Assembly: GCA_905234625.1 (NCBI GenBank)
Contig: CAJOIC010000035.1
Location: 1-32,891, forward strand
DNA length: 32,891 bases
Source: an uncultured Oscillospiraceae bacterium
GTDB taxonomy: Bacteria; Bacillota; Clostridia; Oscillospirales; Oscillospiraceae
Direction of reading: 5' to 3'
Part shown: piece after piece, positions 1 to 32,891 of the stretch
How the letters are laid out: the number at the start of each line of letters is the position of its first letter
How positions within the stretch are numbered: the stretch's first letter is position 1
Made by a program: the position numbers and the translations under genes
The notes under the pieces: generated by a model
Database searches by the model: none
The model's input: the letters and a program-made list of their open reading frames with translations, nothing else
Told to the model about the DNA's origin: nothing

Positions 1-71
1 ACTGCGTTTACCAGACCGTGCCCTATGACCTCCGGGACATCGAAAAGGGCCTGCGCACCGAGGATATCTGA
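1..71 (+). CDS. 3' end of an unidentified gene (partial)
   Basis: An open frame enters from the left edge and ends at a TGA at 69-71. The last residues read GLRTEDI. A strong terminator follows 10 bases later, which supports this being the true end of a rightward gene. About 22 residues are visible, too few to assign a family, and no function is proposed. Confidence 0.6.
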   Translation, partial: CVYQTVPYDLRDIEKGLRTEDI

Positions 72-81
72 AAAAACCATC

Positions 82-115
82 AAAAAAGCACAGCCGCGGT
101 CGGCTGTGCTTTTTT
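82..115. terminator. Bidirectional Rho-independent terminator
   Basis: A perfect 15-bp inverted repeat (82-96 with 101-115) around a CGGT loop, with an A-run on the left and a T-run on the right, so it can act on both strands. It separates the rightward partial gene from the leftward hsp20 gene, which converge here. Confidence 0.9.
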
Positions 116-137
116 GGTCCCTTCCGGGGATTTAAGT

Positions 138-542
138 TTACATAATCTCAATGGTATGCTGCTCGGGGACGATCTCCGGCAGCTTGGGCAGGGTCACGGT
201 CAGGACGCCGTTCACATAGGCGGCGCTGATGGCCCCGGTGTCCACGCCGGTGACCTCGAAGCTGCGCTCCACGGTCTCCCAGGTGCGTTCCCGGCGGACA
301 TAACCGTCGTCCGGGCTCTGCTCGCCGCGGTGCTCCGCGTGGATGGTCAGGACGCCCTCCTTGACGCTGACGCTGATCTCGCTCTTGTCATAGCCGGGCA
401 GCTCCGTCTCGATCTGGAAGGCCTCGTCCGTCTCCTTGATGTCCGTGGCGGCCGTGCGGCCCACCGTGCTGAAAAACTCCTTGAACGGATCCCACATCTT
501 GGGGGTGGCATATCTGGTCGTGAAAGGTACCATATCAAACAT
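138..542 (-). CDS. hsp20: Small heat-shock protein, Hsp20/alpha-crystallin family
   Basis: ATP-independent holdase chaperone of the cytoplasm that binds unfolding proteins during heat or other stress. The protein is 134 aa, normal for bacterial Hsp20. The N-terminal arm contains MWDPFKEFF. The alpha-crystallin domain includes DIKETDEAFQIETELPGYDK, followed by the conserved VLTIHAEH strand and the A-x-x-x-NGVLTVTLPK signature near the C-terminus. An in-frame start 14 codons upstream exists, but the ATG at 542 is preceded at good spacing by AAGGAGG and is preferred. A CIRCE element at 631-657 lies upstream, so HrcA repression is likely. The gene ends in Ile-Met-stop within a motif that recurs elsewhere in the window. 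Confidence 0.93.
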   Translation of the reverse strand: MFDMVPFTTRYATPKMWDPFKEFFSTVGRTAATDIKETDEAFQIETELPGYDKSEISVSVKEGVLTIHAEHRGEQSPDDGYVRRERTWETVERSFEVTGVDTGAISAAYVNGVLTVTLPKLPEIVPEQHTIEIM

Positions 543-630
543 CTTCGTGTCCTCCTTTTGTTTTATTGACTGTATCATACACATAATTTGTGAATGATTT
601 TATGTGTTTCTATGAACAATTTATTAATTA

Positions 631-657
631 TTAGCACTCTATCATCCAAAGTGCTAA
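631..657. promoter_or_regulatory. CIRCE operator (HrcA binding site)
   Basis: TTAGCACTC, nine bases, then AAGTGCTAA. This matches the canonical CIRCE consensus TTAGCACTC-N9-GAGTGCTAA with one mismatch. It sits about 90 bp upstream of the hsp20 start and about 40 bp upstream of the promoter of the rightward lipoprotein gene. HrcA repression of hsp20 is the natural reading; an effect on the divergent gene is possible but unproven. The hsp20 promoter itself is not certain; TTGGAT-17-TAATAA overlapping the operator on the minus strand is one candidate. Confidence 0.88.
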
Positions 658-698
658 TTTTTTGTTTTGGAGAGCGTTCACGAATTCAGCATTCCCCC

Positions 699-726
699 TT
701 TTCATTTTTTTATTCTATGGTATAAT
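699..726 (+). promoter_or_regulatory. Sigma-A promoter of the 772-3594 lipoprotein gene
   Basis: TATAAT at 721-726 is preceded by an extended -10 TG (TGGTATAAT). A weak -35, TTTTCA, lies at 699-704 with a 16-bp spacer. The start codon is about 45 bp downstream. Confidence 0.7.
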
Positions 727-771
727 TACAATGTTTTAATGTGTTACACGCAAAAAAGAAAGGAGCAAACG

Positions 772-3594
772 ATGAAAGCCAAGAAAATCCTTGCGCTGCT
801 GATCTGCGCGGCCATGGTCCTGGCCTTTGCGGGCTGCACCGTCTCCATCGAGGTGACGGACCCCGCGGCCCTGGCCATGCTGACCACCGTCAGCGCCCCC
901 GCGGAGGCCTCCGGAGCGGAGCCCGAGGGCGTCCAGGTCTCCGGCGGCTGGTACTACACCGTCTCCGGCGGCGAGGCCACCGTTGTCGCCACAAGCGACG
1001 CCATCAAGACGGCGGAGATCATCCTCTTCCCCGCTGAGCTGGACGGCTGGCCCGTCACCACGGTGGGCGCCAACGGCACCGCCGTCATCACCAACGCCAG
1101 CGGCTGGGTCCTCTTCCCCGAGGGCATCGAGGCCATCGGCGACGGCGCGTTCTACGACCTGAACCGCACCCCCGGCTGGAGCTTTCCCTCCACCCTGACG
1201 GACTTCCCCGAGGCAGCGCTTGACAGCTGCGGCGGCGTGTTCTATGCCGCTGTCTGCCCCGCCGCGCAGGCCATGGGCGAGGCCACCGGGCACGAGGTGG
1301 ACACCGCCGCCATGAAGACCGCCACCGTGGACGGCGCGGTGTACAACGTCCCGGCCCCCCTCTCGGACGCGCGTCTTGAGAACTACGTCATCACGGAAGC
1401 CCCCGCCATCGACGTCTACGCCGCTGCAGAGGCCGCCGCCTCTGTGGACGTCCCCGCCGACAGCATCCTGCCCGGCGCCGTGGCCGATGGCGCGGAACTG
1501 CCGGAGGACGTGTTCACGGAAGTGGAGGACATGAGCGGCGAGGGCGCTTACCGCTATGTCTCCACCATGGGCGTGGAGACCGGCACCTGGTACGCCGTGG
1601 ACGGCACCCTGTACGAGATGGTTTACATCACCCAGAACGTCCGCTACGCCACCAAGGCCCAGATCATCAACGCCGTGTATGAGACCGAGGGTCTGGTCTT
1701 CGGCATCGATTATGACCTCATCCGTCTTTATAACTATGTCCACAACTACGCCAACGGCCCCCGGCCCGGCGATTTCCACATCTACACCTGCTACCTCTAT
1801 AAGTCCGTGGGTCCCTTCGTCTCCGGCGCCACCACCAACCCGGAGTGGGAGCGCGCCTATGAGCACGTGATCGACGGCGTGGATCAGGTCATCCAGGGCG
1901 ACGTGGCCACCCTCATGGTCCAGGCCGGTGCGCCGGTCTATGTGGAGGGGCTGGAGTCCCACAACCACACCATCGCCTACGGCCCCTCCGAGGCGGCGAA
2001 CTTCTATGGCCTCGGCTCCTCCGTCCTGGTGGACGGCGGCAACTCCACCGACTACAAGATCACGTCCTTCGATGATATCGATTTCGGCAATGACGACGCG
2101 GCCCTGTATCTCACCGATCCCACCATCGTGGGCACCGAGAACATCCTCTACGCCGTGGCAGGCGGCACGGCATACGTCACCGGCGGCGAGTACTTCGGCT
2201 CCTCCTCCGGCGGCCACGGCTTCTATGTCGGCATGGGCGGCAAGATCGCCCTGAACAGCGACGGCTTCATCGACGAGGACGGCAAGCCCGTCATCGACTA
2301 TGACGCCCTGACGGCCCTGGTGGACGACCGTCCCGGCCTCGACCTGGGCTCCGCGGAGCGTACCGAGCTCACCGAGAACTGGAACGCCTACGCCGCCCCC
2401 GTCTTCCCCGAGGGGATCGACGAGGACATCGCGGTCATGGTCACCGCGGACGAGACCGGCACCGCCCTCACCACCGACACCGGCGGCGGCGTCATCGTAG
2501 CGAACCGCATCTCCGCCGTCACCTACGGCCGCGGCTGCGCGGGCGTCTACTCCATCGGCGGCGACGAGAGCTACGTCTTCGTGTACAACTCCTCCCTGCA
2601 CTCCAACATGGACAGCGCCCTGGTATCCGCCTCCAACGGCTATATCTTCGCCTTCAACTGCGACCTGGAGGGCGTGGCCGGCATCAAGACCCGCTCCGGC
2701 GGCAATGGCACCTGGGCCGGCGTGGAGGCCTACAACAGCCGCATCATCTGCTCCTTCGACCCCGACGCCTATGAGTTCTACGACCTGGGCTCCAACGAGG
2801 ATTCCTGGGAGGAGGACGCCGCGGAGTACGAGACCTGGACCTGGGCTGACGATAAGAGCTTCGTGAACGCTCCCATGCTGAATATGTTCGTGAACAAGAC
2901 GAACGCCCAGTGGGGCAGCGATATCTCCACCGCCCAGAGCTACTGGTTCGAGGACAAGACCACCGCGCCTCAGACCGGCGAGATCATGGCCTGCGTCATC
3001 CTCACCGGCACCGCCCCCGTCACCACCCACTCCTGCCTGTTCGTGAACGAGAACTACCTGGACTACGGCGCGGAGGGCGCGACGAACTACCTGGTGGCCG
3101 GCGATAACGGCGGCAGCGGCAGCATCTACTTCTACGACCAGAACAGCCGCACCAAGTGGGATCTCACCGGCGAGAGCGACGAGACCACCGAGCTCGTAGG
3201 CGATATCTATGTCGCCGAGATCGTCACCATGTCCGGTCCCGACGCCGGCTCCGGTCCCGCCACCGTGAACGCCTACTTCTACGATTCCGAGTGGACCGGC
3301 AAGACCGTCAACTGGATGCAGAACGCGAACCTGACCTTCGACGCGGCCTCCAGCTGGACTGTCACCGAGGACTGCGGCGTGGGCGAGCTCGTTCTGGATA
3401 GTCTGGATCAGCTCTCCGCCGAGGGTCCCGTCACCCTGACGGTGTACTACGGTCTCACCGTGGGCGGCCAGGCCGTCACCGAGCCCACCACCGTGGGCAA
3501 CATCTCCATCGTCTTCGCCGAGCCTCTGGAGGCCACTCCCTCCGGCGGCAGCGGTGAGATGAGCATGGAAATGGCCTCCGGCGAGGCCTCGTGA
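772..3594 (+). CDS. Large secreted lipoprotein with BspA-like and beta-helix regions
   Basis: A predicted cell-surface lipoprotein of 940 aa. The ATG at 772 follows AAGGAGC and starts a classical signal sequence (KAKK, then a hydrophobic run) ending in a lipobox-like AFAGC, so Cys22 would be lipidated. An in-frame start further upstream lacks a ribosome site. Residues about 90-190 resemble BspA-type leucine-rich repeats (FPAELDGWPVTTVG, FPEGIEAIGDGAFYDL). The remainder is rich in short Gly/Asn/Thr/Val strands (for example YVFVYNSSLHSN, NGYIFAFNCDLEGV, VEAYNSRIICS), typical of right-handed parallel beta-helices of the pectate-lyase fold. I see no catalytic signature. The C-terminus is Ser/Gly/Glu-rich (PSGGSGEMSM). 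It is distantly like the protein at 26056-28446. Adhesin or glycan-binding roles are guesses. Confidence 0.8.
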   Translation: MKAKKILALLICAAMVLAFAGCTVSIEVTDPAALAMLTTVSAPAEASGAEPEGVQVSGGWYYTVSGGEATVVATSDAIKTAEIILFPAELDGWPVTTVGANGTAVITNASGWVLFPEGIEAIGDGAFYDLNRTPGWSFPSTLTDFPEAALDSCGGVFYAAVCPAAQAMGEATGHEVDTAAMKTATVDGAVYNVPAPLSDARLENYVITEAPAIDVYAAAEAAASVDVPADSILPGAVADGAELPEDVFTEVEDMSGEGAYRYVSTMGVETGTWYAVDGTLYEMVYITQNVRYATKAQIINAVYETEGLVFGIDYDLIRLYNYVHNYANGPRPGDFHIYTCYLYKSVGPFVSGATTNPEWERAYEHVIDGVDQVIQGDVATLMVQAGAPVYVEGLESHNHTIAYGPSEAANFYGLGSSVLVDGGNSTDYKITSFDDIDFGNDDAALYLTDPTIVGTENILYAVAGGTAYVTGGEYFGSSSGGHGFYVGMGGKIALNSDGFIDEDGKPVIDYDALTALVDDRPGLDLGSAERTELTENWNAYAAPVFPEGIDEDIAVMVTADETGTALTTDTGGGVIVANRISAVTYGRGCAGVYSIGGDESYVFVYNSSLHSNMDSALVSASNGYIFAFNCDLEGVAGIKTRSGGNGTWAGVEAYNSRIICSFDPDAYEFYDLGSNEDSWEEDAAEYETWTWADDKSFVNAPMLNMFVNKTNAQWGSDISTAQSYWFEDKTTAPQTGEIMACVILTGTAPVTTHSCLFVNENYLDYGAEGATNYLVAGDNGGSGSIYFYDQNSRTKWDLTGESDETTELVGDIYVAEIVTMSGPDAGSGPATVNAYFYDSEWTGKTVNWMQNANLTFDAASSWTVTEDCGVGELVLDSLDQLSAEGPVTLTVYYGLTVGGQAVTEPTTVGNISIVFAEPLEATPSGGSGEMSMEMASGEAS

Positions 3595-3610
3595 GCCAAA
3601 AACCCATAAT

Positions 3611-3644
3611 AAAAACTGCCAGCTCTCAGGAGCTGGCAGTTTTT
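3611..3644. terminator. Bidirectional Rho-independent terminator
   Basis: A perfect 15-bp stem (3611-3625 with 3630-3644), TCAG loop, A-run on one side and T-run on the other. It ends both the rightward lipoprotein gene and the leftward nucleotidyltransferase gene. Confidence 0.92.
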
Positions 3645-3655
3645 TGTGTTCGGTC

Positions 3656-4573
3656 TTATTTGATGTCGCCGTACAGGGGCTCCCCGTAGATCCCGGCCTC
3701 GTGCAGGGCGCGGATGGATTCCTGTACCGCGGGCAGGTCCGCCTGATAGGTGACGCCGAACCACTTGTCCCCGGTGCGCAGGACCTCCACCGTGGCCTCC
3801 CCGGCCTGGATGAGCTCGTCCACCACGGAGGGCAGCAGATACTCGTCCTTCAGGGGATTCGTCATGGCCGCCTTGAAGGCCTCGAACCCTGCTCCCAGCC
3901 GCGCCACGAAGGACGGCGTCAGCATCCACAGGTTCATGGAGACCACCGACTCCATGTCCAGCGGCTTGCCCTGGGTGGCGGCGCCGTCTGCCGTCTTCAC
4001 GATATCGTGGGTCTCCACGATGCCGGTGAGGAAGCCCTTATCATCCGTGGAGCAGACGCCCCGAGTGACGCCGCCATTGTCGGACAGGGTGTTTTTCAGG
4101 ATGAAGCCCACCATGCCGTAGGCGTCGGGCTTCGCGGGATCGCAGGCCCGCAGGAAGTCCGCGGCCTTCACATAGCCCTCCCGGCCGTAATAATCGTCGG
4201 CGTTGATGACGGCGAAGGGCTCGTGGAGCACCGGCTCGCAGGCCAGCAGGGCCTGGCCCGTGCCCCAGGGCTTGGTGCGGCCCTCGGGCGCGTCGCCCAT
4301 CTCCTGGAAGACATACTCCCACTTGACGCCGTGCGCCGCGAAGATCTTCTCCAGGCGGTCGCCCAGTACCTCCTTGAAATCCGCGAAGATATCCCGGCGG
4401 AGGATGAACACGAATTTGTTGAAGCCCGCCGCTATCGCGTCATGGATGGAATAATCGATGATGACCTCGCCCGTCGGTCCGACCGATGTCAGCTGCTTCA
4501 CTCCGCCGAAGCGGGAACCCAGGCCAGCCGCCAGGATCACCAGGGTGATATCTCTGTTTTCCGATGCGCTCAT
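3656..4573 (-). CDS. Nucleotidyltransferase, sugar-nucleotide pyrophosphorylase type
   Basis: A 305-aa GT-A-fold nucleotidyltransferase that would activate a sugar phosphate (or related phosphate) with an NTP. The N-terminus has the signature LAAGLGSRFGGVKQL, the nucleotide-binding G-x-G-x-R loop with a trailing Lys. Further on are WGTGQALLAC and the metal-binding NADDYYG (the Asp pair). The substrate cannot be read from the sequence. The ATG at 4573 follows AGGAGG at 6 bases. It lies 48 bp after the sugar transferase gene on the same strand, so the two are probably co-transcribed, suggesting the enzyme makes the donor for a lipid-linked glycan. No other glycan genes are adjacent. Confidence 0.87.
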   Translation of the reverse strand: MSASENRDITLVILAAGLGSRFGGVKQLTSVGPTGEVIIDYSIHDAIAAGFNKFVFILRRDIFADFKEVLGDRLEKIFAAHGVKWEYVFQEMGDAPEGRTKPWGTGQALLACEPVLHEPFAVINADDYYGREGYVKAADFLRACDPAKPDAYGMVGFILKNTLSDNGGVTRGVCSTDDKGFLTGIVETHDIVKTADGAATQGKPLDMESVVSMNLWMLTPSFVARLGAGFEAFKAAMTNPLKDEYLLPSVVDELIQAGEATVEVLRTGDKWFGVTYQADLPAVQESIRALHEAGIYGEPLYGDIK

Positions 4574-4621
4574 GTCAAACCTCCTGCGTTTGATGTTATC
4601 TGTTTTCCGGCGTTCCGCCGG

Positions 4622-5269
4622 TCAAGTTCTGTGATCCGTCACGTTCCGCTGCTCGCCGCCGCCCTCGGAGAATCCGTCGTGGGTCAGGACCTTCCCGATG
4701 GATAGGAAAAAGCACCGGCAATCGAAGAGAAAGCTCTGCCGCCGGACATATTCCCCGTCCAGAGCGGCCTTCTCCCTGTTCGAGAGCATGTCCCGGCCGC
4801 TGATCTGGGCCAGCCCCGTCAGCCCCGGGCGGATATCGTTGGCGCCGTACCGGTCCCGCTCCTCGATGAGCTCCCGCTCGTTGAGGTTCCCGATGACCGG
4901 CCGGGGTCCCACGATGCTCATGTCCCCTCTGAGGATATTGAACAGCTGGGGCAGCTCGTCCAGACTGTACTTCCGCAGGGTCCATCCGCAGGGGAGCATG
5001 TACCGCTCCGGCTCGGAGAGCATATCCTTCGGCAGATCGTGGGGGGTCTCCTGCCGCATGGTACGGAATTTCAGCAGCTCGAAGCGGGTCTTGCGGATGC
5101 CCACCCGCTCCTGACGGAATACGGCGGGTCCGGGGTCCTGCAGCTTGATGATCGCCGCGATCACCAGCATCGGAACACAGAGGAACACGATCCCCGTCAG
5201 CGACAGGAGAATGTCTATCCACCTCTTCCACACCCGAATATACACAGCCGTCAGCTCCGGAACTCCCAT
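4622..5269 (-). CDS. Polyprenyl-phosphate sugar-1-phosphate transferase (bacterial sugar transferase family)
   Basis: A 215-aa membrane enzyme that starts glycan assembly by moving a sugar phosphate from a nucleotide sugar to undecaprenyl phosphate. Its length fits the small PglC-like class. It has one hydrophobic segment near the N-terminus (ILLSLTGIVFLCVPMLVIAA), then RQERVGI, FELLKFRTM, the catalytic SLDELPQLFNILRGDMS with the Asp-Glu pair, VGPRP and RPGLTGLAQISGRD, all family hallmarks. The frame is open 31 codons upstream, but the ATG at 5269 has GGAGG at 7 bases and is chosen. A strong promoter lies at 5353-5381. The pairing with a nucleotidyltransferase suggests a two-gene initiation module for a surface polysaccharide or glycoprotein. 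Confidence 0.92.
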   Translation of the reverse strand: MGVPELTAVYIRVWKRWIDILLSLTGIVFLCVPMLVIAAIIKLQDPGPAVFRQERVGIRKTRFELLKFRTMRQETPHDLPKDMLSEPERYMLPCGWTLRKYSLDELPQLFNILRGDMSIVGPRPVIGNLNERELIEERDRYGANDIRPGLTGLAQISGRDMLSNREKAALDGEYVRRQSFLFDCRCFFLSIGKVLTHDGFSEGGGEQRNVTDHRT

Positions 5270-5352
5270 GAGGATGCCTCCGCGCCGACTGCCGCGCCAC
5301 AGCGTCCGCGGAGGAGTATTTTTGCCAGAAATCAAGCGATTTCGGTAACTAA

Positions 5353-5381
5353 AATATAGCATAGGGCGTCCCCGATTGCAA
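5353..5381 (-). promoter_or_regulatory. Promoter of the sugar transferase operon
   Basis: On the minus strand TTGCAA (5376-5381), 17 bp, TATATT (5353-5358). It leaves a leader of about 75 nt before the start at 5269. The same pair of hexamers with the same spacing recurs at 20460-20488. Confidence 0.75.
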
Positions 5382-5402
5382 CACCATTTCTTCCCGCCGG
5401 CC

Positions 5403-5431
5403 TTGCCGCCGGAGCCGCTGCGGCGTATAAT
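5403..5431 (+). promoter_or_regulatory. Promoter of the fliB-like / rluA operon
   Basis: TTGCCG (5403-5408), 17 bp, TATAAT (5426-5431). The start codon is 36 bp beyond the -10 box. It diverges from the sugar transferase promoter, the two -35 boxes being about 20 bp apart. Confidence 0.8.
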
Positions 5432-5466
5432 GGAGGGGAGCTCTCACCGCAAAGGAGGACCGCCCC

Positions 5467-6414
5467 ATGCTCACCGTCACCCCGGACTACTACCGGGATT
5501 TCCGCTGTATCGCAAGCGCCTGCCGCCACACCTGCTGCGCCGGATGGGAGGTGGACATCGACCCGGACGCCCTGGAGACCTACCGCGCCATGCCGGGAGA
5601 GCTGGGCCGCCGTCTCGCCGACGCCATCGACGTCAGCGGCGGGACGCCCCATTTCCGGCTGGGTCCCGGGGACCGCTGTCCGTTCCTGAACAGTAAAAAC
5701 CTATGCGACCTCATCCTGTCCGGGGGCGAGGCCCTCCTGTGCCAGATCTGTCGGGACCATCCCCGCTTCCGCAATTTCCTGCCCGGCCACACGGAGGTGG
5801 GCCTGGGCCTCTGCTGCGAGGCAGCCGCCGGGCTCATCCTGTCCCGGAAGGAGCCCCTGCGCCTGGTGGTCACCGGCGACGCGGAGCCCACCGACGAGGA
5901 CGCGGCGGCACTGCTGGAGCTGCGGGATGTCGTTATGTCAACCGCCCAAGACGCGTCGATCCCCCTGGAGACCCGGATGGAGCGGGTCCTGACCTTGTGC
6001 GGCGCGATCCTGCCGGCGCGGTCCTGGGCAGACTGGGCGGCGTTCTATGAAGGGCTGGAGCGTCTGGACGAGAGCTGGACGGAGGAGCTGCGGCTCCTGG
6101 CACGGCGCGGCGATTTAGTTGACATAACTCTTTCCGATCCCGATAGATCTGCGGCGGAGCGGCTGCTGGCTTATTTCCTCTTCCGCCATTTCCTGAAGGC
6201 CTACGACGACGGAGACGTGACCAGCAAGGCGGCCTTCGCGGTGCTGAGCGTCCAACTGCTGCTGACCCTGAGCGCCTGCCGCGCCGCCGCCGGGAGCTTC
6301 GGGCCTCGGGATTTTCGGGAGCTGGCCCGGATGTACTCCGCTGAGATCGAGTACTCCGAGGAGAACATGGACGCCCTCTTCGACGAGCTGGTATGCGCCG
6401 ATGGAGAGACTTGA
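5467..6414 (+). CDS. FliB-like Cys-rich protein (flagellin lysine-N-methylase family)
   Basis: A 315-aa protein of the YkgJ/FliB cysteine-cluster family. Cysteines occur as C14-x4-C19-x3-C23-C24 (SACRHTCCAGWEVDI), then CPFL, LCDL, LLCQICRDHPRF and GLCCEA, suggesting a bound metal or iron-sulfur cluster. In Salmonella, FliB methylates flagellin lysines, but many Clostridia carry relatives with no known substrate. No flagellar gene is present here. The ATG at 5467 has AAAGGAGG upstream. The 3' end overlaps the next gene by 14 bp, so the two are co-translated. The family is clear; the substrate is unknown. Confidence 0.85.
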   Translation: MLTVTPDYYRDFRCIASACRHTCCAGWEVDIDPDALETYRAMPGELGRRLADAIDVSGGTPHFRLGPGDRCPFLNSKNLCDLILSGGEALLCQICRDHPRFRNFLPGHTEVGLGLCCEAAAGLILSRKEPLRLVVTGDAEPTDEDAAALLELRDVVMSTAQDASIPLETRMERVLTLCGAILPARSWADWAAFYEGLERLDESWTEELRLLARRGDLVDITLSDPDRSAAERLLAYFLFRHFLKAYDDGDVTSKAAFAVLSVQLLLTLSACRAAAGSFGPRDFRELARMYSAEIEYSEENMDALFDELVCADGET

Positions 6415-7267
6415 ACTGACGGTGACTCCGGCGCTGGCGGGACGCACCGTGGGGAGCCTCATGCGCCGGGAGCTGGCCATGTCCGAAGGGCTCATCTCTT
6501 CGGCCAAATTCCGTCCGGACGGCATCCTTCTGGGTGGACGGCAGGTCCGGGTGACGGAGATCGTTGCCGCCGGGGACGTGCTGTCCGTCCACATCGGGGA
6601 CCGGGGCCGGAATGAGGCCTCTCCCCTGGACCTGCCCCTGACCCTCCTCTACGAGGACGATGCCCTGGCCGTGGCGGATAAACCCGCCGGTATTGGCGTA
6701 TATGGGGAAGGCACCCCAAATATTGCCGGGATAATGGCACACAAGTGGGGAGTAGACACGGAATTTCACCCGGTAAATCGGCTGGATGTGGGGACGACCG
6801 GTATTATGGTGATCGCCAGGGACGGCTATACCCACGACCGACTGCGCCGGATGCTGCACACGGAGGATTTCCGCCGGGAGTATCTGGCCGTGGCGGAGGG
6901 CATCGTCAGTCCCGAGCCCGGGACCATCGACCTGCCCATCTCCCGGGAGCCCGCGGAGGGGACCCGCCGGACCGTGGATCCCCGGGGCCTGCCCAGCCGG
7001 ACGGAATACACCGTCCTGGACGTACGCGGCGGCCGCACACTCCTGCGGCTGCGGCTGCTCACAGGCCGCACCCACCAGATCCGGGTCCACATGGCGGCCA
7101 TAGGCCATCCTCTGACGGGGGACCCGCTGTACGGCGTCCGGGACCCGGATATCCACCGCCCCGCTCTCCACTCTCACCACCTGGTCCTGCGCCACCCCAT
7201 CTCCGGCGATATTCTGGACCTGACCTCTCCCCTCCCGCCGGACATGGCGGCCCTCTGGGAGAAATGA
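6401..7267 (+). CDS. RluA-family pseudouridine synthase
   Basis: A 288-aa RNA-modifying enzyme that isomerises uridine to pseudouridine in rRNA or tRNA. Residues 1-70 form an S4-like RNA-binding lead-in (SSAKFRPDGILLGGRQV). The catalytic domain has DKPAGIGVYGEG, then HPVNRLDVGTTGIMV with the catalytic Asp in RLD, and LLTGRTHQIRVHMAAIGHPLTGDPLYG near the C-terminus, all diagnostic of RluA/RluC/RluD. The target position cannot be assigned. The start lies inside the end of the fliB-like gene and has only a weak ribosome site, so translational coupling is likely. It ends one base before a terminator hairpin. Confidence 0.93.
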   Translation: MERLELTVTPALAGRTVGSLMRRELAMSEGLISSAKFRPDGILLGGRQVRVTEIVAAGDVLSVHIGDRGRNEASPLDLPLTLLYEDDALAVADKPAGIGVYGEGTPNIAGIMAHKWGVDTEFHPVNRLDVGTTGIMVIARDGYTHDRLRRMLHTEDFRREYLAVAEGIVSPEPGTIDLPISREPAEGTRRTVDPRGLPSRTEYTVLDVRGGRTLLRLRLLTGRTHQIRVHMAAIGHPLTGDPLYGVRDPDIHRPALHSHHLVLRHPISGDILDLTSPLPPDMAALWEK

Positions 7268-7297
7268 AAACGCCCCGTCCCATCGGACGAGGCGTTT
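7268..7297. terminator. Bidirectional terminator between rluA-like gene and icd
   Basis: A 13-bp stem with one mismatch (7268-7280 with 7285-7297) and a CATC loop. On the minus strand the mismatch becomes a G-U wobble and the stem is followed by TTTTC, so it works best for icd transcripts coming from the right. Confidence 0.75.
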
Positions 7298-7314
7298 AGT
7301 TTCCATAAATCAGT

Positions 7315-8502
7315 TTACATAATCTTTTCCAGCCGTTCCCTGACGGCGGCGATGAAGGTCTCGGTGTCCACGCCCTCCTTCACGCCGGTGAGGGCGGCCA
7401 TGTCCCCGGTGACGATCCCGTCCGCGATGGCGGCCAGGCTGGCTTGCTCGATCCTGTCACCGAAGGCGGCAAGGGCGGCGTTCCCGTCCAGCTCGCCCCG
7501 CTTTTTCAGGGCGCCGGACCAGGCGAAGATGGTGGCCATGGGGTTCGTCGACGTCTTCTCCCCCTTCTGGCGGCGGTACCAATGCCGGGTGACGGTGCCG
7601 TGGGCGGCCTCGTACTCGAAGCAGCCGGAGGGTGAGATGAGCACGCTGGTCATCAGCGCCAGAGCGCCGAAGGCCGCGCCGATCATATCGCTCATCACGT
7701 CGCCGTCGTAGTTTTTCAGCGCCCAGACGAAGCCGCCCTCGGAGCGCATGCACCGGGCCACGGCGTCGTCGATGAGGGTGTAGATGTACTTGATGCCCGC
7801 AGCCTCGAACGCCGACTTGTACTCCGCGTCGTACACCTCCTGGAAGATGTCCCGGAAGCGGCCGTCGTACACCGTGGAGATGGTGTCCTTGCAGGAGAAC
7901 CACAGGTCCTGGCCCTTGTCCAGCGCACAGGAAAAGCAGCTCCGGGCAAAGGAATAGATGCTCGCGTCCGTGTTGTACATGGCGAGGGCCACGCCGGGGC
8001 CGCCGAAGGTATAGACGGTCTTGTCCTGTCCGTCGGCGGTAAGATGGGCCTCGCCGGGGTTCTCCACACGGATCTCCACGTCTTTATAGAGGTCCGCGTT
8101 GGAGTGGCGGGCGATGGTGATGGGCTTTTTCCACCCGGGCACCAGGGGCGTGGTCCCCGGCAGGAGGATGGGCGCGCGGAAGGTGGTGCCGTCCACCGCG
8201 GAGCGGATCTGCCCGTTGGGGCTCTTGTACATCCGGGAGAGGTGATACTCCTCCATGCGCTTGGCGTTCGGCGTGATGGTGGCGCACTTGACGCCCACGC
8301 CCACCCGCTTCAGGGCCTCCGCCGCCTGCATGGTCACGGCGTCGTCGGTCTTCTCGCGGTTTTCCAGGCCCAGGTCGTAGTACTCCGTATTCAGCTCCAC
8401 GAAGGGGGCCAGCAGCTCGTCCTTGATCATCTGCCAGATGACCCGGGTCATCTCGTCTCCGTCCATCTCCACGATGGGGTTTTGCATTTTGATTTTTTCC
8501 AT
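7315..8502 (-). CDS. icd: NADP-dependent isocitrate dehydrogenase
   Basis: Converts isocitrate to 2-oxoglutarate and CO2 with NADPH formation. The protein is 395 aa from the ATG at 8502, chosen over an ATG 15 codons upstream because the family begins with KIKMQNPIVEMDGDEMTR. Diagnostic features are MDGDEMTRVIW, TPNAKRMEEY, SPNGQIRS, the metal-site NYDGDVMSDM, and the coenzyme loop AAHGTVTRHWYRRQKGE. The pattern is that of the dimeric, eukaryote-like type II enzyme. It lies 78 bp after aconitase on the same strand, and citrate synthase is divergent, so the three consecutive steps from acetyl-CoA plus oxaloacetate to 2-oxoglutarate are clustered, most likely for glutamate synthesis. The gene ends in Lys-Ile-Met-stop in the same base context as hsp20. 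Confidence 0.96.
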   Translation of the reverse strand: MEKIKMQNPIVEMDGDEMTRVIWQMIKDELLAPFVELNTEYYDLGLENREKTDDAVTMQAAEALKRVGVGVKCATITPNAKRMEEYHLSRMYKSPNGQIRSAVDGTTFRAPILLPGTTPLVPGWKKPITIARHSNADLYKDVEIRVENPGEAHLTADGQDKTVYTFGGPGVALAMYNTDASIYSFARSCFSCALDKGQDLWFSCKDTISTVYDGRFRDIFQEVYDAEYKSAFEAAGIKYIYTLIDDAVARCMRSEGGFVWALKNYDGDVMSDMIGAAFGALALMTSVLISPSGCFEYEAAHGTVTRHWYRRQKGEKTSTNPMATIFAWSGALKKRGELDGNAALAAFGDRIEQASLAAIADGIVTGDMAALTGVKEGVDTETFIAAVRERLEKIM

Positions 8503-8580
8503 GATGATTTGATCCTCAATGAAATGATGGCTGTGATTACCGGGCACGCAGCCTTGGAAATCCGGGTTTTTCGTGCGAAT

Positions 8581-10590
8581 TCAAAAATCCGCTTTCTGTC
8601 TGTACCAGTTGATGAGGCAGCCCGCCAGGAGGATCTCCCGCTCCTTGTCGGAGAGCTTGCCGAGGCCCAGGGTCAGGGTAGTATCGCCGATATAGCCCGT
8701 GACCTCCTCCGCGCCGGAGGCGATGGCCGCCCGGATGCCGGGGACCCGCAGGACCGCGCCGTCCTCCCACGTGAACTCCCCGTCCCAGGTAAAGGGCAGG
8801 ATACCCCAGTTGATGAGGTTCGAGCGATAGCGCTTCGTGGCATACTCCACCGCGAGGTTCGCGCCGCCCCCCAGCACTCGCTGGCAGGACGCCGCCTGCT
8901 CCCGGGCGGAGCCGTCTCCGGGCTTTACGGCGTACACGGCGCTGGCCTTGCCCTCGGCCATCAGCGCCTTGCACCGGCCCACGTACTCCGGAACCCGGCG
9001 GGACAGGGCAAACTCCGCGAGCTTCATGGGGTTGGAGCGGTAGCTGGAGGTCTCTCCGGAGGGGATCAGCTCGTCCGTGGTGGTGACGGGGTCATGGATG
9101 ACGGCGGTGAAGGTCACCTCCAGGTCCTCCGGCATGGCGGGGATCTCCGGCCAGGGCTGGATGTTGGGACCGTACCGCAGCTCCTCGTCTGCGATGGGCT
9201 TTCCGAAGCCCTTGTACACCCGCTTTTCATAGGGCGCGGGATCGTAGTCATCGAAGTATTCCGGCATGTCATAGTCGATGGCCGTGGCCGGGGTGATGAC
9301 GCCGCCGTTCCGCGCCGTGGCGGCGATGGACCGCGCGTCCATGAGGACGACCTCGGCGGACTGGCCGTCGGAGGGCTTGGAGCCCTCCCGGTTGGGGAAG
9401 TTCCGGGTGGAGTGCCGCAGGGAGACGGAGTCGTTCGCCGGAACGTCCCCCGCGCCGAAGCAGGGCCCGCAGAAGCAGGGCTTCATCACCGCGCCGGCCT
9501 CCATGAGGGTCTGCACCGCGCCGGATTTCATGGCGGCAAGATTCACCGGCATACTGGAGGGATACACGGACAGCTCGAAGTAGCCGCTGCCCACGCTGTG
9601 TCCCTTCATGATGGCGGCGGCCTCCAGGATATTCTGCAGGGTGCCGCCCGCGCAGCCCGCGATGACGCCCTGCCCCGCCGTCTTCCCCGCCAGGGACGCC
9701 ACCGGCACCGCCTTGGACGGATGATAGGGCAGCGCCGCCATGGGTACCAGCCGGTCAAGATCGATTGTCACCATGCCGTCGTACAGGGCGCCGTCCGCCG
9801 GCTCCAGGCGCTTATAGTCGCCGATCCTGCCGCGCAGGGCCAGCCACGCCTCGGTCTTCTCGTCCGTCTGCCACAGGCTCGACAGGCAGGCGGTCTCCGT
9901 CGTCATGACATCGACGCCCATGCGCCAGTCCATGCTGAGGCTTCTCACGCCGGGTCCGGCAAACTCCAGCACCGCGTTCTTCACAAAGCCCGAGTCGAAC
10001 ACCGCGCCGCACAGGGCAATGGCGGCGTCGTGAGGGCCCACGCCGGGCCGGGGCGTCCCGGTGAGATACACCAGGATCGTCCGGGGCGCGGGCAGCTCAT
10101 AGGTGTCCCCCAGAAGCTGCTTCACGATCTCGGGACCGCCCTCGCCGAAGCCCATGGTGCCGAAGGCGCCGTAGCGGGTGTGGCTGTCCGAGCCGATGAT
10201 CATCTTGCCGCAGCCGGCCAGGACCTCCCGGGCGTACTGGTGGATGACCGCCAGATTCGCCGGGACGTACTCGCCGCCGAATCTCCGGGCGGCGGACAGG
10301 CCGAAGACGTGGTCGTCGGCGTTGATGGTGCCTCCCACGGCGCAGAGGCTGTTGTGGCAGTTCGTGAGCACATAGGGCACAGGGAACCGCTTCAGGCCCG
10401 AGGCCATGGCCGTCTGGATGACGCCGACATATGTTATATCGTGGCTGATGAGGGCGTCGAAGGTGATCCTCTCCCCGCCGTGGGCCGCAATGACCCCGGC
10501 GGACATGGTCTTCTCCCGGGAGGCCTCCGGCGTGGGCTCCGCCGGGGCGCCGCCCTGCCACATCACTTTTTTATCGGTTACAGTAATCAT
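8581..10590 (-). CDS. acn: Aconitate hydratase
   Basis: Interconverts citrate and isocitrate through a [4Fe-4S] cluster. The protein is 669 aa from the ATG at 10590, which has AGAGGGAG 9 bases upstream; a further 74 codons are open upstream but cross the promoter. Landmarks are HDITYVGVIQTA, IGSDSHTRYGAFGTMGFGEGG, the cluster-ligand region CAGGTLQN, CFCGPCFGAGD with the C-x-x-C pair, and a C-terminal swivel domain with PGDGSAREQAA and YRSNLINWG. The length fits the short aconitase / homoaconitase-like subfamily common in Clostridia rather than the 890-aa AcnA. It is the first gene of the leftward operon with icd. Context favours true aconitase over homoaconitase. Confidence 0.93.
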   Translation of the reverse strand: MITVTDKKVMWQGGAPAEPTPEASREKTMSAGVIAAHGGERITFDALISHDITYVGVIQTAMASGLKRFPVPYVLTNCHNSLCAVGGTINADDHVFGLSAARRFGGEYVPANLAVIHQYAREVLAGCGKMIIGSDSHTRYGAFGTMGFGEGGPEIVKQLLGDTYELPAPRTILVYLTGTPRPGVGPHDAAIALCGAVFDSGFVKNAVLEFAGPGVRSLSMDWRMGVDVMTTETACLSSLWQTDEKTEAWLALRGRIGDYKRLEPADGALYDGMVTIDLDRLVPMAALPYHPSKAVPVASLAGKTAGQGVIAGCAGGTLQNILEAAAIMKGHSVGSGYFELSVYPSSMPVNLAAMKSGAVQTLMEAGAVMKPCFCGPCFGAGDVPANDSVSLRHSTRNFPNREGSKPSDGQSAEVVLMDARSIAATARNGGVITPATAIDYDMPEYFDDYDPAPYEKRVYKGFGKPIADEELRYGPNIQPWPEIPAMPEDLEVTFTAVIHDPVTTTDELIPSGETSSYRSNPMKLAEFALSRRVPEYVGRCKALMAEGKASAVYAVKPGDGSAREQAASCQRVLGGGANLAVEYATKRYRSNLINWGILPFTWDGEFTWEDGAVLRVPGIRAAIASGAEEVTGYIGDTTLTLGLGKLSDKEREILLAGCLINWYRQKADF

Positions 10591-10620
10591 GATTCCATAC
10601 TCCCTCTTATGATACCTTTG

Positions 10621-10649
10621 ATTATACAACCGATCCCCGCTCCCGTAAA
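10621..10649 (-). promoter_or_regulatory. Promoter of the acn-icd operon
   Basis: On the minus strand TTTACG (10644-10649), 17 bp, TATAAT (10621-10626), with the start codon 31 bp downstream of the -10 box. Confidence 0.72.
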
Positions 10650-10699
10650 CTCTTTTTTCTGACAAAGTGCTAAAGTTATTTGATGCGATCATTGTGCAT

Positions 10700-10782
10700 A
10701 ACTTGCAAAAATGAATCCATTCATCAGACCAGTTCGGCAAATGCGCACGAATTTTGAATTTTTTATAACAAGAACTTGCAAA
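10700..10782. repeat. Paired 10-bp direct repeat in the acn / citrate synthase promoter region
   Basis: AACTTGCAAA occurs at 10700-10709 and again at 10773-10782, start to start 73 bp, about seven helical turns. The second copy overlaps the -35 box of the citrate synthase promoter. Immediately after the first copy is a perfect palindrome ATGAATCCATTCAT (10711-10724). The arrangement is what one expects of operators for a looping regulator of the divergent genes. That is inference; the sites match no consensus I can name. Confidence 0.45.
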
Positions 10783-10803
10783 TCCAGAAAATAGGGTTAT
10801 AAT
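10776..10803 (+). promoter_or_regulatory. Promoter of citrate synthase
   Basis: TTGCAA (10776-10781), 16 bp, TATAAT (10798-10803); start codon 33 bp beyond the -10 box. Its -35 box lies within one of the two AACTTGCAAA repeats. Confidence 0.75.
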
Positions 10804-10836
10804 AAGAGGCAACTGACGTAAAAGAGGTATCCCATC

Positions 10837-12198
10837 ATGTCCGAGGAAAAATACATCATCGACAAATACATGCCCGCTCTATGCGCCGACGCGGCGGAGC
10901 GGTACGCCATCCCCGCCTCCGTGTTCACCTCCGCGGTGCACCGCGGTCTCAGAAACGAGGACGGCACCGGCGTCCTCGTAGGCGCCACCCGCATCGGCAG
11001 CGTCCGCGGCTACTACATGGAGGACGGCGAGCGCGTCCCCATGAACGGACAGCTCCTGTACCGGGGCATCAAGGTGAGCGATCTCGTGGAGAACCACTGG
11101 CAGACCGGCACCTTCGGCTATGAGGAGGTGGCCTATCTCCTGCTGCTGGGCAAGCTCCCCAACCGCCGGGAGATGGAGCTCTTCCGCGCCATGATGGCGG
11201 AGGCGCGGCCGCTGCCCGCGGGCTTTTTCGACGATATGATCCTGAAAAATCCCAGTCCCAACGTCATGAACGGTCTGGCCCGCTCGATCCTCGCGCTGTA
11301 CACCTATGACGACGACCCGGACGACCGTTCCGTGGAGAATCTCATGGCCCAGTCCATCAGCCTCATCGCCCGCCTGCCGGTCATCGTGGCCCAGACCTAC
11401 CAGGTCAAGCGCCATGTGTACGACGGCAAGAGCCTCTACATCCACCGGCCCAAGGACGAGCTCTCCCTGGCGGAGAACTTCCTGCGGCTCATCCGCAAGG
11501 ACAAGAAATATACCGACGCGGAGGCGAAGCTCCTGGATCTGATGCTCATCCTCCACGCGGAGCACGGCGCGGGCAACAACTCCGCCTTCACCTGCCGCGC
11601 CATGTCCTCCTCCGGAACGGACACCTATTCCGCCATCGCGGGAGCGGTGGGCTCCCTGAAGGGCCCCCTCCACGGCGGCGCCAACGCCAAGGTCATGGAG
11701 ATGTTCCGGTATCTGGACGAGGTCATCGCAAACAAAGAAAACGACGACGAGGTCCGGGACGTTCTCGTAAAGCTCCTCGCCGGCGAGGGCGGAGACGGCT
11801 CCGGCAAGATCTACGGTCTGGGCCACGCTGTGTACACCATGTCCGACCCCCGCGCCGTGGCCATCAAAAAGCACGCCCGCTCCATGGCGGAGAGCACCGG
11901 GCGGCTCAAGGAGTTCGAGTTCATGGAGAGAGTGGAGCGCATCGGCCTCGAGCTTCTCATGGAGCGGCGGAAGGACGGCTTCCCCATGTGCGCGAACGTG
12001 GACTTCTACTCCGGCTTCGTTTACAGCATGCTGAACATCCCCGAGGAGCTGTTCACCCCCCTGTTTGCCACCGCCCGTATCGCCGGCTGGTGCGCACATC
12101 GCATGGAGGAAGCCCTCACCGGAGGCCGCATCATGCGTCCCGCCTACCGCGCCGTCATGGAAAAACGCGGCTATGTCCCTATCGACGAGAGAGAATAA
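10837..12198 (+). CDS. gltA: Citrate synthase
   Basis: Condenses acetyl-CoA with oxaloacetate to citrate. The protein is 453 aa, the length of the clostridial citrate/2-methylcitrate synthase family with an N-terminal extension. Motifs are LLYRGIKVSDLVE, GYEEVAYLLLLGKLPN, LHAEHGAGNNSAFTCR (catalytic His region), GPLHGGANAKVMEM and GLGHAVYTMSDPRA (second catalytic His), with MERVERIG further on. The ATG at 10837 follows AAGAGG. It is transcribed divergently from acn-icd. A terminator follows at 12212-12238. The context favours citrate over methylcitrate synthesis, since no prp genes are present. Confidence 0.94.
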   Translation: MSEEKYIIDKYMPALCADAAERYAIPASVFTSAVHRGLRNEDGTGVLVGATRIGSVRGYYMEDGERVPMNGQLLYRGIKVSDLVENHWQTGTFGYEEVAYLLLLGKLPNRREMELFRAMMAEARPLPAGFFDDMILKNPSPNVMNGLARSILALYTYDDDPDDRSVENLMAQSISLIARLPVIVAQTYQVKRHVYDGKSLYIHRPKDELSLAENFLRLIRKDKKYTDAEAKLLDLMLILHAEHGAGNNSAFTCRAMSSSGTDTYSAIAGAVGSLKGPLHGGANAKVMEMFRYLDEVIANKENDDEVRDVLVKLLAGEGGDGSGKIYGLGHAVYTMSDPRAVAIKKHARSMAESTGRLKEFEFMERVERIGLELLMERRKDGFPMCANVDFYSGFVYSMLNIPEELFTPLFATARIAGWCAHRMEEALTGGRIMRPAYRAVMEKRGYVPIDERE

Positions 12199-12211
12199 GC
12201 GTTTGCCCCTG

Positions 12212-12247
12212 CCGGGACGGAGAAAACCTCCGTCCCGGTTGTTTTTT
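12212..12247 (+). terminator. Terminator of citrate synthase
   Basis: A perfect 11-bp GC-rich stem (12212-12222 with 12228-12238), loop AAAAC, followed by TTGTTTTTT. The T-tract doubles as the -35 region of the next promoter. Confidence 0.9.
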
Positions 12248-12267
12248 CCCCGCGTCCATGGTAGAAT
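12239..12267 (+). promoter_or_regulatory. Promoter of galE
   Basis: TTGTTT (12239-12244), 17 bp, TAGAAT (12262-12267) with an extended -10 TG before it. It overlaps the terminator T-tract of the preceding gene. Confidence 0.65.
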
Positions 12268-12303
12268 GATGCGTGATGATTTTATTTTAAAGAGGTAAAT
12301 GCC

Positions 12304-13317
12304 ATGACCATCCTGCTGACCGGCGCCGCCGGGTACATCGGCTCCCACACCGCCGTGGAGCTGGTGAACGCCGGTTACGACGTCGCCATCGTAGACAACT
12401 ACAACAACTCCAGCCCCGTCGCCGTGGCCCGCTGCGAGGAGATCACCGGAAAAAAAATGCCCCTGTACGACGCGGATGTATGCGACAAGGACGCCCTGCG
12501 CCGCATCTTCGCCGAGGTGAAGCCCGCCGCCGTCATGCATTTCGCCGGACATAAGGCCGTGGGCGAGAGCGTCGCCAAGCCCCTCATGTACTACCGCAAC
12601 AACCTCGACTCCACCCTCTCCCTGCTGGAGGTCATGCAGGAGACGGGCGTCAAGCCCTTCATCTTCTCCTCCTCCGCCACCGTCTACGGCGAGGCCACCC
12701 AGGTCCCCTGCGTGGAGACGGCGCCCGTGGGCGGCTGCACCAACCCCTACGGCTGGACCAAGTTCATGATCGAGCAGATCGCCCGGGACCTGACCGTGGC
12801 CGACCCCGCTATGAGCGTGGTGCTGCTGCGGTACTTTAACCCCGTTGGTGCCCACGAGAGCGGCAGGATCGGGGAGAATCCCACCGGTATCCCCAACAAT
12901 CTCATGCCCTATATCACCCAGGTGGCCGTGGGCAAGCGGGACCATCTGAGCATCTTCGGCAACGATTATCCCACCCCCGACGGCACCGGCGTCCGGGATT
13001 ATATCCACGTCGTCGATCTCGCCAAGGGCCACGTCGCCGCGCTGGAATACGCCCTGAAGCACAGCGGCACGGAGGTCTTCAACCTGGGCACCGGCCACGG
13101 CGTCAGCGTGCTGGAGCTGGTGAACGCCTTCATGAAGGCCACAGGGGTCAACATCCCCTACGAGATCACCGCCCGCCGTCCCGGGGACCTGGCGGAATGC
13201 TGGGCCGACCCCTCCAAGGCGCAGACCGTCCTGGGCTGGAAGGCGGAAAAGACCGTGGAGGATATGTGCGCCGACTCCTGGCGCTGGCAGAGTCATAATC
13301 CGAATGGATATGAGTGA
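12304..13317 (+). CDS. galE: UDP-glucose 4-epimerase
   Basis: Interconverts UDP-glucose and UDP-galactose (Leloir pathway and glycan precursor supply), NAD-dependent. The protein is 337 aa, typical of GalE. The N-terminal NAD-binding loop is TGAAGYIGSHT. The catalytic Ser/Thr lies in FIFSSSATVYG and the Tyr-x3-Lys pair in NPYGWTKFMIEQI. Also seen are RYFNPVGAHESGRIGE, GVRDYIHVVDLA and NLGTGHGVSVLE, all GalE signatures. The ATG at 12304 follows AAAGAGG. Three bases separate its stop from the start of trmO, so the two are probably one transcript. It could supply UDP-galactose or UDP-GalNAc to the sugar transferase gene at 4622, but they are not linked. Confidence 0.95.
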   Translation: MTILLTGAAGYIGSHTAVELVNAGYDVAIVDNYNNSSPVAVARCEEITGKKMPLYDADVCDKDALRRIFAEVKPAAVMHFAGHKAVGESVAKPLMYYRNNLDSTLSLLEVMQETGVKPFIFSSSATVYGEATQVPCVETAPVGGCTNPYGWTKFMIEQIARDLTVADPAMSVVLLRYFNPVGAHESGRIGENPTGIPNNLMPYITQVAVGKRDHLSIFGNDYPTPDGTGVRDYIHVVDLAKGHVAALEYALKHSGTEVFNLGTGHGVSVLELVNAFMKATGVNIPYEITARRPGDLAECWADPSKAQTVLGWKAEKTVEDMCADSWRWQSHNPNGYE

Positions 13318-13320
13318 TCC

Positions 13321-14013
13321 ATGCTGGAGGAGACCCGCACCATATCCCCCATCGCCCATATCGAGACGGACCTGCCAACCAAGTTCGGCCTGCCCAGGCA
13401 GAGCGGCCTTGTAAACACCCTGGAGGCACGGATCGTATTCGAGCCGCTGTACCGGGACCCGGTGGCCTTCCGGGGCCTGGAGGGGTACAGCCATCTGTGG
13501 CTCCTGTGGGGCTTTTCGGAAAACCATCGCGATACCTGGGCTGCCACGGTGAAGCCCCCGCGCCTGGGCGGAAATACCCGCATGGGCGTCTTCGCCACCC
13601 GCTCCCCCTACCGGCCCAACGCCATCGGCCTGAGCTCCGTGCGGCTCACGGGCATCGATCACGACGAGGCTCTGGGCGTCGTCCTCCGGGTCGCCGGCGC
13701 GGATCTCATGGACGGAACCCCCATCTATGACGTGAAGCCCTATCTCCCCTTCACCGACAGTCATCCGGAGGCCTCCGGCGGCTTCGCGGAGGGCGTGTTC
13801 GATCACGCTCTGGAGGTGGACTTCCCGCCGGACCTGCTGGCGAAGATCCCCCGGGACAAGCGGGAGGCCCTGCTGGGCATCCTGGCCCAGGATCCCCGCC
13901 CCGCTTATATCGACGACCCCGCCCGCCGCTATGGGTTCAACTACCTGACCTATGACGTGCGCTTTACCGTGGACGGGCGCAAGCTCACCGTGGCGGAGAT
14001 CGTGGACCTATAA
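13321..14013 (+). CDS. trmO: tRNA (N6-threonylcarbamoyladenosine37-N6)-methyltransferase, TrmO/TsaA family
   Basis: A 230-aa protein of the UPF0066/TsaA family; E. coli TrmO methylates t6A37 of threonine tRNAs using SAM. It contains ISPIAHIETDLPTKFGLPRQ, FRGLEGYSHLWLLWGF, RLGGNTRMGVFATRSPYRPNAIGLSSV (the strongly conserved core) and DLMDGTPIYDVKPYLPFTD. The second half, RYGFNYLTYDVRFTVD, fits the TrmO C-terminal domain. It starts 3 bp after galE with a poor ribosome site, suggesting coupling. Immediately after the stop is the TTATGTAAAC motif. Confidence 0.92.
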   Translation: MLEETRTISPIAHIETDLPTKFGLPRQSGLVNTLEARIVFEPLYRDPVAFRGLEGYSHLWLLWGFSENHRDTWAATVKPPRLGGNTRMGVFATRSPYRPNAIGLSSVRLTGIDHDEALGVVLRVAGADLMDGTPIYDVKPYLPFTDSHPEASGGFAEGVFDHALEVDFPPDLLAKIPRDKREALLGILAQDPRPAYIDDPARRYGFNYLTYDVRFTVDGRKLTVAEIVDL

Positions 14014-14043
14014 TTATGTAAACAAATTTGACAGGAGAGTATT

Positions 14044-14313
14044 ATGAAAGCCATCGTATCGGTATTTGCGAAGGACCGCATCGGCATCATTGCGGATGTG
14101 TGCGTCCTCATCTCGTCCATGCAGGTGAATATCCTGGATCTGAACCAGACCATCATGGACGGTTTTTTCACCATGGTCATGCTGGTGGACACCTCCACCA
14201 CGGACAAGCCCTTTGACGAGATCCGCTCCGCCCTGGAGACCGAGGGCGAGAAGCTGGGCCTGGACATCCGCATCCAGCGGGAGGATATCTTCGACGCCAT
14301 GCACAGGGTCTAA
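14044..14313 (+). CDS. ACT-domain protein, UPF0237 family
   Basis: An 89-aa stand-alone ACT domain, a small-molecule (often amino-acid) sensing fold. It begins MKAIVSVFAKDRIGIIADVC with the D-R-x-G-I turn typical of ACT ligand sites, then ILDLNQTIMDGFFTMVMLVD, matching UPF0237. The ribosome site is AGGAGAG. In Firmicutes this gene is nearly always next to a UPF0210 gene, as here, so the pair is probably functional together, but no biochemical role is established that I know of. Confidence 0.9.
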   Translation: MKAIVSVFAKDRIGIIADVCVLISSMQVNILDLNQTIMDGFFTMVMLVDTSTTDKPFDEIRSALETEGEKLGLDIRIQREDIFDAMHRV

Positions 14314-14348
14314 GACCCTTTTATGCGCACGGAGCGAGAGGTCATCGC

Positions 14349-14369
14349 ACCTTTTTGCGCCCGGTGACG
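14349..14369. repeat. Dispersed 21-bp intergenic repeat, copy 1
   Basis: The block ACCTTTTTGCGCCCGGT followed by GACG lies in the 124-bp gap between the UPF0237 and UPF0210 genes. An almost identical block, differing at one base, lies at 23987-24007 after the glycyl-tRNA synthetase gene. The surrounding gap has more half-symmetric pieces (GAGCGAGAGGTCATC, GAGAGCGTGATGTCATC). I see no gene in the gap. Confidence 0.65.
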
Positions 14370-14437
14370 AGAGCGTGATGTCATCGGATATCATTCAGGG
14401 TATCTATATGTTATGTAAACTCAACTGAGGACAAGCT

Positions 14438-15779
14438 ATGCTGAACACCTTCGACATACTCCAAACCATCGACATGCTGGACCACCAGCATCTGGACATC
14501 CGGACCGTCACCATGGGCATCAATCTCATGGACTGCGCCCATCCCGACATCGACGAGTGCGCCCGCCGGATCTACGACAAGATCTGCCGTCTGGCCGGGG
14601 ACCTGCTCCCCGTCTGCCAGGGCATCGAGACGGAGCTGGGCATCCCCATCGTGAACAAGCGCATCTCCGTCACCCCCATCGCCATGGTGGCCCAGGCCAG
14701 CGACGCCATCGACTACACCCCTGTGGCCGTGGCGCTTGACCGGGCCGCGAAGGAGTGCGGCGTGAACTTCATCGGCGGCTTCTCCGCCCTTGTTCAGAAG
14801 GGCTTTACCCTGGGGGACGCGCGGCTGATCGAGAGCATACCCCGGGCTCTGGCCGAGACGGACCTGGTCTGCTCCAGCGTGAACGTGGGCTCCACCAAGG
14901 CGGGCATCAACATGGACGCCGTGTCCGCCATGGGCCGCATCGTCAAGCGCACGGCGGAGGCCACCGCGGACCGGGGCGCCATCGGCTGCGCAAAGCTCGT
15001 GGTCTTCTGCAACGCCGTGGAGGATAACCCCTTCATGGCAGGGGCCTTCTGCGGTCCCGGCGAGCCGGAATGCGCCATCAACGTGGGCGTCTCCGGACCC
15101 GGCGTCGTGTATCACGCCCTCCAGAGCGCCAAGGGCAAACCCTTCGACGAGGTCGCGGAGATCATCAAAAAGACCGCCTTCCGCATCACCCGCATGGGTC
15201 AGCTGGTGGCTCAGAAGGCCTCCGGCCGTCTGGGCACGCCCTTTGGCGTGGTGGACCTTTCCCTGGCTCCCACCCCTGCCGTCGGGGACAGCGTCGCGCG
15301 CATCCTGGAGGAGATGGGCCTCGCCGTATGCGGCACCCACGGCACCACCGCCGCCCTGGCCATGCTGAACGACGCCGTCAAGAAGGGCGGCCTCATGGCT
15401 TCCGGGCGCGTGGGCGGCCTTTCCGGCGCCTTCATCCCCGTCAGCGAGGACGAGGGCATGATCGCCGCCGCCCGGTCCGGTGTGCTGACCCTGGACAAGC
15501 TGGAGGCCATGACCTGCGTCTGCTCCGTGGGCCTCGACATGATCGCCGTCCCCGTGGCAGACCATCGCCGCCATCATCGCGGACGAGGCCGCCATCGGCA
15601 TGGTGAACGGCAAGACCACCGCCGTCCGCCTCATCCCCACCGGGAAGGTGGGAGACATGGTGGATTTCGGCGGGCTCCTGGGCTCCGCTCCCGTCATGCC
15701 CCTCCACCCCGAGAGCGCGGCGGACTTCATCGCCCGGGGCGGACACATCCCCGCGCCGCTGCACAGCCTGAGGAACTGA
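14438..15779 (+). pseudogene. UPF0210 (DUF711) family protein, frameshifted near the 3' end
   Basis: A homologue of the ~450-aa UPF0210 family, partner of UPF0237. Residues 1-372 read normally ([85 protein letters not shown]). After base 15553 the original frame becomes Arg/His-rich nonsense to 15853. The frame beginning at 15558 continues correctly ([45 protein letters not shown]) to a TGA at 15777-15779. The family normally has PGDTP-x-x-T here, so about five codons are replaced by four bases, a net loss of 11 bases. Either a real disabling mutation or an assembly error. Confidence 0.85.
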
Positions 15780-15806
15780 TTGAACTGATTCCTTATAAAA
15801 AACACA

Positions 15807-15835
15807 AGATCCCGGAGCCAGAAGCTCCGGGATCT
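15807..15835. terminator. Bidirectional terminator between UPF0210 gene and pnp
   Basis: A perfect 12-bp stem (15807-15818 with 15824-15835), loop CAGAA. T residues follow on the plus strand (CTTTCTATT); A residues precede it. It serves two converging genes. Confidence 0.82.
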
Positions 15836-15859
15836 TTCTATTCGTTCTTATGAAGAAAA

Positions 15860-18001
15860 TCAATCCTTGCGGTCGATGGGCAGACCGGCCTGCTGGCGCT
15901 CCTTGACAGCGTCCTTGCGGCTGAGGTTCACGCGGCCGCGGTCGTCGATCTCGGTGACCTTGACCCAGGTCCAGTCGCCCACGTTCAGGACGTCCTCCAC
16001 CTTCTCGGTGCGCTTGAACTCCAGGTCCTTGATGTGGACCATGCCGTCCTTGCCGGGCACCAGCTCCACGAAGGCCCCGATGGGGATGACCCGGACCACC
16101 TGGCCCCAGTACAGCTGACCCACCTCGGGCACGAAAACGATATTGTCGATGGTCTGCTTCGCGGCGCGGCAGGCCTCGATATCCTGGGAGGCGATATAGA
16201 TGGAGCCGTCGTCCTCGATGTCGATCTTGCAGCCGGTGTCGGCGGTGATCTTCTGGATGACCTTGCCGCCGGAGCCGATGACCTCGCGGATCTTGTCGGG
16301 GTTGATCTTCATCTTGATCATCTTGGGCGCGGTAGCGGCCAGCTCCTTGCGAGGCTCGGAGATGACGGGCAGCATGATCTCGTCCAGGATCTGCAGACGG
16401 GCCTCGTGGGTGATCTCAAAGGCGTTCTTCACGATCTCGTGCTTCAGTCCGTCGTTCTTGAGGTCCATCTGGATGGCGGTGATGCCCTTCTTGGTACCGG
16501 CGACCTTGAAGTCCATCTCGCCGTGGAAGTCCTCGACGCCCTGGATGTCGATGAAGGTGGTGAAATCGTCGCCGTCCTGGATGAGTCCGCAGCTGATGCC
16601 GGCCACGGGAGCCTTGATGGGCACGCCGGCGGCCATGAGGGCCAGGGTGGTGCCGCAGATGGAGCCCTGGGAGGTGGAGCCGTTGGAGCTCAGGACCTCG
16701 CTGACCACGCGGATGGCGTAGGGGAACTCCTCCACGGGCGGGATAACGGCCTCCAGGGCCTTCTCCACCAGAGCGCCGTGACCGTACTCGCGGCGGGAAG
16801 TGCTGCGGCTGGCGCGGGCCTCGCCGGTGGAGTAGCTGGGCATATTGTAGTGGTGCATGAAGCGCTTTTCCGTCTCCTCCCAGATGGTATCGAGCTTCTG
16901 GGCGGCGGAGAGGGTGTTCAGGGTGGCGATGGACAGCACCTGCGTCTGACCGCGGGTGAACAGGCCGGAGCCGTGCACGCCGGGGACCACGTCGATCTCG
17001 GAAGCGAGAGGACGGATCTCGTTCATGGCGCGGCCGTCCACACGCTTGCCCTGCAGCAGCCACTTTTTGACGACCTTCTTCTGCAGCTTGTAGAGGATCT
17101 CATCCATATACTGCATGATGTCGGGATGCTCCTCGGAGTACTTCGCCTCCATGGCGGAGACCCACTCGTTGACGCGGGCCTCGCGGACGTTCTTGTCATC
17201 CGTGTCCATGCAGTACTCCATGCCCTCGAACTCGTTGGCGACCAGCTTCTCGAACAGCTCGTCGTCAAAGGCGGCGTGCTCATACTCGAACTTGGGCTTG
17301 CCGACCTCGGCCACCATCTGATCGATGAGGTCCAGCACGGGCTGGAGCTTCTCGTGAGCCTGGACGATGCCCTCGTACATGATATCGTCGGGGATCTCCT
17401 TGGCCTCGGCCTCGATCATGACGATCTTCTTGTGAGTGGCCGCCACGGTGACGGTCATCTGGTTGACTTCCTTCTCGGCGTGGGTGGGGTTGAAGAGGTA
17501 CTTCTCACCGTCCCAGCCCAGGACGATGCCGGCGATGGGGCCGTTGAAGGGAACGTCGGAGATGGCCACGGCGGCGGCGGCGCCGATCATGGCGGTGATC
17601 TCGGGGGAGCAGTCGGGGTCCACGTTCATGACCTCGCAGGCGATGACGACGTCGTTGCGCAGGTCGGAGGGGAACAGAGGCCGCATGGGGCGGTCGATCA
17701 GGCGGGAGGCCAGGACCGCGGGCAGGCTGGGCTTACCCTCGCGGCGCATGAAGGAGCCGGGGATGCGGCCCACGGCGTAGAGCTTCTCGTTGAAGTCCAC
17801 GGCGAGAGGGAAGTAGTCGATGCCGTCCTTGGGACGGGCGGAGGCGGTCACGGTGCAGAGGACCGTGGTCGCGCCGTACTGGATATAGACGGCGGCGTTG
17901 CACAGCTCCGCCATGCGGCCCACCTCCATCTTCAGGGGACGGCCGCAGTAGTCGATCTCCCAGCGATGGAGATTGTCGAATGTCTTGTGTTTGATGATCA
18001 T
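15860..18001 (-). CDS. pnp: Polyribonucleotide nucleotidyltransferase (PNPase)
   Basis: A 3'-5' phosphorolytic exoribonuclease and degradosome component, 713 aa as expected. Two RNase PH domains are visible: the first with IQYGATTVLCTVTAS, GRIPGSFMRREGKPS and SRLIDRPMRPLFP; the second with RGQTQVLSIATLNT, FMHHYNMPSYSTGEA, RREYGHGALVEKAL and SNGSTSQGSICGTTLALMAAG. The end carries a KH domain (VIGSGGKVIQKI) and an S1 domain (GQLYWGQVVRVIPIGAFVEL, VNLSRKDA). The ATG at 18001 follows AAAGG. It lies behind rpsO in the widespread rpsO-pnp order, separated by hairpins that probably lower read-through. Confidence 0.97.
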   Translation of the reverse strand: MIIKHKTFDNLHRWEIDYCGRPLKMEVGRMAELCNAAVYIQYGATTVLCTVTASARPKDGIDYFPLAVDFNEKLYAVGRIPGSFMRREGKPSLPAVLASRLIDRPMRPLFPSDLRNDVVIACEVMNVDPDCSPEITAMIGAAAAVAISDVPFNGPIAGIVLGWDGEKYLFNPTHAEKEVNQMTVTVAATHKKIVMIEAEAKEIPDDIMYEGIVQAHEKLQPVLDLIDQMVAEVGKPKFEYEHAAFDDELFEKLVANEFEGMEYCMDTDDKNVREARVNEWVSAMEAKYSEEHPDIMQYMDEILYKLQKKVVKKWLLQGKRVDGRAMNEIRPLASEIDVVPGVHGSGLFTRGQTQVLSIATLNTLSAAQKLDTIWEETEKRFMHHYNMPSYSTGEARASRSTSRREYGHGALVEKALEAVIPPVEEFPYAIRVVSEVLSSNGSTSQGSICGTTLALMAAGVPIKAPVAGISCGLIQDGDDFTTFIDIQGVEDFHGEMDFKVAGTKKGITAIQMDLKNDGLKHEIVKNAFEITHEARLQILDEIMLPVISEPRKELAATAPKMIKMKINPDKIREVIGSGGKVIQKITADTGCKIDIEDDGSIYIASQDIEACRAAKQTIDNIVFVPEVGQLYWGQVVRVIPIGAFVELVPGKDGMVHIKDLEFKRTEKVEDVLNVGDWTWVKVTEIDDRGRVNLSRKDAVKERQQAGLPIDRKD

Positions 18002-18042
18002 TTTTCTCTTACCTTTCGTTACTCGATTCTTATTCTATCCAG

Positions 18043-18060
18043 AAAAAACGCTTGGCGTTT
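18043..18060 (-). terminator. Second, short terminator-like hairpin before pnp
   Basis: On the minus strand AAACGC-CAA-GCGTTT followed by more T residues. A 6-bp stem 10 nt downstream of the main rpsO terminator. Weak alone, it may back up the first or act as a processing site. Confidence 0.45.
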
Positions 18061-18070
18061 GATATGGCGC

Positions 18071-18106
18071 AAAAAAGAGAGGGGATATATTAAGTTATCC
18101 CCTCTC
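18071..18106 (-). terminator. Terminator / attenuator between rpsO and pnp
   Basis: A perfect 11-bp stem (18077-18087 with 18096-18106), 8-base loop, followed on the minus strand by TTTTTT (18076-18071). It is placed 39 bp after the rpsO stop. Since pnp has no convincing promoter of its own, partial read-through is the likely source of pnp mRNA. Confidence 0.88.
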
Positions 18107-18145
18107 AAAAACCTTCATAACCCTCAGAAATGCAAGTAAAAGAGC

Positions 18146-18412
18146 TTACTTACGGATGCCAAGCTTGGCAATGATAGCGCGGTAGCGCTCGATGTCGTTC
18201 TTCGCCACATAGTCCAGCAGGCGGCGGCGCTTACCGATCATCTTGAACAGGCCCTGACGGGAGTGGTTGTCCTTCTTGTGGACCTTCAGGTGCTCGGTGA
18301 GCTGGTTGATGCGCTCGGTGAGGATGGCGATCTGGACCTCGGGGGAACCGGTGTCGTTCTCGTGGGTCTTGTTGTTCTCGATGATGGCGGTCTTCTGGTC
18401 TTTCGTGATCAT
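18146..18412 (-). CDS. rpsO: 30S ribosomal protein S15
   Basis: A primary 16S-binding protein of the 30S platform. The 88-aa length is standard. It has the S15 signature [37 protein letters not shown] (in pieces: [23 protein letters not shown]) and [10 protein letters not shown]. The ATG at 18412 follows AAAGGAAG. It has a strong promoter at 18509-18537 and a GC-rich leader of about 90 nt that may bind S15 for autoregulation. pnp follows downstream. Confidence 0.98.
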
Positions 18413-18502
18413 GGTTATACTCTTCCTTTCGAAAATTTGCTAAGCCCTGCGGCTGAGTGGCGGGTCGTATAGCTCCCGGGACCAAGCGCGCGGGCAACAG
18501 TC
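18413..18502 (-). promoter_or_regulatory. GC-rich rpsO leader, candidate S15 autoregulatory RNA
   Basis: About 90 nt between the promoter and the rpsO ATG, much more GC-rich than other leaders here, with several short complementary segments (GGAC with GTCC, CCC with GGG around GCCACTCAGCCGCA). rpsO leaders in many phyla fold into S15-binding structures that repress translation. The presence of one here is inferred from position and composition; I could not derive a unique fold. Confidence 0.4.
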
Positions 18503-18508
18503 CATGGA

Positions 18509-18537
18509 ATAATATCACACGCGGGCGGATTTGTCAA
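18509..18537 (-). promoter_or_regulatory. Promoter of rpsO
   Basis: On the minus strand TTGACA (18532-18537, perfect), 17 bp, TATTAT (18509-18514). It starts only a few bases after the typA stop codon (18541-18543). No terminator separates typA from it, so typA read-through may also feed rpsO. Confidence 0.88.
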
Positions 18538-18540
18538 ACA

Positions 18541-20355
<1,815 letters not shown>

Positions 20356-20405
20356 AGTCTTTTCTTCCTTCACTCTGTACGATTACATTATTTACACAAA
20401 AAGGT

Positions 20406-20434
20406 ATTTTATCATCTCATCCCGGGAAAAGCAA
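20406..20434 (-). promoter_or_regulatory. Promoter of typA
   Basis: On the minus strand TTGCTT (20429-20434), 17 bp, TAAAAT (20406-20411) with an extended -10 TG. The start codon is about 50 bp downstream. Confidence 0.68.
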
Positions 20435-20459
20435 TACCGCCGAACAACAAGAATTATAA

Positions 20460-20488
20460 TTGCAATCTATTGACCTTTATGATATATT
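20460..20488 (+). promoter_or_regulatory. Promoter of the MATE-yfbR operon
   Basis: TTGCAA (20460-20465), 17 bp, TATATT (20483-20488), identical hexamers and spacing to the sugar transferase promoter at 5353-5381. The start codon is 38 bp beyond the -10 box. Confidence 0.72.
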
Positions 20489-20526
20489 TAGGGTTACTGT
20501 AAAAAAGCGGGAGAGGAGGGCTTTCC

Positions 20527-21888
20527 ATGGCCGCCGTAGGAAAACGCGATATGACCCAGGGAGCGGAGTGGAAGCACATCCTCCTGTTCTCCCTGCCCAT
20601 CATGGCGGGCAACCTCCTCCAGCAGCTGTACAACACCGTGGACGGCATCGTAGTGGGAAATTTCGTCTCCCAGAATGCCCTGGCCGCCGCCGGGACCTCC
20701 GGGACCCTGGCGTTTCTGTTCCTGGCGTTTTCCATCGGCTTCGGGAACGGCGCGGGCATCATGATCGCCCAGCTCTTCGGCGCGAGGCAGTATGATGAGC
20801 TCAAAAGCGCCGTATCCACCTCCCTCATCCTCCTGGTGGGGATGGGCGCGGTGTTCTCCGTGTTCGGCTGCGTCTTCGCCCGGGGGCTCCTCCACGGGCT
20901 CATGAACGTTGCGGAGGGGGAGGTCCTGGAGCTGGCCGTGGAGTACTTCACCATCTACGCTCTGGGCTTCATCCTGCAGTTTATCTATAACACCGTGGCC
21001 GCCATCCTCCGGGCCGTGGGGGACAGTCAGGCGACGCTCTACTTCCTTTTGGTGAGCTCCGTCATCAACATCGGCCTGGACCTGCTGTTCGTCATCAGCT
21101 TCCGCTGGGGCGTGGCGGGCGCCGCCATCGCCACCGTGCTCAGCCAGCTGGGCAGCGCGGCGGTCTCCGTGGCGTACATGTTCAAAAAATACCCCATCTT
21201 CCGGTTCGCCAAGGGCGAATTCGTCTTCAAGCGGGAAAAATGCATTCTCTGCCTGCGGCTCGGTGTGCCCAACACCATCCAGCAGTCCATCGTCAGCTTC
21301 GGCAACATCTTCATGCAGCGGCTCGTCAACTCCTTCGGCGAGGCCGCCATGGCCGCCTTCACCGTGGGCGTGCGGCTGGAGAGCTACCTCTTCGTGCCCG
21401 CCGTGGGCCTGAGCGTGGGCGTGTCGAACTTCACCGCCCAGAACGTGGGCGCCGGGGAGATCGACCGGGTGAAACGGGGCAGCCGGGCCTCCGTCGGCAT
21501 CGTGCTCATCATCGCCTTTACCCTGGAGCTGCTGTCCTACATCTTCGCCGCGCCTCTGGCAAGACTCTTCGGCGTGGAGGGCGAGGCCCTGACCCTCAGC
21601 ATCTCCTATATTCGCTTCCTGTCGTTCTTCTTCTGGATGTTCGCCGTGTATATCTGCTATTCCGGCCTGTTCCAGGGTGCGGGCGACGTGATCTTCGCCA
21701 TGGCGGGCTCCCTGCTGTCGCTGGCGGTGCGCGTGATCGCCGCATACACCATGGTGCGCGTTTTCGGCGTGGACTTTTCCGCTGTCTGGATTGCCATGCC
21801 CATCGGCTGGATCTTCTGCCTGGCCATGGCCGTCTGGCGCTATCTCTCCGGCGGCTGGCAGGAGAAAGGAATCGTGAAGCATGGATAA
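20527..21888 (+). CDS. MATE family efflux transporter
   Basis: A 453-aa multidrug/toxin extrusion exporter expected to have 12 membrane helices and to use a Na+ or H+ gradient. The family start is visible (LLFSLPIMAGNLLQQLYNTVDGIVVGNFVSQNALAAAG in pieces: MAGNLLQQLYNTVD, GIVVGNFV), with RAVGDSQATLYFLLVSSVINIGLD in the middle (RAVGDSQ, INIGLDLLFV) and a second-half repeat PNTIQQSIVSFGN. The ribosome site is GGAGGG. It overlaps the next gene by 8 bp. Substrate unknown. Confidence 0.93.
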   Translation: MAAVGKRDMTQGAEWKHILLFSLPIMAGNLLQQLYNTVDGIVVGNFVSQNALAAAGTSGTLAFLFLAFSIGFGNGAGIMIAQLFGARQYDELKSAVSTSLILLVGMGAVFSVFGCVFARGLLHGLMNVAEGEVLELAVEYFTIYALGFILQFIYNTVAAILRAVGDSQATLYFLLVSSVINIGLDLLFVISFRWGVAGAAIATVLSQLGSAAVSVAYMFKKYPIFRFAKGEFVFKREKCILCLRLGVPNTIQQSIVSFGNIFMQRLVNSFGEAAMAAFTVGVRLESYLFVPAVGLSVGVSNFTAQNVGAGEIDRVKRGSRASVGIVLIIAFTLELLSYIFAAPLARLFGVEGEALTLSISYIRFLSFFFWMFAVYICYSGLFQGAGDVIFAMAGSLLSLAVRVIAAYTMVRVFGVDFSAVWIAMPIGWIFCLAMAVWRYLSGGWQEKGIVKHG

Positions 21889-22489
21889 CTTTTACGCCCT
21901 CATGGCCCGGATGAAGAACATCGGCCGCTGGTCGCTGATGCGCTCCGTGACCCCCGAAAACGTCCAGGAGCACAGCCACATGGTGGCGGTGCTGGCCCAC
22001 GCCCTCGCCGTCATCCGGCGGGACGTGTTCGGCCTTCCCGCGGACCCCGACGCCTGCGCGGCGGCGGCGCTCTTCCATGACGCGGCGGAGATCCTCACCG
22101 GCGATCTTCCCACCCCCATCAAGTACAACAACCCCGAGATCATGGCGGCCTACCGCCAGGTGGAGGCGGCGGCCTCGGAAAAGCTCCTGACCATGCTCCC
22201 GGCGGAGCTTCGCCCCGCCTATGAGCCCCTTCTCACCGAGCCCGCGCCGGAGATAAAGTCCATCGTGAAGGCGGCGGACAAGCTGGCGGCCTACATCAAA
22301 TGCATCGAGGAGCGCCGTGCCGGGAACGACGAGTTCCGCCTCGCGGAGCAGAAGTCCCTCGACACCCTCCGGGGCTATGCCATGCCGGAGGTGGACTATT
22401 TCCTGGAGCGGTTCATCCCCGCCTTCGAGAAGACCCTGGACGAGCAGGGGACCATGGAGTACCGTGAGCCTGCCAGGCCCGGACAATGA
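21881..22489 (+). CDS. yfbR: YfbR-like HD-domain 5'-deoxynucleotidase
   Basis: A 202-aa metal-dependent phosphohydrolase that dephosphorylates deoxyribonucleoside 5'-monophosphates in E. coli. It matches YfbR with [12 protein letters not shown] near residue 11, [13 protein letters not shown] (first metal His), [19 protein letters not shown] (the HD pair and following signature) and [12 protein letters not shown] (distal Asp). Its ATG overlaps the MATE stop region (ATGGATAA), so it is translationally coupled. A nucleotidase with an exporter may be housekeeping only. Confidence 0.92.
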
Positions 22490-22523
22490 CCAAGTGAAAA
22501 ATCCGAAAAGGAGTAATAATATT

Positions 22524-23957
22524 ATGCGTATGCGTGCAGAAGACAAGACCATGGACAAGATCAAGGCCCTCTGCCAGAACCGGGGCTTCATCTTCGCCGG
22601 CTCCGAGATCTACGGCGGTCTCGCGAACAGCTGGGACTACGGTCCTCTGGGCGTTCTCATGAAGCAGAACGTCAAGAACGCCTGGTGGAAGAAATTCGTC
22701 CAGGAGTGCCCCTACAATGTGGGCCTGGACGCGGGCATCCTCATGAACCCCCGGGTATGGGAGGCCTCCGGCCACGTCACCAACTTCAACGACCCCCTCA
22801 TCGACTGCAAGGGCTGCAAGCGCCGTCACCGCGCGGACAAGCTCATCGAGGAGTGGGCCCTGGAAAACAAGATCGACGCGAACGTCGAGGCCATGACGAA
22901 CGACGAGATGGTGGACTACATCCGGGAGAAAAACATCCCCTGCCCCGGCTGCGGCGCCTGCAACTTCTCCGACATCAAGAAGTTCAACCTCATGTTCAAG
23001 ACCCATCAGGGCGTCACCCAGGAGAGCGGCACGGACGTGTATCTCCGCCCGGAGACCGCCCAGGGCATCTTTGTGGACTACAAGAACGTCCTGCGCACCA
23101 CCCGCCGGAAGATCCCCTTCGGCATCTGCCAGATCGGCAAGTCCTTCCGCAACGAGATCACCCCGGGCAACTTCACCTTCCGCATCCTGGAGTTCGAGCA
23201 GATGGAGCTGGAGTTCTTCTGCGAGCCGGACACCGACCTCGAGTGGTTCCAGTACTGGCGCACCTTCTGCCATGAGTGGCTCCTGGGCCTTGGCATGACC
23301 GACGAATACCTCCGCCTCCGCGACCACTCCCCCGAGGAGCTGAGCTTCTACTCCAAGGCCACCACGGACTTCGAGTATCTCTTCCCCTTCGGCTGGGGCG
23401 AGCTCTGGGGCATCGCGGACCGCACGAATTACGACCTCACCCAGCACCAGACCTTCTCCGGCGAGAAGATGGAATACAAGGAAGAGGGCAAGGAGGGGTA
23501 CATCCCCTACGTCATCGAGCCCTCCCTGGGCGCGGACCGCGCCATGCTGGCCTTCCTCGTGGACGCCTACGACGAGGAGCAGGTGGGCGTCGATAAGAAG
23601 GGCAACCCCGATATCCGCACCGTCCTGCACCTGCATCCCGCCCTGGCTCCCTACAAGGTCGCCGTACTGCCCCTGTCCAAGAAGGAGGTCCTCACCGGCC
23701 CCGCCAAGGAGCTGTACGCCGAGCTGTCCAAGGAGTTCTCCTGCGACTATGACGAGACCGGCTCCATCGGCAAGCGCTACCGCCGCGAGGACGAGATCGG
23801 CACCCCCTTCTGCGTGACCCTGGACTTCCAGACCGTGGGCGACGATACCATGCCCACCGACAACTGCGTCACCGTCCGGGAGCGGGACTCCATGGAGCAG
23901 GTGCGCATCCCCATGAGCGAGGTAAAGGACTACATCGCCCAGCGGGTGAAGTATTGA
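22524..23957 (+). CDS. glyS: Glycyl-tRNA synthetase, single-chain dimeric type
   Basis: A class II aminoacyl-tRNA synthetase, 477 aa, of the alpha2 type found in many Firmicutes, archaea and eukaryotes rather than the alpha2beta2 type. The chosen ATG at 22524 has AAAAGGAG upstream; in-frame codons further 5' belong to the overlapping yfbR region. Motif 1 region: [12 protein letters not shown] and [17 protein letters not shown]. Zinc-type cysteines: DCKGCK and CPGCGACNF. Motif 2: [34 protein letters not shown] in pieces. Motif 3: [17 protein letters not shown]. The C-terminal anticodon-binding domain is [14 protein letters not shown] to the end. It follows yfbR by 34 bp. Confidence 0.97.
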
Positions 23958-23986
23958 TCTATTCGCTCCTAAGGCTCAGTTTCCCG

Positions 23987-24007
23987 ACCTTTTTGCGCCC
24001 GGTAACG
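23987..24007. repeat. Dispersed 21-bp intergenic repeat, copy 2
   Basis: ACCTTTTTGCGCCCGGT followed by AACG; 20 of 21 positions match the copy at 14349-14369. It lies just after the glycyl-tRNA synthetase stop and before a small membrane-protein gene, in the same orientation as copy 1. Confidence 0.65.
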
Positions 24008-24039
24008 GAAATCAACTTTTCATTAAGGACTGGTATTCA

Positions 24040-24417
24040 TTGGACGTCAAAAAAGCACCCGAACAGGAGCCCCACGCCACCGCGGGCCAGGCCTTCATCA
24101 GCCGCATCGGCCCAGCGGGGATGGCCCTGTTCCTCATCCTTGCCGTGCTGGTGACGGCCATCTGCCTCACCTCCGGCCGGGACCCCATCCCGGGCTACAA
24201 GGCCCCGGAGACCACGGAGTATTACGCCGCCCATCCGGAGGAGCTCATAACAGAGCTCCAGACGAACGTCTTCCCCGCGCTGCCGGACTACGCCATCACC
24301 GCGAGTCTTGCGGAGGACGGCACCGTGACCGTCGCCGTGACGGAGGGAAACTTCGTCGCCGCCAGAGCCGCGCTCCTGCGGTACTTCGACCTGAGCCTCT
24401 TCACCTTTATAGAATAA
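24040..24417 (+). CDS. Small single-pass membrane protein of unknown function
   Basis: A 125-aa protein with a TTG start at 24040, preceded by AAGGA at about 10 bases. A hydrophilic N-terminus is followed by one membrane segment (MALFLILAVLVTAICL, around residues 28-45) and then an acidic extracytoplasmic or cytoplasmic domain (YYAAHPEELITELQ, NVFPALPDYAITASL). I do not recognise the family. It lies 82 bp after glyS and before a terminator, so it is probably the end of that transcript. Codon use resembles its neighbours, which supports a real gene. Confidence 0.7.
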   Translation: MDVKKAPEQEPHATAGQAFISRIGPAGMALFLILAVLVTAICLTSGRDPIPGYKAPETTEYYAAHPEELITELQTNVFPALPDYAITASLAEDGTVTVAVTEGNFVAARAALLRYFDLSLFTFIE

Positions 24418-24424
24418 CGCAGAT

Positions 24425-24456
24425 GACCGGCGCGCCGCCTTCGCGGTACGCCGGTC
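24425..24456. terminator. Terminator after the small membrane-protein gene
   Basis: Stem GACCGGCG (24425-24432) with CGCCGGTC (24449-24456), with an inner 4-bp CCGC/GCGG hairpin capped by CTTC, followed by GTTTCTTTTG. It lies between convergent genes and may also serve the leftward MATE gene. Confidence 0.75.
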
Positions 24457-24471
24457 GTTTCTTTTGTCATA

Positions 24472-25842
24472 TCACACCTGCTCCGTCAGGAGCTTCCGGC
24501 TCTTCCATCGGCCGGAGAAGACATACAGCCAGCCCCAGATCACCGACACGAACCCCGCCAGAGCGCTGCCCCACCAGTAGGCCGAGGGCCCATCGATCAC
24601 CGCCGCCAGCAGGACGCTCAGCCCGATGCGGGCCACGACGCCGTCCATCAGAGCGATGATGAGATTCAGGTTCACGTGGCCGATGCCGTTGAGGAAGCCC
24701 AGAGGCGTGCTCATAAGGGCGAAGCTCAGGTACATGACGATCTGCACGCGCATATACTGCGGCGCCATGTCCAGAACGGCTCCCTCCGAGGTGAAGAGGC
24801 CGAACACCTGCCTGGGCAGGAACAGACACGCCAGCACCGCCAGCAGCCAGAAGACCAGGGTGCAGGCCGTGGAGATCCACAGGGTCTTTTTCACCCGGTC
24901 CTGACGATGGGCGGCGATGTTCTGGCCGGTGAAGGTGCCCACGGCGGCCTGCATGGCGTTGGTCACCACGGTGGCCAGGGAGTATAGCTTCGTGCCCACG
25001 CCGTTCACCGCGGATACGATGACGCCGTAGGAGTTCACCCAGCCGTTTACGAACAGCATGGAGATATTGATGGCGATGGTCTGCACCGCCAGGGGCGCAG
25101 CCAGACGCAGGATGGTGCTCAGGGTCCGCCGGTCCATGCGGAAGCTCTCGCGCTTGAAGTCGAAGCCCAGCTTGTCCCTGTTCCGGTAGAGGTAGACGAT
25201 GCAGACCGCAGCCCCCATGAACTGGGCAAGGCTCGTGGCGATGGCGGCGCCCTTGGCCCGCATGCCAAGGCCCGCCACAAGGATCAGGTCCAGGATGATG
25301 TTCCCGATGGCGGCAGCCGCCACGAAATACGTGGGGTGCTTGGAGTCGCCCATACCCCGCAGCAGAGCGCTGAGGCCGCCGTTGAGGTAGGTGAAGGGGA
25401 TGCCCAGGCAGCACCAGAACATGTACTCCACCGCGTCGTTCCAGGCCTCCGCGGGGGTGTTCATGGCCCTGAGCAGCGGCGTATAGGCAGCGAGGCCCAG
25501 CGCCGTCACCACAACAGACAGGATGATGGTAAAGGTGAAGGAGGTGCCGATGGTGGTGCGGACGCCTTCTCTGTCCCCGGCGCCCACCTGCTGGGCGATG
25601 AGGATCTGTCCGCCGCTGGCAAGGCCGATGCCAAGGCAGTACAGCAGGATGGTGATCTGTCCGGAGGTCGAGACCGCCGAGAGGCCCGCGCTGCCCACGA
25701 ACTGGCCCACCACGGCCATGTCCACCAGGTTATACAGGGTGTGGAGCAGGTTCCCCAGCACCACCGGCAGCGCAAAGAGCAGGATCTGCTTCGTCAGCGG
25801 TCCCTCGCTCAGATTTCGGATCAGGGTATCGTTCTCTTTCAT
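24472..25842 (-). CDS. MATE family efflux transporter (second copy)
   Basis: A 456-aa MATE exporter, only distantly like the one at 20527. The start LLFALPVVLGNLLHTLYNLVDMAVVGQFVG (in pieces: LPVVLGNLLHTLYNLVD) is diagnostic; LRGMGDSKHPTYFVA and NIILDLILVAGLG match the mid-protein family pattern, and LRLAAPLAVQTIAINIS begins the second half. The ATG at 25842 has GGAGG at 5 bases; an upstream in-frame ATG is less well placed. Single-gene transcript with its own promoter. Substrate unknown. Confidence 0.93.
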   Translation of the reverse strand: MKENDTLIRNLSEGPLTKQILLFALPVVLGNLLHTLYNLVDMAVVGQFVGSAGLSAVSTSGQITILLYCLGIGLASGGQILIAQQVGAGDREGVRTTIGTSFTFTIILSVVVTALGLAAYTPLLRAMNTPAEAWNDAVEYMFWCCLGIPFTYLNGGLSALLRGMGDSKHPTYFVAAAAIGNIILDLILVAGLGMRAKGAAIATSLAQFMGAAVCIVYLYRNRDKLGFDFKRESFRMDRRTLSTILRLAAPLAVQTIAINISMLFVNGWVNSYGVIVSAVNGVGTKLYSLATVVTNAMQAAVGTFTGQNIAAHRQDRVKKTLWISTACTLVFWLLAVLACLFLPRQVFGLFTSEGAVLDMAPQYMRVQIVMYLSFALMSTPLGFLNGIGHVNLNLIIALMDGVVARIGLSVLLAAVIDGPSAYWWGSALAGFVSVIWGWLYVFSGRWKSRKLLTEQV

Positions 25843-25874
25843 AACGTCCTCCATGCACTCAAACACGGATTGTT

Positions 25875-25903
25875 ATTATAGCATGGACCGAAGCGGATTG
25901 CAT
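25875..25903 (-). promoter_or_regulatory. Promoter of the second MATE gene
   Basis: On the minus strand ATGCAA (25898-25903), 17 bp, TATAAT (25875-25880) with an extended -10 TGC. It lies about 30 bp before the start codon. Confidence 0.68.
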
Positions 25904-25973
25904 CACATTTACATATATTTATTTTTTGACATACGAACGACGATACAGGGTCACTCCCGCCCCGCCTTCGCTC

Positions 25974-26002
25974 TTGACAAGAACCATGTGAAACATTAAA
26001 CT
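25974..26002 (+). promoter_or_regulatory. Promoter of the 26056 secreted-protein gene
   Basis: TTGACA (25974-25979, perfect), 17 bp, TAAACT (25997-26002). A small hairpin CGCAG-TCGAT-CTGCG lies in the leader just before the ribosome site GAGAGGAGG. Confidence 0.7.
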
Positions 26003-26055
26003 TGATTTATAGGACGCGCAGTCGATCTGCGTAAATTCTGAGAGGAGGAACCGAT

Positions 26056-28446
26056 ATGAAGAAACTACTCAGCATCCTCGTCGCTCTCGCCATGCTGATG
26101 TCCCTGGGGATCACGGCCATGGCGTCCGGCGAGCCCTCCGGCAGCCCCGAGGCGGCTCCCGCCCCCGCGGCGACGGTCCTCACGGAGCGGACCGAGTTCC
26201 CCGACGGGATCACCCTGACGTCGGACGGGCAGTATTCCGCCCCTGAGGGGTACTGCATCGTCATGACCGTGGACGGCGTCGTCATGGCTCAGAAGGCCGG
26301 GACCTACGCGGGCCCCGTGGTCTTCGAGATCGTGCCCCTGACCAGCAGCGCGGACAGCTCCCAGGAGTTCTCCACCCAGTCCATCCTGACGAAGGACGGG
26401 GAAGCGCTGTACGTGGCTGACTCCGCCGTCAGCGGCGCCTATGACGAAAACGGCATCTCCGGCGCGGACATCACCGCCGACTCGCCCAACATGAGCGTCG
26501 TCACCGTGGTCAACGGCGAGTACCGCATCGACGATTCCACCTTCCACATCCTCCAGACCGGCGACCACGCCTCCGGCGGCAACGACTTCACCGGCGACGG
26601 CTGCGCGGTGGCCGTGACCGGGGACAGCACCGTGTTCCTGAAGAACGTTACCATCACCGGCGACGGCGTGACCCGCACCGCCCTCTTCGGCGGTCTGAGC
26701 ACCCACGACGCCTATCCCACCATCTACGTATCCGACTCCACCCTCACCTCCACCGGCGACCCGGAGGGCGAGGACTGTGCGGTCTGGGTCCTGGGTCTGC
26801 ATGGCGTGGTGCGTACCTGCCAGTTCTGCGACTACTATGACAACTACTACTACAACACCGTCATCAACTCCTTCGGCTGGGCCTCCCTGTCCGTGGACGG
26901 CACGGAGAACCCCAACGCGGAGGATCTGACGGAGCTCAACGGCGCCTTCGTGGACGGCAAGGGCTACGCCAATCCCGACGGTTCCATCATGACCGTGGCG
27001 GAGTTCGCCGTGGCGGCCACCGGCCTGACGGACGAGTATCTGTCTAAGCTCGCCGCCGTGAAGTCCGAGGAGGACATGGTGGCTCTGCCCCAGACCAATG
27101 ACACCAGCCTCTACTACTTTGCCGGCAAGAACACCCTCATCGGCTCCGACCTCATCATCACCGATATGGATCAGGGCCGCACCGGCTATTCCAGCTACTC
27201 CATCGGCGCCAACATCAACGTCTACTCCGGCTGCAACGTCCAGGCGGATTACGGAAACGTTGAGGCCAACGAGTACGCCTCCTCCGCCTATGTCAACGGC
27301 ACCGTGGTGGACGCCCGCAAGAGCATCGTCATGTGCCACTCCAACGCCGGCGGCATCACCTTCGTCTCCGACGCGGATCTGACCGCGGGCGAGGTGGCCT
27401 TCATCTACAAGGGCACCGGCTCCGGCTACACCCAGGAGGCTCTGGACCCCAACGCCGCCTCCGGCGGCATGATGATGATGGGCGCCACGGGCTCCAACCT
27501 GTACGTCCGTGATTCCAAGATCACCGCTCCCGTGCTTGTCCTGGCCTTCGACTCCGACGATCCCGGCGGACTGGGTACCCAGGTCATCGAGCTGGACGAC
27601 TCCATCGCGCCCAAGGACGAGTCCTTCGACGTTACCAACGCCGACAACTGGGGTCCCGCCAGCACCATGTGGGCGGAGGGCGGCTACAGCTACAACGAGG
27701 CCGTCCAGGCTTACTTCCAGGACTGCCGTGACGATACGGCCCTGGAGGGCGATATCTTCAACTGCCACCAGTTCACCTCCAAGAACCTGGTCCTCACCCT
27801 GGACAACTCTGAGCTGACCGGCGTCATCTCCTCCGGCTGGTGCGAGCATGACGTAGACATCATCGACCGCACTCTCGGCGCCTTCGACGAGGATTACGTC
27901 GGCGAGGACGGCCTGCGCTACGGCAACCGCGAGAACCTGGGTCAAGTCGCCTGCTATCCCGCGGAGACCGTGAACAACGGCGTCATCCTGACCCTGGTGA
28001 ACGGCGCCGTATGGAACGTCACCGAGACCAGCTACGTCTCCGTCCTGAACGTGGACGCCACCTCCACCGTGAACGGCACCGTCACCGTCCTGGACAGCGG
28101 CATCATCATGGTCGAGCCCGCCGCGTCCTCCGGCGAGGCCGCCCCCGCCGCGGAAGAGGCGGTCCCCGCCACCGACGGCACCGAGAACCAGGGCAACACC
28201 CTGGGCGGCACGGCCCAGCCCTCCTCCGAGGAGGAGTACAACGGCTACGAGGACTACCTGCGGGCCTTCATGGAGACCTATGACGGCCCCGGGGACGGCT
28301 CCGGCTTCGACGACGGCGCCCGGGCCATGGCCATCGGCGAGCTGGACAGCGTGGGCTTCGGCGCGGACGTGAACGCCTTCCCCTTCGAGATGTTCGTCAC
28401 CCAGTTCGGCGCGCTGGACTTCGCCGCCTGGAGCGCTCAGAACTGA
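26056..28446 (+). CDS. Large secreted beta-helix-like protein
   Basis: A 796-aa exported protein. The N-terminus is a Sec signal peptide (MKKLLSILVALAMLMSLG) with likely cleavage after AMA near residue 23; no lipobox, so it should be released or held by other means. After a SGEPSGSPEA linker comes a small domain (FPDGITLTSDGQY), then many short strands rich in Gly, Thr, Asn and Val (NDFTGDGCAVAVTGDSTVFLKNVTITGDG in pieces: GCAVAVTGDST, VFLKNVTITGDG; YPTIYVSDSTLTSTGD; LVLTLDNSELTGV; WNVTETSYVSVLNV), typical of a right-handed beta-helix. An acidic Ala/Glu-rich linker and a C-terminal acidic tail follow; no sortase motif or membrane anchor. Strong ribosome site GAGGAGG. Function unknown; related in style to the lipoprotein at 772. 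Confidence 0.8.
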   Translation: MKKLLSILVALAMLMSLGITAMASGEPSGSPEAAPAPAATVLTERTEFPDGITLTSDGQYSAPEGYCIVMTVDGVVMAQKAGTYAGPVVFEIVPLTSSADSSQEFSTQSILTKDGEALYVADSAVSGAYDENGISGADITADSPNMSVVTVVNGEYRIDDSTFHILQTGDHASGGNDFTGDGCAVAVTGDSTVFLKNVTITGDGVTRTALFGGLSTHDAYPTIYVSDSTLTSTGDPEGEDCAVWVLGLHGVVRTCQFCDYYDNYYYNTVINSFGWASLSVDGTENPNAEDLTELNGAFVDGKGYANPDGSIMTVAEFAVAATGLTDEYLSKLAAVKSEEDMVALPQTNDTSLYYFAGKNTLIGSDLIITDMDQGRTGYSSYSIGANINVYSGCNVQADYGNVEANEYASSAYVNGTVVDARKSIVMCHSNAGGITFVSDADLTAGEVAFIYKGTGSGYTQEALDPNAASGGMMMMGATGSNLYVRDSKITAPVLVLAFDSDDPGGLGTQVIELDDSIAPKDESFDVTNADNWGPASTMWAEGGYSYNEAVQAYFQDCRDDTALEGDIFNCHQFTSKNLVLTLDNSELTGVISSGWCEHDVDIIDRTLGAFDEDYVGEDGLRYGNRENLGQVACYPAETVNNGVILTLVNGAVWNVTETSYVSVLNVDATSTVNGTVTVLDSGIIMVEPAASSGEAAPAAEEAVPATDGTENQGNTLGGTAQPSSEEEYNGYEDYLRAFMETYDGPGDGSGFDDGARAMAIGELDSVGFGADVNAFPFEMFVTQFGALDFAAWSAQN

Positions 28447-28455
28447 TACTGATTC

Positions 28456-28642
28456 CGAATTAAAAGATTTAATTCGTGATGCGAATGCTGCGCATTCTGT
28501 CTTTGTGCTAATGCACAAAGACCCGTCTCATACACTCCCCGACGTGGTGACGGAAGTGCCGCGAGCGCCGCAGCGCGAGACGGTATAAAAAGCTTATTCA
28601 AGCTTTTTAACGGGGAGTAGTATGACCCCGCGGTAAACGCGG
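28456..28642. other. Dense array of stem-loops (candidate structured RNA or palindromic element)
   Basis: No gene is visible in this gap. It instead holds consecutive perfect hairpins: CGAATTAAA/TTTAATTCG (28456-28476), GAATGC/GCATTC (28483-28497), GTCTTTGTGC/GCACAAAGAC (28499-28522), TAAAAAGCTT/AAGCTTTTTA (28586-28609) and CCGCG/CGCGG (28628-28642). A 14-bp stem with one bulge pairs 28528-28541 (TCATACACTCCCCG) with 28611-28625 and encloses the fourth hairpin. A 7-bp pairing CCGTCTC (28523-28529) with GAGACGG (28577-28583) crosses it, so the two are either a pseudoknot or alternatives. It directly follows the 26056 gene, so on the plus strand it would be a 3' UTR. Confidence 0.7.
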
Positions 28643-28656
28643 AAAACCAGAATAAA

Positions 28657-28691
28657 AGATCCAGCCTCCGGCAGCGCCGGGGGCTGGATCT
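28657..28691. terminator. Bidirectional terminator
   Basis: A 15-bp stem (28657-28671 with 28677-28691, one T-G pair) with loop CAGCG. The minus strand has TTTTATT after it, so it strongly ends the leftward phosphoesterase transcript; the plus strand has TCTGTTTTG. Confidence 0.87.
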
Positions 28692-28730
28692 CTGTTTTGT
28701 GATGCCCGGAAGCGGAGGACGCGATCGGCG

Positions 28731-29489
28731 TCATCCCTCCGGAAGGAGATATACGATCTCCATGGGATTATTGATCCGCGGGAAGCCCGCGGTATTGGCA
28801 AGACCTCTGCTGATCACCAGCCGTCCGTCATGGACGCCGGCGGTGAGCTTGGGCCACAGGCCCTGCCCCGGCGCGTAGACGCCCCGGCCGAAAAAGCGCC
28901 ACTGCCCGCCGTGGGCGTGTCCGCTGAGGATAAGGTCGATGTCCCGCCCGGCGAGATACTCCGGGTAGTATTCCGGGTGGTGGCAGAGCAGGAGCTTAAA
29001 GCCCTCCTGCTTCTCAAAATCGGAGAGCCAGCCCGTGTCCGGCGGGCCCTGGATGCGGTGGCCGTACCGGGGATAGCGCTCCGCCTTCCCCGTGCGGAAG
29101 GCCCGATACTTCAGGACCCAGCCGGAGGTCTGTCCGCCGACGACCATGCCGTTCCATGTGGTCCAGCTGTCGTCCAGGAGGGTGACGCCGGTATCCCGGA
29201 TGCGGTCCCAATCCTCGCCGCACAGGAGCCACTCGTGGTTGCCGACAGAGAGAAAGGTCGGCGCGATCCCGGCACAGGCCCGGAGCAGGGGCAGGATGTT
29301 TTTCTGTTCATCCACCACAAGGCCGCCGTTTTCCGGGCGGTCGCTCATGATGATATCCCCGGCGACGGCGATGAGGTCGGGCCTGTTCCGCTCAAGGGAG
29401 TCCGCAATGGGCCGGAAGGGACAGCCATGGGTGTCCGTCACCAGGGCGATACGGCCCGGCGTGCGAACCGTATAAAAGGTATCCTTCAC
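28731..29489 (-). CDS. Calcineurin-like metallophosphoesterase (YkuE-like)
   Basis: A 252-aa two-metal phosphoesterase. All metal-site motifs are present in order: ALVTDTHG (D-x-H), VAGDIIMSD, GNHEWL, HHPEYYPEYL and SGHAHGGQWR. The closing GVYAPGQGLWPKLTAGVHDGRLVISRGLANT (in pieces: KLTAGVH, LVISRGLANT) matches the YkuE/YaeI subfamily, some of which hydrolyse lipid-linked substrates such as UDP-diacylglucosamine analogues. It lacks an N-terminal membrane anchor here, so it is probably cytoplasmic. It starts 6 bp after the permease stop and is thus co-transcribed. The link with the permease may be incidental. Confidence 0.9.
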   Translation of the reverse strand: MKDTFYTVRTPGRIALVTDTHGCPFRPIADSLERNRPDLIAVAGDIIMSDRPENGGLVVDEQKNILPLLRACAGIAPTFLSVGNHEWLLCGEDWDRIRDTGVTLLDDSWTTWNGMVVGGQTSGWVLKYRAFRTGKAERYPRYGHRIQGPPDTGWLSDFEKQEGFKLLLCHHPEYYPEYLAGRDIDLILSGHAHGGQWRFFGRGVYAPGQGLWPKLTAGVHDGRLVISRGLANTAGFPRINNPMEIVYLLPEG

Positions 29490-29495
29490 GGGGCT

Positions 29496-30959
29496 TCAGT
29501 CGGCGGCGGAGAAGAACCGATGCTCCTGGATGTAGAAGACAAGACCGATGGCGATCCAGACGATCAGCATGATATAGCTTTCCTTGCCGAAGTGGACGCC
29601 GGATAGCCCGGGGATGGGGATGAGCTGCAGGATCATGAACGCCACGCTGAAGACCACGCCCGTGACCGCCATAGCCTTGAGGAACGGGGTGCCGTCCCCG
29701 TGCCGCTTCACCGTGATCAGGGTGCTGGCACAGGTGAAGAAATAGCCGATGCTGGCGCCGATGGCGCTCATGTCGACGAACCATCCCAGGGCCTCGCGGC
29801 CGAGGATCGGACCGGACAGGCTCACGATGATGCAGAAGATCATGGCGTTCTTGGGCGTGCCGTATTTACCGTCCACCCGGCCGAACCACGCGGGGAGATA
29901 TCCGTCGCGGCTCATGGAATACATGAGGCGGGAGGACGCGAGGTAGAAGCCCATGATGCCGGAGAGGACGGCGCAGCTGACACCCACGCCGATCAGGACC
30001 TTGCCGAAGGTCCCCAGAAGCTCCTCCGCCGCCACCAGAAGCACCCAGTCGCCGGCCATGACCCGGTCCGGCCAGTTCTCCAGGGCCGCCGCGGCAACGG
30101 TATTGTTGCTGGTATAAACGAAGCAGCCGAAAACAATGGCGACGATCATGATGCCGGAGACCTTTTTGAAGGAGAAGTTGAACTCCTCCGCCGCCTGGGG
30201 GATGGCGTCGAAGCCGACATACGCCCAGGGCGCGATGGCAAAGGTGGCGAGGATGGCGCTCATGACTCCGGCCGTACCGCGGTGGGCATATTGTCCGATC
30301 TCCGCCGTGGTGGCTCCGGCCGCCATGGCGGCGCTTTTATCGAAGCCCCAGACGGGCTGCATGTTGATCCCCTTCGCCTTCGCGCTGAAGATGCCCGCCA
30401 TGCACAGGGTGAACACGCAAACCACCAGCAGGGACGACAGGACCGTCTGCACAAAGGCAGCCTTCTGCACACCGATGATGTTCAGATACCCGAACAGTAT
30501 CAGGATCGCCATGGCGAACAGCATCTCGCCCATATAGATATCAAATCCCGCGATAGTATAGTGGAAGCCGAATTTCAGGATGTCCGCCGTTCCGTCCAGG
30601 CCGTCCACGATCAGGCCGATGGCGGTGCTGTTCATGGGGACGTTGGTCAGATAGGCCACCACCAAGAACCAGCCGCAGATGAAGGCCATGTTCTTGCCGA
30701 AGCAGTTTTTGGTGAAGGTGAACTCGCCGCCGGCCTTCGGATACTTCGGCACCATATAGGCATAGCTGAACGCGATGATGATCATGACCAGCGCGCCGAG
30801 GATCATGGCGATGGCCGTACCGGCTACGCCGGAATTGGGCAGGAATTTCTTGCCGGGGTTGATGAACGAGCCCCAGCCGATCACGCAGCCGAAGGCGATC
30901 GCCCAAACATGCATGGGATTGAGCTTCCGCTGAAGCCCGGCTTCCTTTTTGTTTTCCAT
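29496..30959 (-). CDS. APC-superfamily amino-acid permease
   Basis: A 487-aa integral membrane transporter with about 12-14 hydrophobic segments. Segment 1 has AFGCVIGWGSFINPGKKFL, the unwound G-x-G substrate site of the APC fold; then YPKAGGEFTF, a classic APC signature before helix 3, and WAYVGFDAIPQAAEEFN around helix 6. The frame stays open far upstream to 31223, but that stretch crosses a promoter and a terminator; the ATG at 30959 has AAGAAGGA upstream and starts the family homology. First gene of an operon with the phosphoesterase. The substrate is not deducible. Confidence 0.92.
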   Translation of the reverse strand: MENKKEAGLQRKLNPMHVWAIAFGCVIGWGSFINPGKKFLPNSGVAGTAIAMILGALVMIIIAFSYAYMVPKYPKAGGEFTFTKNCFGKNMAFICGWFLVVAYLTNVPMNSTAIGLIVDGLDGTADILKFGFHYTIAGFDIYMGEMLFAMAILILFGYLNIIGVQKAAFVQTVLSSLLVVCVFTLCMAGIFSAKAKGINMQPVWGFDKSAAMAAGATTAEIGQYAHRGTAGVMSAILATFAIAPWAYVGFDAIPQAAEEFNFSFKKVSGIMIVAIVFGCFVYTSNNTVAAAALENWPDRVMAGDWVLLVAAEELLGTFGKVLIGVGVSCAVLSGIMGFYLASSRLMYSMSRDGYLPAWFGRVDGKYGTPKNAMIFCIIVSLSGPILGREALGWFVDMSAIGASIGYFFTCASTLITVKRHGDGTPFLKAMAVTGVVFSVAFMILQLIPIPGLSGVHFGKESYIMLIVWIAIGLVFYIQEHRFFSAAD

Positions 30960-30983
30960 ATCAATGTCCTTCTTTCCCGTTTG

Positions 30984-31009
30984 CGGACATCCCCGGTCAG
31001 GGACGTCCG
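30984..31009 (-). promoter_or_regulatory. Leader hairpin upstream of the permease ribosome site
   Basis: On the minus-strand RNA CGGACGTCCC pairs with GGGATGTCCG (10 bp, one G-U), loop TGACCG. The distal arm (ATGTCC) is also complementary to GGACAT at the ribosome binding site of the permease gene, so an alternative fold could hide the site. The rest of the 302-bp gap between the permease and the gene at 31262 holds the promoter at 31054-31082, an AAATAGT/ACTATTT inverted repeat, a CCGGAG-rich palindrome near 31133-31150 and the terminator at 31178-31220; no gene is seen. Confidence 0.4.
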
Positions 31010-31053
31010 GCGCCGTACCAGACGCCGCACGACAAGTGTTCATAACAATGTAT

Positions 31054-31082
31054 ATAATACCTATAAATTGAACGTTTGTCAA
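31054..31082 (-). promoter_or_regulatory. Promoter of the permease operon
   Basis: On the minus strand TTGACA (31077-31082, perfect), 17 bp, TATTAT (31054-31059). Its -35 box is part of TTGA-N7-TCAA symmetry (31068-31082), a possible operator. Confidence 0.85.
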
Positions 31083-31177
31083 CACCAATATAACATCAAT
31101 TAAATAGTAAAGCGTATAACTGTTCACTATTTCCGGAGAGGCCTCCGGAGCCCCATCCGGGGAAGCATCATAATATA

Positions 31178-31220
31178 AAATCATGGCAGAAGCATCAATG
31201 AGGTACTTCCGCCATGATTT
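31178..31220 (-). terminator. Terminator of the secreted SnoaL-like gene
   Basis: 15-bp stem with one mismatch (31178-31192 with 31206-31220), 13-base loop, followed on the minus strand by TTTTATATT. It lies about 40 bp after the stop of the gene at 31262. Confidence 0.82.
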
Positions 31221-31261
31221 CATTTTGTTTTTCTAACGCTTTTGTATCAGATCTGGGCGCG

Positions 31262-32221
31262 TTACTGTGCGGCGTACCAGGCGTTCAGATCAATGCCGTT
31301 CGCAGCATACTCCTCTGCGGTGGGGCCGAAGCTCGGATCGTCAAAGCTCCAGGTCTCATAAGGCACGGGGATGGGGATGACCTCCATCTCGCTGCGCAGG
31401 CGATCCACAGAATACTGTGTATACTGCGGGCTGGAGAGATAATCGTAGCGCGTGAAGGTGTCGATCTCGGCAATGTCCTTCTGATCGCTGGTGGTGATCG
31501 TGGTGGTCTCGGGCTTTGCGGCCGCGGTCCCGCCGGTGCTTCCACTCGGCTCACCGGAGCCGCCGGAGCTGCCCAGCTCTACAAAGAAGCCGCCGCCGAA
31601 GTCGGTGTACATATGCAGATGCCAGAGCTTCCAGCCGCCTTCCTCCTTCACGAAGTCGGCGCCGTAGGCCTCCCACATGGCGCTGGCCCCGCCGTTGGTC
31701 TCCTTGATCATGCCGGGAGAGTACCAGAAGCCCTTGGCTGTCTTGCCGTCTGCGGCAACCTCGATGATACTGGTGGTGGTGACGTGCAGCAGAAGCTGGC
31801 CCACGCCGCCATAGACCTCCAGGATCTCGTCGTCGGTCCAGTCGGAGATATCGATGCCGTTCTGCTGGCAGTAGCGTTTGGCGCTGGAGAGCCAGGATTC
31901 GTCATGGCCTTCCACATAACCGTCCCAAATAGCGCCAAAGCCGAGCATAAAGCCCTGGTTCTGACCAAAGGAAGCCGTCTCGCGGTTTTCCTTCTCCTGG
32001 ACCCAGATCTCTTCCATCTCGTCCCGGTGCTCGCCGTAGCAGTGGTACATCACATGCCGGCTCATGATGTTCTGGATATCCACCGCATCCTGCGCCCGCC
32101 GGGCCTCAGCCAGCATAGCGTCGATCTCCTCGTCGGTGTAGGCGAAGGCGCCGATACCGAGAGAGGCGATAAGCGCAAATACGCACGCCAGACTGAGAAT
32201 GATCTTCCAGGTTTTTTTCAT
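31262..32221 (-). CDS. Secreted SnoaL/NTF2-like protein with C-terminal extension
   Basis: A 319-aa exported protein. The ATG at 32221 has GGGAGG at 7 bases and starts a signal peptide (MKKTWKIILSLACVFALIA) with cleavage after AFA near residue 27; the frame is open upstream but without a ribosome site. The mature part begins with TDEEIDAMLAEARRAQDAVDIQNIMSRH (in pieces: DAVDIQNIMSRHVMYH), then GKTAKGFWYSPG and GGWKLWHLHMYTDFGGGF, the pattern of the SnoaL/NTF2-like cone fold. A SGEPSGSTGG linker joins a C-terminal region ending in PVPYETWSFDDPSFGPTAEEY (pieces) and NAWYAAQ. SnoaL folds include dehydratases, isomerases and binding proteins; catalysis here is not established. Confidence 0.82.
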   Translation of the reverse strand: MKKTWKIILSLACVFALIASLGIGAFAYTDEEIDAMLAEARRAQDAVDIQNIMSRHVMYHCYGEHRDEMEEIWVQEKENRETASFGQNQGFMLGFGAIWDGYVEGHDESWLSSAKRYCQQNGIDISDWTDDEILEVYGGVGQLLLHVTTTSIIEVAADGKTAKGFWYSPGMIKETNGGASAMWEAYGADFVKEEGGWKLWHLHMYTDFGGGFFVELGSSGGSGEPSGSTGGTAAAKPETTTITTSDQKDIAEIDTFTRYDYLSSPQYTQYSVDRLRSEMEVIPIPVPYETWSFDDPSFGPTAEEYAANGIDLNAWYAAQ

Positions 32222-32254
32222 GGTCGTTCCTCCCGTTTCATAAAATGTGTTTAT

Positions 32255-32286
32255 ATTATAACACAGAAGTGTTAATACTGTATTAA
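32255..32286 (-). promoter_or_regulatory. Promoter with two overlapping palindromes upstream of the SnoaL-like gene
   Basis: On the minus strand TATAAT lies at 32255-32260, about 34 bp before the start; no good -35 is seen, suggesting an activated promoter. Over it are two perfect inverted repeats, TAACAC-AGAA-GTGTTA (32259-32274) and TTAATAC-T-GTATTAA (32272-32286), sharing three bases. They would bind dimeric regulators at the -10 and -35 positions. Confidence 0.55.
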
Positions 32287-32291
32287 GAAGA

Positions 32292-32399
32292 TCATATTTT
32301 TGTGAACAGTTTTCTCTGCTGGGCAAACGCCTCCCGGTGCAGCGTTTTCATGACACGGCAGTACTTCGTCCCCGGTGAAAGCTCGCCCCCCTCCCGCAA
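32292..32399 (-). pseudogene. Short open frame, possible gene remnant
   Basis: An open frame of 35 codons from a TTG at 32399 to a TGA at 32292-32294; it includes ELSPGTKYCRVMKTLH and REAFAQQRKLF. The composition looks protein-like, and there is a GGGAGG-like stretch nearby, but there is no upstream ATG and no relative that I recognise. It may be the tail of a decayed gene or chance. Confidence 0.2.
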
Positions 32400-32405
32400 T
32401 CAGCA

Positions 32406-32444
32406 AGGACCCTGTCACATTCCCAAACGAATGGACAGGGTCCT
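32406..32444. other. Stem-loop without T-tract, downstream of the micropeptide genes
   Basis: Perfect 11-bp stem AGGACCCTGTC (32406-32416) with 32434-32444, one bulged base, then an inner 5-bp stem CATTC/GAATG and loop CCAAAC. Neither side has a T-run, so it is not a standard Rho-independent terminator. It begins 43 nt after the second peptide's stop on the minus strand and may be a 3' RNA-stabilising or processing element. Confidence 0.65.
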
Positions 32445-32487
32445 AATTGATATCCTGTATTTTCATTTTCTCTGACTCCATAGCCGA

Positions 32488-32544
32488 TTATTTGTGAGCG
32501 CAGATCTCGAAATACTCTTCCAGGAACTTCTCCAGCTTCCTCAT
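32488..32544 (-). CDS. 18-residue micropeptide, copy 2
   Basis: Encodes MRKLEKFLEEYFEICAHK. The ATG at 32544 has AAAGGAGG 9 bases upstream. It is nearly identical to the peptide encoded at 32589-32645; the two genes differ at seven bases, six at synonymous third positions and one giving Lys to Arg at residue 2. That pattern is strong evidence that the peptide is translated and selected. Hydrophobic residues at 4, 7, 8, 11, 12 and 14-16 would form one face of an amphipathic helix; there is one Cys (15) and no signal peptide. Leaderless amphipathic peptides include cytolysins (phenol-soluble modulins), and short peptides can be signals or RiPP precursors. I recognise no family. Confidence 0.78.
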   Translation of the reverse strand: MRKLEKFLEEYFEICAHK

Positions 32545-32588
32545 GATCGCCTGCCTCCTTTCCGTGCAGATCGTATGGCGTTATCGAT

Positions 32589-32645
32589 TTACTTGTGGGC
32601 GCAGATCTCGAAGTACTCCTCCAGGAACTTTTCGAGCTTCTTCAT
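32589..32645 (-). CDS. 18-residue micropeptide, copy 1
   Basis: Encodes MKKLEKFLEEYFEICAHK. The ATG at 32645 has AAGGAGG 8 bases upstream, and a promoter with extended -10 lies at 32689-32717. It is the promoter-proximal member of a tandem pair; the second copy starts 44 bp after its stop, again with its own ribosome site. Net charge is about zero (four Lys, four Glu, one His), with a sharp amphipathic pattern. The nearby genes on the same strand are a secreted SnoaL-like protein downstream and an unidentified gene upstream. No modification enzyme, peptidase or dedicated transporter is seen within the window, but the right edge is only 250 bp away. Confidence 0.8.
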   Translation of the reverse strand: MKKLEKFLEEYFEICAHK

Positions 32646-32683
32646 GGTTTTCGCCTCCTTCGTGTCCGTCTTTTTTCTTTCTG

Positions 32684-32747
32684 GCTATACTATAGCACGG
32701 AAGCTTAAGATAGTAAAATACTATGATGATTGTGTCATTCATACTAT
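32684..32747 (-). promoter_or_regulatory. Palindrome-rich promoter of the micropeptide genes
   Basis: On the minus strand TTTACT (32712-32717), 17 bp, TATAGT (32689-32694) with extended -10 TGC. The -10 box lies in a perfect palindrome GCTATA-C-TATAGC (32684-32696), and the -35 box in ATAGTA-AAA-TACTAT (32710-32724). The heptamer ATACTAT occurs at 32687, 32718 and 32741 on the plus strand. Repeated sites covering both promoter boxes point to a dedicated regulator. Confidence 0.6.
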
Positions 32748-32762
32748 TTACATATGATAAGA

Positions 32763-32804
32763 CCATCCCCGCTCCGGCAACATCACGCGCAGGAGCGGGG
32801 ACGG
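32763..32804 (-). terminator. Terminator of the gene entering from the right edge
   Basis: 13-bp GC-rich stem (32763-32775 with 32792-32804, one A-C mismatch that becomes G-U on the minus-strand RNA), 16-base loop, followed on the minus strand by TCTTAT. It separates the partial gene from the micropeptide promoter. Confidence 0.75.
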
Positions 32805-32807
32805 TTC

Positions 32808-32891
32808 TCAGTTTTCCTCCAACAGGAGCAGATGCTCTGTCGCCATATCGTAATACAACCGAACGCTGCCGGCGGTATCGGCCACATGGAC
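32808..32891 (-). CDS. 3' end of an unidentified leftward gene (partial)
   Basis: Open frame from the right edge to a TGA at 32808-32810; 27 residues are visible, ending HLLLLEEN. A terminator follows after 3 bases, supporting a real gene end. The fragment is too short to classify. Knowing this gene would help interpret the micropeptides next to it. Confidence 0.6.
   Translation of the reverse strand, partial: VHVADTAGSVRLYYDMATEHLLLLEEN

Follow-up and report, generated by a model that had tools for sequence, protein, structure and literature searches.

Two tiny genes at the right end of the window, the whole analysed stretch of 32,891 nucleotides from an uncultured Oscillospiraceae bacterium, are real and belong to a family of micropeptides of 18-27 residues. 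This family, found in two families of Clostridia, is almost certainly genuine and apparently undescribed. Judging from promoters and neighbouring genes, the micropeptides are very probably controlled by a LysR-type regulator, and their setting would quite likely be that of nitrogen metabolism. In the reading preferred here, which is given a probability of about 0.48, they would be LysR-controlled, nitrogen-linked intracellular micropeptides that tune nitrogen assimilation by docking on a partner protein.

The two ORFs encode 18 residues each and are read leftwards (Table 1). An initial sequence-only reading of this DNA had described them as lying behind AAGGAGG sites and as differing by six silent changes and one Lys/Arg change. 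Codon comparison confirms this description, the seven base differences being six synonymous third-position changes and one second-position change (Lys/Arg). With 8.3 synonymous and 45.7 non-synonymous sites, the silent excess corresponds to a binomial p = 8e-5, and this 6:1 ratio of silent to replacement changes upholds the proposal that the DNA drifted while selection kept the peptide. A chance origin of the pair is rejected on the codon pattern and the homologues.

Table 1. Features of the peptide operon and adjoining sequences at the right end of the window.
Feature	Position	Strand	Remark
Strong hairpin at operon end, probable terminator	32405..32445	(-)	z -3.8 for 32385-32450
Third mini-ORF, MKIQDIN	32443..32466	(-)	Identical in C31; MRIQDIT in G017
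Micropeptide gene 2 (ORF 2)	32488..32544	(-)	MRKLEKFLEEYFEICAHK + stop
Shine-Dalgarno AAGGAGG of gene 2	32554..32560	(-)	9 bases upstream of ORF 2
Micropeptide gene 1 (ORF 1)	32589..32645	(-)	MKKLEKFLEEYFEICAHK + stop
Shine-Dalgarno AAGGAGG of gene 1	32654..32660	(-)	8 bases upstream of ORF 1
-10-like TATAGT	32689..32694	(-)	Promoter alignment
Second dyad ATAGTATTTTACTAT, overlapping the -35 region	32710..32724	(-)	Promoter alignment A5
Upstream operator dyad ATATGTAAATAGTAT of the ATAY-N7-RTAT class, a probable site of LysR recognition	32741..32755	(-)	Alignment A5
Inverted repeat separating gene X from the peptide promoter, probably the X terminator	32766..32800	.	Read from sequence
3' end of gene X	32808..32891	(-)	859-aa PPDK_N-domain protein, complete in contig C61

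In the genome to which the window belongs (G000), the 18-mer matches five places, one of which, on contig C61, is a near-copy of ORF 1. A search with the 18-mer matched 3 of 40 genomes, its own included, and an 18-mer profile matched 3 of 35 genomes of the genus and 2 of 400 of the family, its own being counted in both; the other two carriers in the genus are G017 and G023. The peptide occurs in tandem copies in C31, in G017 (variants MKKLVRFLEEYFEICAHK and MKKLVQLLEDYFAICARK) and in G023, where the second copy is cut by the contig end. From the profile alone, the peptides appeared to be a curiosity of one genus; a promoter search then revealed diverged members. The model R1, made of five promoters, had a weak match (E 0.017) in G005; the ORF behind this site encodes MKNIFKTVEDFLERYFACFSITF and diverges from a LysR gene. 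This 23-mer is matched in eight genomes out of 300 of the family: three belong to the window's own genus (96-100% identity) and five to a second genus (50-68%). In one genome of the second genus, MKKILTAVEEFLELYFASFAVTAVR is encoded three times in a row, with the contig ending inside the third copy. A DNA pattern drawn from both peptide types, used in one scan of the genome collection, matched 32 loci distributed over Oscillospiraceae, Clostridiales and Lachnospiraceae. These loci give 37 ORF rows, of which 34 are members of 18-27 residues or contig-cut or N-masked copies; the others are L074, L077 and L084, the last of which runs off its contig and resembles the start of a longer protein. Mixed-pair operons are found in Lachnospiraceae (L064, L070 twice, L083 and L118), for instance MLKKLEMFLEDYYKECAHK with MKNVWQKIEEFLEEYYDRRA. 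One named strain, Fusibacillus kribbianus YH-rum2234, is among the carriers.

Comparison with libraries is consistent with a new family. The window has nothing in Rfam at gathering scores, and the best hit of a profile search of solved structures has an E value of 0.91. No match at or above cut-off was obtained with Pfam (five members) or with NCBIfam and PHROGs (the 17 of the 24 members of alignment A6 that were long enough, the 18- and 19-mers, including the two of the window, falling outside the scan). The best sub-threshold matches are NCBIfam SP_0009 (E 0.014, 15.3 of the 33 bits needed) and a PHROG (E 0.014). In viral contigs, 31 stretches fit a search pattern, none of them a confirmed relative, and phages and plasmids gave no DNA match; a viral origin was rejected on these grounds. 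In the open-licence literature, neither a pairing of LysR with a micropeptide nor a match to the peptide string was found; an earlier report outside that literature is possible, for example in supplementary lists of predicted small proteins. The earlier proposal of a real, selected and new tandem peptide family is thus sustained by these searches at library cut-offs and by relatives in other genera and in a second family, well apart from the pair in which it was first seen; the condition set for its refutation, an absence of homologues outside the pair, did not materialise.

The members share a core, (L/I/F)-x-x-Y-(Y/F)-x-x-(F/C), carried on an amphipathic helix. Counts over the 34 listed members, which match the core by construction and lean towards type A because nine are close type A relatives, give as commonest residues F 24, L 27, E 27, E 20 and Y 29, with Y 21 or F 13 at the next position. 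Two variable positions come after these, followed by F 17 or C 11 (the Cys15 column, completed by Y 4 and two others), A 20 and H 15. The 24 members of the MAFFT alignment A6 align with no internal gaps. In 32 of the 34, the best stretch of 18 residues has a hydrophobic moment no lower than the 95% mark of 500 shuffles, the choice of the best stretch favouring longer members; C31a (p 0.062) and L141 (p 0.092) fall short of it.

At the level of codons, purifying selection on the family is apparent. Ratios of silent to replacement changes of 6:1, 8:3, 6:3 and 12:3 are found in four pairs, picked from 36 computed and reaching up to family distance; in other pairs, mostly involving C31b or G017b, second copies that have diverged, replacements outnumber silent changes. 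Second copies evolve faster: replacements make up most of the differences between C31b or G017b and the respective first copy (silent to replacement 3:12 for C31a-C31b and 5:8 within G017). At 0.2-0.3 replacements per site, they still remain below the silent-site rate (8.3 silent and 45.7 replacement sites).

In alignment A5, 15 promoter regions align with few gaps and display ATAY-N7-RTAT, then TATTTTAC or TATTTCAC, then a -10 element. A layout with two sites is usual for operators of LysR regulators. Among the 30 pattern arrays, this predicted two-part operator is present upstream of all 26 that have at least 330 bp of upstream sequence, nine of which were used in A5 or are second records of genomes used. 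The gap between the ATAY-N7-RTAT dyad and TATTTTAC is 20 bases in 25 arrays and 19 in one (L075). The other four arrays are cut by contig ends and retain 78-154 bp of upstream sequence; the TATTTTAC part is visible in two of them and neither part in the other two.

The 15 sites of A5, all at peptide loci, were made into an operator model, R2, which finds these genes independently of the peptide sequence. Its match in the window (32676-32759, E 4.3e-17) is to a site that forms part of the model. R2 was searched in 35 genus genomes, 9 pattern-locus genomes, 299 Lachnospiraceae genomes and 391 genomes of the class, and yielded 25 micropeptide sites outside the training set, L140 being counted by reading and core match. 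Eight of them are closely related to sites in the training set (G042, G016, G041, G004, G040, the second L070 site, L118 and L057); among the remaining 17, L121 and L128 encode the same peptide. The Lachnospiraceae genomes gave 23 sites outside G442 at E <= 1e-4, 14 of them with a core-matching ORF. The 11 best new sites (E 1.0e-7 or lower) all encode a micropeptide, and the nine with none have E values of 1.5e-7 or higher, other weak matches being likewise devoid of one. At class level, 6 of the 391 genomes, G000 being one, matched at E <= 1e-5; the other five have six new sites between them, none with an accepted micropeptide; in L155, one out-of-context short ORF matches the core. As a background, 126 distinct other SD-bearing ORFs of 14-32 aa were collected from the fetched DNA. 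Four match the core, and all four are family members whose operator lies outside the stretch or was missed by the filter, so that the background entered the test as 0 of 122. L069 has no R2 match at E <= 0.02 in its genome, yet both operator parts are present. Weak R2 sites also stand upstream of genes that by eye are aconitase-like (L143, L152 and L104), perhaps belonging to a related LysR circuit. Weak matches at aconitase-like, acyl-CoA-dehydrogenase-like and other genes, all recognised by eye, were not accepted as regulon.

The operator accompanies one group of LysR proteins. For 11 of the 14 Lachnospiraceae micropeptides from the R2 search, a LysR gene lies within 600 bp, divergent in ten cases and upstream on the same strand in one. 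A maximum-likelihood tree was calculated for 37 LysR proteins, 19 adjoining a micropeptide and 18 not, the partial row L067 having been dropped. It contains an 18-row clade (support 100/98) whose every member adjoins a micropeptide. A second group (99/97) unites L075, beside a type A peptide, both LysRs of G000, that of G017 and L146 beside pyrG; branches are long among the outer rows, so that the deeper order is unsure. Within the genus, the operator is detected at E <= 1e-8 in nine genomes, each of which also has the peptide. A LysR at E <= 1e-60 is found in eight of these nine versus 3 of the 26 others (p = 5.7e-5, from the genus-wide table rather than the clade-restricted one, where G001 was counted outside though absent from the tree). 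A counterpoint to the preferred reading is that no LysR is adjacent to the peptides of the window, C31, G017 or G023; G023, which is 85% complete, has none at this threshold. The LysR relatives of G003, G001 and G043 show no SD-bearing short ORF in their divergent 600 bp; in the tree, from which that of G001 was left out, the proteins of G003 and G043 do not belong to the peptide LysR groups. The G000 LysR on C31 is 65% identical to the LysR divergent from the type A peptide of L075. A second G000 LysR, on C43 (L114, L171), is 79% identical to it and has at its 3' end a weak operator-like site (E 0.007) and a hairpin. Four of the LysRs score 132.9, 135.3, 136.7 and 142.9 bits against the NCBIfam GltC model NF053705, below its cut-off of 350.

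The nitrogen setting is suggested by the genes found around the operator and the peptides. The G000 LysR that is 65% identical to that of L075 lies between pyrG and a run of asnB, amt/PII, glutamine synthetase III (with Pfam GSIII_N) and glutamine synthetase. R2 sites separate a LysR gene from gltB in three genomes belonging to one genus (g183) and a LysR from pyrG in a single genome; they also stand upstream of amt in two genomes, one of these matches being weak (E 0.016). On C31 and C56, the operator directly follows asnB and heads a small structured transcript with no evident gene. These transcripts (L046 1501-1554, G000:C31:22691-22744; L045 1501-1548, G000:C56:18585-18632) show by eye GCAGAGA...TCTCTGC, then AACCTGCC...GGCAGGTT, with no SD-ORF, and may be regarded as a candidate nitrogen-linked small RNA. 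The micropeptides themselves adjoin gltBD-X (C35/C61 and C31), guaA-X (G023), LysR-asnB (L121, asnB partial) and an ANTAR regulator with glnA (L128, glnA partial). Against the preferred reading, the flanks read at most micropeptide loci (type B, type C and most Lachnospiraceae) contain no nitrogen gene, and the link to nitrogen therefore rests on the shared operator and the loci just named.

Around the window's operon, several further observations may be added. Gene X follows gltB-gltD in contigs C61 and C31 of G000, the gltB of C61 having been identified both from its own sequence and from scanned relatives. X stands between gltD or guaA and the micropeptides, and the N-terminal third of its product (L008 216-2795, (-)) has no Pfam family match. 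C61 is probably a strain variant overlapping the window, because its start is 92% identical to the window end over 300 bases. C31 carries a second, diverged gltB-gltD-X-peptides unit, 84% identical to C61 over 8 kb, which would stem either from duplication or from a closely related organism binned together with G000. In L057, from a Lachnospiraceae MAG, an unrelated 11-codon ORF occupies the place of the third mini-ORF, and positions 255-300 resemble the window's type A terminator hairpin so closely by eye as to be near-identical to it. This likeness hints that a whole type A unit may have been transferred between families. Elsewhere in the window (7315-12198), genes for isocitrate dehydrogenase, aconitase and citrate synthase are grouped according to Pfam, forming the 2-oxoglutarate branch that feeds glutamate synthesis.

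Considering these properties, the following mechanism may be envisaged. We infer that the LysR protein binds the operator, responds to nitrogen status and, in plenty or in want, switches on the micropeptide promoter within a regulon that would include glutamine and glutamate assimilation. The micropeptide, a leaderless amphipathic helix, would probably stay inside the cell, and its aromatic face (F7, L8, Y11, F12 and C/F15) would dock on a nitrogen-assimilation protein, so that nitrogen assimilation would be tuned after translation. The most likely partner would be glutamine synthetase, glutamate synthase or Amt/PII, much as reported for sP26. For the peptide as an enzyme-binding effector, the chance is put slightly short of even. 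The micropeptides are more likely to be miniature regulators of nitrogen metabolism than secreted peptides, because their promoter type is common to nitrogen-assimilation genes. A wider and more doubtful idea would be that, in a whole branch of nitrogen control in gut Clostridia, the main conserved output of the LysR is an effector of about 20 residues, amplified in tandem, which acts directly on nitrogen-assimilation enzymes. It would have replaced a more direct arrangement, found in a different lineage of the class, where LysR itself controls gltB and amt. The genes are below the usual limits of gene calling, and in gut and rumen Clostridia this would hide from view a conserved output of a regulator. 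Regulator, operator, peptide core and pathway are predicted jointly, the nitrogen link provides a testable function, and the question of how tiny proteins tune nitrogen metabolism would become testable in Bacillota.

Among the alternatives, the one that survives best, although it is unlikely, is that the peptide targets its own LysR and dampens or tunes it by feedback or as an anti-activator. LysR is the commonest neighbour and usually divergent, and in the Lachnospiraceae search most genomes matched by R2 have a single operator site. Feedback fits the frequent LysR-peptide pairing almost as well as a nitrogen-protein target does. However, in the window, C31, G017 and the G446/G448 pairs no LysR lies within 600 bp of the peptide operon, and tandem copies point to a requirement for dosage instead of one-to-one control. 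A target other than LysR is favoured, because some peptide operons lack an adjacent LysR and because copies are multiple.

The sequence-only reading had proposed a secreted or membrane-active peptide, and had named Cys15 as a possible modification or dimer site. A peptide of this kind, resembling phenol-soluble modulins, or a pheromone, would account for leaderless genes in tandem and for a helix whose amphipathicity stands out in 32 of the 34 members (with the advantage that longer members draw from the choice of stretch). It is nevertheless decidedly improbable: net charge runs from -3 to +4 and is exactly 0 in 9 of the 34, an acidic E-E/D adjoins the core, and the operator is nitrogen-linked. 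In the neighbour lists, read by eye over flanks of up to 4 kb, what recurs is LysR, the operator and, at some loci, nitrogen genes, with no recurring exporter, peptidase, receptor or maturation gene, three MATE transporters being seen. That part of the proposal finds no support here.

That the true product is an RNA, either a small regulatory RNA or an attenuator, the ORFs being by-products, is less probable still. The strong terminal hairpin, the same-strand ORF located beyond it in the window (31262-32326) and the apparently non-coding structured transcript headed by the operator after asnB would agree with an RNA. Against it, drift is silent and at third positions while SD and start are kept, the peptide core aligns gap-free across two families, and at C31, where the next ORF past the peptide operon is convergent, nothing downstream could be attenuated. 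Finally, a RiPP precursor or peptide modified at Cys15 deserves hardly any weight: type A peptides do have Cys and His near the C-terminus, but Cys is present in just 11 of the 34 members, so that Cys15 is no hallmark of the family, and no maturation enzyme was recognised by eye in the neighbour lists read.

It remains to compare these micropeptides, acting as nitrogen-linked regulators in the preferred reading, with known systems. Phenol-soluble modulins are leaderless amphipathic helical peptides encoded in tandem operons and controlled by an agr-type quorum system. The present peptides resemble them as leaderless amphipathic helices of 18-27 aa. They differ in having a LysR-type operator and a LysR partner instead of agr-type control, and in the neighbour lists read by eye no export system is seen beside their loci; membership was rejected on regulation. 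With GltC, the LysR activator of glutamate synthase, the likeness lies in the R2 site between the LysR gene and gltB in the three g183 genomes, and the difference in the scores of the LysRs, at most 130-143 bits against two NCBIfam GltC models with cut-offs of 350 and 300.

The cyanobacterial glutamine-synthetase inactivating factors and PirA are longer proteins. They have other regulators, are compared here by description only, and are presented as small proteins acting on nitrogen-metabolism proteins (PMC9249791, PMC6316151, PMC8092223). In Bacillota, the C-terminal tails of GlnR and TnrA bind feedback-inhibited glutamine synthetase and have the consensus XG(E/D)XSRF (PMC9249791); as described there, they are likewise peptide segments of about 20 residues acting on glutamine synthetase. 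This motif is absent from all 24 rows of A6, and mimicry of the GlnR tail was discarded for that reason.

We know of no LysR operator or tandem array for sP26 of Methanosarcina mazei, an archaeal peptide that is likened to the micropeptides by its description rather than by sequence. This 23-residue peptide is reported to bind glutamine synthetase (PMC9249791, PMC11957540), although cryo-EM is reported not to have shown it bound (PMC11957540). With the micropeptides sP26 shares its size class, its encoding by an ORF and the nitrogen setting that is predicted for them, and it is the nearest to them in size and setting.
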